DNA of 64,000 nt from assembly GCA_000702845.1 (NCBI GenBank), contig JNKK01000010.1, positions 1 through 64,000 on the forward strand. Direction: 5' to 3'. This stretch comes from Lachnospiraceae bacterium FE2018. Lineage in GTDB: Bacteria > Bacillota > Clostridia > Lachnospirales > Lachnospiraceae. Made by a program: the position numbers and the translations under genes. The notes beneath the pieces were generated by a model, which was given only the letters and a program-made list of their open reading frames with translations, was not told the origin of the DNA and made no database searches. Below are positions 1 to 64,000 of the stretch, piece by piece. The stretch's first letter is position 1; each line of letters begins with the position of its first letter.

Positions 1-306
<306 letters not shown>

Positions 307-327
307 AAAATCGACTGACGGTATTCT

Positions 328-1161
328 TTATGCTGCAGCTGCAAATGCTGCATGAAATTCCATCGGGGTCATCCGATGAAGCTTTCTCTGAATCCGATCA
401 GCGTTATAGTAGTGGATATACTCTGTAATCATCCCGACAAGTGCCTCCCGTGATGTGAAACGTCTTCCATAATACTTTTCACGTTTAAGAATACCCCAGA
501 AACCTTCCATCGGCCCGTTGTCAATACAGTGGGCTATCCTGGACATGCTCTGCTTCATATGATGTTTCTTCAGCCTTGTACTGAACTGCTTGCTAGTGTA
601 TTGGAAACCTCGATCAGAATGGAACAGGGGATGTGCATCCGGCTCCAGACGAACAGCTTCATCAAAGGTATTCATCACCAGTTGATTATCATTATGGCTG
701 CTGATCTGAAAGGCAACGATCCGGCGGTCATACAAATCCAGAATGGCACTCAGATATACTTTATGAACTTCGATGCCGTTATAATACTTAAACTCTGTTA
801 CATCGGTCAGCCATTTTTCATTTGGGGCAACCGCATGAAAGTCCCGGTTCAGGTGATTTCTGGCGATATGTGCAGGATCATTCGCTGCTCTTGTACAACT
901 TTTTGGCTTCCACTTTATAGTAGATTGAATGCGGCTTTTACGACATAAGCGAAGGACGCGCTTGTCATTGACAGCTGTATCATATCTTCTGTCCAGTTCA
1001 TCACGGATCCTCCGGTATCCCATATCAGGGTGCTCTTCATGGATCTTTCTGATCTTCTCAGAGATCTCCCGATTCTTTTTCTCACTTATGCTTTCCGGAT
1101 TTTTTAACCACCGATAATACGCAGAGCGCGAAACATGAAGATAACCACAGAGCCGTTCCAC
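328..1161 (-). CDS. IS3-family transposase OrfB (integrase catalytic domain)
   Basis: This is the catalytic subunit of an IS3 element. An N-terminal HTH_21-like segment (LHVSRSAYYRWL, residues 8-19) is followed by the rve/DDE core with the first Asp in WLTDVTEF, the second in FHSDRGFQYTS and the Glu in GPMEGFWGILKRE. All three acidic residues are present, so the enzyme looks intact. The AUG at 1161 is not necessarily a real start: the same frame stays open upstream through a YQAIRELSEE-type linker up to the A7 run at 1257-1263, so the functional product is expected to be an OrfAB fusion made by -1 frameshifting from orfA. It converges on the transposase fragment at the left edge. Confidence 0.92.
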   Translation of the reverse strand: MERLCGYLHVSRSAYYRWLKNPESISEKKNREISEKIRKIHEEHPDMGYRRIRDELDRRYDTAVNDKRVLRLCRKSRIQSTIKWKPKSCTRAANDPAHIARNHLNRDFHAVAPNEKWLTDVTEFKYYNGIEVHKVYLSAILDLYDRRIVAFQISSHNDNQLVMNTFDEAVRLEPDAHPLFHSDRGFQYTSKQFSTRLKKHHMKQSMSRIAHCIDNGPMEGFWGILKREKYYGRRFTSREALVGMITEYIHYYNADRIQRKLHRMTPMEFHAAFAAAA

Positions 1162-1220
1162 TGGATAATCCTGTTCTTCTGAGAGCTCCCGGATCGCCTG
1201 GTACTTATAAAGATGGCGAG

Positions 1221-1913
1221 TCAGAGATAGCGATCCTTCATCTCTAACTCTCTGACTTTTTTTAGAAGGTCATTCTCCATTTGCAGATCCCGGTTGCGCC
1301 TTTCCAGCTCTGCGATCCTGTCCCGCATCTCCTCTTCAGGCGTGCGGCTGGGCATTGTTCCTGCACGGCGGCCCCTTCGATCTTCCAGACCAGCAGATCC
1401 CATTTCCTCATATCGTTTTACCCAGTTTCGCACCTGCTGGTAAGAACACTGATATTTCAATGCCATTGCTCCATAGTTCTTATCGTTAGCCAGGCAGTCC
1501 TGAACGATCATCAGTCTTTCTTCCGGTGTTGTGCTTCTGGCTTTCCTCATGTAGCTGCCTCCTCCGCTTGAGCGTGATTTGATTTCTCCATGAGTATTAT
1601 ATACCTTTAGCCAGTTGTGCAACTGACAGGAACTTCGTAAATGGTATTTTTTTACGATGTCTGCCTGACTTGACTTTCCATCAAGGTATTCATGAACGGC
1701 TTGAAGCTTTAACTCCTGAGAATAGACTTTGTTACTGGTCTGAGGCATCAAGGCAGTAGGCCCATCTGAAAGATATAGATTGCGCCAGCGCCAAATGCTC
1801 TTTTTATCCACACCTGTCAAACGGGCTGCTTCAGAAAAACTGATTTCATCTGCCAGCACCCGCTCAACCACCTTTACCTTTTCTGCCGCATCAATCTTGC
1901 TTTTTCTGGACAT
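1221..1913 (-). CDS. IS3-family OrfA, DNA-binding protein with repeated HTH and leucine zipper
   Basis: OrfA recognises the element ends. At 230 residues it is long for the family. I see helix-turn-helix-like units near residues 22-42 (FSEAARLTGVDKKSIWRW), 80-105 and 145-170 (YGAMALKYQCSYQQVRNWV), followed by a C-terminal coiled coil or zipper from about residue 195 (RDRIAELERRNRDLQMEND) used for dimerisation in this family. The start at 1913 has a GGGGGT ribosome binding site seven bases upstream. That site lies inside one arm of a perfect hairpin (1921-1960). A run of seven A residues near the 3' end provides the frameshift into orfB. Confidence 0.88.
   Translation of the reverse strand: MSRKSKIDAAEKVKVVERVLADEISFSEAARLTGVDKKSIWRWRNLYLSDGPTALMPQTSNKVYSQELKLQAVHEYLDGKSSQADIVKKYHLRSSCQLHNWLKVYNTHGEIKSRSSGGGSYMRKARSTTPEERLMIVQDCLANDKNYGAMALKYQCSYQQVRNWVKRYEEMGSAGLEDRRGRRAGTMPSRTPEEEMRDRIAELERRNRDLQMENDLLKKVRELEMKDRYL
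1257..1263 (-). other. Programmed -1 ribosomal frameshift site (A AAA AAA G)
   Basis: On the minus strand orfA reads CTA AAA AAA GTC here. Slipping back one base gives a frame that is open without a stop into orfB (TCT AAA AAA AGT CAG ...). A seven-A heptamer followed by G is the classic slippery signal of IS3 elements. I infer that the OrfAB transposase is produced here. Confidence 0.8.
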
Positions 1914-1920
1914 AGAAATA

Positions 1921-1960
1921 CCCCCAAGTAGGTTTTATATTTCAATGTCCTACTTGGGGG
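1921..1960 (-). promoter_or_regulatory. Hairpin that would mask the orfA ribosome binding site
   Basis: CCCCCAAGTAGG (1921-1932) and CCTACTTGGGGG (1949-1960) form a perfect 12-bp stem with a 16-base loop. In the minus-strand transcript the downstream arm contains the GGGGG that serves as orfA ribosome binding site. Transcripts entering from outside the element would fold this stem and block translation, a control known from other insertion sequences. Whether an internal promoter starts inside the stem is not clear. Confidence 0.6.
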
Positions 1961-1985
1961 TAGCATATCACGCTGCGCATGCATC

Positions 1986-2001
1986 GGAGAGGCTTTTTTT
2001 T
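1986..2001. terminator. Remnant half of a terminator (GGAGAGGC plus T-run) at the IS edge
   Basis: GGAGAGGC (1986-1993) followed by eight T residues looks like the 3' arm and U-tract of a rho-independent terminator on the plus strand, or on the minus strand the A-run and 5' arm of a bidirectional one beyond lysA. The complementary GCCTCTCC arm is absent from its expected place, where the IS begins. I infer that the insertion separated the two arms. Confidence 0.35.
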
Positions 2002-2031
2002 GTTTTGTTATATAAAATACGGAATATCTGC

Positions 2032-3309
2032 TTACTCAAACATCTTTTTATATTCCGGCGAGAAATCGAGTGTCGCGAAGTAATCCTTCGGTGTCTCTGC
2101 CCGGCGGATCAGCTGCACGCCGCCGTCCTCTTTCAGCAGCAGTTCGGCGGACCACAGACGGCCATTGTAATTATAGCCCATGGCAAAGCCGTGTGCGCCG
2201 GTATCATGGATCACCAGAATGTCTCCGTTCTCGATTTCCGGAAGCATGCGGTCAATCGCAAATTTATCGTTGTTCTCACACAGAGAACCAGTCACATCGT
2301 ATTTGTGATCACACGGCGCGTCTTCCTTACCCATAACGGTAATGTGATGATACGCACCGTACATCGCCGGGCGCATCAGGTTAGCCGCGCAGGCATCACA
2401 GCCGATGTACTCCTTATAAATGTGTTTCTGATGGATCGCAGTTGTGACGAGACATCCGTACGGTCCCATCATAAAGCGGCCCATTTCAGTACACAGGCTG
2501 ACATCTCCCATCCCTGCCGGTGCAAGGATTTTGTCGTACTGCTCATGCACACCTGCACCAATTGCAAGAATATCATTCGGCTCCTGGTCCGGACGGTACG
2601 GGATGCCGACACCGCCGGAAAGATTGATGAATGTAATATGACATCCGGTCTCTTTCTGGAGCTTCACTGCCAGTTCAAACAGAATGCCGGCAAGTTTCGG
2701 ATAGTATTCATTGGTAACGGTATTGCTGGCCAGAAATGCGTGAATGCCGAATTCCTCAGCACCCTTTTCCTTCAACGTCCGGAACGCCTCAAAAAGCTGG
2801 GCTTCCGTCATGCCATACTTGGAATCACCCGGATTGTCCATGATTCCGTTGCTCATCTGGAACACGCCGCCCGGATTAAACCGGCAGCTGATCTTCTTCG
2901 GAATATAGCCCAGCGTCTTCTCCAGAAACGGAATGTGTGTGATATCATCCAGATTGATGATGGCATTCATTTCGTTGGCCTTCACATATTCCTCCGCAGG
3001 CGTCACATTGGAGGAAAACATGATGTCATCGCCGGAAAATCCCGCCGCCTCTGAGAGCATCAGCTCTGTCATAGAGGAGCAGTCGCAGCCGCAGCCGTAT
3101 TCCTGCAGGATCTTCATCAGATACGGATTCGGCGTGGCCTTGACGGCAAAATACTCGCGGAATCCCGGATTCCAGGAGAATGCCTCTCTGACGCGGGCCG
3201 CATTCTCACGGATTCCTTTTTCATCGTAGAGATGAAATGGTGTGGGATAAGTTTTGATGATCTCATCCAGCTGTTCTCTGGTTACAAAAGGTTTTTTGGT
3301 GTTGCTCAT
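2032..3309 (-). CDS. lysA: Diaminopimelate decarboxylase-family PLP enzyme
   Basis: The 425-residue protein is a fold type III (alanine-racemase-like) PLP decarboxylase. DapDC (lysA) is the most likely identity: it decarboxylates meso-diaminopimelate to lysine in the cytosol, the last step of lysine synthesis. The PLP lysine is K57 in REYFAVKATPNP, followed by the Cys/Ser-rich CGCDCSSMTEL segment. The glycine-rich phosphate-binding loop NLSGGVGIPY and the C-terminal active-site segment CDACAANLMRP are visible. The N-terminus PTPFHLYDE is the normal barrel start, and the AUG at 3309 fits. It is somewhat divergent from Bacillus LysA, so a related carboxynorspermidine or diamino acid decarboxylase is possible. 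No lysine-pathway genes adjoin it. The IS lies just downstream and seems to have split its terminator. Confidence 0.82.
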   Translation of the reverse strand: MSNTKKPFVTREQLDEIIKTYPTPFHLYDEKGIRENAARVREAFSWNPGFREYFAVKATPNPYLMKILQEYGCGCDCSSMTELMLSEAAGFSGDDIMFSSNVTPAEEYVKANEMNAIINLDDITHIPFLEKTLGYIPKKISCRFNPGGVFQMSNGIMDNPGDSKYGMTEAQLFEAFRTLKEKGAEEFGIHAFLASNTVTNEYYPKLAGILFELAVKLQKETGCHITFINLSGGVGIPYRPDQEPNDILAIGAGVHEQYDKILAPAGMGDVSLCTEMGRFMMGPYGCLVTTAIHQKHIYKEYIGCDACAANLMRPAMYGAYHHITVMGKEDAPCDHKYDVTGSLCENNDKFAIDRMLPEIENGDILVIHDTGAHGFAMGYNYNGRLWSAELLLKEDGGVQLIRRAETPKDYFATLDFSPEYKKMFE

Positions 3310-3380
3310 AGTTTTTACTGCCTTTTTTTATATTATTATTGATTCAACAATTCTAATAACAAAATCCTGATATACTCATC

Positions 3381-4343
3381 TCACTCTACGTGTTTGTGAG
3401 AAAACAGGTGGTCGTTACAGTACTCATAATTGCCGTTGCATCTGGAACAGAAGCGAAATTCCAGGGACGGGTCGTCCAGTTCCGTCCTGCCGCAGATGGC
3501 ACATTTGTGCCGCGCGATGATTTTGCTTCCGCCTCCGGCATTTCTTGCTGTTCCGGAGCCTGTATTTGCGCCGTCATGAGACGCCTCATAGTATTTTCTG
3601 TAACCGGCTGTGAATCGTTTGCCGGCACCTTCTCCCATCGCCTGCCGCCATTCCCGCTGACGCTTCCGCTCCTTCGGGTTGATGCGGTTCAGGTTTCTGG
3701 TGGCCAGGAAAAACAGAATCGTACCTGCAAGTGAACAAACGATCATAATGGTGATCGCCGGGTTAAATCCACTCGCAAAAATGCTGTAGATCAGATAAAC
3801 GACATCAACGATCGCCAGATACTTGATCTTGATCGGAATGATAAACATGAACAGCAGCTGCTGGTTCGGGAATGTCATTGCAAATCCAAGGAAGATGGAC
3901 AGACTGACATAGTATGTCGTGATCAGCGGATAAGAAGCAGCCGTCGCATAGCTGAACATCTCTGCTGTGCCGGGAACCAGCGCATAGGCAATAAACGCGC
4001 CGACCACGGTCATGATCAGTCCAAAAAAGATATAAACATTATAGAGGAAATCCCCCCACGCGGCCTCCAGTGCCGTACCGAGCTGATAATACAGCAGCAG
4101 CATGATAATTGTCCAGATACTTAAAGAAGACGGCGGCATCAGAATCCAGCTGATGATACGCCATACCTGCCCTTTCAGAATCAGACCCGGATCAAGTGTC
4201 AGATATCCGATCAGCGGCGCTTTGGTCGTCTGCTGCAGAAAAAAGATCGCATAGCCGATCACATAAGTCAGAATAATATAGCGCGTCAGATTCGGAACCG
4301 CATAGCGTCCGAATTTCTTCTCCAGTTTTTTCAGGAAATTCAT
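3381..4343 (-). CDS. Rhomboid-like membrane protein with C-terminal zinc ribbon, probably not a protease
   Basis: The 320-residue protein has about six hydrophobic helices (residues about 20-215) and a soluble C-terminal tail. The stretch GQVWRIISWILMPP (residues 58-71) and the following YYQLGTALEAAWGDF resemble the rhomboid/derlin fold. However, the catalytic GxSG serine and the later active-site histidine of rhomboid proteases are absent, so it is better described as a rhomboid-like pseudoenzyme. The tail holds CAICGR, FCSRC, then a further Cys and His residues (YCNDHLFSHKH), probably a zinc-binding domain. It has its own promoter (4378-4407) and a ribosome binding site GGAGGATATT. It lies upstream of lysA, with 71 bases between them. 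Function unknown. Confidence 0.7.
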   Translation of the reverse strand: MNFLKKLEKKFGRYAVPNLTRYIILTYVIGYAIFFLQQTTKAPLIGYLTLDPGLILKGQVWRIISWILMPPSSLSIWTIIMLLLYYQLGTALEAAWGDFLYNVYIFFGLIMTVVGAFIAYALVPGTAEMFSYATAASYPLITTYYVSLSIFLGFAMTFPNQQLLFMFIIPIKIKYLAIVDVVYLIYSIFASGFNPAITIMIVCSLAGTILFFLATRNLNRINPKERKRQREWRQAMGEGAGKRFTAGYRKYYEASHDGANTGSGTARNAGGGSKIIARHKCAICGRTELDDPSLEFRFCSRCNGNYEYCNDHLFSHKHVE

Positions 4344-4377
4344 AATATCCTCCGTATTGCATAAATATGCAATGATG

Positions 4378-4407
4378 ATTATAAGCTTTCCGTTTTCTGT
4401 TTGTCAA
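4378..4407 (-). promoter_or_regulatory. Sigma-A type promoter of the rhomboid-like gene
   Basis: On the minus strand TTGACA (4402-4407) and TATAAT (4378-4383) are both consensus, separated by 18 bases. Initiation would fall about 30 bases before the coding start. Confidence 0.8.
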
Positions 4408-4433
4408 CTGTGTGGTGGCAGCCTCCGCCCGGT

Positions 4434-4462
4434 TTGCGAAGCGCTGTAACCTGTGATAAACT
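4434..4462 (+). promoter_or_regulatory. Probable aroC promoter
   Basis: TTGCGA (4434-4439) and TAAACT (4457-4462) with a 17-base spacer lie about 50 bases upstream of the aroC start. Both boxes match the consensus at four of six positions, so this is a moderate call. Confidence 0.5.
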
Positions 4463-4512
4463 ACCAGTTAGTATTATGTATTTTATGTCGTTTATATAAG
4501 GGGAAACATATT

Positions 4513-5616
4513 ATGGCAGGTTCATCGATCGGAACGATTTTGAAACTGACAACCTGGGGAGAGTCACACGGTGCAGGCATCGGTGTTGTTATAGACGGAT
4601 GCCCGGCCGGTCTTCCGCTCTCGGAAGACGATATTCAGGCGTATCTGGACCGTCGGAAACCGGGACAGAGCCGGTACACAACACAGAGAAATGAATCAGA
4701 CCGGGCTGAGATCCTCTCCGGTGTTTATGAGGGTATGACGACCGGAACGCCGGTCTCGATTCTTGTGCGCAACAACGATCAGCACTCGAAGGATTACAGT
4801 AAGCTGAAGGATCTGTACCGGCCGGGGCATGCTGATTACGGCTACGATATGAAATACGGGATCCGCGACCACCGCGGCGGCGGACGTTCTTCAGGACGGG
4901 AGACTATCGGCCGCGTTGCGGGCGGTGCCATCGCCGCGAAACTGCTCGCAGAGCTCGGAATAAGTGTCACAGCTTATACAAAATCTATCGGTCCTGTCTG
5001 CGCAGAACAATTTGATCCGGATGAGATTTCACGGAATCCGCTTTGTATGCCGGATGCAGGTGCTGCCGAGATGGCGGCGTCCTATCTCGAAGGCTGTATG
5101 GAACACAAGGATTCTGCGGGTGGTGTCATTGAATGTATCGTCAGCGGGATGCCGGCCGGTGCGGGGGATCCTGTATTCGAAAAGCTGGATGCCAATCTCG
5201 CAAAAGCTGTAATGTCCATCGGCGCCGTCAAGGCCGTTGAAATCGGAGATGGTTTTCTCGCGGCCGCATCGACCGGCTCCGAGAACAATGATCCGTTTAT
5301 CCCTGCAGCAGAACCTGTCCCGCATATTGTAAAAGCGTCCAATCACGCCGGAGGCATTCTGGGCGGAATCTCAGACGGGAGCGACATCATTGTCCGCGCT
5401 GCCGTCAAACCGACGCCTTCAATTGCCCGGCTCCAGAAAACAGTAAAGCAGGATGGAACGCCGGTTCAGCTGGAAATCACGGGACGCCATGACCCGGTCA
5501 TCGTTCCGCGTGCTGTCGTCGTGGTCGAATGCATGACAGCACTGACTGTGGCGGACGCGCTTCTTACAGGAATGTCCGCAAAGCTCTCTTCCGTCAAAAA
5601 AATATGGGGGAACTAA
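4513..5616 (+). CDS. aroC: Chorismate synthase
   Basis: AroC converts 5-enolpyruvylshikimate-3-phosphate to chorismate with reduced FMN, the final common step of aromatic amino acid synthesis. The N-terminus TTWGESHGAGIGVVIDGCPAG is the family signature containing the active-site His. RRKPGQSRYTTQRNESD, GIRDHRGGGRSSGRET and the FMN-binding ASNHAGGILGGISDG near residues 280-295 are all present. The 367-residue length is normal. I chose the AUG at 4513 because AGGGG lies about 9 bases upstream; an upstream in-frame start at 4453 would add 20 non-conserved residues. It stands alone, with no other aro genes, and converges on the Na/Pi transporter gene. Its last codons (TGG GGG AAC TAA) form part of that gene's terminator. 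Confidence 0.95.
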   Translation: MAGSSIGTILKLTTWGESHGAGIGVVIDGCPAGLPLSEDDIQAYLDRRKPGQSRYTTQRNESDRAEILSGVYEGMTTGTPVSILVRNNDQHSKDYSKLKDLYRPGHADYGYDMKYGIRDHRGGGRSSGRETIGRVAGGAIAAKLLAELGISVTAYTKSIGPVCAEQFDPDEISRNPLCMPDAGAAEMAASYLEGCMEHKDSAGGVIECIVSGMPAGAGDPVFEKLDANLAKAVMSIGAVKAVEIGDGFLAAASTGSENNDPFIPAAEPVPHIVKASNHAGGILGGISDGSDIIVRAAVKPTPSIARLQKTVKQDGTPVQLEITGRHDPVIVPRAVVVVECMTALTVADALLTGMSAKLSSVKKIWGN

Positions 5617-5630
5617 TATCTGTTCCCCCT
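5596..5630 (-). terminator. Terminator of the Na/Pi transporter gene, embedded in the end of aroC
   Basis: In the minus direction GGGGGAAC, an 8-base loop and GTTCCCCC are followed by ATATTTTTTT. The stem overlaps the stop codon of aroC, so a single sequence serves as aroC coding end and terminator for the convergent gene. On the plus strand no U-tract follows the stem. Confidence 0.8.
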
Positions 5631-5638
5631 CAAAAACC

Positions 5639-7396
5639 TTAAATAGCAAATTGTTCATTGTATGCATCCAGCTGCTTCAGATATGCTTCATCGCGTCTGG
5701 ATTCTGCAAGCATATGATATTCGTGGCTCTTGATTTCTTTTCCTGTTTCCAGGATATCAACAGCGATGTTGCTGCAATGATCCGCGATTCGTTCATAATC
5801 AGTCAGCAGATCATTAAAGACAAATCCTGTCTCCAGTGTGCACTCACCGGTGCTCACACGCATGATGTGGCGGTTTTTGAGTTCGTCACACAGAAAATCA
5901 ATCACTTCTTCCAGCGGATCTACTTTTTTTGCTTCCTGCGCGTCATTTTGAACGAATGCATTAATGGTAATCTTCGTGATTTCATTAATCGCATCCTCCA
6001 GTACAAGAAGCTCATTCTGTGCTTTTCCCGTAAACTGGATCTTTTTCTCTTCAATCTCCTGAACAGATTCCCCGATATTCCGGGCATGGTCTGAAATCCG
6101 TTCAAAATCGGACAGTACGTGCAGGTACCTGTTGACTTCGACGGACTGTCTGCGGTTCAGGCCTTTTGCCGTTACTTTTGCGAGGTATGTTCCCAGTTTA
6201 TCTTCATAGCGGTCCAGCAGGTCCTCCAGATCGTATACTTTCTGGACTCCCTCCCTGCTGTAAGTTCTGCGAACGCTCACCGCATTCTGAACACTTTCCT
6301 CTGCTTTTGCAGCCATGGATTCAATTACCATTCTGCTCTGCAGAATAGAAAGAACCGGATGTACAAGAAAACGGTCTTCCAGGCGGTCCATGTCAGCCTG
6401 CTCTGCAAGTGCTTCCGGATTATCCGGGAAAATCCGGCAGACCAGTTTTTCCATCAGACCGATACACGGAGCAAGAACGATCACACACGCCAGACGGAAC
6501 AGGGTGTTTACCAGTGCAATGGTAACCATATTCATGGTCGCATTCATAAAACCAAAATGAACAAAAGCGTTCAATGTATAGAAAACCGTTCCGCAGATGA
6601 TTGCTCCAAGCAGATCAATTATCAGATATACGAAAGCCGTCCGCTTTCCGTTGATGCTTGCACCCAGTGCACTCAGCATAACCGGTACAGACGCACCGAT
6701 CGCGATACCCATGATAATCGGAAATGCCTCAGCAAATGTGATCGCGCCGGACATTGACAGCGCCTGCAGAATACCGATTGCGGCACTGGCGCTCTGCAGA
6801 ACAGCTGTAACAGCGATACCGACCAGTACGCCAAGCAGCGGATTCGAAAAACTGGTCAGCATTTTCAGAAATGCGGCGTTTTCTTTCAGGCCTGAAAGCG
6901 ACCCGGACATCATGCTCATGCCATACATCAGAACAGCAAATCCGAGCATGATTCCGCCGATGTTTTTGGTTGCCGAGCGCTTTGCCATCATCCAGATGAT
7001 AATACCAATGAACGCCACGATTCCGGTGAGCATTTCTGTGCTGAACAGAGATGCGATACTTGCACCGCTTCCGCTGAGACTGTTCAGACAGAGAATCCAT
7101 CCGGTAATACTTGTTCCCAGAATGGCACCGAGAATAATGCCGATTGCCTGTCTGATCTTCATCATGCCGGAGTTAACAAAACCGACAACCATAACGGACG
7201 TTGCTGAAGATGACTGGATGACGGCTGTCACACCGGTTCCCAGAAGAATCCCCTTCACCGCATTGCCGGACAACTTATTTAAAATCAGCTTCAGCCGGTT
7301 GCCTGCCGCCTTCTTCAGAGAATCTCCCATAAGCGACATTCCAAACAGGAACATCGCGATTCCGCCAAACAACGATACGATATCAACTATGTCCAT
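5639..7396 (-). CDS. Na+/phosphate cotransporter with C-terminal PhoU-like domain
   Basis: The 585-residue membrane protein belongs to the NptA/PNaS Na/Pi-cotransporter family. The N-terminal half contains the two inverted family repeats with the hallmark QSSSATSVMVVGF (residues about 60-72) and QSASAAIGILQALSMSGAI (about 200-218), each in a hydrophobic re-entrant region. The C-terminal 220 residues are helical, charged and PhoU-like (for example HVLSDFERISDHARNI and LLTDYERIADHCSNIA). It should import phosphate driven by sodium across the plasma membrane; the PhoU-like part probably regulates it. No pho or pst genes are adjacent. The start follows a GGAAGG-type ribosome binding site. A strong terminator follows inside aroC. 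Confidence 0.9.
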   Translation of the reverse strand: MDIVDIVSLFGGIAMFLFGMSLMGDSLKKAAGNRLKLILNKLSGNAVKGILLGTGVTAVIQSSSATSVMVVGFVNSGMMKIRQAIGIILGAILGTSITGWILCLNSLSGSGASIASLFSTEMLTGIVAFIGIIIWMMAKRSATKNIGGIMLGFAVLMYGMSMMSGSLSGLKENAAFLKMLTSFSNPLLGVLVGIAVTAVLQSASAAIGILQALSMSGAITFAEAFPIIMGIAIGASVPVMLSALGASINGKRTAFVYLIIDLLGAIICGTVFYTLNAFVHFGFMNATMNMVTIALVNTLFRLACVIVLAPCIGLMEKLVCRIFPDNPEALAEQADMDRLEDRFLVHPVLSILQSRMVIESMAAKAEESVQNAVSVRRTYSREGVQKVYDLEDLLDRYEDKLGTYLAKVTAKGLNRRQSVEVNRYLHVLSDFERISDHARNIGESVQEIEEKKIQFTGKAQNELLVLEDAINEITKITINAFVQNDAQEAKKVDPLEEVIDFLCDELKNRHIMRVSTGECTLETGFVFNDLLTDYERIADHCSNIAVDILETGKEIKSHEYHMLAESRRDEAYLKQLDAYNEQFAI

Positions 7397-7466
7397 CTTT
7401 TTTCCTTCCTCAGATTTACGTTTCGCGTCTCTCTGCGTTTCATAACAGACTTCGTACCTTATTTTT

Positions 7467-7503
7467 CAAAAAACCCTGCGAATTGCTATTCACAGGGTTT
7501 TTA
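7467..7503 (-). terminator. Terminator of the infC-rpmI-rplT operon
   Basis: On the minus strand AAACCCTG, a 14-base loop and CAGGGTTT are followed by TTTTG, shortly after the rplT stop. The plus strand also has a T-run, so it may act in both directions. Confidence 0.82.
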
Positions 7504-7524
7504 TGATATCGATCATAGTGACAT

Positions 7525-7875
7525 TCAGGCACCTTTTACCATCTCTGCAAGTTTTGCGAATCCTTCCTTATCATTGACAGCCATATCAGCGAGAACCTTA
7601 CGGTCAAGCTCAATACCAGCCTTCTTCAGACCGTCCATGAATACGCTGTAGGAAAGACCATTCAGTCTTGCAGCTGCATTAATACGGGTAATCCACAGAG
7701 CACGGAACTGGCGCTTGCGCTCCTTGCGGCCTGCATAAGCAGATGCCTGTGCGCGCATGACAGACTGTTTCGCATATCTGTACTGTTTGCTTCTGGCTCC
7801 TCTGTAACCCTTCGCTGCCTTTAATACTTTATTGTGTTTTTTCTTGGCGTTCAGACCGCCTTTAATTCTTGCCAT
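7525..7875 (-). CDS. rplT: 50S ribosomal protein L20
   Basis: L20 binds 23S rRNA and is needed early in large-subunit assembly. The 116 residues match the family in length: a basic N-terminal extension ([19 protein letters not shown]) with the tract [18 protein letters not shown], then the globular RNA-binding C-domain with [18 protein letters not shown]. It is the third gene of infC-rpmI-rplT, 41 bases after rpmI, and is followed by a terminator. In Firmicutes L20 represses this operon by binding the mRNA leader; a long leader is present upstream of infC. Confidence 0.97.
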
Positions 7876-7916
7876 TTCTTAATCCTCCTGTATCATTCAG
7901 TCAGCACACCATCTCA

Positions 7917-8114
7917 TCAGAGATACGGCATGATCTTCTTCATTACCTTTGCGTTGGTCTCATCAACAACTGCTGCCTTGCGCAGATTTCTCTTACGTTT
8001 CGTAGACTTCTTGGTTAAGATATGGCTTTTATAAGCTTTATGTCTGACCAGTTTCCCGGTTCCTGTCTGTTTAAAGCGCTTTGCTGCTGCTCTTTTTGTT
8101 TTTACCTTTGGCAT
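7917..8114 (-). CDS. rpmI: 50S ribosomal protein L35
   Basis: A 65-residue, strongly basic protein beginning [20 protein letters not shown], the L35 signature, with [20 protein letters not shown] in the middle. It sits in the large subunit near the E site. An AGGAGG-like site precedes the AUG, and the gene lies 17 bases after infC. Confidence 0.97.
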
Positions 8115-8131
8115 TTGTAAATTCCTCCTTG

Positions 8132-8650
8132 TTATTTTTTCTTCTTCTCAGCTAAAACCATTGTCAGGCTTCTGCCCTCAACCTTCGGAGCTTTTTCGAC
8201 TGCTGAGATATCAGAAAGCTGCTCGGCAAACTGATCCATGATGACTCTGCCATTGGCCATATGAGCCATCTCTCTGCCACGGAAGCGCAGTGTCACCTTG
8301 ACTTTGTTGCCTTTTGTCAGGAACTTTCTGGCTGCGCCAACCTTGGTGTTGAGGTCATTTGTATCAATGTTCGGAGACAGGCGCACTTCTTTGATGTCGA
8401 CAGTTTTTTGTTTTTTGCGCGCTTCTTTTTCTTTGCGGGACTGCTCATAGCGGAACTTACCGTAATCGATAATTCTGCATACCGGCGGTTTTGCGCGCGG
8501 CGCAATCTTCACCAGATCAAGCCCGGCTTCCTGTGCCTTTGCAAGTGCTTCTGCGATCGGAACGATACCGATCTGCTCACCTTCCGGTCCGATCAGGCGT
8601 ACTTCCCTGTCGCGTATCTGTTCGTTAATCATCAAATTGTTGCTGCTAAT
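8132..8650 (-). CDS. infC: Translation initiation factor IF-3, with AUU start codon
   Basis: IF-3 binds the 30S subunit, prevents premature 50S joining and checks the start codon. The N-domain ([20 protein letters not shown]), lysine-rich linker ([20 protein letters not shown]) and C-domain ([15 protein letters not shown]) are all present. I place the start at the AUU of 8648-8650: GGAGGT (8659-8664) is spaced 8 bases from it, whereas the UUG at 8635 and the AUG at 8632 lie 23 and 26 bases away with no binding site of their own. The product would read [14 protein letters not shown] starts are a conserved oddity of infC and allow IF-3 to repress its own translation. It heads infC-rpmI-rplT. 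Confidence 0.93.
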
Positions 8651-8664
8651 GGCTCTTTACCTCC

Positions 8665-9001
8665 TGAACATTTTTAATCCGCTGCCTGTAAGTCATCCTG
8701 TCTGCGCACAGTGATTTCTCTGCGCAAAATGAAAGCGGATCGTCAGAGACAATCCGCTAAAAAATACACGACCAGACAGACCGGCAGCAATGCACCGGCT
8801 GCGTTCTGTATTAACCCGGGTCACAATCTCATGCGCATGATGCGCATCTCCTTCATGTGAGGAATCCCACATAACCTGGGAAGAAATCTCTTCTTCCGCA
8901 CTGCACACACATCATACTGATCAGGAACGTTCCTGCTGTGTGCTCATTTCATTTGTGCCGAGGTGAGAGCGGACAGCTCTGCTTCTTTTACAACATTAGA
9001 T
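8665..9001 (-). ncRNA. Long structured 5' leader of infC (L20-leader-like)
   Basis: About 330 untranslated bases separate the promoter (9002-9030) from infC, and no credible gene lies in them. The minus-strand RNA has several hairpins: a perfect CAGGAACGTTCCTG palindrome near 8922-8935, ATGTGGGA paired with the segment ending CACAT around 8856-8873, GATGCGCATC near 8838-8848, a terminator-like stem at 8726-8758, and a TGCGCA/TGCGCA stem nearer infC. In Bacillus an L20 leader in this position attenuates the operon when L20 is in excess. I infer the same role but have not shown that the fold matches that family. Confidence 0.55.
8726..8758 (-). terminator. Attenuator-like terminator within the infC leader
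   Basis: On the minus strand AGCGGAT (8752-8758) pairs with ATCCGCT (8734-8740) around an 11-base loop, followed by TTCATTTTG. It lies about 75 bases before the infC ribosome binding site, so termination here would switch the operon off. Confidence 0.6.
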
Positions 9002-9030
9002 AATGTATCACATGCACACTGTGATGTCAA
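9002..9030 (-). promoter_or_regulatory. Promoter of infC-rpmI-rplT
   Basis: On the minus strand TTGACA (9025-9030) is exactly consensus and TACATT (9002-9007) is the -10, with a 17-base spacer. It lies 30 bases after the thrS stop codon; no terminator separates thrS from it, so read-through from thrS is also possible. Confidence 0.8.
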
Positions 9031-9060
9031 GGGCAAATATCTTATGCCTCTGTTCCGCCG

Positions 9061-10977
9061 TTATGCCTGTTCCGGCAGTCTTTTTTCCGCAATTTCTTTC
9101 TGAATAGCTTCGATGAATTCTGCGGTCGGAACTGCGCCCTGATCTCCTCCCAGTCTTGTGCGGACTGCAACGGTTCCGTTCTCCTGTTCCTTGCCGCCGA
9201 CTACCAGCATGTACGGAATCTTGAGGCTCTGTGCCTCGCGGATCTTGTATCCCAGCTTCTCGCTTCGCTCGTCAAGTTCCGCGCGGAGTCCTGCATCCAG
9301 CAGCTGCTTCTGTACATCCGACGCATAATCCAGGAACTTTTCGGAGAGCGGCAGAACCTTCACCTGCACCGGTGCCAGCCAGGTCGGGAATGCGCCTGCA
9401 AAGTGCTCTGTCAGAATACCGATGAAACGTTCGACCGATCCGAAAACAACACGGTGGATCATGATCGGCTGATGTTTTTCGCCGTCGGCGCCGGTGTATT
9501 CCAGTTCAAAACGCTGCGGCAGCTGGAAGTCCAGCTGAATGGTGCCGCACTGCCAGGTTCTTCCGAGGCAGTCTGTCAGATGGAAGTCAATCTTCGGTCC
9601 GTAGAACGCACCGTCTCCCTCATTGACAACATAGTCTTTTCCGAGCGAATCCAGCGCGTCGCGCAGAGAATCGGTTGCGATTTCCCAGTCCTCATCGCTG
9701 CCCATGGAATTATCCGGACGGGTTGACAGCTCTACGTGATATTTGAATCCGAACAGATTGTACATACCGTCGATGATGTTGACAATCCGGACAATCTCAT
9801 CGCGGATCTGGTCTCTTGCCAGGAACATATGTCCATCGTCCTGTGTGAAACAGCGAACGCGCATCAGACCATGCAGCTGCCCCGATTTCTCATGGCGGTG
9901 TACCAGACCGCATTCTGCATAGCGCAGCGGCAGATCACGGTAGGAATGAGGCTCATTCTGATAGACAAGGATGCTGCCCGGGCAGTTCATCGGCTTGACA
10001 CAGTAATCCTCTTCGTCAATGACGGTTGTATACATGTTTTCTTTGTAATGATCCCAGTGACCGGAAGTCTCCCACAGAGAACGGTTCAGGATAATCGGCG
10101 TAGAAATCTCATCATAGCCGTTTGCCATATGAATCTGGCGCCAGTACTCCATCAGTGTGTTGCGCAGGATCATGCCCTTCGGCAGGAAGAACGGGAATCC
10201 GGGACCTGCTTCATGCATCATAAAGAGACCAAGCTCACGGCCGATCTTTCTGTGATCGCGTTTCTTTGCCTCTTCGATCATGGTCAGGTAGGCTTCCAGG
10301 TCTGCTTTCTTCGGAAATGCAGTGCCATATACACGTGTGAGCATCTTGTTGTGTTCGTCGCCGCGCCAGTACGCACCCGCAATGCTGGTCAGCTTAAATG
10401 CCTTGACCGGTTTCGTGCTCATCAGATGCGGACCTGCACAGAGGTCTGTGAACTCACCCTGCTCATAGAAGCTGATCTCTGCGTCTTCCGGCAGATCTTC
10501 GATCAGTTCAACCTTGTAGGGCTCTTCTCTTTCCTGCATATATTTGATCGCTTCATTCCGCGGCAGCGTAAAACGTTTCAGCGGAAGTGCTTCTTTGACA
10601 ATCTTCTTCATCTCCGCTTCAATTTTTTCGAGATCATCTGCTGTCAGACCGCCCTCAATGTCTATATCGTAATAGAACCCGTCTGCGATTGACGGTCCGA
10701 TCGCAAGCTTTGCCTGCGGATACAGACGCTTAATTGCCTGTGCCATAATATGAGAGGTTGTATGACGATAAGCCGCCAGTCCCTCCGGATCATTAATCGT
10801 ATAAATGCTCAGATTGCTGTCATCAGAGAGTTCCGTGCGGATATCAACGGTTTCTCCGTTGACTTCTGCCGCGCCAGCCATACGTGCAAGCCCGTCGCTC
10901 AGATCTTTCGCAATGTCAATCACTGACATGGATCCGTCATATTCTTTCTTCGTTCCGTCTTTCAGTGTAATAATCAT
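9061..10977 (-). CDS. thrS: Threonyl-tRNA synthetase
   Basis: ThrS charges tRNA-Thr and edits Ser-tRNA-Thr. The 638 residues carry the full domain set: an N-terminal TGS domain (residues about 1-62), the HxxxH editing domain (RHTTSHIMAQAIKRLYP), the class II catalytic core with motif 1 to 3 elements (EYWRQIHMANGYDEI, VKPMNCPGSI, HRVVFGSVERFIGIL) and an anticodon-binding domain (VKVLPLSEKF onward). Only about 148 bases separate it from the helicase gene upstream. A TATAAT with a weak -35 is near 11042-11070. I see no T-box leader of the kind common before thrS in Firmicutes. Confidence 0.97.
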   Translation of the reverse strand: MIITLKDGTKKEYDGSMSVIDIAKDLSDGLARMAGAAEVNGETVDIRTELSDDSNLSIYTINDPEGLAAYRHTTSHIMAQAIKRLYPQAKLAIGPSIADGFYYDIDIEGGLTADDLEKIEAEMKKIVKEALPLKRFTLPRNEAIKYMQEREEPYKVELIEDLPEDAEISFYEQGEFTDLCAGPHLMSTKPVKAFKLTSIAGAYWRGDEHNKMLTRVYGTAFPKKADLEAYLTMIEEAKKRDHRKIGRELGLFMMHEAGPGFPFFLPKGMILRNTLMEYWRQIHMANGYDEISTPIILNRSLWETSGHWDHYKENMYTTVIDEEDYCVKPMNCPGSILVYQNEPHSYRDLPLRYAECGLVHRHEKSGQLHGLMRVRCFTQDDGHMFLARDQIRDEIVRIVNIIDGMYNLFGFKYHVELSTRPDNSMGSDEDWEIATDSLRDALDSLGKDYVVNEGDGAFYGPKIDFHLTDCLGRTWQCGTIQLDFQLPQRFELEYTGADGEKHQPIMIHRVVFGSVERFIGILTEHFAGAFPTWLAPVQVKVLPLSEKFLDYASDVQKQLLDAGLRAELDERSEKLGYKIREAQSLKIPYMLVVGGKEQENGTVAVRTRLGGDQGAVPTAEFIEAIQKEIAEKRLPEQA

Positions 10978-11097
10978 GGTTATTCTCCGTTATTCTGCAT
11001 TTATGGTTTTCAATCTGCTTTTTGCTCTATCTTTAGGCGCAATTATAGCACCATCCAATTCCAAATGAAAGAGGAAACTCCTTCGAACCTGCATACA

Positions 11098-11128
11098 GAA
11101 GCTGTTTCCGAAAAGAAGCAGCTTCTCA
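11098..11128 (-). terminator. Hairpin at the end of the helicase gene, weak terminator
   Basis: AGAAGCTG and CAGCTTCT form an 8-bp stem with a 14-base loop overlapping the helicase stop region. No U-run follows on either strand, so it may only stabilise the mRNA end. Confidence 0.3.
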
Positions 11129-13822
11129 TTCAGCTGTATTTTGGCCGGGATTCCCTGCTCTCTCCCAGAATTCTCTGATTTCTCCGGAAATCCGCTGCAA
11201 TGAAGTCCTTTTCATATCTGACCATTCACGTGGATAGTATGGAAAATAATCCTGGCTCCAGAACCGGTCATCCAGCAGCAGGATCACGCCGGTATCCTCT
11301 GTTGTGCGAATCACGCGTCCGGCCGCCTGCAGAACTTTATTCAGTCCCGGAAAACGGTATGCGTAAGCAAATCCGTCCTTGCCGTTTCTGTCATAATAGC
11401 GGCGGAGCAATTCCTTCTCCCCTGCCACCTGAGGCAATCCGGTTCCTACGACAACCGCGCCGATCAGCTGGTTACCTGTCAGATCAATTCCTTCCGCAAA
11501 GATGCCGCCCATAACGCAGAACCCGATCCGCGTCTTTGTATCCTCTTTTCTGAATTCATCCAGAAACGCATCTCTGTCCGTCTCGGTCATCCCCGGCTGC
11601 TGCGCCAGAATGATCTGCTCTTCCGCTTCGATCCGGTTCATGTGTCCGGCATCTTCCGGTTTCTGTCCGCGGTCTGAAGGATGATTCAGCCCGGCAATCC
11701 AGGCCTCGAGAACATCCTCGAGCATCCGGTAAGAAGGGAAATAAACCATATAATTTCCCTGTCTTACGCAGGCTGTATGCCGGATATATGCGGCAATCTT
11801 ATCATACAGCTCCGGACCACGGGCGCGATAGCGTGTGCTGACATCCGTGCCGACTATAATATGACGTCTTCCGGGATCAAACGGAGAAGGAATCGCAATC
11901 CGGTAATTATCACTGTTCTCTGACAGCAGTCCTTCGTAGTACTGCATTGGAAGCAGCGTCGCCGAGAAGAATACTGCAGCGGCCGCCCGGTCCAGCACCG
12001 CCTGCAGATTCCGGGACGGATCCACGCAGAACAGTTTCAGCGTAAATGCGTCCCTCCGGTCTTCCGTGTAGATCAGATATTTTTCATCCAGAAGATCATA
12101 TGTGCGCAGAAATGCGTTGATTTCGAAGAAAAAGGACAGGAGGCTCTGCCTCTCTTCCTGCTCTCCGTGCAGAATCCGGTTACCTGACAGATTATGTCCG
12201 CCTTCTGCAGACAATTCCTGTTTTACACTTTCCGGTCCACGCTGTTCTTTCAGCAGTTCCTCCAGAACACCGGCAAGTGTCATCAGCGGCGCGGCCAGGT
12301 CCTGAATCTCTTTCCGCTCGGAAACACGGCTGCCATAGGCATCCACCGCAGTGCTGTCCTCCCGGCATTCTTTCCGATATGCGAGCAGCACGCGATTACA
12401 CCTCGAAAGTGCCTGATCCATCGCACGGATCCGGCTGTCCTGTCCGTTTGTCCGCACTGCTTTTTTCTGCGGTTCTGACTGCTCACAATCAGCCTGCGGC
12501 ATGATACTGAGCTGCATGTCAGCTTTCGATCCGGCAGATTTCTCTCGCGAGGAATTCTCTTTCGCGTCGTTCTCTTTCGCGGATTTCAGCATTTTCCTCA
12601 TCTGCAGAAATGATTCCTTCTGCAGGGCTGCGGAAAACATTTCCCTGCCGCGTTCTGCCAGATTATGTGCCTCATCTACAAGAAGAATAGTTTTCCCTTT
12701 TCCGGCATTCTCCCCGAAAAACCGGGCCAGCCGCGCAGCCGGATCAAATACGTAGTTATAATCACAGATGACTGCATCCGCAAAATTTGCCATTTCCAGC
12801 TGAAGTTCATAGGGACAAACGTTATATCGCTCACTCCATGCCAGTACTTGTGCACGGGAATAATCTGTCTCCTCCGTAAGAAATGCGTACAGCGCATCAT
12901 TGATCCGATCAAAATGTCCTTTTGCCCGCGGACAGTATTCCGGATCACAGATCATCTCTTCACAAACGCAAAGCTTTTCTTTCGCAGTAAGCGTTACATT
13001 TTTACAGCAGAGCCCGTTCTTCTGCAGAATCCGGAATGCTTCTTCCGCAACTGTGCGCGCAACGGTTTTCGCCGTCAGATAAAAGATCCGCTCCCCGCGC
13101 CCCTCGAAAAGCGCACGGACTGCCGGGAATACAGCGGACATTGTCTTGCCGATTCCGGTCGGCGCCTGGACAAACAGCTGCTTTCCTTCCCTGATCGTGT
13201 GATAGACTGCAGAAACCATATCCCGCTGTCCCTCCCGGTAGATAAAGGGAAACGAAAGTCCCGCAATTGATTTATTACGCTGTTCTTCCCAACTGATCTG
13301 AAAGGCAGCCCATTTTCTGTATGCCTGGCAGAGTTCTTCAAACCACTCTGACAGTTCGGCTGTTTTATGCGACGTTGTGAAGGAACGGATCTCTTCTGTT
13401 TCCAGACTGCAGTAGGTCATCCGGATCCGGATATTCTCCAGATTCTGCTGTTTCGCATAAATACAGGCATAACATTTTGCCTGTGCCAGATGGACCGGCA
13501 CAGGCGATTCGAGTCTGCTGACATCCTGATAGATGCCTTTAATTTCTTCAATCACGGATCCCTTTGTGTCCGTGTCAATTCCGTCTGCCCGCCCCTCGAC
13601 TGACAGCGTGAATGTTTCAAAATCCACCGCTTCCTTCAGAGCGACCTCAGCGCGGTAGGCACCGCCGCGCCGGCTCTGGATCTTCCTGTGAATCCTGCTT
13701 CCGGCAAGCATTGCCTCCTGATCCGGCATTTTTCCCGTTCCGCCGGTCAGATCACCGCTGCGCAGAAGGAATTCCACAAGATTTCGTACGGAAATCCGGA
13801 TTGTTTTTTTCTCTGCCTTCAT
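11126..13822 (-). CDS. RecB-like nuclease fused to a Rad3/DinG-family helicase
   Basis: The 898-residue protein has two parts. Residues 1 to about 190 form a PD-(D/E)xK nuclease-like domain of the RecB/Cas4 kind: D80 in GRADGI, E93 and K95 in IEEIKG, and a QxxxY motif (Q114 to Y118). From about 190 it is a superfamily 2 XPD/Rad3/DinG helicase with Walker A APTGIGKT (220-227), a DEAH box (383-386) and a cysteine set between them (C285, C287, C292, C297, C336) that should hold a 4Fe-4S cluster. The C-terminal helicase part contains GRVIRTTEDTGVILLLDDR. It probably unwinds and cleaves damaged or branched DNA; the substrate is unknown. An insert at about 410-470 is polar and low in complexity. 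No CRISPR or phage genes are nearby. Fusions of this type are, to my knowledge, widespread in Clostridia. Confidence 0.85.
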   Translation of the reverse strand: MKAEKKTIRISVRNLVEFLLRSGDLTGGTGKMPDQEAMLAGSRIHRKIQSRRGGAYRAEVALKEAVDFETFTLSVEGRADGIDTDTKGSVIEEIKGIYQDVSRLESPVPVHLAQAKCYACIYAKQQNLENIRIRMTYCSLETEEIRSFTTSHKTAELSEWFEELCQAYRKWAAFQISWEEQRNKSIAGLSFPFIYREGQRDMVSAVYHTIREGKQLFVQAPTGIGKTMSAVFPAVRALFEGRGERIFYLTAKTVARTVAEEAFRILQKNGLCCKNVTLTAKEKLCVCEEMICDPEYCPRAKGHFDRINDALYAFLTEETDYSRAQVLAWSERYNVCPYELQLEMANFADAVICDYNYVFDPAARLARFFGENAGKGKTILLVDEAHNLAERGREMFSAALQKESFLQMRKMLKSAKENDAKENSSREKSAGSKADMQLSIMPQADCEQSEPQKKAVRTNGQDSRIRAMDQALSRCNRVLLAYRKECREDSTAVDAYGSRVSERKEIQDLAAPLMTLAGVLEELLKEQRGPESVKQELSAEGGHNLSGNRILHGEQEERQSLLSFFFEINAFLRTYDLLDEKYLIYTEDRRDAFTLKLFCVDPSRNLQAVLDRAAAAVFFSATLLPMQYYEGLLSENSDNYRIAIPSPFDPGRRHIIVGTDVSTRYRARGPELYDKIAAYIRHTACVRQGNYMVYFPSYRMLEDVLEAWIAGLNHPSDRGQKPEDAGHMNRIEAEEQIILAQQPGMTETDRDAFLDEFRKEDTKTRIGFCVMGGIFAEGIDLTGNQLIGAVVVGTGLPQVAGEKELLRRYYDRNGKDGFAYAYRFPGLNKVLQAAGRVIRTTEDTGVILLLDDRFWSQDYFPYYPREWSDMKRTSLQRISGEIREFWERAGNPGQNTAE

Positions 13823-13895
13823 TGTTTATTATCGCGATATAAAGTGATTCTGCAGTCACCAGAAAGTGATTCTCCGGAGCATGCTGCCAAAGTAA

Positions 13896-14666
13896 TCACA
13901 GTTTTGTTACTGCCACAATTGCATCATCAAGATATTCGCTCAGTACCCCTGCATAGGCGCCTTCATCCGCAGCCTTTGCAACTTCCGCATCCATCGGAAT
14001 CTTTCCGAGGACTGTCGTGCCGAGTTCCTTCGCGATCTCATCAATATGGCTCTCACCGAACACACTGATTTTTCTTCCACAGTCCGGACATACCAGATAA
14101 CTGTAGTTCTCTATGATTCCCAGTACCGGAATATCCATCATCTGTGCCATCTTAAATGCTTTGGTGACGATCATGCGCACGAGATCCTGCGGAGAAGTAA
14201 CGATCAGAACACCTTCGATCGGAAGGGACTGATAAACTGTCAGCGGAACATCACCGGTTCCGGGAGGCATATCGATCAGCAGATAATCCAGTGTTCCCCA
14301 GATTACATCTGTCCAGAACTGCTTTACAACTCCTGCGATCACCGGCCCGCGCCACACAACCGGATCCTCTTCATTCTCCAGCACCAGATTGGTGGACATG
14401 ATTTCAATACCGTTCCCTGAAATAGCCGGATAAATTCCGTTTGTATCAGACATGGCATGCTCATGAATATCATACATTTTCGGAATGGACGGTCCTGTTA
14501 TATCAGCATCAAGAATTCCGACTCTGTATCCCTGTGCCGCCAGCGCGTTGGCCAGAGAAGCTGTAACCATGGATTTTCCGACGCCGCCCTTGCCGCTGAC
14601 AACACCGATGACATGGTCAATGTTGGAAAAGCCGTTCATCTCTGCCTTGAATTCTTCGTTTGCCAT
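13896..14666 (-). CDS. Mrp/NBP35-family iron-sulfur cluster carrier ATPase
   Basis: The 256-residue P-loop protein has the deviant Walker A SGKGGVGKS (residues about 24-32) of the Mrp/MinD family, the switch DADITGPSIPK, DMPPGTGD, and the CPDC pair (about 193-196) that binds a bridging 4Fe-4S cluster between subunits. These proteins carry Fe-S clusters to target enzymes. It lacks the N-terminal DUF59 domain of longer Mrp proteins. It lies 73 bases upstream of the helicase gene, whose product is a predicted Fe-S enzyme; co-expression would make sense but is only inferred. Confidence 0.9.
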   Translation of the reverse strand: MANEEFKAEMNGFSNIDHVIGVVSGKGGVGKSMVTASLANALAAQGYRVGILDADITGPSIPKMYDIHEHAMSDTNGIYPAISGNGIEIMSTNLVLENEEDPVVWRGPVIAGVVKQFWTDVIWGTLDYLLIDMPPGTGDVPLTVYQSLPIEGVLIVTSPQDLVRMIVTKAFKMAQMMDIPVLGIIENYSYLVCPDCGRKISVFGESHIDEIAKELGTTVLGKIPMDAEVAKAADEGAYAGVLSEYLDDAIVAVTKL

Positions 14667-14762
14667 TTTGTTCAGTCTCCTGTCTTTCTTATTGTCATTA
14701 TCAAATTAAAGGGGTTATTCAACTAAGTTCGTGTGGGTCCGTGACAAAATATGTTTCCAGAC

Positions 14763-14849
14763 TCAGCCTCTTGCTTTTCTATCTTTGATCAGAGCTTTTT
14801 GACCATTTGTGCATCCGCACTTTGGACATACTATCTTTTGCGGATGCAT
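14763..14849 (-). pseudogene. Zinc-ribbon fragment, possible remnant of a transposase N-terminus
   Basis: A 28-codon frame with two CxxC-type pairs (VCPKCGCTN) and a basic tail (LIKDRKARG) is open upstream as far as 14899 but ends abruptly at a TGA, with no proper ribosome binding site. The surrounding 170 bases have an imperfect inverted repeat (AGTTCGT near 14728, ACGAACT near 14880). It looks like a decayed mobile-element end, but the evidence is thin. The frame also produces a perfect 10-bp palindrome (TGCATCCGCA at 14810-14819, TGCGGATGCA at 14839-14848). Confidence 0.25.
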
Positions 14850-14899
14850 TTCCCCCAAATTGAAGAATCTGCGGGGTACGAACTCACTTAAAGAACCCT

Positions 14900-15142
14900 T
14901 CAATCCGGTTCATCTTCATCAAAAGCCACGACAACATAGTAGCCGCGGTCAGTATGACGAATGTCTTTCACGACACCTTCCCGTGACTTCAGCCGCTCAT
15001 AGCCCTGAAAATTCCTGCTCATTGCTACTGCAGGCGTAATTGTGTAATAAAAGGATGTCGGCAGAGTACTCTCTGTGACATCGACATGATCGCCGACCTC
15101 AACGAGCCCCTGCCGCTCCATCTTAAACTCTATTTCTCTCAT
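14900..15142 (-). CDS. Small acidic protein of unknown function (80 aa)
   Basis: An 80-residue protein with no membrane segment, beginning MREIEFKMERQGLVEVGDH and ending in an acidic tail (FDEDEPD). The pattern VEVGDHVDV ... GVVKDIRHTDRGYYVVVAFDED suggests a small beta-barrel such as an SH3/KOW-like fold, but I cannot assign a family. It has a modest GGAAT ribosome binding site, lies between purH and mrp in the same direction, and codon use resembles its neighbours, so I think it is a real gene. Function unknown. Confidence 0.6.
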   Translation of the reverse strand: MREIEFKMERQGLVEVGDHVDVTESTLPTSFYYTITPAVAMSRNFQGYERLKSREGVVKDIRHTDRGYYVVVAFDEDEPD

Positions 15143-15172
15143 GAAACAATTCCGTTTTCAACCTTTATAAGG

Positions 15173-15268
15173 AAACAGTATCTGCCTGCCGGCGAATTCC
15201 ACCTTTTTCATGAGACAGGTATCTGTCTGATGGCGAATTCTACCTGAGCCAGAAGACAGATACTGTCT
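15173..15268 (-). repeat. Three tandem copies of a ~40-bp unit with a palindromic core
   Basis: AAACAGTATCTGCCTG (about 15173), AGACAGGTATCTGTCTG (about 15214) and AGACAGATACTGTCT (15254-15268) recur at about 40-base spacing. The first two are each followed by GGCGAATTCYACCT. Each core can fold into a short hairpin in the RNA from purH toward the 80-residue gene. Too short and too few for a CRISPR array; the role is unknown. Confidence 0.7.
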
Positions 15269-15280
15269 CCCCCACAACAA

Positions 15281-16459
15281 TCAATGATGGAACAGTCTGA
15301 TTCCTGTGAATGCCATCACCATGCCGTTCCGGTTGCAGCAGTCAATGACGAGATCGTCACGTACCGATCCGCCCGGCTCTGCGATGTATTTCACGCCGCT
15401 CTTTTTTGCGCGCTCGATGTTGTCATAGAACGGGAAGAAGGCATCAGAACCCAGGACGACATCTGTCATCTGATCCAGCCATGCACGCTTCTCCTCGCGT
15501 GTGAACACTTCCGGCTTCTCGGTAAAGATGTTTTCCCACTTGCCGTCGTCGAGAACGTCCATATACTCCTCGCCGATGTACAGATCAATTGCATTGTCGC
15601 GGTCTGCGCGGCGGATATCTTCACGGAACGGAAGATTCAGTACCTTCGGGCACTGACGCAGCCACCAGTTATCTGCCTTGGAACCGGCAAGACGTGTACA
15701 ATGAATACGGGACTGCTGTCCTGCGCCGACACCGATTGCCTGTCCGTCTTTGACAAAGCAGACAGAATTGGACTGTGTGTACTTCAGCGTGATCAGCGCA
15801 ATTTTCAGATCGCGGACCGCCTCTGCCGGCAGTTCCCTGTTCTCTGTTACGATGTTGGAAAGCAGTTCATCGTCGATCGGAAGTTCCTGACGTCCCTGCT
15901 CGAATGTGATGCCGTAAACCTGCTTGCGCTCAAGCGGTGCCGGACGATAGTTCTCGTCCATCTGAATTACGACGTAATTCCCGTTCTTCTTGGAACGGAG
16001 AAGCTCCAGCGCCTCATCTGTATAGCCCGGTGCTATCACGCCGTCTGAAACTTCACGCTTGATCAGACGTGCCGTGTCTTTGTCACAGACATCTGAAAGC
16101 GCGATGAAATCACCAAAGGAAGACATTCTGTCCGCGCCGCGGGCACGTGCATAGGCACATGCAAGCGGTGACAGATCACCCAGATCATCTACCCAGTAGA
16201 TCTTCCGGAGAACATCTGACATCGGAAGGCCGACTGCAGCACCTGCAGGTGATACATGTTTAAAAGATGTCGCTGCCGGAAGTCCGGTCTCTTTTTTCAG
16301 TTCCTGTACCAGCTGCCAGCCGTTGAAGGCATCCAGGAAATTGATGTATCCCGGGCGTCCTGACAGAATGGTTACCGGCAGTTCCTGCCCGTCTTCCATA
16401 TAGATTCTGGAAGGTTTCTGGTTCGGGTTGCATCCGTACTTTAACTGCAGTTCATTCAT
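15281..16459 (-). CDS. purH: AICAR transformylase (stand-alone PurH formyltransferase domain)
   Basis: The 392-residue protein corresponds only to the formyltransferase part of PurH, which moves a formyl group from 10-formyl-THF to AICAR giving FAICAR. It starts directly with ELQLKYGCNPNQKPSRIY and contains the active-site stretch SFKHVSPAGAAVG (Lys-His pair) and AGQQSRIHCTRLAGSKAD. The C-terminal part includes GSDAFFPFYDNIERA and AEPGGSVRDDLVI. The IMP cyclohydrolase (MGS-fold) domain found at the N-terminus of bifunctional PurH is missing; that step is supplied by purO immediately upstream (80 bases). glyA lies before purO, providing one-carbon units. Confidence 0.93.
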   Translation of the reverse strand: MNELQLKYGCNPNQKPSRIYMEDGQELPVTILSGRPGYINFLDAFNGWQLVQELKKETGLPAATSFKHVSPAGAAVGLPMSDVLRKIYWVDDLGDLSPLACAYARARGADRMSSFGDFIALSDVCDKDTARLIKREVSDGVIAPGYTDEALELLRSKKNGNYVVIQMDENYRPAPLERKQVYGITFEQGRQELPIDDELLSNIVTENRELPAEAVRDLKIALITLKYTQSNSVCFVKDGQAIGVGAGQQSRIHCTRLAGSKADNWWLRQCPKVLNLPFREDIRRADRDNAIDLYIGEEYMDVLDDGKWENIFTEKPEVFTREEKRAWLDQMTDVVLGSDAFFPFYDNIERAKKSGVKYIAEPGGSVRDDLVIDCCNRNGMVMAFTGIRLFHH

Positions 16460-16515
16460 TTCTAATTCCTCCTGCGAATCGGGCCATACTGCCCTTCGTT
16501 CAGCGTTCCTGAATC

Positions 16516-16556
16516 TGAATGTTTACTGTATCTGAATATTTACTGTATCTGATGTT
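16516..16556 (-). repeat. Short tandem duplication of the purO stop region (17-bp unit)
   Basis: ATTCAGATACAGTAAAT and ATTCAGATACAGTAAAC follow each other on the minus strand, with a third partial copy (ATTCAGATTCAG). The first copy includes the last codons and stop of purO, so the repeat looks like a local duplication of the 3' end of the gene. Confidence 0.65.
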
Positions 16557-17259
16557 TATTCATAATTGCGGAGACATACTCGCCCGAGGAAAGTGTAATG
16601 TAACGTACAAACAGAGAAACCTTGTTCTCATCATTGAGACTCTCCCAGAGCATCTTTGTAAAACGCTCAATATTGCCCTCGATTTTAACCGGCTTCGGCT
16701 CGCCTGTAAAACTCGGAAGCGGATCGCCGTCTGACATGTATGTATGAATGAAACGCCCGACGCCCGGTGTGCAGTTCGCATACTGGAACGTATAGCGGTT
16801 CACCTGATCCATTTCTGCCGGCTCACGTTTCAGGATTGACATATAATACTTCATCATGCCGCCCTCAACGTTTACAAGACCGGAAATACGCGGTGTAAAA
16901 TTCGGACGGTCCGGCTCATAGCCGCGGCGCAGCAGAGACTGCTCAAACGTTTTGCCTTTTTCCATCTCTTCGAAGATCGTATCTGTCTGGTCACCGTTCG
17001 TAACGATTGTGTTGCTGCCCTGAACACGTACCGGTGCATAGATAATCAGTGACGGATCTTCCAGTTTTGCCGGATCATATGGCTGTGTGCGAATCCCCTC
17101 GCCATCCGCGACAAAAATACGGTTGCGGCTGTTTTCGCTTCTGCCCATGATAAAATAGGCAATCACCGCATGTGCTGCATCTTCAGAGCGTCCGATGATA
17201 ATACCGCGTCCCGGATACGAATTTCCGCGCAGTTCCTCTTCCAGTGATAAGTACGGCAT
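16540..17259 (-). CDS. purO: IMP cyclohydrolase, archaeal-type PurO
   Basis: The 239-residue protein belongs to the PurO-type IMP cyclohydrolase family (NTN-hydrolase fold), which closes FAICAR to IMP. Family features include the N-terminal SYPGRGIIIGRSED, the ADGEGIRTQPYDPAKLEDPSL-like nucleotide-binding stretch, SNTIVTNGDQTDT and RYTFQYANCTPGVGRFIHTY. It is unrelated in sequence to the cyclohydrolase half of bacterial PurH. PurO was first described in archaea and also occurs in some Clostridia. It sits 19 bases after glyA and before the transformylase, so the three genes form a functional unit. Confidence 0.9.
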   Translation of the reverse strand: MPYLSLEEELRGNSYPGRGIIIGRSEDAAHAVIAYFIMGRSENSRNRIFVADGEGIRTQPYDPAKLEDPSLIIYAPVRVQGSNTIVTNGDQTDTIFEEMEKGKTFEQSLLRRGYEPDRPNFTPRISGLVNVEGGMMKYYMSILKREPAEMDQVNRYTFQYANCTPGVGRFIHTYMSDGDPLPSFTGEPKPVKIEGNIERFTKMLWESLNDENKVSLFVRYITLSSGEYVSAIMNKHQIQ

Positions 17260-17278
17260 ATTAATCTCCCTTTCTTTT

Positions 17279-18517
17279 TTACATCAGCGGATACTTCTCA
17301 GTCAGTTCTTTAACAATTGCCCGCGCATCATCACCGGTTGTCTCCGGATTGTGGATTGTCATTGCAATTGCTTCCGCAACCCTGTCCATATCTTCCACGT
17401 TCAGACCGCGGGTGGTAACTGCAGGTGTTCCGAGACGGATTCCGCTTGTAACAAACGGGGACTTCGGGTCCTGCGGAACTGTATTCTTGTTTGCAGTAAT
17501 ATGAACTGCATCCAGCTGGTTCTCCACTTCCTTACCGGTTTTACCCAGTGAGACCAGATTTACCAGCATCAGATGGTTGTCTGTGCCGCCGGATACAAGC
17601 GGAACATCACGGCGCATCAGCCCGTCAGCAAGAGCCTTTGCGTTATCGACGATATTCTTTGCGTAAACCTTGAAGGACGGATCCAGAATCTCCTTAAAGC
17701 AGACAGCTTTTGCAGCGACCACATGCTCAAGCGGACCACCCTGAACACCGGGGAAGACAGCCTTATTCAGCTTGTGCTCTTCTGCGAATTCCGCGCTGGA
17801 AAGAATCAGACCGCCGCGCGGTCCGCGCAGTGTCTTGTGTGTGGTTGTCGTCGTTACGTGCGCATATGGAATCGGACTCTCATGGTATCCGGTTACAACC
17901 AGACCTGCGATATGCGCGATATCCGCCATCAGATATGCGCCGACTTCATCCGCAATTGCCCGGAATCTCTTAAAATCAATGGCACGCGCGTAAGCGCTGG
18001 CACCGCAGACAATCAGTTTCGGACGGCATTCTTTTGCAATGCGCTCTACTTCATCATAATCAATATATCCCTCAGCATTGACACCGTACGGTACGATGTT
18101 GAAATATGTGCCGGAGAAGTTTGCCGCGCTTCCGTGTGACAGATGACCGCCCTCGTTCAGATTCATTCCCATGACAGTATCGCCATGCTGCAGAAGTGCC
18201 ATGAAAACTGCCATATTTGCCTGCGCACCGGAATGAGGCTGCACATTTACATAGGTACATCCAAAGATCTCTTTCGCACGTTCAATCGCCAGCGTTTCTG
18301 ACTGATCAATGATTTCGCATCCGCCATAATAGCGCTTTCCCGGATAACCTTCCGCATACTTGTTTGTGAAAGGACTTCCCAGGGTCGCCATAACGGCTTT
18401 GGATACCCAGTTTTCTGACGCGATCAGCTCAAGATGAGAATTCTGACGCGCAACTTCAGCCTCAAGAAGTGCTGCGATCTCAGGATCTGTTTTTCTGACT
18501 TCTTCAATTGAATACAT
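17279..18517 (-). CDS. glyA: Serine hydroxymethyltransferase
   Basis: GlyA is a PLP enzyme that converts serine and THF to glycine and 5,10-methylene-THF. The 412 residues show normal family landmarks: [17 protein letters not shown], the substrate and cofactor stretch [23 protein letters not shown], and the Schiff-base lysine in [20 protein letters not shown] site lies before the AUG at 18517. It heads glyA-purO-purH, where the methylene-THF can be turned into the 10-formyl-THF used by the transformylase. The 219 bases upstream contain a CACTTCA/TGAAGTG inverted repeat but no riboswitch that I recognise. Confidence 0.97.
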
Positions 18518-18659
18518 GTGCTACCTCCGTTAAGTACTTCGTGTTTATCATGATCTGCGTCAGTTGAAAAAACATCCGCAGGTCAATGCATCAGAGATCA
18601 GACACTGCACCATCCGCCCGCACTTCATCGCGGTAAATCATTGAAGTGCAATGCCCATA

Positions 18660-18706
18660 CAAAACAGCATTTTTCTCATTTCATATCCGGAAAAATGCTT
18701 TTACCC
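18660..18706 (-). terminator. Terminator after the M24 peptidase gene
   Basis: In the minus direction AGCATTTTTC, an interrupted loop and GAAAAATGCT are followed by GTTTTG. It separates the long rpmE-to-peptidase gene run from glyA. Confidence 0.7.
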
Positions 18707-18736
18707 TAGTCATAATAGCGACCGCCCCGCAAAAAG

Positions 18737-19831
18737 TCAATCCAATATGATTAATTCTTTCGGACTGGATGTAAGATTTCTGCATCCGTTCTCCGTCACG
18801 ACTACAAGATCCTCAATCCGGACGCCGTATTTTCCGGGCAGATAAATACCCGGTTCCACCGTAACAGCCATCCCCGGTTCGAGTATGTCCTGCACGCCCG
18901 GACCGAGCCGCGGCTCCTCATGAATGAACAAACCTACAGAATGCCCCAAAGCATGTCCGAAATAGTCACCGTAACCGGCGCCTTCAATGATCTCTCTGGC
19001 CGCCAGATCTGCTTCGCCGCCGGTAATACCGGAACGAATCACGGCAAGTGCCGCTTTCTGTGCGCGCAAAACCGTGTCATATAATTCAACCTGGTGTGAC
19101 GTGATTGTGCCGAATGCGACCGTTCTGGTCATATCGGAGCAGTATCCCTGATAACAGCACCCGAAGTCGAGTGTCAGATAATCCCCCTCCGCGATCTTCC
19201 GATTCGTCGGTACTGCATGCGGCATAGATGAATTCGGGCCGGAGGCGGCAATCGTTTCAAAAGAAAGACGCTCCGCACCGTGTTTCTTTAACAGATATTC
19301 AAGCTCTGCGGCGACCTCCAGCTCCGTCATGCCGGTTTTCAGTATTTTCAGCAGATCCTTAAAAGCCGTATCGCCAATCGCCTCGGCATGCTGCAGCAGC
19401 GCGATCTCCTCTTTGGTCTTGATTCTGCGCAGGGAGTCCGCTTCTTTCCCGACAGGAACCCATCTGCTGACCATCGGCAGATTCTCCCGGAGCTTTGCAA
19501 ATGCGGCGACTGTAAGACAGAGATCCTCATACGCAATGACACGGATTTCCTCTTCCTGGCAGATTTCCTGCAGGATTGTTTCCCGTCTGCGGCTCCGGTT
19601 TTCTTCAATAACCGTAAAATCACTCTCTGCACCGGCCGCTTCTGTATAACGGGAATCCGTAATGAGAACACACTGCTTCCGCGTAATAAACAGCGCCCCT
19701 TCTCCGCCCGCAAAGCCGGAAAGATACCGCATGTTATACGGATCTGTAATATAGACCGCATCGATCTGTTCTGATTCAGATTTTTCCATAGACCGCAGGC
19801 GGGACATAAGCCTTAATGCGTATTCCTTCAT
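18737..19831 (-). CDS. M24-family aminopeptidase (Xaa-Pro type)
   Basis: A 364-residue pita-bread metallopeptidase with an N-terminal creatinase domain (residues 1 to about 135) and a C-terminal catalytic domain. Metal ligands are visible: Asp in LTLDFGCCYQGYCSDMTRT (two Asp), His in FGHALGHSVGLFIHEEP, Glu in TVEPGIYLPG and Glu in GVRIEDLVVV. It most likely removes N-terminal residues preceding proline from peptides in the cytosol (PepP/PepQ-like). I keep the AUG at 19831, which overlaps hflX by 56 bases, because GGAGGAGG lies 8 bases before it within hflX. Starts at 19807 or 19789 have no comparable site. Confidence 0.88.
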   Translation of the reverse strand: MKEYALRLMSRLRSMEKSESEQIDAVYITDPYNMRYLSGFAGGEGALFITRKQCVLITDSRYTEAAGAESDFTVIEENRSRRRETILQEICQEEEIRVIAYEDLCLTVAAFAKLRENLPMVSRWVPVGKEADSLRRIKTKEEIALLQHAEAIGDTAFKDLLKILKTGMTELEVAAELEYLLKKHGAERLSFETIAASGPNSSMPHAVPTNRKIAEGDYLTLDFGCCYQGYCSDMTRTVAFGTITSHQVELYDTVLRAQKAALAVIRSGITGGEADLAAREIIEGAGYGDYFGHALGHSVGLFIHEEPRLGPGVQDILEPGMAVTVEPGIYLPGKYGVRIEDLVVVTENGCRNLTSSPKELIILD

Positions 19832-21035
19832 CCAGATATTCCTCCTCCAGAAGCTGACCGTGCTTCCGTATCAGTGCCAGCTTTCCTGCTTCCGCGTAAG
19901 GATAAACGCGCTCGATCAGAATCTGACGCGACTGAATCAGTTCCTCCATCGCCTTTAAAAAGGCATCCAGGCCCTCGCCTGTTTTTGCGGAAACCGGGAT
20001 GCTGTAGTCAGCCCGCAGATCCTTCAGATGCGGTACTTCGGCCGTTCCGTCGGCGATCTGCATTCTCAGCAGATCCTGCTTGTTGAACAATGTGATCACC
20101 GGTTTCTCATCTGCTTTCAGATCATGCAGTGTTTCATATACGACCTGCATCTTAATCAATGCCTGCGGATCAGATGCATCCACAACGTGAACGATATAAT
20201 CAGCAAGCGCTGCTTCCTCCAGCGTGCTCTTAAACGACTCGATCAGATGATGCGGCAGCTTCCGTATGAACCCGACCGTATCCGTCAGCAGCATTTCTGT
20301 GCCTCCGGGAAGCTTCAGTGCCCGCGTCGTCGGATCCAGTGTCGCAAACAGCGCATCCTCTTCCAGAACCCCGGCATCTGTCAGCCGGTTTAAGAGGGTC
20401 GATTTTCCCGCATTCGTGTACCCGACAATCGCAGCTGAAGGGCGCGCATTTTTCTTCCGGCTGTCTCTCAGGACATCTCTGTGCCGCTCTACCTCGCGCA
20501 GTTCCCGCTTGAGCATACTGATCCGTTCACGAATCAGACGCCGGTCCTGCTCCAGTTTTTTTTCGCCCGGGCCGCGTGTACCGATTCCGCCTCCGAGCCG
20601 GGACAGCGATTTTCCGAGACCTGTCAGACGCGAAGCCCGGTATTTCAGCTGCGCCAGTTCCACCTGGATCTTTCCCTCGCTTGTCCTCGCGTGGGCGGCA
20701 AAGATATCAAGGATCAGAAGGGTCCGGTCCATGACCTTGCACTGCAGCATTTCCTGCAGATTACCCAGCTGTGCCGGTGATAGTTCATCATCACAGATGA
20801 CGCCGTTCGCTTCCAGCATGCCTGCCAGTTCCTTCAGTTCTTCAATTTTTCCCTTCCCGAGATAGGTGCCCGGATCCGGCCGGTCGCGGTTCTGTATCAT
20901 GTGTGTCAGCACTTCTGCACCGGCTGTCTTCGCCAGTTCTTCCAGCTCTGCCAGCGAAACCGACGCATCTGTACTCTGATCCGATGCGATTCCGACCAGA
21001 ATGACCCTGTCCCGGATTTTTTCTAATTCATGCAT
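19776..21035 (-). CDS. hflX: Ribosome-associated GTPase HflX
   Basis: HflX binds the 50S subunit and splits or rescues stalled ribosomes, notably after heat stress. The 419-residue protein has the N-terminal HflX domain with a glycine-rich SRLGGGIGTRGPGEKKLE stretch, then the GTPase domain: G1 VGYTNAGKSTLLNRL, G3 LTDTVGFIRKLPHHL, G4 LFNKQDLL. The C-terminal domain ends at 19776. It lies 12 bases after the TPR lipoprotein gene and overlaps the peptidase start, indicating one transcript. Confidence 0.95.
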   Translation of the reverse strand: MHELEKIRDRVILVGIASDQSTDASVSLAELEELAKTAGAEVLTHMIQNRDRPDPGTYLGKGKIEELKELAGMLEANGVICDDELSPAQLGNLQEMLQCKVMDRTLLILDIFAAHARTSEGKIQVELAQLKYRASRLTGLGKSLSRLGGGIGTRGPGEKKLEQDRRLIRERISMLKRELREVERHRDVLRDSRKKNARPSAAIVGYTNAGKSTLLNRLTDAGVLEEDALFATLDPTTRALKLPGGTEMLLTDTVGFIRKLPHHLIESFKSTLEEAALADYIVHVVDASDPQALIKMQVVYETLHDLKADEKPVITLFNKQDLLRMQIADGTAEVPHLKDLRADYSIPVSAKTGEGLDAFLKAMEELIQSRQILIERVYPYAEAGKLALIRKHGQLLEEEYLDEGIRIKAYVPPAVYGKI

Positions 21036-21047
21036 TCTGATTCTTTT

Positions 21048-22142
21048 TTACCTGTTGGCAAGGAACAGATTTTCCCTCTGCGCAGCGGTATTCTCCGGAT
21101 ACTTTTCAACAAAAGCCTGCATCTTCTGCTTTGCCATGTCAAAATCCAGCATTCGCTCATAGATAACTACTTCATTGAACAGAAGAGATTCTGTTACACC
21201 CGGATCATTTTCTGCGATTCCCTTGCTGATATCTAACAGCGCCGCATCATAATCACCGTCTGCCATATCACAGAGCGCCAGACCGTTATATGCCGCCGCG
21301 CGGTTTTCCTCATCATTGACCAGTTTCTGATATGCCTCGCGCGCCGCTGCCGTATCATTGTTGTCGATACAGACCTTCCCCAGCAGAATGACGGCATCCA
21401 GACTTCCCATATCCGCGGCCGTCTGCAGATTCTTGCGCGCCTCTTCATAATTACCGAGATAATAATAAATCAGTCCCTGATTATAATAATCTTCATTATT
21501 GCTGATCTTATGTTCCAGTGCATAGGAAAGATAAGCAGCGCCGTCTGCTTCCCGGTTGGCATCGGCGAGTATCTCATAAATCTGAATACAGTTTTCGTAG
21601 CTGGGCGTCTGCGCGATTACGCGGTCAAAATCAGCCGTCGCATTATCAAGATCCTGCCATGATGCATATGCTTTTCCCCGCATCAGATACGCGCGGTCCG
21701 GCGTTAGACCGTCCGCCAGTTCCGTGTACAGAGCGAGTGCTTCTTCCTGTCTTCCGCATTCGGCATATGCCTCTGCAAGGTAGTACTGCACATCTTCTTT
21801 AAATGCCTTGTCTTCCCCGTCCCGCTTCCACGTGTCAATCGAACGTTCAAACATCGTAACTGCGCTGGCATATTCTCCCTGCTTTGCGTAAACGATCCCC
21901 TCACCGCGGTATGCCTCGGCTTTGCGACTGTCCTGATCGATTGCTGTCTTGAACTGCATCATGGCAGTTTCATAGTCTCCGCTTTCCAGCGCGGCGACAC
22001 CTTTCTCATACGCGCCCTGAAGACCGCTTTCTTCCCTTTTACCACAGCCTCCAAGCATGCAGACTGCCAGGACTCCAAGCACCACCAGACAAATCCTGCG
22101 GCGAATCCTGTTCTTCCCTGTCTTTTCTGTATTTGGGATCAT
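21048..22142 (-). CDS. TPR-repeat lipoprotein of unknown role
   Basis: I start this gene at 22142, where GGGGAGGAAACC precedes the AUG; a longer frame to 22211 would overlap glmM. The 364-residue product begins with a basic segment, a hydrophobic stretch and a lipobox (LGGCGK), so it should be a membrane-anchored lipoprotein facing outside. The rest is tetratricopeptide-like: helix pairs with A-x-x-x-G-x-Y/F motifs, such as YEKGVAALESGDYETAMMQF and YRGEGIVYAKQGEYASAV, at 34-residue spacing for about eight units. TPR arrays bind protein partners; no partner can be named. It is translated 14 bases after glmM. Confidence 0.8.
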   Translation of the reverse strand: MIPNTEKTGKNRIRRRICLVVLGVLAVCMLGGCGKREESGLQGAYEKGVAALESGDYETAMMQFKTAIDQDSRKAEAYRGEGIVYAKQGEYASAVTMFERSIDTWKRDGEDKAFKEDVQYYLAEAYAECGRQEEALALYTELADGLTPDRAYLMRGKAYASWQDLDNATADFDRVIAQTPSYENCIQIYEILADANREADGAAYLSYALEHKISNNEDYYNQGLIYYYLGNYEEARKNLQTAADMGSLDAVILLGKVCIDNNDTAAAREAYQKLVNDEENRAAAYNGLALCDMADGDYDAALLDISKGIAENDPGVTESLLFNEVVIYERMLDFDMAKQKMQAFVEKYPENTAAQRENLFLANR

Positions 22143-22156
22143 GGTTTCCTCCCCGG

Positions 22157-23503
22157 TTAATCCAGTACCAGTCCTTCCTCCTGCATCACCTGAACAATGC
22201 TGCTGACACATTCTCTGCAGATTTCATCTGTCTGCGCCTCTGCCATAACACGGATCAGCGGTTCGGTTCCGCTCTCCCGGACCAGAACCCGTCCGTCATT
22301 TCCCAGACGTTTCTTTACCTGTTCCACAGCCTCCAGCATACGGGCATTTTCTCTGGCAGTCTTCTTGTCCGCCACACGCACATTCTGCAGCAGCTGCGGA
22401 TAAATTGTAACATCCGAAGCCAGTTCTGCGAGTGATGCATGTTTTTCTGCCATGGCATCCAGCAGCATCAGTGAAGTGAGAATACCGTCTCCTGTCTTTG
22501 CATGCTGCGCAAGAATGATGTGACCGGACTGTTCGCCGCCGATCGAATACCCGTTTGTAAACATACACTCTGCCACATATTTATCACCGACAGCGGTCTG
22601 TTCATAGCTGATTCCTGCCGCATCCAGTGCCTTGTAGAGACCGATATTGGACATCACAGTTGTCACAAGCGTGTTTCCAGCAAGTATTCCCTGATCCTTC
22701 AGCCAGTTCGCTCCGATATACATGATCAGATCGCCGTCAATGATGTTTCCGTTTTCATCCACCGCGAGACAGCGGTCCCCGTCTCCGTCATAGGCAAAAC
22801 CTGCATCCAGTCCATTGTCGCGGACAAACTGCTGCAGAGATTCCATATGCGTGGATCCGCAGCCGCGGTTAATATTAACGCCGTCCGGTGTGTTGTGAAT
22901 AACAGATACTTCCGCACCTGCAGCTTCCAGGACCTGTGCGGCGATTTTCGAAGTGCTGCCGTTCGCGCAGTCAATCCCGATCCGGAACCCCTTAAACGAA
23001 TGGACAGCCGCAGATACAAGATATGCGGCATAATCATCAACACCTTTTCTATATTCCACAACCGCACCGATGTCCTCACGCAGTGCACGCGGAATTTCAG
23101 GCGTACCTTCGTCGATGTACTGCTCAATCGCAGACTCAACTGCGGCTTCAATTTTCTGCCCGTTTGACCCGATCAGTTTTATGCCGTTATCGTAAAACGG
23201 ATTGTGCGATGCAGAAATCATCACGCCGCAGTCAAACTGCTCACGCCGGACCATAAATGCCACACTTGGTGTTGTCGTCACCTGCATCATATATGCATCC
23301 GCGCCGGATTCAGCAATTCCGGATGCAATGGCATGCGCAAGCATGTCCCCGGATCTGCGCGTATCCATACCGATTACGATCTTTGCCCTGTGCTCCTGTC
23401 CGAAATACCAGCCAATGTAACGTCCGATTGCAAATGCATGTTCCGCGGTCAGCTGAACATTTGCCTCTCCGCGGAATCCGTCTGTTCCAAAATATTTTCC
23501 CAC
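22157..23503 (-). CDS. glmM: Phosphoglucosamine mutase
   Basis: GlmM interconverts glucosamine-6-phosphate and glucosamine-1-phosphate on the way to UDP-GlcNAc and peptidoglycan. The 448 residues show all four family motifs: the phosphoserine loop MISASHNPFYDNG, the metal loop AYDGDGDRCLAVD, the sugar-binding GGEQSGHII and the phosphate-binding RESGTEPLIRVMAEA. The N-terminus GKYFGTDGFRGEANVQLT is typical. It follows prfA by 20 bases. Confidence 0.97.
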   Translation of the reverse strand: MGKYFGTDGFRGEANVQLTAEHAFAIGRYIGWYFGQEHRAKIVIGMDTRRSGDMLAHAIASGIAESGADAYMMQVTTTPSVAFMVRREQFDCGVMISASHNPFYDNGIKLIGSNGQKIEAAVESAIEQYIDEGTPEIPRALREDIGAVVEYRKGVDDYAAYLVSAAVHSFKGFRIGIDCANGSTSKIAAQVLEAAGAEVSVIHNTPDGVNINRGCGSTHMESLQQFVRDNGLDAGFAYDGDGDRCLAVDENGNIIDGDLIMYIGANWLKDQGILAGNTLVTTVMSNIGLYKALDAAGISYEQTAVGDKYVAECMFTNGYSIGGEQSGHIILAQHAKTGDGILTSLMLLDAMAEKHASLAELASDVTIYPQLLQNVRVADKKTARENARMLEAVEQVKKRLGNDGRVLVRESGTEPLIRVMAEAQTDEICRECVSSIVQVMQEEGLVLD

Positions 23504-23523
23504 GATTTTTTCCTCTCTGTGTG

Positions 23524-24588
23524 TTACTGCGCTGCCATTTTTTCCGCCTGATCAGCTGTTGTCAGTGCATCAATCAATTCCTGTAAATCACCGTTCAGAA
23601 CATCATTGATCCGGTGCAGTGTCAGTTTGATTCTGTGATCGGTGACACGGCCCTGCGGAAAATTATAGGTTCTGATTTTTTCAGAGCGGTCTCCGGTGCC
23701 GATCTGGCTCCTGCGCTCAGCCGCTTCCTCCGCATGCCGCCTGTCCAGTTCCATCTGATATAAACGGGACCGCAGCACCTTCAGTGCTTTATCTTTATTT
23801 TTCAGCTGCGATTTCTCATCCTGACAGGAAATAACAATCCCTGTCGGCATATGTGTCAGCCTGACTGCGGAATCCGTCGTATTTACACTCTGCCCGCCGT
23901 TTCCAGAGGAACGGAATACATCAAATTTGCAGTCATTCAGATCAATCTGAAAATCCACTTCCTCCGCCTCGGGCATGATGGCTACCGTGACGGTTGATGT
24001 ATGAATTCTCCCGCCGCTTTCCGTTTCCGGAACACGCTGTACGCGGTGAACGCCGCTCTCATATTTCAGCCTGGAATACGCACCTGCGCCGCGGATCATG
24101 AACGTGACTTCCTTGAATCCGCCGATCCCGCTCTCGTTCAGGCTCATCAACTCTGTTTTCCAGCGGTTTGTCTCTGCATAACGGCAGTACATGCGGTACA
24201 GTTCCGCAGCAAACAGAGCCGCTTCCTCTCCGCCCGCGCCCGCACGAATCTCCACAATGACATTCTTCTGATCATTGGGATCTTTCGGCAGCAGAAGAAT
24301 CTGAAGATTTTTTTCCAGTTCCTGCAGCTCCTGTCTTGCCGCTGCATTCTCCTCTTTCAGGAGTTCCCGCATTTCCGGATCTTTTTCGTCACGCAGCATC
24401 TCCATGCTTTCTTCTGCCGTGCTTTTTGCATTTTTATACGCCTGATAGGCTTCTGTCACCGGCTGCAGTTCCGCCTGTTCTTTCATCAGCTGCTGCAGCA
24501 GTTTCGGATCCCCGGCTGTCTCCGGCGCAGAGAGAAGCTGCATAACTTCCTCCATCCTGTACAGCGTTGCTTCCAGCTTATCAAACAT
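23524..24588 (-). CDS. prfA: Peptide chain release factor 1
   Basis: RF-1 reads UAA and UAG and triggers peptide release. The 354-residue protein carries the catalytic GGQ in [20 protein letters not shown] and the codon-recognition stretch [16 protein letters not shown]. The C-terminal [13 protein letters not shown] is typical. It lies 54 bases after prmC, whose product methylates the GGQ glutamine, a common pairing. Confidence 0.98.
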
Positions 24589-24642
24589 TCCTGCTTCCTC
24601 TCCTTACAGACTGCCGCGCAAACATTTTCCGCAGCTGTCTTT

Positions 24643-25470
24643 TTATTTTCTCCCGCACACAACGCGGTCCATACCCGCGTAGTCCTGTGTGACAGAAACA
24701 TCGTGATAGTCATTCATAATCAGCATGCGGCGGACAGATTCTCCCTGGTCGTAACCGATTTCCAGACAGAGCCAGCCGCCTTTCTGCAGATATGAGCCGG
24801 CTTCTTTTGTTATGCGGCGGTAAAAGTCCAGTCCGTCAGACCCGCCTTTGAGCGCCATTGCCGGTTCATGATCCCGTACTTCCGGGTCCAGCAGAGGAAT
24901 AATCTCTTCCGGAATATACGGCGGATTTGAAACAATCAGATCAAAGGAACCTTCTATTCCCTCAAATAAATCCGCTTTCATCCATTCAGCCTTTACACGA
25001 TGGTATGCGGCATTTTTCTTCGCAACCTCCAGTGCAGACGCCGACAAATCCGTACCTGTTCCGCTGATCATTTTCTGCTTCAGCAGTGAGATCAGAATGC
25101 ACCCGCTGCCGGTACACAGATCCAGCACCTTCATTCCGGTGTGCAGCCGTTTAACGGCTTCTTCGATCAGGATTTCCGTATCCTGCCTCGGAATCAGAAC
25201 ATGGTGATTCACGAGAAATCTGTTTCCGTAGCACCAGGCCTCCCCTGTTAGATACTGCAATGGAATTCTTGCCGCGCGTCTCCGGATCAGTTTCTTATAA
25301 TAATCTGCATCTTCTCCGGGAATTTCTTCCTGCATATGCATAAAATAATAGCTCTTTGTAATGTGAGCCGCATGTTCCAGCAAAAGCCATGCGTCTGTCT
25401 TTGCGTCGGAAATCTGTGCCTCCGCAAGATATGCTTCGCCGTATTTGCGCAGTTCATGCAATGTGCTCAT
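24643..25470 (-). CDS. prmC: Release factor glutamine methyltransferase PrmC
   Basis: PrmC methylates the glutamine of the GGQ motif of release factors with SAM. I place the start at MSTLHELRKYGEAY (25470), preceded by GGGAG; the frame is open further upstream but would overlap the DUF1385 gene deeply. Residues 1 to about 85 form the helical N-domain (with RIPLQYLTGEAWCYG), followed by SAM motif I LDLCTGSGCILISL and the active-site NPPYIPEE. About 275 residues, normal for the family. It overlaps the preceding gene by 17 bases and prfA follows. Confidence 0.95.
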   Translation of the reverse strand: MSTLHELRKYGEAYLAEAQISDAKTDAWLLLEHAAHITKSYYFMHMQEEIPGEDADYYKKLIRRRAARIPLQYLTGEAWCYGNRFLVNHHVLIPRQDTEILIEEAVKRLHTGMKVLDLCTGSGCILISLLKQKMISGTGTDLSASALEVAKKNAAYHRVKAEWMKADLFEGIEGSFDLIVSNPPYIPEEIIPLLDPEVRDHEPAMALKGGSDGLDFYRRITKEAGSYLQKGGWLCLEIGYDQGESVRRMLIMNDYHDVSVTQDYAGMDRVVCGRK

Positions 25471-26401
25471 ATCCAAAGTTCTCCCGCAGATAAGTCTTCC
25501 AGTCAAAAACCGCTTCCACTGCTGCGATGGCAACTTCTGCCATAGACGGATCCGGTTCCCGTGTCGTAAGCCTCTGAAGCGCAAGACCCGGTTTACTCAG
25601 GATATTTACAACCGGATTATCATATCTGCCGGCGAGGCGCAGCAATTCATATGAGATTCCTGCGATCAGCGGAATCAGCAGCAGACGGTATACCACCCGC
25701 ATTACCCGCGAATCTGTCTGAATGAACATCAGCAGAACAGCGCTGATAATCACGACGATAAACAGAAAGCTCGTTCCGCACCGCTTATGGAATCTGGAAC
25801 TGTGCATGACATTTTCCACTGTCAGCGGCATTCCGTGTTCCACACAGTTGATACATTTATGCTCAGCGCCGTGATACATAAATGTACGCCGGATATCTTT
25901 CATATTGGATACCAGTGCAAGATACCCGAGAAAAATAGCCACGCGCAGCAACGCCTCTGCCAGTGAGAGGATCCAGTGATTCGTAATGACACGCGCAAGC
26001 AGCGTGGAAAGATAGTAAGGAAGCAGCATGAATACGGCGATTGCGATTACCATTGAAACGGCAAACACACCGTACATCAGCGCCTGCTCCTTCTTCTCAG
26101 CCTTTGCGTTTTCTTCCTCTGTGCGCGCTTCCTTCTTTGCCTTTTCTTCCTCATCTTCTTCGAAGAATGATGCAGAATACATCAAAGTACTGACACCAAC
26201 GACCATGGAATCAATAAAACTGATGACACCTCGCACCAGAGGAATCCGGGGGACAAGTTTTCCCGGCACAATACTCTTATATGGTTCTGTCTTAACCTCG
26301 ATCTCCTGATCAGGTTTGCGGACTGCCACGGCATACTGATCCTGATGACGCATCATTATGCCCTCAATCAGTGCCTGTCCGCCGATATTAGATGGTTTCA
26401 T
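25454..26401 (-). CDS. DUF1385-family membrane protein
   Basis: The 315-residue protein starts at MKPSNIGGQALIEGIMMRHQ, the DUF1385 opening, preceded by AGGGA. It has about five hydrophobic helices: near residues 60-85 (LVRGVISFIDSMVVGVSTLM), 115-140, 150-175 and 220-270. A charged stretch EEDEEEKAKKEARTEEE (about 95-110) is cytosolic or forms a coiled coil. YHGAEHKCINCVEHG and HSSRFHKRCGTSFLFI hold conserved His and Cys residues that could bind metal. The family is almost always between rpmE and prmC-prfA in Firmicutes, as here; its function is not known. Confidence 0.9.
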   Translation of the reverse strand: MKPSNIGGQALIEGIMMRHQDQYAVAVRKPDQEIEVKTEPYKSIVPGKLVPRIPLVRGVISFIDSMVVGVSTLMYSASFFEEDEEEKAKKEARTEEENAKAEKKEQALMYGVFAVSMVIAIAVFMLLPYYLSTLLARVITNHWILSLAEALLRVAIFLGYLALVSNMKDIRRTFMYHGAEHKCINCVEHGMPLTVENVMHSSRFHKRCGTSFLFIVVIISAVLLMFIQTDSRVMRVVYRLLLIPLIAGISYELLRLAGRYDNPVVNILSKPGLALQRLTTREPDPSMAEVAIAAVEAVFDWKTYLRENFGYEHIA

Positions 26402-26486
26402 ATCATTCTTTCCCTGAAGCATTTTTGCAGTGAAAGACGCACAAGTGCGCCGCGCAGCCCGCGCGCGATCAGAGATCACGATTTAC

Positions 26487-26536
26487 TACAAAAAAACAAT
26501 AAGAGAGCTGAGATCTTCCAACCCCAGCCCTCTCAT
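26487..26536 (-). terminator. Terminator after rpmE
   Basis: In the minus direction GAGAGGGCTG pairs with CAGCTCTC, followed by TTATTGTTTTTTT. It lies directly after the rpmE stop, so downstream genes need read-through or another promoter. Confidence 0.8.
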
Positions 26537-26553
26537 TACTCGTACATAATAAG

Positions 26554-26757
26554 TTAGTTGTTGATACCGTATTTTCTGTTGAAACGCTCAATACGGCCGC
26601 GTGCCTGCGTAGCCTTCTGCTGTCCGGTGTAGAACGGATGGCATTTGGAGCAGATCTCAACGTGAATTTCTTTTCTGGTTGATCCTACCGTGAAGGTATT
26701 GCCGCAGTTGCATGTAACTGTTGCCTCATAAAAATCCGGATGGATTCCTTCTCTCAT
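26554..26757 (-). CDS. rpmE: 50S ribosomal protein L31, zinc-binding type
   Basis: A 67-residue protein: [20 protein letters not shown] then a second pair in [15 protein letters not shown]. The Cys residues mark the zinc-containing (C+) form of L31, which bridges the subunits. I chose the AUG at 26757 (GAGGTG 7-8 bases upstream) rather than a longer frame. A near-consensus promoter lies about 60 bases upstream. Confidence 0.97.
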
Positions 26758-26814
26758 TTTGTTCACCTCTTCCATTTCTTTCTTGACGTACATTTCCGAC
26801 GTACGACTCATGGA

Positions 26815-26843
26815 ATTATATCACAGCACATTGCCGTTTGCAA
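26815..26843 (-). promoter_or_regulatory. rpmE promoter
   Basis: On the minus strand TTGCAA (26838-26843) and consensus TATAAT (26815-26820) are 17 bases apart. The leader before rpmE repeats GTACGTC. Confidence 0.78.
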
Positions 26844-26863
26844 GCAACTTTTTATCCTTCATT

Positions 26864-27802
26864 TTAGTACCAGTAGGTATAGAATAATAACCTTCCGTAA
26901 GAATCTGCACCAAGCTCATTTGCAACAATATCATTGATCATGGAACAGTAGCGTTTTTTATCTGTTTTCGTATTATAGTATTTAAACTTAAACTCGTTTT
27001 TTTCTTCTTCCCGTTTTATTTCTTTTCCGTTGTTTGTTGTCGTCAGCAAGCCTTTCTGGACAGCTTTCGTGACCAGGCCTTTTTTAATTTGATAACTGAA
27101 TTTGTAGGTGTCTCGATATACATGGATATCTTCGCCCATATGATAGTCAATGGTCTGTTCTCTGACAGCTTTTTTGACAAGGCCTTTCTTTGCTCCGCCG
27201 GTGAAAAATGTGACCGTATACGTAATCGTTCCGGGTGGCTCTATGCCGCTCCCTTCTTTTCCTGTAATCTTTACAGGGAAGCCGCTCTTTGTCGTGACTG
27301 TGAAAGTCACTGTCGTGTTGGTGTCTCCTTCATCAGAATCGGTTCCCTCCGCGTAGGTCTTCACAGATTCAGCATATCTGGATTTATATTTATAACTCAC
27401 TGCGTGATTATAGCCTTCTTCATCCTTCCAGATATCTTTTAACGGAACACCTTTCTTGTAATTTACGGTATGACTGTCGAACGTTTTCCTGACCGTCTTT
27501 CCTTTTTTATATTTATATTTAAATGAAGTGCGCCCGCACAATTCAGTTTTGCCGGAAGTAAGAACTGCCTCATCTTTAATCTTTACAGGATCCCCCTCTT
27601 TGTTATAAGAAATACTTTTCTTATGATATTTGGTGCCGACAGTTTCTCCCGATTTCCAGGACCCTTTCGATTTGTAATACTGTTTAATCTGGTACTCTTT
27701 AATCAGGTTTCCCTTTGATGCGGCCATTGCGGGCAAGGCCGTAAACAGAGTGAGTAAAAGTGCTAAAACCAACAGCAGTGTCGTTTTTTTGAATATTCTC
27801 AC
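26864..27802 (-). CDS. Secreted Lys/Tyr-rich protein of unknown function
   Basis: The 312-residue product starts with a clear signal peptide (MRIFKKTTLLLVLALLL then a cleavage site near ALPAMAA-SKG, about residue 27). The mature part is rich in Lys, Tyr and Thr, with repeated strands such as GDPVKIKDEAVL and GFPVKITGKEGS, TYTVTFFTGG, and the pair KKGLVKKAV and KKGLVTKAV. This looks like an all-beta extracellular repeat protein resembling YD/MORN-like hairpin arrays in pattern only. There is no sortase motif or membrane anchor, and Cys is scarce. It has its own strong promoter and is richer in A and T than its neighbours, so it may be a lineage-specific or acquired gene. Confidence 0.75.
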   Translation of the reverse strand: MRIFKKTTLLLVLALLLTLFTALPAMAASKGNLIKEYQIKQYYKSKGSWKSGETVGTKYHKKSISYNKEGDPVKIKDEAVLTSGKTELCGRTSFKYKYKKGKTVRKTFDSHTVNYKKGVPLKDIWKDEEGYNHAVSYKYKSRYAESVKTYAEGTDSDEGDTNTTVTFTVTTKSGFPVKITGKEGSGIEPPGTITYTVTFFTGGAKKGLVKKAVREQTIDYHMGEDIHVYRDTYKFSYQIKKGLVTKAVQKGLLTTTNNGKEIKREEEKNEFKFKYYNTKTDKKRYCSMINDIVANELGADSYGRLLFYTYWY

Positions 27803-27848
27803 AATTTCCGCCCCCTCTCTGTGTTTTTTTTGAACATTTTACACATTC

Positions 27849-27877
27849 ATTATAACAAGGCAGAATTGTTCAGTCAA
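27849..27877 (-). promoter_or_regulatory. Promoter of the secreted-protein gene
   Basis: On the minus strand TTGACT (27872-27877) and consensus TATAAT (27849-27854) have a 17-base spacer, about 47 bases before the start codon. Confidence 0.8.
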
Positions 27878-27902
27878 TCAAACCGGAAGCAACTCTTTGA
27901 AT

Positions 27903-29492
27903 TCACCCCAGAACGCGCCGTTTCAGAATCATCTGTACCAGTTCACCGTTGGTGCGCGTCTTCGTGAACAGATCCAGAATATTTTCAGCCGCCTCGTCAG
28001 CGCGCAATCCGTTCAGGGATCTGCGCATCATGTTGACTGCTTCAATCTCATCGCGGCTCAGAAGAAGGTCTTCACGCCGTGTTCCTGATTTGATAATATC
28101 GATGGCCGGGAAGATCCGCCGCTCCTGCAGCTTCCTGTCCAGAACGAGCTCCATGTTTCCGGTTCCCTTGAACTCTTCATATACCACATCGTCCATCTTA
28201 CTTCCGGTATCTACCAGAGCCGTCGCAAGAATCGTCAGACTGCCGCCTTCACGCATATTTCGTGCCGCTCCGAAAAACCGCTTCGGCATATGCAGCGCCG
28301 CAGGATCCAGACCGCCGGAAAGTGTCCTTCCGCTTGGCGGTACCACCTGGTTGTAGGCACGGGCAAGGCGGGTGATACTGTCAATAAAAATAATGACATC
28401 CTGACGGTTTTCTACCAGACGTTTTGCGCGCTCAATCACCATCTCCGAGACGCGCCTGTGGTGATCCGGAAGCTCATCAAACGTAGAGTAAATCACTTCA
28501 ACGTTATCGCCCTGTACCGTTTCCTTGATATCCGTGACTTCCTCAGGCCGCTCATCGATCAGAAGAATGATCAGATGCATCTCAGGATTGTTTCTGAGAA
28601 TCGATTTTGCCGTATCTTTCAGCAGCGTTGTTTTTCCGGCTTTCGGCGGAGATACAATCATACCGCGCTGTCCCTTGCCGATCGGACTGATCAGATCTAC
28701 GACACGCATCGCATTACTGCACCCGGGACGTTCCAGATAGATACGTTCGTTCGGGAATACCGGTGTCATAGATTCAAAATGCGCACGGCGCTGACAGAGT
28801 GCCGGATTCATGCCATTTACAGATTGAATATAAAGCAGCGCCGAAAACTTTTCATTCTGCGATTTAACACGCGTATTTCCTGCGACAATATCACCGGTCC
28901 GCAATCCGAACTTACGTATCTGCGAAGGTGAAACATAGACATCATCTTCACCCGGCAGAAAATTATCAGAACGGATAAAGCCAAATCCTTCCTGCATTAC
29001 TTCCAGAATGCCGCTGGCTGTATGGCCGCTGTCCAGTCCCTGCATATCATTTCTGGAACGGGAGCCTTCTGCACGTTCCTCGTCAGCACCTCTGCGAGAT
29101 CTGTTTTCCTGACTGTAACGGTCACTGCGTACTTCGCTGCTGTTACGGTCATAGCGTCCTTCGACGCTGTTGCGGTCATTTCGGGCAGCACCGGCGCTCT
29201 TGTTGGTTCCGGTGTCCCGTGAACTCCGGTCCGTTCTTCCTACTGCGTCACTTTTCTCCGTATTCGGTGCGGCGCTGCTCCGTTCTGTAACTTCAATCGC
29301 AGGTGTCTGCTCCGCTTTTATGCTAACACCGGCAAAACTGTCTTTTTCCTTCTGCTCCTCTGCTGTATCTTCTTCGAGCATGCGCAGAATCAGGGCATCT
29401 TTACGCAGTGCAGAAATACGCGTAAGACCCCTCGCCTTTGCAAGTGCTCTGAGTTCAGACAACGGAAGAGACTCATACTGTTCTCTTGTCAT
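27903..29492 (-). CDS. rho: Transcription termination factor Rho with a long disordered insert
   Basis: Rho is the hexameric RNA helicase that ends transcription. Residues 1-45 are the Rho_N helical domain (LSELRALAKARGLTRISAL). Residues about 46-156 are a polar, low-complexity insert dominated by R, D, S, N and E (for example NDRNSVEGRYDRNSSEVR). From about 157 the cold-shock-like RNA-binding domain follows (ILEVMQEGFGFIR), then the ATPase with Walker A SPPKAGKTTLL, Walker B LIILLIDERPEEV and the C-terminal GTGNMELVLDRKLQERRIFP. At 529 residues it is longer than E. coli Rho (about 419). It lies 64 bases after the tRNA-Leu gene and may be co-transcribed with it. Confidence 0.96.
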   Translation of the reverse strand: MTREQYESLPLSELRALAKARGLTRISALRKDALILRMLEEDTAEEQKEKDSFAGVSIKAEQTPAIEVTERSSAAPNTEKSDAVGRTDRSSRDTGTNKSAGAARNDRNSVEGRYDRNSSEVRSDRYSQENRSRRGADEERAEGSRSRNDMQGLDSGHTASGILEVMQEGFGFIRSDNFLPGEDDVYVSPSQIRKFGLRTGDIVAGNTRVKSQNEKFSALLYIQSVNGMNPALCQRRAHFESMTPVFPNERIYLERPGCSNAMRVVDLISPIGKGQRGMIVSPPKAGKTTLLKDTAKSILRNNPEMHLIILLIDERPEEVTDIKETVQGDNVEVIYSTFDELPDHHRRVSEMVIERAKRLVENRQDVIIFIDSITRLARAYNQVVPPSGRTLSGGLDPAALHMPKRFFGAARNMREGGSLTILATALVDTGSKMDDVVYEEFKGTGNMELVLDRKLQERRIFPAIDIIKSGTRREDLLLSRDEIEAVNMMRRSLNGLRADEAAENILDLFTKTRTNGELVQMILKRRVLG

Positions 29493-29556
29493 TTTTTCTC
29501 TCTTTCTCTGACTAAAAAACTGGAATTATGATACGAACTGTATCTTCAGAATGAAC

Positions 29557-29636
29557 TGCGGCTAACAGGACTCGAACCTGCACGGTCTCCCAATGGAACC
29601 TAAATCCATCGCGTCTGCCAATTCCGCCATAGCCGC
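29557..29636 (-). tRNA. tRNA-Leu (anticodon UAG)
   Basis: A 7-bp acceptor stem GCGGCTA/TAGCCGC, D-arm, anticodon stem ATGGA/TCCAT with loop TTTAGGT, a long variable arm (class II) and T-arm GGTTCGAGTCC are visible. The discriminator is A and no CCA is encoded. Confidence 0.95.
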
Positions 29637-29680
29637 ATATAACCGATTGCAACGGCCGGTGGCTGTTCATAATCGTAATT

Positions 29681-29710
29681 ATCTTACTCCGAGTCGACTT
29701 ATTTTGTCAA
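29681..29710 (-). promoter_or_regulatory. Promoter of tRNA-Leu (and possibly rho)
   Basis: On the minus strand TTGACA (29705-29710) and TAAGAT (29681-29686) are separated by 18 bases, just beyond the terminator of the upstream tRNA cluster. Confidence 0.7.
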
Positions 29711-29729
29711 CCACCGCTATTATACAAAG

Positions 29730-29760
29730 AAAAACGGAAAACATAACGTTTTCCGTTTTT
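29730..29760 (-). terminator. Terminator of the six-gene tRNA cluster
   Basis: ACGGAAAAC, a short loop and GTTTTCCGT are followed by TTTTC on the minus strand, 8 bases after tRNA-Lys. The plus strand also ends in a T-run. Confidence 0.85.
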
Positions 29761-29767
29761 ACATCAA

Positions 29768-29840
29768 TGAAGCATCGGGGACTCGAACCCCGGACAACTT
29801 GATTAAAAGTCAAGTGCTCTACCACCTGAGCTAATGCTCC
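29768..29840 (-). tRNA. tRNA-Lys (anticodon UUU)
   Basis: Acceptor GGAGCAT/ATGCTTC (one G-U pair), D-arm TAGCTCAGGTGGTAGAGC, anticodon stem CTTGA/TCAAG with loop CTTTTAA, T-arm CCGGGGTTCGAGTCCCCG. Discriminator A; no encoded CCA. Last gene of the cluster before the terminator. Confidence 0.96.
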
Positions 29841-29850
29841 ATTTTCTAAA

Positions 29851-29922
29851 CTGGGCCAGCCGGATTCGAACCGACGCATGCAGCAGTCAAAGTGCTGTGC
29901 CTTACCGCTTGGCGATGGCCCA
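29851..29922 (-). tRNA. tRNA-Gln (anticodon UUG)
   Basis: Acceptor TGGGCCA/TGGCCCA, anticodon stem CAGCA/TGCTG with loop CTTTGAC, T-arm GTCGGTTCGAATCCGGC. Discriminator G; no encoded CCA. The U1-A72 start is typical of tRNA-Gln. Confidence 0.96.
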
Positions 29923-29941
29923 TCGTGTCGCCATACGGCAG

Positions 29942-30016
29942 GGTGGATAAAGGGATTCGAACCCTTGATCTCCAGAGCCACAATCTGGCGCGTTAACCAG
30001 CTACGCCATATCCACC
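29942..30016 (-). tRNA. tRNA-His (anticodon GUG)
   Basis: Acceptor GTGGATA/TATCCAC with the extra 5' G(-1) facing C73, anticodon stem CCAGA/TCTGG with loop TTGTGGC, T-arm AAGGGTTCGAATCCCTT. No encoded CCA. Confidence 0.96.
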
Positions 30017-30042
30017 ATTATATATGCGGGAAGGTCTCCCAA

Positions 30043-30116
<74 letters not shown>

Positions 30117-30119
30117 AGA

Positions 30120-30190
30120 AGCAGGTGATGGGAATCGAACCCACATATCCAGCTTGGAAGGCTGGTGTTCTACCACTGAACTACACCTGC
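30120..30190 (-). tRNA. tRNA-Gly (anticodon UCC)
   Basis: Acceptor GCAGGTG/CACCTGC, D-arm TAGTTCAGTGGTAGAAC, anticodon stem CCAGC/GCTGG with loop CTTCCAA, T-arm TGTGGGTTCGATTCCCATC. Discriminator U; no encoded CCA. Confidence 0.96.
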
Positions 30191-30221
30191 ACAGTGCGGC
30201 TTGTAAAAACCCTTCAGCTAA

Positions 30222-30296
30222 TCGGGGTGACAGGATTCGAACCTGCGGCCTCCTGGTCCCAAACCAGGCGCTCTAGCCAAACTGAGCCACACCCCG
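30222..30296 (-). tRNA. tRNA-Pro (anticodon UGG)
   Basis: Acceptor CGGGGTG/CACCCCG, D-arm TGGCTCAGTTTGGCTAGAGC, anticodon stem CCTGG/CCAGG with loop TTTGGGA, T-arm GCAGGTTCGAATCCTGT. Discriminator A; no encoded CCA. First gene of the tRNA cluster. Confidence 0.96.
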
Positions 30297-30347
30297 GTTT
30301 CGGCGGGACGTTTTGCTGATTGCGCATCCGCGCCTGACGCAATGACT

Positions 30348-30376
30348 AGTATATAATAATCGAAATCGGTTGTCAA
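30348..30376 (-). promoter_or_regulatory. Promoter of the tRNA Pro-Gly-Arg-His-Gln-Lys cluster
   Basis: On the minus strand TTGACA (30371-30376) and TATACT (30348-30353) have a 17-base spacer, some 50 bases before tRNA-Pro. Strength fits a stable RNA operon. Confidence 0.85.
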
Positions 30377-30405
30377 ATGTTTTTTTACGTCTGTCCGTTA
30401 TGATT

Positions 30406-30879
30406 TCAATCATCGATTGCATTTTCGTAATTTCTGATCTCGCGTATGATATCACTGCTGCCGAATCCTCTTCGCGCCAGGAATCCATGCAGGCGCCGCT
30501 TTTCGGCCTCCTCAAGTTTATGCGGCTCTCCGGCACGTTTCCTGATCAGTATCCGGATTTGTTCTGACTCATCCTGCGGCAATGACGAAAGCGCCTCTTC
30601 GATCCACCGCTCGTCAACACCGCGCACTCTGAGATCCGCCGCAATCATTCTTCTGCTCTTTTTCCCCGCGTAAGAAACTGCATAGTTTTCTGCATAACGC
30701 CGATCATTTACATACCCGAAGGAGGCAGTGTATTCAATTGCTTCTTCCGTTTCTTCCGCAGAGAAACCGCCTGCCTCCAGGCGGTTTCTTAGTTCCTGTT
30801 CTGTGCGGTCCCTGTGCAGGAGCAGATTCATCGCTTTGTGCACGGCAGGACCGTGTACCGGCTTATCATTCCGCTGCAT
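30406..30879 (-). CDS. recX: Regulatory protein RecX
   Basis: RecX limits RecA filament growth. The protein is helical and charged with the three-helix repeats of the family: [41 protein letters not shown] and [15 protein letters not shown], ending with [22 protein letters not shown] choose the AUG at 30879, inside the last codons of recA (14-base overlap, stop and start in GATGCAGCGGAATGA), giving 157 residues; a longer frame to 30948 would overlap recA further. Translational coupling to recA is likely, so it should share SOS control. Confidence 0.9.
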
Positions 30880-31927
30880 CTGTTTCTTCCGGTTCCGTCT
30901 CTTCCGGAGCGCCCTGCAGACCATAGGCTGCGCGCACTTTTCCTTCAATCATCTGCATGAACTCGCTGTTCTCCTCCAGATAGAGTTTTGCGTTCTCACG
31001 TCCCTGACCGATCTTTTCACCTTCATAAGAGTACCATGCACCACTCTTGATAATGATGTTTTTATCTGCTGCAAGATCAAGAATGTCTCCGGAACGGGAA
31101 ATTCCCCGCCCGAACATGATATCAAACTCCGCCTCGCGGAATGGCGGTGCAACTTTGTTCTTGACAACCTTCACACGGGTCCTGTTGCCGATCATCTCTC
31201 CGCTCTTCTTGAGTGTCTCAATTCTTCTGACATCCAGACGGATGGACGAGTAAAACTTCAGCGCACGTCCGCCGGTCGTTGTCTCCGGGTTGCCGAACAT
31301 GATGCCGACCTTTTCCCTCAGCTGGTTAATAAACACAACGATACAGTTTGTCTTGCTGATCGCTGCCGTCAGTTTCCGGCAGGCCTGGGACATCATGCGC
31401 GCCTGCAGACCCACATGGGAATCACCCATGTCACCGTCGATCTCCGCTTTCGGAACAAGTGCTGCAACAGAGTCTACGATAATGATATCAATGGCACCTG
31501 ACCGCACCATGGTCTCCGTGATTTCCAGTGCCTGCTCACCGTTATCAGGCTGGGAAATATAGAGGTTATCAATATCGACACCGATATTTGCGGCATAGAC
31601 CGGATCCAGTGCATGCTCCGCATCGATGAATCCAGCGATTCCTCCCTGCTTCTGTACGGCAGCCACCATATGAAGCGCAACCGTTGTTTTACCGGAAGAT
31701 TCCGGTCCGTAGATCTCTACAATACGCCCTTTCGGAATTCCTCCCAGCCCCAGTGCAATGTCAAGGCTGAGCGAACCGGTCGGAACAACTTCCACGTTCA
31801 TGTTCTGACCATTGTCGCCGAGTTTCATTACAGCTCCCTTACCGTACGCACGCTCGATCTGACCGAGTGCAGCCTCCAGTGCCTGCTGTTTTCCATCCGC
31901 TTTTGCCGTTTCATTCTTTATAGCCAT
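30866..31927 (-). CDS. recA: Recombinase RecA
   Basis: RecA forms filaments on single-stranded DNA for homologous recombination and triggers LexA self-cleavage. The 353-residue protein has the polymerisation N-terminus ([21 protein letters not shown]), Walker [10 protein letters not shown], the L1/L2 region with [15 protein letters not shown], and an acidic C-tail. The AUG at 31927 has GGAGAG upstream. Promoter and LexA box are immediately before it; recX overlaps its end. Confidence 0.98.
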
Positions 31928-31943
31928 TTCGCTCTCCTTTTCG

Positions 31944-31957
31944 CGAACATTTGTTCG
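31944..31957 (-). promoter_or_regulatory. LexA (SOS) operator of recA
   Basis: CGAACAAATGTTCG on the minus strand fits the Firmicutes LexA/DinR box CGAAC-N4-GTTCG perfectly. It starts about 10 bases downstream of the -10 box, overlapping the expected transcription start, and lies 17 bases before the start codon. Bound LexA should block initiation until DNA damage. Confidence 0.88.
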
Positions 31958-31966
31958 ATATCTGTT

Positions 31967-31995
31967 ATCTTAGTACAATTTTCATGCTTTGTCAA
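31967..31995 (-). promoter_or_regulatory. recA promoter
   Basis: On the minus strand TTGACA (31990-31995) and TAAGAT (31967-31972) with a 17-base spacer, directly upstream of the LexA box. Confidence 0.85.
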
Positions 31996-32061
31996 TCTGA
32001 TTTTCTTCTGCTATGATTCGAATCCGGATTATGTCTAGTTTATCACAGAGGTTATTTTATG

Positions 32062-32961
32062 TCAATCTCTGTCCGCTGCTTCCCGACCGAACCGGTTCCG
32101 GTACTCCCGTGGTGTAATACCTGTCAGTCTCCGGAATATTTTACTGAAATAAGCACTGCTGGAAAACCCGGTCTGCAGTGCGATCTCTGTGATCGACCTA
32201 TGATCCCCCTCTGATTCCTTCAGGAGATTCTGCGCTTTTTTTATTCTGAAATCCATCAGGTACTCAAACGGACTTTCGTGAATGCTGTTCTGAAATGTGC
32301 GTATACATTCACGTCTGCTGACAGACGCCGCAGCTGCAATCTGGTCCAGTGTCAGTTTCCCGGCATAGTTTTCCTGGATATATGCCATCATATTCATAAT
32401 CCTGTCCTGATATACGGAAGCTGCCGGCGGTTTCTGTTCCGTCTCCTGCAGCAGTTCCAGCAGCATAAGCCAGATTTCCGAGAGCGCATTCCGTATCCTG
32501 AATTCTTCACCGGGTTTTCCGCGCAGCGCAGAAAGATTCCTGACCGCCTTCTGAATTTGTTTTTCTCTGTCCGTTTTCCCGTTCAGAACCAGTCCGGTCA
32601 CACCCCGGTTCAGCAGGACCGGATCCATATAAGCTGTCTCAAAAACACTCTTGTAATGCCCGCCGAGCAATATCTTATTAAATATGTGGGATTCTATGAT
32701 GCAATCTCCGGCATTCTCTACCCGGGAAAGCACGTTGCTGTTTGTAAACATCACGTCTCCGGCCTGTAGTTCATACATGCCTTCAGAGGTATAAAAATTC
32801 ATCTTTCCCTGCAGGACACAGGTAAATTCCAGTTCTTCATGCCAGTGCCACGGGGTATAGGTCCTTGACAGATCCACATGATGATATGCGTACGGATAGG
32901 CAATCGTCATTCCGTCAATTTCTTCCTGCTGGTATGCATTTGTTCTGATCTTCATGTTCAA
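32062..32961 (-). CDS. AraC-family transcriptional regulator with cupin sensor domain
   Basis: The 299-residue protein has an N-terminal cupin-like ligand domain (YTPWHWHEELEFTCVLQGKM and ELQAGDVMFTNSNVLSRV, residues about 35-85) and a C-terminal AraC DNA-binding domain with two helix-turn-helix units (LDQIAAAASVSRRECIRTF and ITEIALQTGFSSSAYFSKIF), ending GITPREYRNRF. Such regulators usually sense a sugar or related small molecule. No sugar operon adjoins it; instead it is divergent from a 23-codon ORF with overlapping promoter region, a plausible target. Ligand unknown. Confidence 0.93.
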   Translation of the reverse strand: MNMKIRTNAYQQEEIDGMTIAYPYAYHHVDLSRTYTPWHWHEELEFTCVLQGKMNFYTSEGMYELQAGDVMFTNSNVLSRVENAGDCIIESHIFNKILLGGHYKSVFETAYMDPVLLNRGVTGLVLNGKTDREKQIQKAVRNLSALRGKPGEEFRIRNALSEIWLMLLELLQETEQKPPAASVYQDRIMNMMAYIQENYAGKLTLDQIAAAASVSRRECIRTFQNSIHESPFEYLMDFRIKKAQNLLKESEGDHRSITEIALQTGFSSSAYFSKIFRRLTGITPREYRNRFGREAADRD

Positions 32962-33000
32962 TATCCTTATAATAATTCACTTCTTTGTCACTATTGTTAT

Positions 33001-33028
33001 ATTATAAGGCACAATATTGATTTTGCAA
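33001..33028 (-). promoter_or_regulatory. araC-type regulator promoter
   Basis: On the minus strand TTGCAA (33023-33028) and consensus TATAAT (33001-33006) with a 16-base spacer, about 40 bases before the regulator start. A plus-strand TATAAT lies at 33044-33049, so the two promoters are back to back. Confidence 0.72.
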
Positions 33029-33043
33029 GAACAAAACCGGCAT

Positions 33044-33049
33044 TATAAT
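33044..33049 (+). promoter_or_regulatory. -10 box of the small peptide gene
   Basis: A consensus TATAAT about 70 bases upstream of the 23-codon ORF. The -35 region (TTTTGC or TTTGCA at 33021-33027) is weak, which would suit activation by the adjacent AraC-type regulator. Confidence 0.5.
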
Positions 33050-33118
33050 AAACACATAAAACAACAGAGAACAACGCAGCCGCAAATTCAGGAAACAATC
33101 TATAAGGAGGAAAACATT

Positions 33119-33190
33119 ATGCTTATGCTTTCAACAATCGTCACATTATTTACCGGTCTTACGGCAATCGCTATTATTGAATCCCGTTGA
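33119..33190 (+). CDS. Putative 23-residue hydrophobic peptide
   Basis: A short ORF, MLMLSTIVTLFTGL followed by TAIAIIESR, preceded by an ideal AAGGAGG eight bases before the AUG and followed within 30 bases by a strong terminator. It therefore has a complete transcription and translation unit of its own in an otherwise gene-free gap. The peptide is a single hydrophobic segment with a charged ESR end, so it should insert in the membrane. It could be a small regulatory or toxin-like membrane peptide or a leader peptide; I recognise no family. It is divergent from the AraC-type regulator. Confidence 0.5.
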   Translation: MLMLSTIVTLFTGLTAIAIIESR

Positions 33191-33218
33191 GACAAGAAAC
33201 AAAAACCATGCCCCGACA

Positions 33219-33250
33219 AAAAACGACTGCAGATCTGCAGCCGTTTTTTT
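33219..33250. terminator. Bidirectional terminator between the peptide gene and glgA
   Basis: AAACGACTGCAGATCTGCAGCCGTTT forms a near-perfect palindromic stem with T-runs on both strands (33244-33250 on the plus strand, 33217-33222 on the minus). It can end both the plus-strand peptide transcript and the minus-strand glgA transcript. Confidence 0.85.
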
Positions 33251-33323
33251 CTGATCTATTCAGATGATTCATGTCCCGTAATACCGCTCCGCTGCCTGCA
33301 GAGGCAGGAACCGTTCAGGGCGT

Positions 33324-34769
33324 TCAGTATCCAAGCAGCCAGTCATAGAGCTCCTGATACTGGAGTGCGGATGTATTCCAGGAGAAATCCTGTTCCATCG
33401 CACGGTCAACCATCTTGTTCCATTCGCGTTTCTTGTCGTAGTAGATCCGCTCTGCATAACGGATGGTACCGAGCATCTCATGCGCATTATAATTCGCGAA
33501 GGAGAAGCCTGTACCGGTTCCCTCATATTCGTTATACGGCTCAACTGTGTCCTTCAGACCGCCGGTTTCACGAACAATCGGAAGTGTACCGTAGCGCAGG
33601 CTCATCAGCTGGGAGAGTCCGCACGGTTCGAAGAGGGAAGGCATCAGGAATGCATCACAGGAACCATAGATCCTGTGTGACAGTTCCTCTGAATAATAAA
33701 TATTCGCGGATACCTTCTTGTCATATTTCCACGCAAAATGACGGAACATATTTTCATGTTTCGCATCGCCTGTTCCGAGCACCACAATCTGCAGCTCGTC
33801 CTGACACATCTCATCCATCATATACGCGATCAGATCAAAGCCCTTCTGATCCGTCAGACGGGAAACAATACCGATCATCATTTTCTTCGGATCCACTTCA
33901 AGACCAAGCTGCTTCTGCAGGTCTGTCTTGTTTTTCACCTTCTCACGGCGGAATGTCCGTGCATTGTAGTGGTGACCCAGGAACTGATCCGTCTCAGGAT
34001 TATAGTCGTCATAATCAATTCCGTTTACGATACCGCGCAGATCATTTGCGCGTGCGCGCATCAAGCCGTCAAGCCCTTCCCCGTAAAACGGCGTCTTGAT
34101 CTCTTCCGCGTAGGTCCTGCTGACCGTCGTGATAGCATCGGCATAAACCAGTCCGCCTTTCAGATAGCTGGCATCCCGCTGGAACTCCAATTTGTCCGGT
34201 GTGAAATAATAATCCGACAGCCCGGTGATGCTCTTGATGGTATCCATATCCCAGATACCCTGGAATTTCAGGTTGTGAATTGTCATGACGCACTTGATAT
34301 CCCGGAAGAATTCACTGGCGGCAAACCGTTCATGAAGATATACCGGAACAAGTCCTGTCTGCCAGTCATGGCAGTGAATGACGTCCGGACGGAATCCGAC
34401 TGCCGGAAGGATTGAAAGCGCAGCTTTGCTGAAGAATGCAAATTTCTCCAGATCCCATGGCATGCCCGCATACGGTCTGTCACCCGAGAAATGCTCCTCG
34501 TTGTCAATAAAGTAGAAAGTGACACCGTCCTGCACCAGCGAGAAAATACCGACATACTGCTGCCGCCAGTTCAGATCCATGTAGAAATTCGTGATATACT
34601 GCATCTTATCCTTATACTTTTCGGCAATGGCAGTATATTTCGGCATCACGACTCTGACGTCAAAGTACTCTTTGTCAAAACATTTCGGCAACGATCCCGC
34701 AACGTCTGCAAGGCCGCCTGTCTTCAAAAACGGAACACATTCCGACGCAACAAACAGGATATTTTTCAT
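33324..34769 (-). CDS. glgA: Glycogen (starch) synthase, ADP-glucose type
   Basis: GlgA extends alpha-1,4-glucan from ADP-glucose (GT5 family). The 481-residue protein begins NILFVASECVPFLKTGGLADV, containing the KTGGL substrate loop, and has the C-terminal Rossmann domain with GIVSRLTDQKGFDLI and the catalytic segment MPSLFEPCGLSQLMSLRYGT. Normal length. No other glg genes are close; ptsI lies upstream by 32 bases and could be co-transcribed, which would join sugar uptake to storage, though that is inference. Confidence 0.95.
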   Translation of the reverse strand: MKNILFVASECVPFLKTGGLADVAGSLPKCFDKEYFDVRVVMPKYTAIAEKYKDKMQYITNFYMDLNWRQQYVGIFSLVQDGVTFYFIDNEEHFSGDRPYAGMPWDLEKFAFFSKAALSILPAVGFRPDVIHCHDWQTGLVPVYLHERFAASEFFRDIKCVMTIHNLKFQGIWDMDTIKSITGLSDYYFTPDKLEFQRDASYLKGGLVYADAITTVSRTYAEEIKTPFYGEGLDGLMRARANDLRGIVNGIDYDDYNPETDQFLGHHYNARTFRREKVKNKTDLQKQLGLEVDPKKMMIGIVSRLTDQKGFDLIAYMMDEMCQDELQIVVLGTGDAKHENMFRHFAWKYDKKVSANIYYSEELSHRIYGSCDAFLMPSLFEPCGLSQLMSLRYGTLPIVRETGGLKDTVEPYNEYEGTGTGFSFANYNAHEMLGTIRYAERIYYDKKREWNKMVDRAMEQDFSWNTSALQYQELYDWLLGY

Positions 34770-34801
34770 CTTGTTTCCTCCTCAGTTACCTCATTTTCTA
34801 G

Positions 34802-36424
34802 TCAGTCACATTTTGCCACGCTGCTTCTGATCTGATTTCTGACCGGAAGAATCATGGACGGAGATACAGACAGCTCATCTATGCCCATCTGCAGGAAACG
34901 CTCTGTCAGCTCTGTATCCGCGCCAAGTTCACCGCAGATACCAACCCAGCAGTCGTGCTTATGACCGTTGATCACAACTTGCTCGATCAGACGGAGAATT
35001 GCCTCATGATGCGGATTGTAGAAGCTTTCCAGTTTTGCATTCTGACGGTCCATCGCCAGCGTGTACTGTGTCAGGTCATTGGTTCCGATACTGAAGAAAT
35101 CAACTTCCTGTGCCAGGAGATCACTGATCACTGCCGCAGCCGGCGTCTCAATCATGATACCTTCTTCTACCTCGCCGATCGGAATGCCGTCTTTCTTCAG
35201 CCCCTCGCGGACGCGCGCGGATATTTCCTTAATTGTCTTTACTTCTTCGACAGAGGTGATCATCGGATACATGATCGATACTGTTCCGTATGCGCTTGCC
35301 CGGTAGATTGCGCGGAGCTGTGCCTCGAAAATATCCGTATCGGTCAGGCAGATACGAATGGCGCGGAATCCGAGTGCCGGGTTTTCTTCTTTTTCCAGGC
35401 CGAGATAATCCGCCTGTTTATCCGCACCGATATCCAGTGTACGAATAATGACTTTTTTGCCTGCCATCGTCTCTGCGACCTGACGATATACCTGGAACTG
35501 CTCTTCTTCTGTCGGCAGATTATCACGTCCCAGATAAATAAACTCGCTCCGGAAGAGACCGATTCCGCCGCCGTCGTTTGAAAGAACAGAACCGACATCG
35601 CCCAGGCTTCCGATATTTGCATACAGATTGATGGTCTTTCCGTCCAGGGATGTATTCGGTTTGCCCTTCAGCTCCTGCAGAAGCCGTTTTGCTTCTTCAT
35701 CCTTCTTACGGATGGCTTCTTTTTCTTTCAGCGTATCTGCATCGGGCTCCAGAATAAAGCAGCCGCTGTGCGCGTCTACAATCGCCTGTTTTCCATCCCA
35801 GGAAGGATCCACCGGAACACCGATCAGTGCAGGAATGTTCATTGTACGCGCAAGAATTGCGGTATGTGAATTGGATGAACCCTTCTCTGTTACAAATGCC
35901 AGAACCTTATCCTTGTCCAGCTGAACCGTCTGGCTCGGAAGCAGATCATCTGCGACAATGATGACCGGCTCGTCAAAGCTGGCCGCATCTGACTTTCCGA
36001 GAAGGACATTGACGACACGCTCGGAAATATCTTTCATATCAGCGGCACGTGCGCGGAAGTAATCATCTTCCATCTCGGCAAACATCTTCGAGAAATTCTC
36101 TCCTGCAACAGCAGTCGCATATTCTGCATTCACCATCTGTGTCTCGATGGCATTTATAACCGCGTCGCTGAAGTCCTCGTCATCAAGCAGCATGGCATGC
36201 ACTTCGAAGATTGCAGCATTCTCCTCGCCGACCTTAACAACTGCATCGTCATGCAGCTTGTTCAGTTCTTCGATTGCTTTCTCCTTCGCGTCCTCAAAAC
36301 GCTTAACCTCAGCTGCGGCGTCAGTAATGGCGGTGCGTGTTACGGTTTCCTCCTTTGCTCCATAGAACAGGACGTTTCCGATCGCAATTCCCTTAAAAAT
36401 GGCTTTCCCTTCGAATAATTTCAT
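34802..36424 (-). CDS. ptsI: PTS enzyme I (phosphoenolpyruvate-protein phosphotransferase)
   Basis: Enzyme I takes phosphate from PEP and passes it to HPr for sugar uptake. I start it at MKLFEGKAIFKGIAIGNVL (36424); the longer frame contains only leader. The 540 residues hold the HPr-binding helical domain, the phospho-histidine in GSSNSHTAILARTMNIPA, the PEP-binding barrel with GLFRSEFIYL and the C-terminal catalytic Cys in WVGICGELG. Its consensus promoter is at 36485-36513. ptsH is not next to it, unlike the common ptsHI arrangement. Confidence 0.96.
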   Translation of the reverse strand: MKLFEGKAIFKGIAIGNVLFYGAKEETVTRTAITDAAAEVKRFEDAKEKAIEELNKLHDDAVVKVGEENAAIFEVHAMLLDDEDFSDAVINAIETQMVNAEYATAVAGENFSKMFAEMEDDYFRARAADMKDISERVVNVLLGKSDAASFDEPVIIVADDLLPSQTVQLDKDKVLAFVTEKGSSNSHTAILARTMNIPALIGVPVDPSWDGKQAIVDAHSGCFILEPDADTLKEKEAIRKKDEEAKRLLQELKGKPNTSLDGKTINLYANIGSLGDVGSVLSNDGGGIGLFRSEFIYLGRDNLPTEEEQFQVYRQVAETMAGKKVIIRTLDIGADKQADYLGLEKEENPALGFRAIRICLTDTDIFEAQLRAIYRASAYGTVSIMYPMITSVEEVKTIKEISARVREGLKKDGIPIGEVEEGIMIETPAAAVISDLLAQEVDFFSIGTNDLTQYTLAMDRQNAKLESFYNPHHEAILRLIEQVVINGHKHDCWVGICGELGADTELTERFLQMGIDELSVSPSMILPVRNQIRSSVAKCD

Positions 36425-36484
36425 ATCAAATGCTGCATCCTTTCTCCAACAATGACAATCAATATGGTAATCCTTAACAAGTAT

Positions 36485-36513
36485 ATTATATTCCAGCGGC
36501 GAGCATTTGTAAA
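36485..36513 (-). promoter_or_regulatory. ptsI promoter
   Basis: On the minus strand TTTACA (36508-36513) and consensus TATAAT (36485-36490) are 17 bases apart, about 60 bases before ptsI. Confidence 0.8.
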
Positions 36514-36590
36514 TAAATACCATAAACGTTTCGGATGGTTTCGTGTATGATGTAACTATATTGAATCCATCATATTTACAAGATGTCTGC

Positions 36591-36646
36591 ATGCAGAATT
36601 CCATCGCAGGCGATCTCCGGACTGCCTGCTCATGGAATGTCTGCAT
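36591..36646 (+). promoter_or_regulatory. Extended two-part hairpin in the uvrB leader
   Basis: ATGCAGAATTCCAT (36591-36604) pairs with ATGGAATGTCTGCAT (36632-36646) around an inner stem GCAGGC (36606-36611) / GCCTGC (36624-36629). The structure ends about 15 bases before the uvrB ribosome binding site and has no U-tract, so it looks like a leader element and not a terminator. Confidence 0.6.
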
Positions 36647-36673
36647 GTTCTGTAAAAATCAGGAGATTTGAGA

Positions 36674-38653
36674 ATGCCGGATTTTAAGTTACATGCGGAG
36701 TATCAGCCGACAGGGGATCAGCCGCAGGCGATTGAGAAACTTGTCGAAGGGTTTCGCGCGGGAAATCAGTTTCAGACACTGCTCGGTTCAACCGGCTCCG
36801 GAAAGACATTCACGATGGCCAACGTAATTGAGCAGCTGCAGATGCCGACGCTGGTGATCGCTCATAATAAAACACTCGCCGCACAGCTTTACAGTGAGTT
36901 TAAGGAATTCTTCCCGGAAAACGCCGTGGAGTATTTCGTCTCCTATTACGATTACTATCAGCCGGAGGCATACGTGCCTTCTTCCGATACGTACATTGCA
37001 AAAGACTCCTCACGAAATGAAGACATCGATAAACTGCGGCTTGCAGCCACATCTGCGCTGATCGAGCGGCGGGATGTCATCGTGGTTTCAAGCGTATCCT
37101 GTATCTACGGTCTCGGCAGCCCGAAGGATTATGAATATATGATCATCCCGCTGCGTGAAGGGATGCAGAAGGACCGTGATGATCTGATTCATGAACTGAT
37201 TGATATTCAGTATGAGCGCAATGAAATAGACTTTCACCGCGGCACATTCCGCGTGCACGGCGATACCGTCGAAATCGTTCCGGCAAACGAAAGTGATATC
37301 GCGATCCGCGTGGAATTTTTCGGAGACGAGATTGACCGACTCTCCGAGATCAGCCTGCTGACAGGCGAAATTACCAGGGATCTGAAGTTCATCCATATTC
37401 CGCCCGCATCTCACTATGTAATGCCTGCGGAGACCATCCTACGCGCGACGAAGGCCATCGAGGAAGAGCTCGCTGAGCGGATTCAGTTTTTCAAGCAAAA
37501 CGACCGCCTTCTGGAGGCACAGCGGATTGAGGAGCGCACAAACTTCGACGTTGAGATGCTGCGTGAAACCGGCGTATGCTCCGGCATCGAAAACTACTCC
37601 CGGCATCTGTCAGGACTGGAACCCGGACAGCCGCCCTATACACTGATGGATTTCTTCCCGGAAGATTTTCTGCTGATTATCGACGAATCACACAAAACGG
37701 TCCCGCAGATCGGCGCTATGTACCGCGGGGACCGCTCCCGCAAGACAACACTTGTGGATTACGGCTTCCGGCTTCCTTCCGCGCTTGACAACCGTCCGCT
37801 GCAGTTTCAGGAATTCGAGGCGAAGATCAATCAGCTGCTTTTTGTTTCTGCCACGCCGTCTGACTATGAAGCGGATCACGAACTGCTGCGCGCCGAGCAG
37901 ATTATCCGGCCGACCGGCCTTCTGGATCCGAAAGTGGAAGTACGCCCTGTCGAAGGACAGATCGATGACCTGATCGGTGAAATCCGGAAGGAAACAGAAA
38001 AACACAATAAGGTACTGGTCACAACACTGACCAAACGGATGGCTGAGGATCTGACGGATTATATGAAAGAAGCAGGTATCCGCGTGGAATACCTGCATTC
38101 TGATATCGATGCGCTGGAACGCACCGGAATCATCCGGAACATGCGTCTGGATGTCTTTGATGTACTTGTCGGAATCAACCTGCTCAGAGAGGGTCTGGAT
38201 ATCCCGGAAATCACACTCGTGGCTATCCTGGATGCTGACAAAGAAGGATTCCTTCGCTCAGAGACCTCTCTGATCCAGACCATCGGACGTGCTGCCCGGA
38301 ATGCCGAGGGTCATGTCATTATGTACGCAGACACCATGACGGATTCCATGAAGGGTGCCATCCGTGAGACAGAACGGCGCCGCGCCGTCCAGGAAGCTTA
38401 TAACAAAGAACACGGCATTACACCGACGACCATCCAGAAAGGCGTCCGCGATCTGATCACCATCTCCAAGGAGGTCGCCCGTACCGAGGCACGCTTTGAA
38501 AAAGATCCGGAATCCATGTCCCGGAAGGAACTGGAGAAGCTGATCGCAAAAGTCGAAAAGCAGATGCGCGCCGCCGCCGCAGAACTCAATTTCGAGATGG
38601 CGGCAGAGCTGCGTGACCGGATGATGGAACTGAAGAAGGCACTGCATGGATGA
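36674..38653 (+). CDS. uvrB: Excinuclease ABC subunit B
   Basis: UvrB verifies DNA damage in nucleotide excision repair and recruits UvrC. The AUG at 36674 has AGGAG eight bases upstream; a UUG two codons earlier is less likely. The 659-residue protein has Walker [11 protein letters not shown], the beta-hairpin segment [40 protein letters not shown], the C-terminal helicase motifs ([23 protein letters not shown]) and a C-terminal UVR coiled coil for UvrC. uvrA and uvrC are not nearby. No convincing LexA box is seen upstream. Confidence 0.97.
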
Positions 38654-38729
38654 GTTTCATTAAGAGCTCAGCCGGCAGCCAGATGATTTCAGCACCTGCT
38701 CAGTCAGAAAGCCGCTGAACCACAATAAA

Positions 38730-38795
38730 AGAAGCTGTATGCATGCGGCCGGTTTGTCAGAAGGACAACTCACAGCCCGCATGCTGACAGCTTCT
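38730..38795. terminator. Long hairpin between convergent uvrB and ctpA
   Basis: AGAAGCTGT (38730-38738) pairs with ACAGCTTCT (38787-38795) and GCATGCGG (38741-38748) with CCGCATGC (38777-38784), plus an inner GTTTGTC/GACAAC stem. On the minus strand the stem is followed by TTTTATTG, so it probably ends ctpA; on the plus strand the tail is less U-rich. Confidence 0.6.
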
Positions 38796-38871
38796 ATCTT
38801 TGTGCGTTTCATCTGGCTTCTCTTCCAATTCGCCTGTGCATGAAATGTATCTGGCTGCCGTCCGGGATTAT

Positions 38872-40050
38872 TCACTGCAGTGCCTTCAGCGCGGCCTCCA
38901 GCTGCGGATCTCCGGTTTCACCTTCCGCAGCTGCTTCCACGATGACATCCGGTGTGATACCCTTCTCGTGAATATCATTTCCCTTCGGGGTATAATAATG
39001 CGTCACCGTCAGCTGAATGACTGATCCGTCCCCGAGATGAAATACGTTCTGCACAATCCCTTTTCCGAACGTTTTCGTCCCGATCACGGTTCCGATCCCG
39101 TAATCCTGAATGGCCCCTGTCAGGATTTCCGCGGCGCTGGCCGTGTTTCCATCTACCAGAACCACGAGCGGCAGATCAAAATCTTCCGCGCCTTTTCCGT
39201 TATGATCCCTCCGGTTCCCGCCGCGGTCTTCTTCGTAAACAATTACGCCTTCCGGCAGAATGGTTTCCGCAATGCTGCACGCACTTTCCACGAGACCGCC
39301 CCCGTTTCCGCGCAGATCCAGTATCATTTTCTTCATTCCCTGTTTTTTCAGTTCCTGAAACACCTGACTGTACTGCTCTTTGGTCACGCCCGCAAAACGA
39401 CTGATATGAATCATTCCGATCCCGTCATCCGGCATTTCACCGGTAACCGTGACTGACTCGACTTTACCGGGCGTCACATTGACTGTTACAGGATCTTTCT
39501 CTCCTTTTCTGGCAATCGTAACCTGTATTTCCTTCCCTTCGTTTTCACGGATCAGGTCCACAACCTGGCTGGCTGTCATACCTTCCACATCCCGGTCTGC
39601 CAGATTGATCAGGACATCTTCTGCTTTCAGCCCGGCCTGATCAGCGGGAGAATCCGCCTGTACTTCCATAATCACAATCGACCCGTCCGACGCCTGCTGC
39701 GCAATGGTAATGCCGATCCCGGTATATTCGCCTGCGCGCTGATTCTTCAGTTCCCTGTACTGCTCTTCTGTATAATACCTGGAATATGGATCTCCAAGTC
39801 CGGCAATCAGCCCGGTATACATCATATCTGTCTGTGTCCGGTCATCTTTCTCGCCGAGGTAATAGCGGTCAATCACCCGCTCGATCTGTTTTGTCTTTTT
39901 AAACGCCCGGATCGAATCCGGCTTCGAAGGGCCGAACCAGTCCGGAATCAGCATATACGCAAAATAAAGCAGTGCGGCTGCCAGTATCGCGACAGCCGCA
40001 CCACCGATAAACCACCTGACTTTTTCACTTTTTGTTGTCCGGTTATCCAA
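38872..40050 (-). CDS. C-terminal processing peptidase (S41 family), membrane-anchored
   Basis: A 392-residue CtpA-type serine protease acting outside the membrane. It has an N-terminal transmembrane anchor (VRWFIGGAAVAILAAALLYF, residues about 12-35), a PDZ domain (about 95-185, with GIGITIAQQASDGSIVI and DSPADQAGLKAEDVLI) and the S41 core with Ser in DGNTASAAEILTGAIQD and Lys in GTKTFGKGIVQNVF, the Ser-Lys dyad. It lies 5 bases after ftsX, so it should work with the FtsEX complex in cell-wall growth or division. The peptidoglycan hydrolase gene often found in this position is absent. Confidence 0.93.
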   Translation of the reverse strand: MDNRTTKSEKVRWFIGGAAVAILAAALLYFAYMLIPDWFGPSKPDSIRAFKKTKQIERVIDRYYLGEKDDRTQTDMMYTGLIAGLGDPYSRYYTEEQYRELKNQRAGEYTGIGITIAQQASDGSIVIMEVQADSPADQAGLKAEDVLINLADRDVEGMTASQVVDLIRENEGKEIQVTIARKGEKDPVTVNVTPGKVESVTVTGEMPDDGIGMIHISRFAGVTKEQYSQVFQELKKQGMKKMILDLRGNGGGLVESACSIAETILPEGVIVYEEDRGGNRRDHNGKGAEDFDLPLVVLVDGNTASAAEILTGAIQDYGIGTVIGTKTFGKGIVQNVFHLGDGSVIQLTVTHYYTPKGNDIHEKGITPDVIVEAAAEGETGDPQLEAALKALQ

Positions 40051-40055
40051 AATCC

Positions 40056-40982
40056 TTACACCTTCAAATGTTTGCGGATTGTTACCATACTTCCGATCAG
40101 ACCGATTACCAGCGCAAGTACGAGGCTGATAGGCAGCAGCAGTTTAAATACCTGATTGACACTCAGAAGACCGTGCATGAAATCGCCGAGAATCGTAAAC
40201 TTGCTAAGAACATACTGGATCGCCTTGTTATACAGGAAGTACCAGATCGCAAGCGGAATCGCAGCTCCGATCAGACCGACGATAATACCTTCCAGAACGA
40301 AGGGCAGCCTGATAAAGCCGTTCGTCGCACCAATCAGTTTCATAATACCAATCTCTTCTTTACGCACGGATATACCGACCGATACAGTATTGCTGATCAG
40401 GAAAACCGAGACTGCGAGCAGAATCAAAATTATGACCATAGAGACAATCGCAATCAGACGATTGAGCGAAGAAAGTGTTTTCGTCGCCTGCTGCGACTGA
40501 TTTACACTCCGGACGCCCTCCAGCCCCTGAATATAATTGACCAGCTCTTCCTGCTGCTCGATTTTGTTGACGAATACTTCATAATGTGCGGAGTTTGCCA
40601 GCGGGTTATCCTGATTGTCACGGAATCCTTCCGCGGCATCCTCATGTCCCTCAAAATAATCTGCCGAGAATTTCTCCCATGCCTCATCCGCCGAAATATA
40701 CGTGCAGCTCTTAACCGTATTCTGTCCCTTGATCTGCTCGCCGATCCGGTTGATTGACGCCTGGTCAAGACCCTCGTCAAAGAATACGGTAATGCCGACG
40801 TTCGTCTCAACATTCCGAAGCACATAGGTGATATTCAGAATAATCGAAAAGAACAGGCTGAAAATAAAAATGGTCGCTGCCATCGTCGCAATCGACGCCG
40901 CAGAAAACATTTTGTTTCTGCCGATATTCTTGATACCCTGTCTGGCACTATAGCCGACCGTACTAATCCTCAATGTAAACAC
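40056..40982 (-). CDS. ftsX: Cell division protein FtsX
   Basis: FtsX is the membrane part of the FtsEX transporter-like complex that activates cell-wall hydrolases. The 308-residue protein has a cytosolic N-terminus ([20 protein letters not shown]), a first membrane helix (about 25-45), an extracellular domain of about 120 residues ([17 protein letters not shown] onward) and three C-terminal helices typical of FtsX/MacB-like permeases. It overlaps ftsE by 20 bases. Confidence 0.96.
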
Positions 40983-41649
40983 CTTCCTTCTCGTCGCTGG
41001 TAATCACGCCCTTGCGTAGACGGATCACGCGCTTTTTCATGGTGTTGACGATCTCCTTGTTATGTGTGACGACAAGGACCGTCGTTCCCCGCGCGTTGAT
41101 CTCTTCCAGCAGCTTCATGATCTCCTGGGAGTTTTTCGGGTCCAGGTTTCCTGTCGGCTCATCGGCCAGCAGAATCGCCGGTCTGTTCACGAGTGCCCGC
41201 GCGAGCGCAACACGCTGCTGCTCACCACCGGAGAGCTGCTTCGGACGGGAACGGTATTTGTCCGCAAGACCGACCAGTGTCAGCACTTCCGGAACGTTCT
41301 TTTTGATTACACGGTTCGGTTTTTCGATGACACGCTGCGCAAACGCGACATTCTCAAAGATATTCCGGTCACGCAGGAGACGAAAATCCTGGAAAACGAC
41401 GCCGACGCCGCGTCTGTATTTCGGCACTTTTCTGCGCCGCATCTTGGTGAGTTCGCTGCCATTTACAACGATGGAACCGGATGTGGCCTCGATCTCCTTC
41501 AGCAGGAGCCGCACCAGTGTTGTTTTACCGGATCCGCTGTTGCCGACAACGAAAACGAATTCCCCTTTGTCAATGTGTAATGATACATTGTCAAGTGCCG
41601 GCCTGCGGCTCTTGTCATAGTACTTACTGACATTCGTTAACGTAATCAT
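40963..41649 (-). CDS. ftsE: Cell division ATP-binding protein FtsE
   Basis: The 228-residue ABC ATPase has Walker [15 protein letters not shown]-loop VFQDFRLL, signature [15 protein letters not shown] and Walker [15 protein letters not shown]. With FtsX it forms the FtsEX complex at the septum. The N-terminus [17 protein letters not shown] is FtsE-like. It heads ftsE-ftsX-ctpA, 43 bases after the regulator gene. Confidence 0.97.
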
Positions 41650-41692
41650 GGTGATCCTCCCCGAAACCCCTTCTGTCTCATTCTTTCTGTCT

Positions 41693-42781
41693 TCAGTAAT
41701 CCAGTGTTTCCATGTACTTCATGTACTTGACAACCATCAGCGCGATCTTAAAGGTAATTGCATCTTCAAATACCCGAAGATCCAGACCGGTACTCTTCTG
41801 CAGCTTATCCAGTCTGTAGACAAGTGTATTTCTGTGAATGTACAGCTGACGGGAAGTCTCCGAAACATTCAGATTGTTTTCAAAGAATTTATTGATTGTC
41901 GTAAGGGTTTCTTCATCAAATTCATCGGGTGACTTGCTGGCAAATATTTCTTTGATAAACATTTTGCACAGCGGAATCGGAAGCTGATAAATTAATCTCC
42001 CGATACCCAGAGAACTATACGCTATAATATCGCGTTTGTCAAAGAAAATCTTCCCGACATCCAGTGCCATGCGGGCTTCTTTGTAGGATCTGGATACTTC
42101 TTTCAGTTCCGTTACGATGGTGCCGTAGGCCACGTGGACGTCGCCTCCGGCGTCACGGCCGGCCGCATCAAGGATCTGTGCGGCAATCCGTTCCGTTTCC
42201 TTATATGAACCCGTTTCTTCCAGTTCTTTTACGACAATAATGCTTTTCTCATCAATCGCAGTAATAAAATCATTTGCACGATTTCCCAGAAGCATGCGGA
42301 CGTTATCAACCGTACCCTGATTCTTCTCCGTCCCGCTTTCGAGAATAAATACCACGCGCTTTGAATTTGCATTAATATGCAGTTTTTTCGCGCGGTTATA
42401 AATATCGACGAGAAGAAGATTGTCCAGAAGCAGATTTTTAATGAAATTATCTTTGTCAAACCGCTCTTTATAGGCTGTCAGAAGACTCTGCAGCTGGAAG
42501 GCCGCCATTTTGCCCGGCAGCAGATTCTCCTCGTCCCCGCCCCTGACAATCAGGACATACTCCAGCTGAAGTTCATCATATACTTTAAAGAACTGATATT
42601 CACGAATTGTCTGCGTGTCTGCCTGCGATTGCGCAAAACTCAGAAGTTCAGATTTATTGATTTCAAGATTCTGGAAGGTTGAAACCAGTGCTTTTCCCTC
42701 TCCGTCTGAAATGGCAAAATCCAGTTTCGTGATATTTTTTAATCCATCAATGGTATTCTGTAAAACCTGATTTGAAATCAT
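41693..42781 (-). CDS. CdaR/PucR-type transcriptional regulator
   Basis: The 362-residue protein has a variable N-terminal sensor region (about 1-130), a middle GGDEF-like/CdaR domain (VHVAYGTIVTELKEVSRSYKEA) and a C-terminal PucR-type helix-turn-helix (NLNVSETSRQLYIHRNTLVYRLDKLQ). Regulators of this class respond to purine or sugar-acid metabolites in other bacteria; the ligand here is unknown. I start at the first AUG (42781); the frame extends to a UUG at 42814 without a better binding site. It may be co-transcribed with ftsEX, 43 bases downstream, but a functional link is not evident. Confidence 0.85.
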   Translation of the reverse strand: MISNQVLQNTIDGLKNITKLDFAISDGEGKALVSTFQNLEINKSELLSFAQSQADTQTIREYQFFKVYDELQLEYVLIVRGGDEENLLPGKMAAFQLQSLLTAYKERFDKDNFIKNLLLDNLLLVDIYNRAKKLHINANSKRVVFILESGTEKNQGTVDNVRMLLGNRANDFITAIDEKSIIVVKELEETGSYKETERIAAQILDAAGRDAGGDVHVAYGTIVTELKEVSRSYKEARMALDVGKIFFDKRDIIAYSSLGIGRLIYQLPIPLCKMFIKEIFASKSPDEFDEETLTTINKFFENNLNVSETSRQLYIHRNTLVYRLDKLQKSTGLDLRVFEDAITFKIALMVVKYMKYMETLDY

Positions 42782-42911
42782 CTTTCTGCCATCCCCCCAT
42801 ATACGATCTCTCAATACGCTGTTTAATCCAGTTTAATACAAAATGCACAAAAATGGAAGTGAAATTTCTGGTATTTTCACAAAAACGGAGATTTACTTCT
42901 GTTTATATCAA

Positions 42912-42944
42912 CAAAAAAAGAGCTGCAGCAACACAGCCCTTTTG
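42912..42944 (-). terminator. Terminator after the TagA-like gene
   Basis: In the minus direction AAAGGGCTG, an 8-base loop and CAGCTCTTT are followed by TTTTG. It ends the dgk-glnN-tagA-like transcript. Confidence 0.8.
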
Positions 42945-42950
42945 TCTGAT

Positions 42951-43610
42951 TCACATAAAAGATTTACGGAATGCGCGCTTCATCCTCCAGTCTTCCAGAA
43001 AGCCCCGCTTGATTCCTGAAGCTTCCTGCAGAAACGGCGATTCACTGAAGGACCACCAGATTTTTCCGACAACCTTCGTCTGATGCTGTACCATAAACGC
43101 ATCCTGCTGTCCGCCGTCCAGACCGCTGATAATCACATCCGGAAACAGGCCGTTTACTGCATTCAGCAGTCTGTCTGTCTCTGCCTGTGTAGCAGGTGCC
43201 TTCCGGATTTCTCCCACGATTCTGATTCCCGGATACCGGTCTGTGAGAAAACTCTGCAGCAGAACACCGCCCTGTTCCGTGTCGCTCAGCAGGAAAACAG
43301 ACATACCGCGCTTTACCATCTGCCAGAATACGCGGTCCATCACAATCCTGTCATTCACCTCTTCGAGAACACGTCCCTCTTTTATGCCTGCTGCCTCAAG
43401 CAGCTCCGCTTCATCCAGAATTCCCAGATCAATCCGCTTCAGGTAATCCGCCTTTTCTTCCGAAGCAGCCGCTTCAAGTATCAGATGCCGCGTCAGAAGG
43501 GCAACCGTGTTCAGATAATCATTCTGCATCATTTCCTGCAGACGAATCATAATCTGATCCAGGTCCAGATAATCAATATGAAATTGTCCAATCTGAATCT
43601 GGTCTGTCAT
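42951..43610 (-). CDS. WecG/TagA/CpsF-like protein with altered active-site motif
   Basis: The protein (219 residues from 43610) follows the GT26 glycosyltransferase pattern: an N-terminal GQFHIDYLDLDQIM strand-helix, a central VFLLSDTEQGGVLLQSFLTDRYPGIRIVG Rossmann-like segment and a late VDVxISGLDGGQQDAFM-type loop (here FPDVIISGLDGGQQD). Active members carry TxN and a DG motif early on; here these read LLTRHLI and ILDEAELLEAAG, so the canonical Asn is replaced. It may have changed substrate or lost activity. The alternative start at 43640 overlaps the glnN stop. It lies directly downstream of glnN, with no cell-wall genes around. Confidence 0.65.
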   Translation of the reverse strand: MTDQIQIGQFHIDYLDLDQIMIRLQEMMQNDYLNTVALLTRHLILEAAASEEKADYLKRIDLGILDEAELLEAAGIKEGRVLEEVNDRIVMDRVFWQMVKRGMSVFLLSDTEQGGVLLQSFLTDRYPGIRIVGEIRKAPATQAETDRLLNAVNGLFPDVIISGLDGGQQDAFMVQHQTKVVGKIWWSFSESPFLQEASGIKRGFLEDWRMKRAFRKSFM

Positions 43611-43629
43611 AGAAGAGATCCCGCCTTCC

Positions 43630-45744
43630 TCAAACTTCATTCAACATGTCACCGTACGACGGCAGCGGCCAGTAGTTCTTATCAACAATGGATTCCAGCA
43701 TATCAATCGGCGCGCGAAGATTCTTCATTGCCGGAGAAACAACATCATAGTAGAAATATCCTTTCTCTTTTCCTTCCGGCATCTTCGATGCCGCCTCTTC
43801 CGCATCTGCAAGGACCTGCAGCGCACTGTCAGCCTCCCTGATCAGTTCCATGGTTCTTGTCAGCATATCCATTTCCACCGCGACATCCTCAAATCCAGTT
43901 GCCCGGACTGCATTGACCGTTTCGGCAAGGAATTTCGCATATCTGACTGCGGCCGGAATCATCTGCTTCCGGGCCATGGTAATCATGGTTTTCGCCTCAA
44001 TACTGACCGTCTTTGTATAGTTCTCATACTTGACTTCAGCGCGGGAATGAAGCTCGGCTTCTGTAAATATATTGAAGCGCTCAAACATACGGACACTTGA
44101 TTCCGATGTCAGCTCGGAAATAGAGTAAACCATGGATTCAATGTTCGGAAGACCGCGTCTTTCTGCCTCTTCCACCCATGCTTCTGAATACCCGTTTCCG
44201 TTGAAAATCACGCGGTGATGCTCTGTGAAGTTGCGCTTGATCATATCATGCACTGCTTCATCAAAGTTTTCCGCCTGCTCCAGTTCATCACAGGCATCTG
44301 CAAAAGCTTCCGCCATGATCGCATTCAGCACGACATTCGGTGACGCGACTGAATCTCTTGACCCCAGCATACGGAACTCAAATTTGTTGCCTGTGAACGC
44401 AAAAGGCGAGGTTCTGTTGCGGTCCGCAGTATCCTTCATGAACTCCGGCAGACTGCTGACGCCGGTCTGAAGCATTGAGCCGCGCGGACTGCTTGTAGCA
44501 CTCCCGGTGTCCACCAGCTGCTGCACGACATTGTCGAGCTGATTGCCCAGATAAATCGAAACGATCGCCGGCGGCGCCTCATCCGCTCCGAGTCTGTGGT
44601 CATTTCCCGGATCTGCCGCAGATTCGCGCAGCAGTCCCGCATGTTCATCGACTGCCTTAATGATACAGGAAAGGACAAACAGAAACTGTACGTTCTGATG
44701 CGGGGTTACGCCCGGCTCAAGCAGATTGATGCCGTCATCTGTCGCGAGCGACCAGTTGTTATGTTTGCCGGAACCGTTCACTCCTGCAAACGGCTTTTCG
44801 TGCAGAAGACATTTCAGTCCGTGTCGCGTCGCCACACGCTTCAATGTATTCATGACAATCTGATTGGAATCAACAGCGTGGTTCGCCTGCGAATAAATGC
44901 ACGCGATTTCGTGCTGTGACGGGGCAACCTCGTTATGTTCTGTTTTGGATGTAACACCCATCTTCCAGAGCTCTTCGTTGACATCTTTCATGAATGCAGC
45001 AACATTCTGGCGGATCACACCAAAATAATGGTCATTCATCTCCTGTCCTTTTGCGGGACTGCAGCCGAACAGTGTACGGCCTGTATAGATAAGATCTTTT
45101 CGTTTCTGGAAATCAGCCGCGTCAATCAGAAAATACTCCTGTTCCGCGCCGACCATCGGGATTACCTTTTGGGAGGTATTGTTTCCAAACAGACGAATCA
45201 CGCGGAGCGCCTCTTTGTTAATTGCCTCCATAGAACGCAGAAGCGGCGTTTTCTGGTCAAGCGCCTCACCGTTATATGAGCAGAACGCCGTCGGAATACA
45301 GAGTGTGGCACCGCCCGCGTCCTGCCGCACAAATGCCGGCGAGGTGGAATCCCAGGCTGTATAGCCGCGGGCCTCAAATGTCGCGCGCAGTCCGCCGGAC
45401 GGAAATGACGATGCATCCGGCTCTCCCTTGATCAGTTCCTTACCGGAGAACGCCATCAGTACTTTTCCGCTCTCCAGCGGTGCCGTAATAAAGGAATCAT
45501 GTTTTTCGGCTGTTACGCCCGTCAGCGGCTGAAACCAGTGCGTATAGTGTGTTGCACCTTTCTCAATTGCCCATTCCTTCATCTCGTGTGCAATGACATC
45601 CGCTGTTGCCAGATCAAGGTCACCACCCTCATTGATAATCTTTTTCAGCTTTGTGTACACTTTCTTCGGGAGGCGTTCCTGCATCACCGTATCATTGAAC
45701 ACGTTTTCTCCGAATATTTCAGCCACATTGATATAGTTACTCAT
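43630..45744 (-). CDS. glnN: Glutamine synthetase type III
   Basis: GlnN makes glutamine from glutamate, ammonia and ATP. The 704-residue length and the sequence (THYTHWFQPLTGVTAEKHDSF, EQEYFLIDAADFQKRKDLI, HEKPFAGVNGSGKHNNWSL, NRTSPFAFTGNKFEFRMLGS) identify the large type III enzyme, typical of Bacteroidetes and many Clostridia. A GGAGT site lies before the AUG, and the gene start overlaps the lipid kinase stop by 8 bases, indicating translational coupling. No glnR or nitrogen regulator is adjacent. Confidence 0.97.
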   Translation of the reverse strand: MSNYINVAEIFGENVFNDTVMQERLPKKVYTKLKKIINEGGDLDLATADVIAHEMKEWAIEKGATHYTHWFQPLTGVTAEKHDSFITAPLESGKVLMAFSGKELIKGEPDASSFPSGGLRATFEARGYTAWDSTSPAFVRQDAGGATLCIPTAFCSYNGEALDQKTPLLRSMEAINKEALRVIRLFGNNTSQKVIPMVGAEQEYFLIDAADFQKRKDLIYTGRTLFGCSPAKGQEMNDHYFGVIRQNVAAFMKDVNEELWKMGVTSKTEHNEVAPSQHEIACIYSQANHAVDSNQIVMNTLKRVATRHGLKCLLHEKPFAGVNGSGKHNNWSLATDDGINLLEPGVTPHQNVQFLFVLSCIIKAVDEHAGLLRESAADPGNDHRLGADEAPPAIVSIYLGNQLDNVVQQLVDTGSATSSPRGSMLQTGVSSLPEFMKDTADRNRTSPFAFTGNKFEFRMLGSRDSVASPNVVLNAIMAEAFADACDELEQAENFDEAVHDMIKRNFTEHHRVIFNGNGYSEAWVEEAERRGLPNIESMVYSISELTSESSVRMFERFNIFTEAELHSRAEVKYENYTKTVSIEAKTMITMARKQMIPAAVRYAKFLAETVNAVRATGFEDVAVEMDMLTRTMELIREADSALQVLADAEEAASKMPEGKEKGYFYYDVVSPAMKNLRAPIDMLESIVDKNYWPLPSYGDMLNEV

Positions 45745-46648
45745 GTGTTACTCCTTCTTCAGCATTCAGTATGATCTGAAGCGCCCTATGCATATTTGTG
45801 ATCTCCGAATATTTGTGTTCGCCGCCGAACTCTCCGTCCAGCGTCCACGCAAGCGGTTCATCACATTCCATCTGAATCTTTCTGGTCTTAAATGTAAGAA
45901 CATGTTCTGAACTCAGCTTCGGATTCAGAAGTGTTGTCAGTATTTCAGACAGTTCAATCGGGTTTTTAGGCGGATATACAAGACGCACTTCAAAAAGTCC
46001 GTCTGCAAGATCTATATCCAGACCCGGAAGATTCCGCATCCCGCCCACAGAGGTGGCATTCGTGATCATGCCATAAACAAAATCATCCTCGATCGAGACC
46101 TCATCAGACTGTATTTTCAGTCTGTATTTCGGAACATTAAAAATCCGTTTTCCTGCTTCCAGGAGATAGGCACCATGCCCCAGCAGATTCTTCAGATTCT
46201 GATCCGTCTGATATGCTACATCCGTAAAAAGACCAAACGCAGCAATATACACGAATGTCCTGTAATTAAACCTCCCGATATCACATGCGTGGATTTTTCC
46301 TTTCACGATATCTTCCGCCGCAATAATCTGATCCTTTGAAATACCGAGACTTGCCGCGAAATCATTCGTACTCCCTGTCGGAATATAACCGATCGGCATG
46401 TTCGGTCTTGCCATCATCAGGCCGTTTACCACTTCATCCAGTGTGCCGTCTCCGCCGCAGCATACAACCATATCCATTCGCGAAGCATACTGAATGACAG
46501 TGCGGTTTGCATCCTGTGTTTCCTGTGTCGGATGCGCGAGCACATCAAAACCTGCCTTCGTAAATATTTCAATGATGTCAAATAATTTATATCGTATCGC
46601 GCCCGTTCCGGAACGCGGATTATAAACAAGAAGCAGTTTTTTCTTCAT
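45737..46648 (-). CDS. Diacylglycerol kinase-family lipid kinase
   Basis: The 303-residue protein belongs to the DagK/YegS/BmrU lipid kinase family, which phosphorylates diacylglycerol or sphingoid lipids. It begins KKKLLLVYNPRSGTGAIRY, with the nucleotide loop CCGGDGTLDEVVNGLM and GYIPTGSTNDFAASL; the C-terminal domain follows. I start at 46648 because GGGAG precedes it by 8 bases. The last bases overlap the start of glnN by 8. In Firmicutes such enzymes recycle diacylglycerol from lipoteichoic acid synthesis; the exact substrate is unknown here. Confidence 0.9.
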   Translation of the reverse strand: MKKKLLLVYNPRSGTGAIRYKLFDIIEIFTKAGFDVLAHPTQETQDANRTVIQYASRMDMVVCCGGDGTLDEVVNGLMMARPNMPIGYIPTGSTNDFAASLGISKDQIIAAEDIVKGKIHACDIGRFNYRTFVYIAAFGLFTDVAYQTDQNLKNLLGHGAYLLEAGKRIFNVPKYRLKIQSDEVSIEDDFVYGMITNATSVGGMRNLPGLDIDLADGLFEVRLVYPPKNPIELSEILTTLLNPKLSSEHVLTFKTRKIQMECDEPLAWTLDGEFGGEHKYSEITNMHRALQIILNAEEGVTHE

Positions 46649-46680
46649 CGTATACTCCCGGTATGTTCGCACGAAATAAC

Positions 46681-46716
46681 AAAATACATTCTACATTGTT
46701 AGGCATCAAGATACAA
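46681..46716 (-). promoter_or_regulatory. Probable promoter of the lipid kinase-glnN operon
   Basis: Two overlapping possibilities on the minus strand: TTGTAT (46711-46716) with TAGAAT (46688-46693), or TTGATG (46704-46709) with TATTTT (46681-46686), both with 17-base spacers. Confidence 0.5.
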
Positions 46717-46731
46717 TAGGCATTTTCTATA

Positions 46732-46767
46732 AAGAAAAAAGATGCCGCACGTGAAAGTGCGGCATCT
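46732..46767 (-). terminator. fbaA terminator
   Basis: In the minus direction GATGCCGCAC, a 6-base loop and GTGCGGCATC are followed by TTTTTTC. Strong rho-independent terminator. Confidence 0.92.
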
Positions 46768-46801
46768 GCATGTTTTACACTGTAGACTGATCGTCCTGTG
46801 A

Positions 46802-47770
46802 TCAAGCCTTTCCGTTGGATCCGAGTACGTTCTGGATCTTATGAGCAACCATATCCTTGACGGCCTGGCGTGCCGGTTTCAGATACTGACGCGGATCGAA
46901 ATGATCCGGATGCTCTGCCATGTACTTACGAATCGTTGCTGTCATAGCAAGACGGATATCGGAGTCAATATTGATCTTGCAGACTGCAAGTTCTGCTGCA
47001 TGACGAAGTTCTTCTTCCGGAATACCAATTGCATCCGGCATATTTCCGCCATAGGTGTTAACGATCTTTACGAAATCCTGCGGAACGGAAGAAGATCCGT
47101 GCAGAACGATCGGGAAGCCCGGCAGTCTCTTGATACACTCTTCAAGTACATCAAAGCGGAGTGGCGGCGGAACAAGGATGCCCTGTTCGTTGCGTGTGCA
47201 CTGTTCCGGTGTGAACTTGTAAGCACCGTGGGAAGTTCCGATTGCAATTGCGAGAGAATCGCAGCCTGTTCTGTCAACGAATTCCTCAACTTCTTCCGGA
47301 CGTGTGTAGCTTTCTTTTCCGGCTTCAACAACGACCTCGTCCTCAACGCCTGCAAGTGTTCCGAGCTCAGCCTCAACAACTACACCATGATCATGAGCAT
47401 ATTCAACAACCTGTTTTGTCAGTGCGATGTTATCCTCAAAGGACTTGGAGGAAGCATCAATCATAACAGATGTAAATCCGCCGTCAATACAGGATTTGCA
47501 GAGTTCAAACGTATCGCCGTGATCGAGATGAAGCGCGATCGGAATCTGCGGATTCTCTTCTACAGCTGCTTCGACCATCTTTACAAGGTATTTATGGTTT
47601 GCATATGCACGCGCACCCTTGGAAACCTGCAGGATAACCGGGCTGTTCAGCTCACCTGCTGCCTCTGTAATACCCTGAACGATTTCCATGTTGTTTACGT
47701 TGAACGCGCCAACAGCATAACCGCCATCGTAAGCCTTCTTAAACATTTCAGTTGTTGTTACTAATGCCAT
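46802..47770 (-). CDS. fbaA: Fructose-bisphosphate aldolase, class II
   Basis: The zinc-dependent aldolase splits fructose-1,6-bisphosphate in glycolysis. The 322 residues show the catalytic and zinc-binding LHLDHGDTFELCKSCIDGGFTSVM split over two motifs, VVEAELGTLAGVEDEV, SLAIAIGTSHGAYK and VLHGSSSVPQDFV. GGAGAG precedes the AUG. It is a single-gene unit with a consensus promoter and a strong terminator. Confidence 0.97.
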   Translation of the reverse strand: MALVTTTEMFKKAYDGGYAVGAFNVNNMEIVQGITEAAGELNSPVILQVSKGARAYANHKYLVKMVEAAVEENPQIPIALHLDHGDTFELCKSCIDGGFTSVMIDASSKSFEDNIALTKQVVEYAHDHGVVVEAELGTLAGVEDEVVVEAGKESYTRPEEVEEFVDRTGCDSLAIAIGTSHGAYKFTPEQCTRNEQGILVPPPLRFDVLEECIKRLPGFPIVLHGSSSVPQDFVKIVNTYGGNMPDAIGIPEEELRHAAELAVCKINIDSDIRLAMTATIRKYMAEHPDHFDPRQYLKPARQAVKDMVAHKIQNVLGSNGKA

Positions 47771-47848
47771 ATCTCTCTCCTTTCAATCTGTGTAACCGGC
47801 CTGACCTGCGCAAAATATCACGATCAAGATCAAACACTTACAAATTAA

Positions 47849-47877
47849 ATAATAGGGCAATTCAGCACCTGTGTCAA
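47849..47877 (-). promoter_or_regulatory. fbaA promoter
   Basis: On the minus strand consensus TTGACA (47872-47877) and TATTAT (47849-47854) with a 17-base spacer. Confidence 0.85.
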
Positions 47878-47893
47878 GGTGAAAACAGGACAC

Positions 47894-47934
47894 GAAAAAG
47901 CTGCCGCCCCGGTAAATTCCGGGTGCGGCAGCCT
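47894..47934 (-). terminator. Terminator at the end of the ribosomal superoperon
   Basis: In the minus direction GCTGCCGC, ACCCGG, a short loop, CCGGGGCGGCAGC and TTTTTCG follow the rplQ stop. A long GC-rich stem with U-tract. Confidence 0.92.
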
Positions 47935-47955
47935 TAAAACTGTCAGCTCATATGA

Positions 47956-48492
47956 TCAGACAAGCTCAAGAATAACTTCCATTGCGCCGTCGCCTTTACG
48001 CGGTCCGATCTTGATGATTCTTGTATAACCACCATTGCGGCTCTCATACTTCGGTGCAACTTCGTCAAACATCTTTGCGACCATGTCAATCTTCTTTGTG
48101 TTCTTCTTGCGGCCCTTTGCCTCAGCCGGGATCTCAGTCACATCATAGAAGACCTTCATCATCTGACGGCGTGCATGCAGTCTGGACGGCTGATCCTTTT
48201 TGATCTGTTTTGTGACCTCGTCATAGACTGTCACTTTCTTGCCGTTCTGGACTTCTTTCACGCGCTTGCCTTCTGCGTCCTTGCGCGGAACCTTTGCGGT
48301 TACGGAAACAGTATCATAGTTGTCTTTCTCGCGGACAGCGAGCGCAATCAGACCCTCGGCAACCTTGCGTACTTCTTTTGCGCGCATCTCGGTTGTGCGG
48401 ATTTTGCCATGATACAGCAGATTTGTAACCTGGTTTCTGATCATTGCTTTTCTCTGGTCAGAAGTTCTGCCCAGTTTTCTGTATTTTCCCAT
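47956..48492 (-). CDS. rplQ: 50S ribosomal protein L17 with internal insertion
   Basis: L17 sits near the peptide exit tunnel. N- and C-terminal parts are standard ([40 protein letters not shown]). Between about residues 55 and 105 there is an extra charged segment ([16 protein letters not shown] and on) that the roughly 120-residue Bacillus protein lacks, giving 178 residues. The frame is continuous and ends normally. Last gene of the alpha operon, 129 bases after rpoA and before the terminator. Confidence 0.95.
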
Positions 48493-48621
48493 TGAAACAT
48501 TCCTCCAGTTTTCGTCGTGTGACAGAACATCACGCTTCTTCGGTCTTACTGATGCTCTGCTGTTTCATTACACGCGCAGCTGTATCGGGTCAGGCAGATG
48601 CCTTCTCACAACAGCTTACGT

Positions 48622-49584
48622 TTACTGGTCTTCACCCGGTCTGAGTGCAAGACCAAGCTCGCTCAGTTTCGCGAGCACTTCTTCAAGTGATTTACGGCCG
48701 AGATTGCGCACCTTCATCATGTCTTCTGATGTCTTGTTGCAGAGTTCCTCTACCGTATTGATGCCTGCACGTTTCAGGCAGTTATAGGAGCGGACAGAAA
48801 GTTCAAGCTCATCGATATTCATCTCAAGCGCTTTCTCTTTCTCATCATTCTGCTGCTCAATCATAACCTCTGCAGTTTTTGCATTCTCTGAGAGATCAAT
48901 GAACAGACGCAGATGCTCGCTCAGGACTTTCGCCGCAAGGCTGACCGCCTCGTCAGGCGCAAGTGTGCCGTTTGTGATCACATCCAGTGTCAGCTTGTCG
49001 AAATCGGTCACCTGACCGACACGGGTATTCTCCACTGTCATGTTGACCCGCTCAACCGGTGTGTAAATCGCATCGACGGCAATTACACCGATTGCCATGT
49101 CATCTGTTTTGTTCCGCTCTGAACTCACATATCCGCGGCCTTTTGTGATCGTAAGCTCCATATAAAGCTTGCAGTCCGCGCCGCCGTTCAGGGTTGCGAT
49201 AACATGATCCGGATTAACAATCTCTATGTCCTGGTCTACCTGAATATCCGCACCGGTAACAATACCCTCTCCCTCATACTCGATGTACGCGATTTTGGGC
49301 TCGTCACTCTCACTGTTATTGCGGATCGCCAGACCCTTCAGATTCATTACGATTTCCGTGACATCTTCTTTAATGCCCGGAAGCGAACTGAATTCGTGAA
49401 GGACACCTTCGATCTTGACCTGACTGATCGCTGCGCCCGGAAGCGAGGACAGCATGATTCTTCTCAGCGAATTGCCGAGTGTCATACCGTATCCGCGCTC
49501 AAGCGGTTCTACGACAAATCTGCCGAACTTGCGATCGTCAGAAAGTTCTGTGATCTCAATCTTTGGTTTGTTAAAATCAAACAC
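48622..49584 (-). CDS. rpoA: RNA polymerase alpha subunit
   Basis: Alpha dimerises to nucleate RNA polymerase assembly. The 320-residue protein has the N-terminal dimerisation domain ([29 protein letters not shown] split over conserved strands) and, after a linker near residue 235, the C-terminal DNA- and activator-binding domain ([30 protein letters not shown]). It follows rpsD by 60 bases in the usual alpha-operon order. Confidence 0.98.
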
Positions 49585-49644
49585 GTAAGCCCCTCCTTGC
49601 AGGTATGGCTATCGATAAGTGTCAGGCTGTAATTAAACGCTTAA

Positions 49645-50238
49645 TTATTTAGAATACAGCTCGACGATAAGCATCTCATCTACCGGTACATCAATCAGAT
49701 CACGGGTCGGAACCTCGTTGATTGTTCCCTTAAGATTTTCCTGATCCACATCCATCCATGACGGAACAGTGCGTCCGGCTGTTACTTCCAGGACGTCCTT
49801 CATCCGCTGTGTGGTCTTTTTACTCTCTTTGATCTCGATCACATCACCGGCTTTGGTGAGGTAAGACGGAATGTTTACGCACTTACCGTTGACAAGTACG
49901 AACTTGTGGCCGACGATCTGGCGCGCTTCTCTTCTGGTGCGGGCAAAGCCCATGCGGAAGATAACGCTGTCAAGACGAAGTTCCAGCATAGCCATAAGGT
50001 TCTCACCTGTCTGGCCTTTCATGCGGTCTGCTTTCTTATAATAGTTGCGGAACGGTTTCTCAAGAACACCGTAAATGAATTTTGCTTTCTGTTTTTCTCT
50101 TAACTGAAGACCATAGTCAGAAACCTTGCGGCCGCTTCTTTTCAGTTTACGTCTGGATTTTTTGTCTACACCAAGATAAACCGGATCAAGGCCGAGGGAT
50201 CTGCAGCGCTTCAGTACCGGGACTCTATTTACTGCCAT
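49645..50238 (-). CDS. rpsD: 30S ribosomal protein S4
   Basis: S4 is a primary 16S-binding protein and, in some bacteria, a regulator of its own operon. The 197-residue protein lacks the Cys4 zinc motif of some S4 forms (MAVNRVPVLKRCRSLGLDP start) and has the S4 RNA-binding domain (MLELRLDSVIFRMGFARTR, IVGHKFVLVNGKCVNIPSY). It lies 77 bases after rpsK. Confidence 0.97.
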   Translation of the reverse strand: MAVNRVPVLKRCRSLGLDPVYLGVDKKSRRKLKRSGRKVSDYGLQLREKQKAKFIYGVLEKPFRNYYKKADRMKGQTGENLMAMLELRLDSVIFRMGFARTRREARQIVGHKFVLVNGKCVNIPSYLTKAGDVIEIKESKKTTQRMKDVLEVTAGRTVPSWMDVDQENLKGTINEVPTRDLIDVPVDEMLIVELYSK

Positions 50239-50315
50239 TTAATATGACCTCCTGATTCATTATCAAAATACGCTTGTTTCCGGCTGCAGTATATGCCAGC
50301 CGAAAAGATCAGATA

Positions 50316-50708
50316 TCAGACTCTTCTGCGCTTCGGCGGACGGCATCCGTTATGCGGAACCGGCGTCACGTCGCAGATGCTGGTTACATCGAGACCTGCT
50401 GCAGACAATGCACGGATTGCTGCCTCACGGCCTGAACCAGGTCCTTTTACAAATACATCAACTGATTTTAATCCATGAATAAGCGCTGCCTTTGTAGCAG
50501 TTTCTGCAGCCATCTGCGCTGCGTACGGAGTAGATTTCCTTGAACCTTTGAAACCAAGACCACCGGCACTTGCCCATGAGAGAGCATTTCCTTCTGTATC
50601 TGTCAGTGTGACAATTGTATTATTGAAGGATGCCTGAATGTGAGCCTGTCCACGTTCAACGTTTTTCTTGACACGACGTTTTGTCGTTCTTCTGGTTGTT
50701 TTCGCCAT
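50316..50708 (-). CDS. rpsK: 30S ribosomal protein S11
   Basis: S11 lies on the platform and contacts mRNA at the E site. The 130 residues contain [37 protein letters not shown] and the C-terminal [18 protein letters not shown], all diagnostic. It follows rpsM by 46 bases. Confidence 0.98.
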
Positions 50709-50754
50709 AATAAAAACGAACCTACCTTTCTTTCACCTTTTCTTCTAAATATAA

Positions 50755-51123
50755 TTATTTCTTCTTGTTGGCAACGGTTCTTCTCGGACCCTTACAGGTT
50801 CTTGCATTCGTCTTTGTCTTCTGACCACGAACCGGAAGTCCTTTTCTATGCCGGATGCCGCGATAGCAGCCGATTTCCTGCAGACGCTTGATATTCATAG
50901 CGATCTCACGTCTCAGATCACCCTCGACCATCTGTGTCTCGTCGATAACGCCTGCGATCTTTCTGACTTCATCATCTGTCAGATCTCTGACGCGGGTATC
51001 CGGGTTGACACCTGCCTGCGCAAGGATTTTCATGGAAGATGCTCTTCCAATTCCGTAGATATAGGTAAGACCTATTTCCACACGTTTGTCTCTCGGTAAA
51101 TCTACACCAGAAATACGAGCCAT
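50755..51123 (-). CDS. rpsM: 30S ribosomal protein S13
   Basis: S13 contacts the P-site tRNA and forms an intersubunit bridge. The true start is [19 protein letters not shown] at 51123, with AAAGGAGG about 9 bases upstream; the open frame to 51231 is leader. The 122 residues include [21 protein letters not shown] 200-base gap with hairpins separates it from rpmJ. Confidence 0.98.
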
Positions 51124-51155
51124 GTTACTTGTTCCTCCTTTAAATAACCTAAATG

Positions 51156-51195
51156 GGATGCCGGTATGACGCATCCAGCTGTACTCCCGTACAGC
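51156..51195 (-). promoter_or_regulatory. Two adjacent hairpins in the rpmJ-rpsM gap
   Basis: GGATGC/GCATCC (51156-51176) and GCTGTAC/GTACAGC (51178-51195, 7-bp stem, 4-base loop) stand side by side shortly before the rpsM ribosome binding site, and CTGAC/GTCAG lies further upstream. They could form a regulatory leader for rpsM-rpsK-rpsD, as alpha-operon leaders do elsewhere, but no match to a known leader is claimed. Confidence 0.45.
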
Positions 51196-51323
51196 CTTTC
51201 CCTTCTCATGATCGAGCCGGGGATTAAGCAAATATTATAGAGGGTTCCTGACGCAGCCAGTCAGTTATCACTTTATAATATTTAAGCTGGCACAACAGCC
51301 ATCATTAAAGACCAAATGACGGA

Positions 51324-51437
51324 TCAGCCCTGACGCTGTTTATGCTTTGGATTCTCACAAATGATACGAATTCTGCCTTTGCGTTTGATTACTTTGCACT
51401 TTTCGCAAATCGGCTTGACCGATGCTCTTACCTTCAT
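51324..51437 (-). CDS. rpmJ: 50S ribosomal protein L36
   Basis: A 37-residue zinc-binding protein ([20 protein letters not shown]; further Cys and His in [13 protein letters not shown]). The Cys-Cys-Cys-His set shows the zinc-containing form. The AUG at 51437 follows GGAGGATTC; the longer frame is not real. It has its own promoter at 51546-51574, separate from infA. Confidence 0.97.
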
Positions 51438-51545
51438 GACGAATCCTCCTTTCTTTTTGTTCAGCCTGAATCGGCCATTCAAGTGTACGTTTTGTGCAGT
51501 TTTCCGCGGGTCAGACGGACTCCTGCGCACAAACACGCAACTTAT

Positions 51546-51574
51546 ACTATAGCATTGCGGATTCAGAATTGCAA
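51546..51574 (-). promoter_or_regulatory. Promoter of rpmJ-rpsM-rpsK-rpsD-rpoA-rplQ
   Basis: On the minus strand TTGCAA (51569-51574) and TATAGT (51546-51551) with a 17-base spacer, located after the permease gene. It would keep the alpha operon independent of transcription through the permease. Confidence 0.75.
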
Positions 51575-51639
51575 GCCTTTTTTGCTGTAATAAGAATTCC
51601 TTTTTACAGCGGCAGGCTCCGCGTTATGCACACGCCGGA

Positions 51640-52983
51640 TCAATACCTTCCGAGCGTCGCTGAATCTTTCGGTTTGTCGGCAAATCTGTCATCCTGACCT
51701 GGAAGAATCGCATTCAGCACGATGCCTACGATGGAAGCAATTGCCAGACCGGAAAGGCTCAGGTTCATAGATCCGATTGAAAATGAAATCGCGCCTGCAG
51801 CCGAGTATTCGATTCCGATCGTCAGACAGAGAATCAGCGCGGCGATAATAACGTTTCTGCTCTGCTGGAAATTCACCTGGTTCTCAACGACATTTCTGAC
51901 ACCGATTGCGGCAATCATTCCATAAAGAATAATTGAGACACCGCCGATGGTTGCCGCCGGCATAGATGTAATAATTGCTGCGAACTTCGGACAGAAGCTC
52001 AGGAGAATCGCATAACCGGCTGCCAGTTCGATGACAAGCGGATCAAAAACCTTTGTCAGCGCCAGAACGCCGGTGTTTTCTCCGTAGGTTGTATTGGCCG
52101 GAGCGCCAAACAGAGAAGCAATTGCCGTCCCGATACCGTCACCGATCAGTGTTCTGTGAAGACCCGGGTCTGCAACGAAATCTTTTCCCACGGTTCCGCC
52201 GATTGCATTAATGTCACCGATATGCTCCATCATCGTTGTCAGCGCGATCGGCAGGATTGAGATGATTGCCGTAATGATCAGACCGCCGTCGGCATTTCCG
52301 CCGAAAAGAGAAAAGACTGTCTTCTCTCCGACAATCGGAAGACCAAACCATGCCGCATCTTTCACTGCAGTGAAATCAACGTTTCCGGTAATTGCCGCAA
52401 CAATATAGGAAGCTAAAACACCGAGCAGGATCGGGATGATTTTGATCATTCCCTTTCCCCAGATGTTGCAGATGATAACAACCGCGATCGCGACCAGTGC
52501 AATGCCCCAGTTCTGATTGCAGTTGTCAATTGCAGAAGGTGCAAGGTGAAGACCTACACACATGATAATCGGACCGGTAACAATCGGCGGGAAGAACCGC
52601 ATTACCTTTTTGCTGCCGTATGCCTTGCAGACAAATGAAAGGATAAGATACATAAGTCCCGCGCACGTAACGCCGAGACATGCATAAACAAGTCCCTGCT
52701 CGGCTGTGTATCCGGAAGAAACTGCCGCCTGTTTTACAATCTCATATCCGCCCAGGAATGCAAAGGAAGAACCGAGAAAGACAGGTACTTTCCGCTGTGT
52801 TACAAAATGCATAAACAACGTTGCAAGCCCTGCAAACAACAGGGTTGTCGAAACGTTCAATCCTGTAATAATCGGAACCAGTACGGTTGCACCAAACATT
52901 GCAAACAAATGCTGAAGTCCGAGAATCAACATTTTCGGCGTGCCGAGACTTCTGGCATCATAAATTGCCTTCTGCTCATTCAT
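51640..52983 (-). CDS. NCS2-family nucleobase permease (uracil/xanthine type)
   Basis: The 447-residue membrane protein has about 12-14 hydrophobic segments and the NCS2 pattern: GLQHLFAMFGATVLVPII near the N-terminus, a substrate-binding region GDINAIGG with EHIGD (ALTTMMEHIGDINAIGG) and NTTYGENTGVLALTKV. These match the uracil permease subgroup (UraA/PyrP), so uracil uptake is the likeliest role, with xanthine possible. It is 30 bases after infA and so probably transcribed with the spc operon. No PyrR-type attenuator is visible between them. Confidence 0.9.
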   Translation of the reverse strand: MNEQKAIYDARSLGTPKMLILGLQHLFAMFGATVLVPIITGLNVSTTLLFAGLATLFMHFVTQRKVPVFLGSSFAFLGGYEIVKQAAVSSGYTAEQGLVYACLGVTCAGLMYLILSFVCKAYGSKKVMRFFPPIVTGPIIMCVGLHLAPSAIDNCNQNWGIALVAIAVVIICNIWGKGMIKIIPILLGVLASYIVAAITGNVDFTAVKDAAWFGLPIVGEKTVFSLFGGNADGGLIITAIISILPIALTTMMEHIGDINAIGGTVGKDFVADPGLHRTLIGDGIGTAIASLFGAPANTTYGENTGVLALTKVFDPLVIELAAGYAILLSFCPKFAAIITSMPAATIGGVSIILYGMIAAIGVRNVVENQVNFQQSRNVIIAALILCLTIGIEYSAAGAISFSIGSMNLSLSGLAIASIVGIVLNAILPGQDDRFADKPKDSATLGRY

Positions 52984-53013
52984 AATAATTGTCAGCTCCT
53001 TACTATATATTTC

Positions 53014-53232
53014 TTATTTGTCGCGCCAGATAATACGGCCTTTGTCCAGATCATACGGGGAAAGTTCCAGTGTGACTTTGTCACCAGGCAAAATTCTGAT
53101 GAAATTCATGCGAAGCTTTCCGCTGATATGTGCAAGCACGACATGCTTGTTTTCGAGTTCTACACGAAACATTGCATTCGGCAGTTTTTCAAGAACAATA
53201 CCTTCTACTTCAATGACGTCTGCCTTTGACAT
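53014..53232 (-). CDS. infA: Translation initiation factor IF-1
   Basis: IF-1 blocks the A site during initiation. The 72-residue OB-fold protein reads [20 protein letters not shown] and ends in [14 protein letters not shown], standard for the family. It follows the KOW gene without a gap and precedes the permease. Confidence 0.98.
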
Positions 53233-53508
53233 CTATCTGTCTCCTCCTTTTTCTCTGTGTCTGATCGCTTTTCTCACTGCTTCATCGCGGATCGTCTCCC
53301 CTTCCGAGATCATAAGCGCAATCACGGGTGCAGTCCGATAATCGACCTGTACATGCTTTCTTTTTTTCTTTTTCGGGTTTTCGATTTTCCGATGGATTCC
53401 GTCGACCAGATACAGCAGTTCCTGATCCGCTTTCCATATCATATACAGCTTCCCGGCGTCATGTCCGGCCAGACTTCTGGCAAACATGCCCTGTCTGATT
53501 TCCTTCAT
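53233..53508 (-). CDS. KOW-domain RNA-binding protein (L14e-like)
   Basis: The 91-residue protein has an N-terminal KOW-type beta-barrel (QGMFARSLAGHDAGKLYMIW, LYLVDGIHRKIENPKKKKRKHVQ), as in eukaryotic/archaeal L14e and L27e. Members of this family regularly sit between map and infA in Firmicutes, so a ribosome- or RNA-related role is likely but unproven. It starts 6 bases after map and ends directly before infA. Confidence 0.9.
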   Translation of the reverse strand: MKEIRQGMFARSLAGHDAGKLYMIWKADQELLYLVDGIHRKIENPKKKKRKHVQVDYRTAPVIALMISEGETIRDEAVRKAIRHREKGGDR

Positions 53509-53514
53509 AACATC

Positions 53515-54282
53515 TTACCCGCTGACCGGACCGGACAGGGTAAGAATTTCCGGATCTCCGTCTGTAATCAGTACAGTGTTCTCGTAATGGGCTGACGGAA
53601 GTCCGTCAGCCGTGACAACCGTCCAGTCATCGTCGAGCCACTCAACTTCCCAGGTTCCCATATTGATCATAGGCTCAATTGCAAGCGTCATGCCGGGACG
53701 AAGGCGAATTCCTCTGCTCCGCACCGCATAATTCGGAATCTGCGGGTCCTCATGCAGTTTCGTACCGATGCCGTGTCCGACAAGATCACGGACAACACCG
53801 TATCCGAATGATTCAGCATACGCTCCGATTGCAGCAGATATTTCGTGCAGGTGATTTCCGGCTCTCGCGTATTTAATCCCTTCAAAAAAAGACTGCCTGG
53901 TCACATCAATCAGCTTCTGAACCTCGGGACTGATTGCGCCGACCGCATAGGTACGCGCCGCATCCGAATGATATCCCTTATAAATCAGACCTGCATCAAG
54001 ACTTACAATATCACCTTCCTGCAGGATCCGCTCATCCTTCGGAATCCCATGAACAACTTCGTCATTCACGGAAACACAGATCGATGCCGGATACCCCTCA
54101 TAGTTTAAAAAATTCGGAATACCGCCGCGCTCACGGATCAGCCGTTCCCCTTCTCTGTCAATATCCTTCGTTGAAATACCGGGATGGATCATTTTACCCA
54201 GTGCATCGTGCACTTCTTCCAGAAGCCGGCACGAAATACGCATCAGCTCAATTTCCCGCCCGCTTTTAATACTTACTGACAT
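53515..54282 (-). CDS. map: Methionine aminopeptidase type I
   Basis: Map removes the N-terminal methionine from new proteins. The 255 residues hold all metal ligands: Asp pair in LDAGLIYKGYHSDAARTYAVG, His in GHGIGTKLHEDP, Glu in LAIEPMINMG and Glu in SAHYENTVLITD. No zinc-finger extension. It follows adk by 12 bases in spc-operon order. Confidence 0.97.
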   Translation of the reverse strand: MSVSIKSGREIELMRISCRLLEEVHDALGKMIHPGISTKDIDREGERLIRERGGIPNFLNYEGYPASICVSVNDEVVHGIPKDERILQEGDIVSLDAGLIYKGYHSDAARTYAVGAISPEVQKLIDVTRQSFFEGIKYARAGNHLHEISAAIGAYAESFGYGVVRDLVGHGIGTKLHEDPQIPNYAVRSRGIRLRPGMTLAIEPMINMGTWEVEWLDDDWTVVTADGLPSAHYENTVLITDGDPEILTLSGPVSG

Positions 54283-54294
54283 CTGTTCTCCAAT

Positions 54295-54936
54295 TTACTT
54301 TAACAGTTCCTTTATCTGTTCAAAAATCACATCAATATCCTGTGTACCGTCCAGTTCCTTCAGCACGCCGGCCTCTGTGTAGTAGCTGATCAGCGGCTGT
54401 GTCTGTTCATGATAAACATCCAGACGTTTCTGTACCGTTTCAGGTTTGTCATCATCGCGCAGAACCAGTTCACCGCCGCATGCATCGCAAACGTTCTCTG
54501 TCTTGGGCGGATTGTACTTAATGTGATAGGTCGCACCGCAGCCGAGGCAGGCACGGCGGCCGGACATACGTGTGACAATGTTCTCATCCGGAACTTCAAT
54601 ATCAATTGCAAAATCGATCGCTTCACCGCGTGCCTTCAGCGCTTCTGTGAGCGCTTCCGCCTGCGGAATCGTGCGCGGGAAACCATCAAGAACGTAACCG
54701 TTCTTTGCGTCATCCTGTGCAATTCTGTCTACGACAAGATCACAGGTAAGCGAATCCGGAACCAGCAGCCCCTGATCCATATACTCTTTTGCCTTCTTAC
54801 CCAGTTCCGTGCCGTTCTTGATGTTGCTGCGGAAGATATCGCCTGTTGAAATATGCGGGATCTGATATTCCGAAGCAATCATTTTTGCCTGTGTACCTTT
54901 TCCTGCGCCCGGTGCGCCAAGCATAATTATTCTCAT
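54295..54936 (-). CDS. adk: Adenylate kinase, zinc-containing long form
   Basis: Adk interconverts AMP, ADP and ATP. P-loop GAPGAGKGTQAKMI, the AMP-binding STGDIFRSNI, DGFPRTIPQAEAL and a LID domain with CLGCG and CDACGG, which should bind structural zinc as in Gram-positive adenylate kinases. 213 residues. It follows secY by 59 bases. Confidence 0.98.
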   Translation of the reverse strand: MRIIMLGAPGAGKGTQAKMIASEYQIPHISTGDIFRSNIKNGTELGKKAKEYMDQGLLVPDSLTCDLVVDRIAQDDAKNGYVLDGFPRTIPQAEALTEALKARGEAIDFAIDIEVPDENIVTRMSGRRACLGCGATYHIKYNPPKTENVCDACGGELVLRDDDKPETVQKRLDVYHEQTQPLISYYTEAGVLKELDGTQDIDVIFEQIKELLK

Positions 54937-54995
54937 CTGAAACTCCTTCTAACATGACGAGAAGGCTGTGGTGCTGCCGCACCACAACCTGTTAT

Positions 54996-56312
54996 TTAAG
55001 CACCAAGAAATCCCTTATAGTTTCTGACCAGCATCATAGACTCGATCTGTTTCAGTGTCTCCAGAATTACAGACACAATAATGATCAGACTGGTGCCGCC
55101 GAAGGACACATCCGCATTAAACAGACCATTGAAGATATGCGGGATGATTGCTACAATTACCAGTCCCACCGCGCCGATGAAGATAATGTACTTCAGCACG
55201 TTCTTCAGATAATCCTCTGTTGCCTTGCCGGGACGGATACCCGGAATAAAACCGCCGGATTTCTTCATGTTGTCTGCAACTTCCATCGGATTAAATGTGA
55301 TCGACGTATAGAAGTATGCAAAGAATACAACCAACAGTATGTAGATCAGTACACCGATGGATGAGAGCCAGTCTGATTTGTTAAACCAGTGGCTGGAACT
55401 CAGCATGTTTATGATCTTTCCGCCGACACCTGCCGGGGATTTTCCTGTCATGGTCACGATAATGCCCGGGAAGGACATAATCGATGACGCAAAGATGATC
55501 GGGATAACACCGCCGGTGTTAACCTTCAGCGGAATATGTGAAGCCTGTCCGCCTACAAGACGACGTCCGACCATCTTCTGTGAATACTGGACAGGGATTC
55601 TCCGTTCTGCGCCATTCAGAATCAGAGTCAGTACAACCACGCCGAGAATTACAGCAATGATGATAACCCATGCCAGTGTCGCACGTGCAACGGTTTTTCC
55701 CTGTACGAAGTTTTCATACAACGTAACCATGTCAATCGGTACACGTGACAGAATGTTGATCAGCAGGACCATTGAGATACCATTGCCGATACCTTTCTCA
55801 TTGATCTGCTCACCAAACCACATCAACAATGTAGATCCTGCAGTCAGAGCTGTAACGACAACAATTACATTAATCGCATTCATGTTTGTGATCAGACCGC
55901 GGTTACCAAATCCGATACACATTGCGATTGACTCAAACAGGGAAAGACCAACTGTCAGAATACGCGTAATCGCTGTCAGTTTTTTTCTTCCGTCCTCACC
56001 GTCACGATGCATTTCCTCCAGCTGCGGAATCGCAATTGTGAGCAGCTGAACGATAATGGAAGCAGTGATATACGGAGTAATACTCAACGCCAGGATCGAA
56101 AAGCTGGAGAAACCGCCGCCCGTGAAAGCATTCAGAAAATTAAATGCATCATTTGCATTATTTCCTTCAAAATAGCTCTTGAAGAATTCTGAATTAACAC
56201 CCGGTACCGGGATCTGTGATCCCAGACGGATGATGACCAGCATAAACAGAACATACATAATTCTGCGGCGGATCTCCTGGATGCGCAATGCATCTCGCAA
56301 TATCTTAAACAT
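54996..56312 (-). CDS. secY: Protein translocase subunit SecY
   Basis: SecY is the channel of the Sec translocon. The 438-residue protein has ten membrane helices, with the plug and gate region near QIPVPGVNSEFF, the ERRIPVQYSQKMVGRR cytosolic loop and the SGGFIPGIRPGKATEDYL loop. Its AUG overlaps the rplO stop (TAATG), so translation is coupled. Confidence 0.98.
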   Translation of the reverse strand: MFKILRDALRIQEIRRRIMYVLFMLVIIRLGSQIPVPGVNSEFFKSYFEGNNANDAFNFLNAFTGGGFSSFSILALSITPYITASIIVQLLTIAIPQLEEMHRDGEDGRKKLTAITRILTVGLSLFESIAMCIGFGNRGLITNMNAINVIVVVTALTAGSTLLMWFGEQINEKGIGNGISMVLLINILSRVPIDMVTLYENFVQGKTVARATLAWVIIIAVILGVVVLTLILNGAERRIPVQYSQKMVGRRLVGGQASHIPLKVNTGGVIPIIFASSIMSFPGIIVTMTGKSPAGVGGKIINMLSSSHWFNKSDWLSSIGVLIYILLVVFFAYFYTSITFNPMEVADNMKKSGGFIPGIRPGKATEDYLKNVLKYIIFIGAVGLVIVAIIPHIFNGLFNADVSFGGTSLIIIVSVILETLKQIESMMLVRNYKGFLGA

Positions 56313-56752
56313 TAGACTACCTCAGCTGTACCGCCTGCTGCCTCAATTTTAGCTTTTGCGCCCTCGCTGAATGCAGTTGCCTTGACATTCAGCTTCTTTG
56401 TCAGTTCCCCGTTGCCGAGAATCTTGACACCGTCGCGCGGATTGGAAACCAGTCCGCTGGCGATCATTGCGCCGATTGTAACCTCAGCGCCCTCTTCAAA
56501 GCGATTCAGCTCAGCGACATTAATTCCAACGATCTCTTTGGAATTTCTGCACTTGAATCCACGCTTCGGAAGACGTCTGTACAGAGGCATCTGTCCGCCT
56601 TCAAATCCCGGACGCGGAGCACCTGAACGGGCTTTCTGACCCTTGTGGCCCTTGCCTGCAGTTTTACCATTTCCTGAACCGTGACCGCGGCCTCTGCGGA
56701 AATTTCCGCTGTGGACGGATCCTTCAGCCGGATGTAAATTTGATAAATCCAT
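56312..56752 (-). CDS. rplO: 50S ribosomal protein L15
   Basis: The 146-residue protein opens [20 protein letters not shown], with the Gly/Lys-rich tail [20 protein letters not shown] that enters 23S rRNA and the family stretch [15 protein letters not shown]. The start at 56752 has AGGAGG-like GGATACC context; the longer frame upstream is not conserved. It follows rpmD by 19 bases. Confidence 0.97.
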
Positions 56753-56771
56753 TCTGGTATCCTCCTTACTA

Positions 56772-56957
56772 TTATGCCTCTTCAACCTTGAGGAGATATC
56801 CGACCTGTCTGATGATGCCGCGTGTTGCGTCATTGTCGGGAAGCTCCACTGTCTTGTTTAACTTGCGAAGACCGATGCCCTCGATAATCTTTTTGTGCTT
56901 TGCGACACAGCCGATTGTCGATTTCACCAGGGTCACTTTTAATGTTTTATCAGCCAT
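56772..56957 (-). CDS. rpmD: 50S ribosomal protein L30
   Basis: A 61-residue protein with [20 protein letters not shown] and [13 protein letters not shown], the bacterial short L30 form. It lies between rpsE and rplO with 15 and 19 bases. Confidence 0.97.
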
Positions 56958-56972
56958 CTTCGTATCTCCTCC

Positions 56973-57482
56973 TTAGCCTATGATCTCTTCGACGGATTTT
57001 CCGCGAAGTCTCGCAACTTCTTCAGGAGTCTTCAGCTGTGAAAGGCCGTTAATCGTTGCGAGAACGACATTCTGCTTATTCTTGGATCCAAGCGATTTTG
57101 TACGAATGTTCGTGATGCCGGCAAGCTCTGCCACGGCACGAACCGGACCGCCTGCGATCACACCGGTACCTTCCGGAGCCTTCTTCATCAGAACGCTTGC
57201 GCTGCCATACTTTCCGATAAAGTCATGAGAGATACTGTGATTCTCATCCAGTGCAACTGTAACGAGCTTCTTCATGGCATCTTCTTTGCCCTTGCGGATT
57301 GCTTCCGGAATTTCAGTTGCTTTTCCAAGTCCGGCACCAACATGTCCGTTCTTGTCGCCAACAACGACCAGTGCTGTGAAGCGCATGTTACGTCCGCCCT
57401 TAACGACCTTCGTGACGCGCTTGATGGCAACTACTTTTTCCTCCAGCTCTAACTGGCTGGCATCAATAATTACGTGTCTCAT
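56973..57482 (-). CDS. rpsE: 30S ribosomal protein S5
   Basis: S5 helps decoding accuracy. The 169-residue protein has the S5 N-domain ([40 protein letters not shown]) and the C-domain ([19 protein letters not shown]). It follows rplR by 17 bases. Confidence 0.98.
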
Positions 57483-57499
57483 GCGTTCTTCTCCTTACC

Positions 57500-57862
57500 T
57501 TAGAATTTCAGTCCGGCTTCACGCGCTGCATCTGCAACCGCCTGAACCCTGCCGTGATAAATGTAGCCGCCTCTGTCAAAAACAACCTCTGTGATGCCGG
57601 CTTCGATCGCTTTTTTACCAATCTGCTCGCCAAGTGCTGCAGCTGCAGCGACATCATTTGTCTTCTCCAGGTCATTCTTCAACTGAAGAGTGGATGCGGA
57701 TACAAGTGTATGGCCGACTGAATCATCTATGATCTGCGCATACATATGCTTGTTGCTGCGGAACACAGCAAGACGCGGTCTGGCAGATGTACCGGCGAGA
57801 TGATGACGCATTCTCCAGTGCTTTTTCTGACGAATCTCAGCTTTCGATGCTTTTTTAATCAT
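57500..57862 (-). CDS. rplR: 50S ribosomal protein L18
   Basis: L18 carries 5S rRNA into the large subunit with L5. The 120 residues include [40 protein letters not shown] and [20 protein letters not shown]. It follows rplF by 17 bases. Confidence 0.98.
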
Positions 57863-57879
57863 AACTCTCTCCTCCTGCC

Positions 57880-58419
57880 TTACTTCGCACCAGTCTTACC
57901 GACTTTGCGTTTGATGACTTCATCACTGTACTTGATGCCCTTGCCCTTATAGGGTTCCGGAGCTCTCTTCTCACGGATCTCGGCTGCATACTGTCCAACC
58001 TTCTCCTTGCTGATTCCCTTTACAGTGATCTTGTTGCCCTCAACGACTGTCTCAAGGCCTTCCGGATCTTCCATCTCGATCGGATGAGAGTAACCAAGGT
58101 TCAGTGTCAGTTTCTTTCCGCTCTTTGCAGCACGGTAACCGACGCCGTTAATCTCAAGAACTTTCTGATAGCCCTTGCTGACGCCCTCAACCATGTTTGC
58201 AATCAGGGATCTGGTCAGGCCGTGAAGTGATTTCATACGCTTCAGATCATTCGGTCTGCTGACGATGATCTGGCCGTCTTCCAGCTTAATATCCATCTCG
58301 GCCGGGAGCACACGCTGAAGTGTTCCAAGCGGTCCCTTAACCGTAACATCATTTCCTGCTTTAATATCAACCGTTACACCATCCGGAACGGCAACAGGCA
58401 TTCTGCCAACTCGTGACAT
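57880..58419 (-). CDS. rplF: 50S ribosomal protein L6
   Basis: L6 lies near the factor-binding site. The 179-residue protein has two L6 repeats and the C-terminal signature [16 protein letters not shown]. The AUG at 58419 has GGAGG (58429-58433) nine bases upstream. Unusually for the spc operon, 284 noncoding bases with strong secondary structure separate it from rpsH. Confidence 0.97.
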
Positions 58420-58450
58420 TTTTAGTTTCCTCCATTAACTTAAATTCTCG

Positions 58451-58471
58451 GAGTTTCCTTTGCGGAAACTC
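58451..58471 (-). promoter_or_regulatory. Perfect hairpin just upstream of the rplF ribosome binding site
   Basis: GAGTTTCC (58451-58458) and GGAAACTC (58464-58471) form an 8-bp stem with a 5-base loop, and flanking TAACT/AGTTA can extend it. No U-tract follows. It could protect the mRNA or shape access to the rplF start. Confidence 0.55.
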
Positions 58472-58508
58472 TGTTTTCAGTTAGTTCAATGTATTATTTA
58501 CGGCAATC

Positions 58509-58692
58509 AAAACCTCGAGCGAGATTCATCATGATTTGAGAAAAACCATTGGACAGGAAAATTCAACGAGATCCAGTTCTTAGAATGTTCTTACTGAGGA
58601 AGGCGCTTCCTGACTAAGTTAGAACATCTTAGAAATTAGCTCGGGGGATTTTCCCCTGGTTTTGATCAAATCATATGAATCGAGTGAGTTTT
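58509..58692. repeat. 184-bp imperfect inverted-repeat element between rpsH and rplF
   Basis: Arms of 40 and 36 bases (58509-58548 and 58657-58692) are complementary with only small bulges; shared blocks are AAAAC, ATTCAT, ATGATTTGA and AAAACCA. The 108-base centre contains a second stem of about 18 pairs (58577-58634: TTCTTAGAATGTTCTTACT against AGTTAGAACATCTTAGAA), capped by AGGAAG/CTTCCT, and a GGGGATTTTCCCC hairpin (58643-58656). No coding frame, no U-tract. Either a MITE-like mobile remnant or a structured RNA transcribed with the ribosomal operon. Confidence 0.7.
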
Positions 58693-58703
58693 CTCAGCCT
58701 TCA

Positions 58704-59105
58704 TTACCATACAAACGCAAGAACCTCTCCGCCTACCTGAAGCTTTCTTGCTTCCTTATCGGTAATAACGCCCTTGTTTGTGGAAAGGATTGCGATGCCA
58801 AGTCCGCCGAGAACCTTCGGCAGTTCATCCTTGTTTACGTATACACGCAGACCCGGTTTGGAAATGCGCTTTAGACCTGTGATAATCTTTTCGTTCTTGT
58901 CAGCGCCGTATTTCAGCGTAACATGAATGCTCTTAAACGGGCCGTCATCAACCAGATCGTATTTGGTGATATATCCTTCGTTGACCAGAATGTCAGCGAT
59001 TGCAATCTTCATTCTGGAAGCAGGAATATCTACAGTGTCATGCTTTGCAGCGTTGGCATTACGAATTCTTGTAAGCATATCTGCGATCGGATCGCTCATT
59101 GACAT
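58704..59105 (-). CDS. rpsH: 30S ribosomal protein S8
   Basis: S8 is a primary 16S-binding protein, and in E. coli represses the spc operon by binding its mRNA. The 133 residues show [40 protein letters not shown] and the C-terminal [20 protein letters not shown]. The structured 184-bp element begins right after its stop. Confidence 0.97.
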
Positions 59106-59129
59106 GATTGTTTCCTCCTTATTTTCTAA

Positions 59130-59315
59130 TTACCAGCTGGCCTTCTTAACGCCCGGGATCTGGCCCTTATATGCTAACTCGCGGAAACAAATACGGCAGA
59201 TTCCGTATTTTCTCAGATACGCATGCGGACGGCCGCAGATTCTGCAGCGGCTGTACTCTCTGGTGGAGAATTTAGCCGGACGCTGCTGTTTGATCTTCAT
59301 TGCTTTCTTAGCCAT
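59130..59315 (-). CDS. rpsN: 30S ribosomal protein S14, zinc-binding type Z
   Basis: The 61-residue short form with [20 protein letters not shown], four Cys that bind zinc. This C+ S14 sits in the spc operon between rplE and rpsH, as in other Gram-positives. Confidence 0.98.
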
Positions 59316-59333
59316 GAATAAATTCCTCCTCTA

Positions 59334-59873
59334 TTACTTGGCAAACGGCATGCCAAACAGTGACAGTAATTCACGCGCCTCTTCATCCGTGTTCGCAGTT
59401 GTGACAAAGATGATGTCCATTCCGCGTACTTTGTCGATCTTATCATACTCGATCTCCGGGAAGATCAGCTGCTCTTTGATACCAACCGCATAGTTTCCTC
59501 TTCCGTCAAAGGAATTCGGATTGATTCCGCGGAAGTCACGGACACGCGGCAGAGACAGGTTGATCAGGCGGTCTGCGAAGTCATACATACGCTCGCCGCG
59601 CAGTGTGACCTTGCATCCGATCGGCATGCCTTCACGCAGCTTGAAGTTTGCGATAGACTTCTTTGCCTTTGTAATGATCGGCTTCTGTCCGGTGATTTTC
59701 TCCAGATCAGCGCAGGCAGCATCCAGAACCTTGGCATTCTCTTTTGCCTCGCCAACGCCGATGTTGACTACGATCTTCTCCAGCTTCGGAACCTGCATGA
59801 TGTTCTCATAGCCGAATTTATTTTTCATCGCCGCAACGATCTCGTTCTTGTATAAATCTTTATATCTGCTCAA
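59334..59873 (-). CDS. rplE: 50S ribosomal protein L5
   Basis: L5 binds 5S rRNA and contacts P-site tRNA. The 179 residues include [40 protein letters not shown] and [20 protein letters not shown]. It follows rplX by 17 bases. Confidence 0.98.
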
Positions 59874-59890
59874 CTCTTACGCCTCCTCTT

Positions 59891-60199
59891 TCAATCCAGA
59901 ACGTCGCCGGTCTTTCTGGCAACGCGGACCTTCTTGTCACCGTCCATCTTATATCCGATGCGGGTAACCTGTCCTTTGTGGAGATACATGACGTTCGATA
60001 CATCGATCGGCGCTTCTTTCTGAATCAGACCGCCCTGCTGGTTCATAGCATTCGGCTTCTGACTCTTTGTAACCATATTGATGTTCTCAACGATCACCTT
60101 ATGGTTCTTTGCGTCTACAGAGAGCACCTTGCCTTCTTTGTCTTTATCTTTGCCGGCGATGACTCTTACGGTATCGCCTTTTTTGATTTTCATTGACAT
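59891..60199 (-). CDS. rplX: 50S ribosomal protein L24
   Basis: L24 starts assembly of the large subunit. The 102-residue KOW protein begins [20 protein letters not shown] (with MS before it) and contains [20 protein letters not shown] and [17 protein letters not shown]. An AUG two codons later is an alternative start. Confidence 0.97.
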
Positions 60200-60210
60200 T
60201 GTCCAGCCTC

Positions 60211-60579
60211 CTATAATACTTCCGGAGCCAGAGAAACGATCTTCATGAACTTCTTCTCACGAAGTTCTCTTGCTACCGGCCCAAAAATACGGGTTCCGCG
60301 CGGTGTATTGTCGTCCTTGAGAATGACAGCTGCATTCTCATCGAAGCGGATGTAGGAACCATCCTGTCTTCTTGCGCCTTTAACCGTACGTACAACAACA
60401 GCCTTCACAACATCACCTTTCTTAACAACGCCGCCAGGTGTTGCCACTTTAACGGTCGCAGTAATGATGTCACCAATGTTCGCATATCTTCTGGTGGATC
60501 CGCCCATAACACGGATGCAGAGAATCTCTTTTGCACCGGTATTATCGGCAACTCTGAGTCTGCTTTCCTGCTGAATCAT
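60211..60579 (-). CDS. rplN: 50S ribosomal protein L14
   Basis: The 122-residue protein [20 protein letters not shown], with [20 protein letters not shown] and [20 protein letters not shown], matches L14 fully. It lies at the subunit interface near L19. Confidence 0.98.
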
Positions 60580-60609
60580 GCTGGTATTCCTCCTTTGGCT
60601 TTTATTCCA

Positions 60610-60873
60610 TTATTTCGCACGTGCAATAACTTCCACCAGTCTCCATCTTTTGTCTTTGGAAAGCGGTCTTGTCTCCATGACGCGGACGGTGTCGCCGATA
60701 CCGCACTCATTTTTCTCATCATGTGCTTTTAATTTGTATGTTCTCTTTACGATCTTTTTGTAAAGCGGATGTTTCACGTGGTCTTCGATCGCAACGACAA
60801 TTGTCTTATCCATTTTATCGCTGACAACTCTGCCGACACGTGTTTTTCTCAGATTTCTTTCTTCCACGATCAT
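60610..60873 (-). CDS. rpsQ: 30S ribosomal protein S17
   Basis: An 87-residue OB-fold protein: [56 protein letters not shown] 16S primary binder. It follows rpmC by 8 bases. Confidence 0.98.
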
Positions 60874-60881
60874 TCTCCTTA

Positions 60882-61091
60882 TTAATTCGCTGATTTTTCG
60901 GCAGTAGCCAGTACAGTTGAAATACGCGCGATGTTCTTGCGTACCTCTTTAATTCTGCTGGTGTTGTCCAGCTGATTGGTCGCATTCTGGAATCTCAGGT
61001 TGAAGAGTTCCTTCTTTGCAGCTACAAGTTCGCTCTTAAGCTCAGCTGCTGATTTCGCTCTCAGATCATCTACATATGCTTTTGTTTTCAT
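60882..61091 (-). CDS. rpmC: 50S ribosomal protein L29
   Basis: A 69-residue helical protein with the family stretch [20 protein letters not shown]. Its AUG overlaps the rplP stop by 4 bases (ATGA), so translation is coupled. It lies at the tunnel exit near L23. Confidence 0.98.
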
Positions 61092-61519
61092 TCTGTTTCA
61101 CCGCCTTCTGAAATCTCGCGGCCAACGATCTTGCATTTGCACGGCAGTTTGTGCATCGCCAGACGAAGTGCTTCACGAGCAGTCTCTTCCGGAACACCTG
61201 CAACCTCAAAGAGAACACGGCCCGGCTTAACGACAGCTACCCAATATTCTACTGTACCTTTACCGGAACCCATACGTGTCTCAGCCGGCTTAGCTGTGAC
61301 TGGCTTATCCGGGAAGATTTTGATCCAGACTTTACCGCCTCGCTTGATGTAACGGGTCATAGCGACACGGGCTGCCTCGATCTGGTTGGAACGGATCCAG
61401 CACGGTTCCTGTGCCTGCAGACCCCAGTCACCGTAAGATACTGTATTTCCTCTTAACGCCTTGCCTCTCATCGTTCCGCGGAACTGTTTACGACGTTTTA
61501 CTCTCTTTGGCATTAACAT
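61088..61519 (-). CDS. rplP: 50S ribosomal protein L16
   Basis: The 143-residue protein starts [20 protein letters not shown]; the AUG two codons on is an alternative. It includes [40 protein letters not shown] and [20 protein letters not shown]16 shapes the A site of the large subunit. Two bases separate it from rpsC. Confidence 0.97.
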
Positions 61520-61521
61520 GA

Positions 61522-62181
61522 TTATTTGTCACTCCCTTCCTTCGATGCTTTGGACGGAAGAATTTCTCCCTTGTAGATCCATGCTTTTACGCCGACCTTG
61601 CCGTAGGTAGTGTTTGCCTCAGCAAAGCCGTAATCGATATCCGCACGAAGTGTCTGAAGCGGAATGGTTCCCTCGCTGTAGAACTCTGTCCGGGCAATAT
61701 CTGCGCCGCCGAGACGGCCGGATACTGCGGTTTTGATACCTTCTGCACCGGAACGCATTGTTCTCTGCATAACAGACTTCATAGCGCGGCGGAAAGAAAT
61801 ACGGTTTTCCAGCTGCTGCGCAATGTTTTCAGCAACAAGCTGTGCATCGAGATCCGGCTTTTTCACTTCCTTGATATCAACGATCAGCTTCTTGTCTGTG
61901 AACTGTGTGAGCTCTTTTTTCACCTTTTCGATCTCTGCGCCGCCCTTGCCGATTACAAAGCCAGGCTTGGAAGTGAAGATCGTGATTCTGACGCGGTCAG
62001 ATGCGCGCTCAATTTCGACATCGGAAATACCTGCGCTGTAAAGTCTCTTCTTCAGGAAATTTCTGATATTGTAATCTTCTACCAGATAATCCGCGAAGTC
62101 ACCGCCTTCAGCGTACCATTTGGAGCTCCAGTCTTTGATAATACCGACTCTTAAGCCGTGTGGATTAACTTTCTGTCCCAT
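61522..62181 (-). CDS. rpsC: 30S ribosomal protein S3
   Basis: S3 forms part of the mRNA entry channel. The 219 residues have the N-domain ([20 protein letters not shown]), a KH domain with [16 protein letters not shown] and the C-domain ([20 protein letters not shown]). It follows rplV by 15 bases. Confidence 0.98.
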
Positions 62182-62196
62182 TCTTCGCGAACCTCC

Positions 62197-62583
62197 TTAT
62201 TTCTCATCCAGGACAACAGTGATGTGGCTCATACGCTTTTCGATCCGATAAGCTCTGCCCTGTGCCCGCGGACGGATTCTCTTCATTGTCGGCGCCTTAT
62301 TTGCATAGCACTCTGCGACATACAGACTGGATCTGGAAAGTCCGTTGTTGTTTTCTGCATTCGCGACAGCAGATTCCAGAAGCTTCTTGATGACGGAAGA
62401 TGCATAGCGCGGATTATAGGTCAGGATACCGAGTGCACTCTCGACATCTTTGCCGCGGATCGCATCCAGCACGAAGCAAGCTTTCTGCACAGACATTCTT
62501 GCGTAAGAAAGCTTTGCAGAAGGTCTGGTATCTTTATTTTCATTTCGTTCTCTTTTGATCTGGCTTCTATGTCCTTTTGCCAT
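62197..62583 (-). CDS. rplV: 50S ribosomal protein L22
   Basis: L22 lines the exit tunnel with its long beta-hairpin. The 128 residues carry ARMSVQKACFVLDAIRGKDV, the family SVIKKLLESAVANAENNNGL and the loop PTMKRIRPRAQGRAYRIEKR. The N-terminal extension (MAKGHRSQIKRERNENK) is somewhat longer than in Bacillus. Confidence 0.97.
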   Translation of the reverse strand: MAKGHRSQIKRERNENKDTRPSAKLSYARMSVQKACFVLDAIRGKDVESALGILTYNPRYASSVIKKLLESAVANAENNNGLSRSSLYVAECYANKAPTMKRIRPRAQGRAYRIEKRMSHITVVLDEK

Positions 62584-62614
62584 TACCTTTTGCCTCCTTT
62601 CGCTCTAAACGCGT

Positions 62615-62890
62615 TTAGCGTGACCGCTTCTCGTCTTTGCCGTGACCTCTGTAGGTTCTGGTTGCCACGAACTCACCGAGCTTATGACCAACCATATCCT
62701 CAGTCACATATACCGGAACATGCTTTCTGCCGTCATGGACAGCGATTGTATGTCCGACGAAGGACGGGAAAATCGTAGAGCGGCGGGACCATGTCTTGAT
62801 GACGGTCTTATTGTCAGATGCATTTGCTGCATCGATTTTCTTCAGTAAGCTCTTATCAGCAAACGGGCCTTTTTTCAATGAACGAGCCAT
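62615..62890 (-). CDS. rpsS: 30S ribosomal protein S19
   Basis: A 91-residue protein: [60 protein letters not shown]. It binds the head of the 30S with S13. It follows rplB by 23 bases. Confidence 0.98.
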
Positions 62891-62913
62891 TGCTTAAACC
62901 TCCTTAATATTCT

Positions 62914-63747
62914 TTACTTACCGTTTCTTCTGCGAACGATCAATTTATCGGACTGTTTATTTTTCTTTCTGGTCTTCAGACCCATTGCCGGTTTGCCCCA
63001 CGGTGTGGACGGACCCGGACGTCCGATCGGAGCGCGGCCCTCACCGCCGCCGTGCGGATGGTCATTCGGGTTCATAACAGAACCGCGGACAGTCGGGCGG
63101 AATCCCATGTGACGGACACGGCCTGCTTTACCGATGTTAATCAGGTTGTGGTCGCCGTTGCCGATTGTGCCGATCGAAGCGCGGCAGTTAATCGGAACCA
63201 TTCTCATCTCACCGGACGGAAGACGAAGTGTTGCGAACTTACCTTCCTTCGCCATCAGCTGTGCGCCTGTTCCTGCGGAACGGACCATCTGGCCGCCCTT
63301 TCCAGGATGCATCTCGATGTTATGTACGACAGTACCGATCGGGATGTTTGCCAGCGGGAGGCAGTTGCCCGGACGGATTTCTGCATTCGGTCCGTTCAGG
63401 ACTGTCATTCCTACCTTAAGTCCTTCCGGTGCAAGAATGTAGGATTTCTGTCCGTCTGCATATGTGATCAGTGCGATGTTTGCGGTACGGTTCGGATCAT
63501 ACTCGATGGTCTTTACTGTTGCCGGAACATCATCTTTGAAACGCTTGAAATCTACGAGTCTGTATTTTCTGCGTGTGCCGCCGCCGCGATGTCTTACTGT
63601 GATCTTACCCTGGTTATTACGTCCTGAGTTCTTCTTCAGTGTTACGACCAGTGATTTCTCCGGCTTGTTTGTCGTGATTTCAGAGAAATCGGAGCCGGTC
63701 ATATGTCTTCTGGACGGTGTATATGGGTTATAGGTTTTAATTCCCAT
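62914..63747 (-). CDS. rplB: 50S ribosomal protein L2
   Basis: L2 is essential for subunit association and the peptidyl transferase region. The 277-residue protein has [40 protein letters not shown] and the conserved C-terminal [19 protein letters not shown]-type motif (here [20 protein letters not shown]) with the key His. It follows rplW by 71 bases. Confidence 0.98.
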
Positions 63748-63818
63748 TACGGTTTGCTCCTTTCAATGTCGATGTTATTGTCGCACGTCCCCGTGCATAA
63801 ACGTACTTCGTCTGGTCT

Positions 63819-64000
63819 TTACAGTCCTTCGAAGATCTCAATGTCCTTGCTGTCCGGTGTAAGTGTAACGACTGCTTTCTTTCTCTTTGCAGTCATACCG
63901 AATACCATGCCGCGGCGTTTCTGTTTGCCGACGAGGTTCATGGTGTTGACATTCTGGACCTTGACGCCGTCGAACATTTTCTCAACTGCGTCCTTGATCA
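63819..64000 (-). CDS. rplW: 50S ribosomal protein L23, C-terminal part (5' end outside window)
   Basis: The last 59 codons of L23 are in the window, ending with TAA at 63819-63821. The read-out [40 protein letters not shown] and [16 protein letters not shown] is the normal L23 C-terminal half. L23 sits at the tunnel exit and docks trigger factor and SRP. Its position before rplB fits the S10 operon, whose earlier genes (rpsJ, rplC, rplD) should continue to the right. Confidence 0.95.

Follow-up and report, generated by a model that had tools for sequence, protein, structure and literature searches.

A hairpin block in the spc operon of Lachnospiraceae bacterium FE2018 as a probable copy of a dispersed hairpin DNA repeat family

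The window analysed here, a 64,000-nucleotide stretch of the Lachnospiraceae bacterium FE2018 genome, carries on its minus strand genes of the spc ribosomal operon, in which rpsH (S8, 58704-59105) and rplF (L6, 57880-58419) flank, upstream and downstream respectively, a noncoding block of 198 nt (58502-58699). The block, which runs in sense orientation relative to this essential operon, lies after the rpsH stop (58704) and ahead of the rplF start (58419); it shows no terminator-like site on the operon strand and is probably transcribed together with the operon. A second feature, a conserved structured leader recognised by covariation and genome searches, lies outside the block and just upstream of rplF (58425-58484, minus strand). 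The S8 gene has its top relatives almost exclusively among Lachnospiraceae. Elsewhere on the minus strand of the window are an S4-Clostridia ribosomal leader (RF03140, 51148-51200) and a cluster of seven tRNA genes (29557-30296).

The block folds as a single continuous irregular rod of about 66 pairs, with a minimum free energy (MFE) of -61.4 kcal/mol on the minus strand against a shuffle mean of -43.8 (z = -4.53; none of 200 shuffles as good). The first-pass annotation, which had described a structured noncoding block with inverted-repeat ends at 58509-58692, was thus right about the structure and the ends and roughly right about the limits, the true span being slightly longer and forming one rod. 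Its GGGG/CCCC hairpin is an alternative local fold; in the MFE structure those bases pair with the opposite arm. It had also recognised no described RNA family, and comparison with the Rfam 15 covariance models agrees: no family reached its gathering score or gave a meaningful match at relaxed thresholds, the few microRNA-type matches below gathering score being taken as chance.

All parts of the element lie on the minus strand, and its whole span, used for the first covariance model (R1), is defined by the fold, the covariance search and the alignment with a sister species (G003). The 5' outer arm (58667-58699) pairs with the 3' outer arm (58502-58538) in the RNAalifold structure and includes several of the 15 double changes relative to G003, and the 5' middle stem (58648-58661) pairs with the 3' middle stem (58544-58562). 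Within them lies the centre common to dispersed copies (58560-58649), which is the span of a second model (R2; 74.9 bits, E = 1.2e-14). Copy alignments define three conserved motifs on its 5' side: CTAA (58636-58639), opposite a conserved TGGATC (58570-58575) defined in the same way; CTAAG (58628-58632), with an A.A mismatch in the stem; and a further CTAA (58619-58622), 10 nt from the second. Structure and alignment place the partner of the second motif at CTAAG (58579-58583) and that of the third at TAAG (58590-58593). The rod is capped by a tip hairpin, AGGAAG-CGC-CTTCCT (58597-58611), the type of which, as structure and copy comparisons indicate, is exchangeable in other copies.

Same-site comparison covered four other genomes of the genus, one of which (G004) gave no rpsH match. 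The element occupies the same rpsH-rplF site in G003, and the two other species (G001 and G002) have only a spacer of 81-82 nt. The element of the window's genome (G000) aligns with that of G003 without gaps over 209 nt, with 149 identical positions; among the RNAalifold pairs 48 are unchanged, 15 are changed on both sides, three on one side and none is broken, and the alignment energy lies 10.8 standard deviations below that of column shuffles (z = -10.8). Differences at fourfold-degenerate sites amount to 15/64 in rpsH and 13/87 in rplF, so that the element drifts near the neutral-site rate, yet it does so in pairs. The short-spacer sites of G001 and G002 are too diverged to fix the element boundaries, and at the window locus these are ambiguous. 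The element is absent from this site in 80 other relatives, where the spacer measures 15 to 621 nt, so that the "tens of bases" assumed in the first-pass annotation are not the rule here. Many other Lachnospiraceae (loci L022-L101) carry different long, hairpin-rich blocks in this spacer, several of them of a CTTAG...CTTAG repeat type, and from these sequences the spot looks prone to hairpin insertions.

Dispersed copies were found by covariance search of related genomes, as the first-pass annotation had envisaged for a mobile element. With R1, built from the G000 and G003 sequences, copies were detected in 5 of 195 genomes, which adds 11 places from three further members of the family. With flanks counted in, these places fold as hairpins at about -131 to -209 kcal/mol, and they have a centre of about 90 nt in common between differing outer arms. 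R2 extended the count to 25 of 397 family genomes, with per-genome copy numbers that are lower bounds (11 candidates scored per genome); one chromosome (G129) holds 27 copies. The weakest R2 matches (E = 1e-3 to 1e-2), some of them in G129, are backed by the common layout and not by score, and R2 served for copy finding only, structural claims being drawn from RNAalifold and alignment pair counts. In the window's own genome the only R2 match at E <= 10 is the spc element itself, and BLAST likewise returned no further copy. Across 341 genomes of the class the R2 search gave no copies outside the family, and a search for the centre in phages, plasmids and viral contigs gave no convincing copy; as far as sampled, the repeat family appears confined to the Lachnospiraceae-type family.

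The copies are mostly intergenic, with convergent flanking genes in 22 of 60 (simple ORFs, a few loci being counted twice). Their gene neighbours and orientation vary, which makes a gene-specific cis-acting RNA unlikely. Several genomes contain inverted doublets of the element with a separation of about 245 bp. Single loci show further arrangements: a tandem triplet with a spacing of about 280-295 bp (G471, L149:4347-5012), in which the arms of the middle copy look like a hybrid of its neighbours; a copy with a 65-bp perfect arm (L154, G211:C31 near 55345), unusually long for a stable bacterial palindrome; and a copy less than 1 kb from an S4-Clostridia leader (L108, G030:C61), thus also in a ribosomal-protein gene neighbourhood.

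The whole hairpin measures about 180-250 nt across copies, with its parts in the following order, read 5' to 3'. The 5' half begins with a foot, GGACG, followed by a unique arm of about 20-65 bp, a mid-arm of few types and the CTAA motifs at fixed spacings of 7 and 10 nt; the 3' half runs from the exchangeable tip through the matching TAAG motifs and TGGATY to a mid-arm with GCTAAnnGCGCC, the arm and CTG. Of the 76 distinct copies, 49 have a GACG foot at the pairing end, and in 35 of these 49 the 3' arm is followed by TG; the GGACG...CTG feet are absent from the window copy. The outer arms are complementary within each copy and nearly unique between copies. In an alignment of 13 copies, 19 of the 22 centre pairs show double changes, and pairing in the centre reaches 92%, compared with 67% for shuffles and no more than 45% for slid controls.

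RNA stems tolerate G.U pairs and not A.C. In the arms of 58 copies, compared regardless of strand and with some internal-loop positions counted as mismatches, G.U and A.C numbered 76 and 81; a recount restricted to isolated mismatches in 76 copies gave 16 and 17, and the window copy has no G.U and one A.C. The stem of the adjacent rplF leader, by comparison, has 12 G.U and two A.C. Since both mismatches are equally common in the arms, these behave as a DNA palindrome, and the palindrome looks to be maintained as DNA. Template switching between inverted repeats is established elsewhere as a process that homogenises arms (PMC8604942; PMC7202029), and it would be the simplest cause of the kept complementarity. 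That mismatched loops persist despite such homogenisation suggests that the loops matter.

Comparison of G129 with G471 shows the history of individual copies. At two loci both genomes carry the element in nearly identical form; at two others G471 has lost the centre and retains the feet and part of the arms; and at a further two the arms have diverged but are still complementary, with tips of different type. Within G129, two copies (L238 and L254) have related arms (90% over 42 nt) and differing tips. Together these comparisons suggest that a copied element takes its arms along, that the two arms afterwards drift together and that the tips are exchanged faster. Clean empty sites were sought between G129 and G471, where internal deletions were found instead, and no target-site duplication was detected at these deletions or against the highly diverged G001/G002 spacers. 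The IS200-type/Y1 transposase (RAYT, PF01797) had no match in four copy-carrying genomes (G085, G442, G303 and G413), which are drafts, so the absence is not absolute; an association of Y1/RAYT with the repeats was rejected, as no correlation was seen, and a Y1 transposase seems not to be needed.

Several known systems resemble the repeat in part. In ERIC/RU-1 and YPAL/RU-2 the whole sequence, ends included, is common to the copies, whereas the Lachnospiraceae outer arms are nearly unique per copy and only the centre and feet are common; the hosts are unrelated, and the comparison is one of description, not of sequence. The likeness is that of noncoding, intergenic, multi-copy hairpin repeats, those elements being about 127-168 bp long, hairpin-folding and without a transposase of their own (PMC2229807, PMC2759123). 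With MITEs the family shares dispersed, multi-copy, noncoding repeats (27 in G129; 25/397 genomes), and it lacks terminal inverted repeats of common sequence, only the short feet being common. REP and CGTC-REP elements are likewise palindromes with an unpaired foot tag, found between or downstream of genes and in inverted doublets, CGTC-REP combining a 5' CGTC tag, an 8-9 bp stem and a CCA tail with no dedicated transposase (PMC3733652). The complement of the GGACG foot also contains CGTC; however, the CGTC tag and the CCA-like tail lie at opposite ends, and the hairpin, at about 180-250 nt and with outer arms of 20-65 bp, falls outside that class. It differs equally from REP/RAYT systems, with their 20-40 bp palindromes and GTAG tag, in its length, its GGACG foot and the lack of a PF01797 match in the four draft carrier genomes. 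Integron attC sites, which stand in cassette arrays, have conserved ends and a variable centre; their palindromes are imperfect, their stems vary, and it is the folded single strand, with its strand-asymmetric bulges, that is recognised. The repeat is likewise an imperfect palindrome with a variable stem, but its centre is conserved and its arms vary, which sets it apart from attC; no cassettes were seen beside the repeats, the tandem copies of G471 being element repeats without cassettes.

The block is thus probably one copy of a dispersed MITE/REP-like hairpin DNA repeat family, retained in the spc operon as an inherited relic. Judged provisionally against open-access papers, this repeat family is apparently new to the literature. 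The MITE-like insertion proposed in the first-pass annotation holds insofar as related genomes carry dispersed copies and the site is empty in two congeneric species, and it is qualified by the single copy in the window's genome. A lone copy without the GGACG...CTG feet indicates that mobility there is historical. A folded single strand or a cruciform may be, or may once have been, the form in which the repeat spreads, with a putative recombinase or transposase recognising the foot and the internal-loop motifs. The arms would then drift at about the neutral rate, their complementarity being kept, most simply, by template switching, and the mismatched CTAA loops would be held by selection or by exchange between copies. 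The window copy would go back to one old insertion downstream of the rpsH stop codon that two sister species have inherited. The search for terminator-like sites on the operon strand gave none within the element, and presumably for this reason the insertion was tolerated. The centre may also be under purifying selection for a host function, and a secondary role of the window copy in the transcript is possible. More tentatively, the family might be a hairpin DNA element of a class of its own: its arms would be continually rewritten in concert, and its multi-loop centre, recognised in folded single-stranded form by a putative enzyme or host protein, would be kept and also exchanged among copies.

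Among the other explanations, the spc copy might have been co-opted as a transcribed RNA hairpin, e.g., an RNase III processing or mRNA-stability site that splits the operon halves. The sense orientation in an essential operon without a terminator on that strand, the pairing kept over roughly neutral divergence between two species and the long, varied hairpin-rich spacers of other family members are consistent with such a role; it is nevertheless unlikely, as two congeneric species do without the element, dispersed copies without fixed orientation keep their pairing equally well, and the window copy, like the family, shows no G.U excess. Rather improbable, too, is the view of the repeats as host chromosomal sites, i.e., cruciform-prone intergenic sequences to which a nucleoid or topology protein binds. 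The presence of about 27 copies in a single chromosome, the mostly intergenic positions with common convergent neighbours and the internal-loop motifs of conserved spacing would suit it, but the distribution is patchy, copies have been lost between two species and the window's genome has a single copy.

Control of the spc operon by the block as a cis-regulatory RNA sensing S8 or another ribosomal protein, which the first-pass annotation had also proposed, is very improbable. Position and structure speak for it, as does the repression of the spc operon by S8 in E. coli (PMC10931766), and the element resembles the S4-Clostridia leaders (RF03140) in being a structured block in a ribosomal operon of Clostridia; in contrast to these, it has no Rfam match, is not conserved at its locus and also occurs near unrelated genes. 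Beyond the window's genome it occupies the rpsH-rplF site in one sister species only, and is missing there from two congeneric species and 80 other relatives; the multiple copies elsewhere are tied to no fixed gene or orientation, the arm mismatches bear no wobble signature, and the adjacent rplF leader suits the role far better. Finally, chance or decayed sequence without organised structure, for which only the single copy in its own genome would speak, is refuted by the comparative data: the z-scores against shuffles and column shuffles, and the same centre in homologues from many genomes.

Setting the hairpin block aside points to the compact conserved leader before rplF. Its layout, AACUGAAAACAGA-covarying stem-UCCGANAAUYUAAGU followed by a Shine-Dalgarno sequence, is seen in the window and in L022-L105, L224-L229 and L255-L282. 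The stem is 98.8% paired, with 80 double-change cells against 22 in shuffles. Of 250 family genomes, 75 contain the leader, each a single time; a second family of the class has it in three species, and it precedes rplF by 12-19 nt in all 34 cases retrieved. In L055, L077, L090 and L099 its closing helix is predicted to use the start of the Shine-Dalgarno sequence. It has no meaningful match in Rfam, and the 20 leaders of Eckert and Weinberg include no L6 or S8 leader (PMC7247131); spc operon regulation in B. subtilis and other species has been stated to be unknown (PMC10931766). These sequence features make the rplF leader a good candidate for autoregulation of the second half of the spc operon, and a better candidate ribosomal-protein sensor than the hairpin element.

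The repeat family itself adds an unusual anatomy, with a common centre and feet, nearly unique complementary arms and exchangeable tips, and it offers many natural replicates for the persistence and evolution of long palindromes in bacterial chromosomes. The count of G.U against A.C on the presumed RNA strand is a simple check that separates such DNA palindromes from equally covarying structured RNAs.
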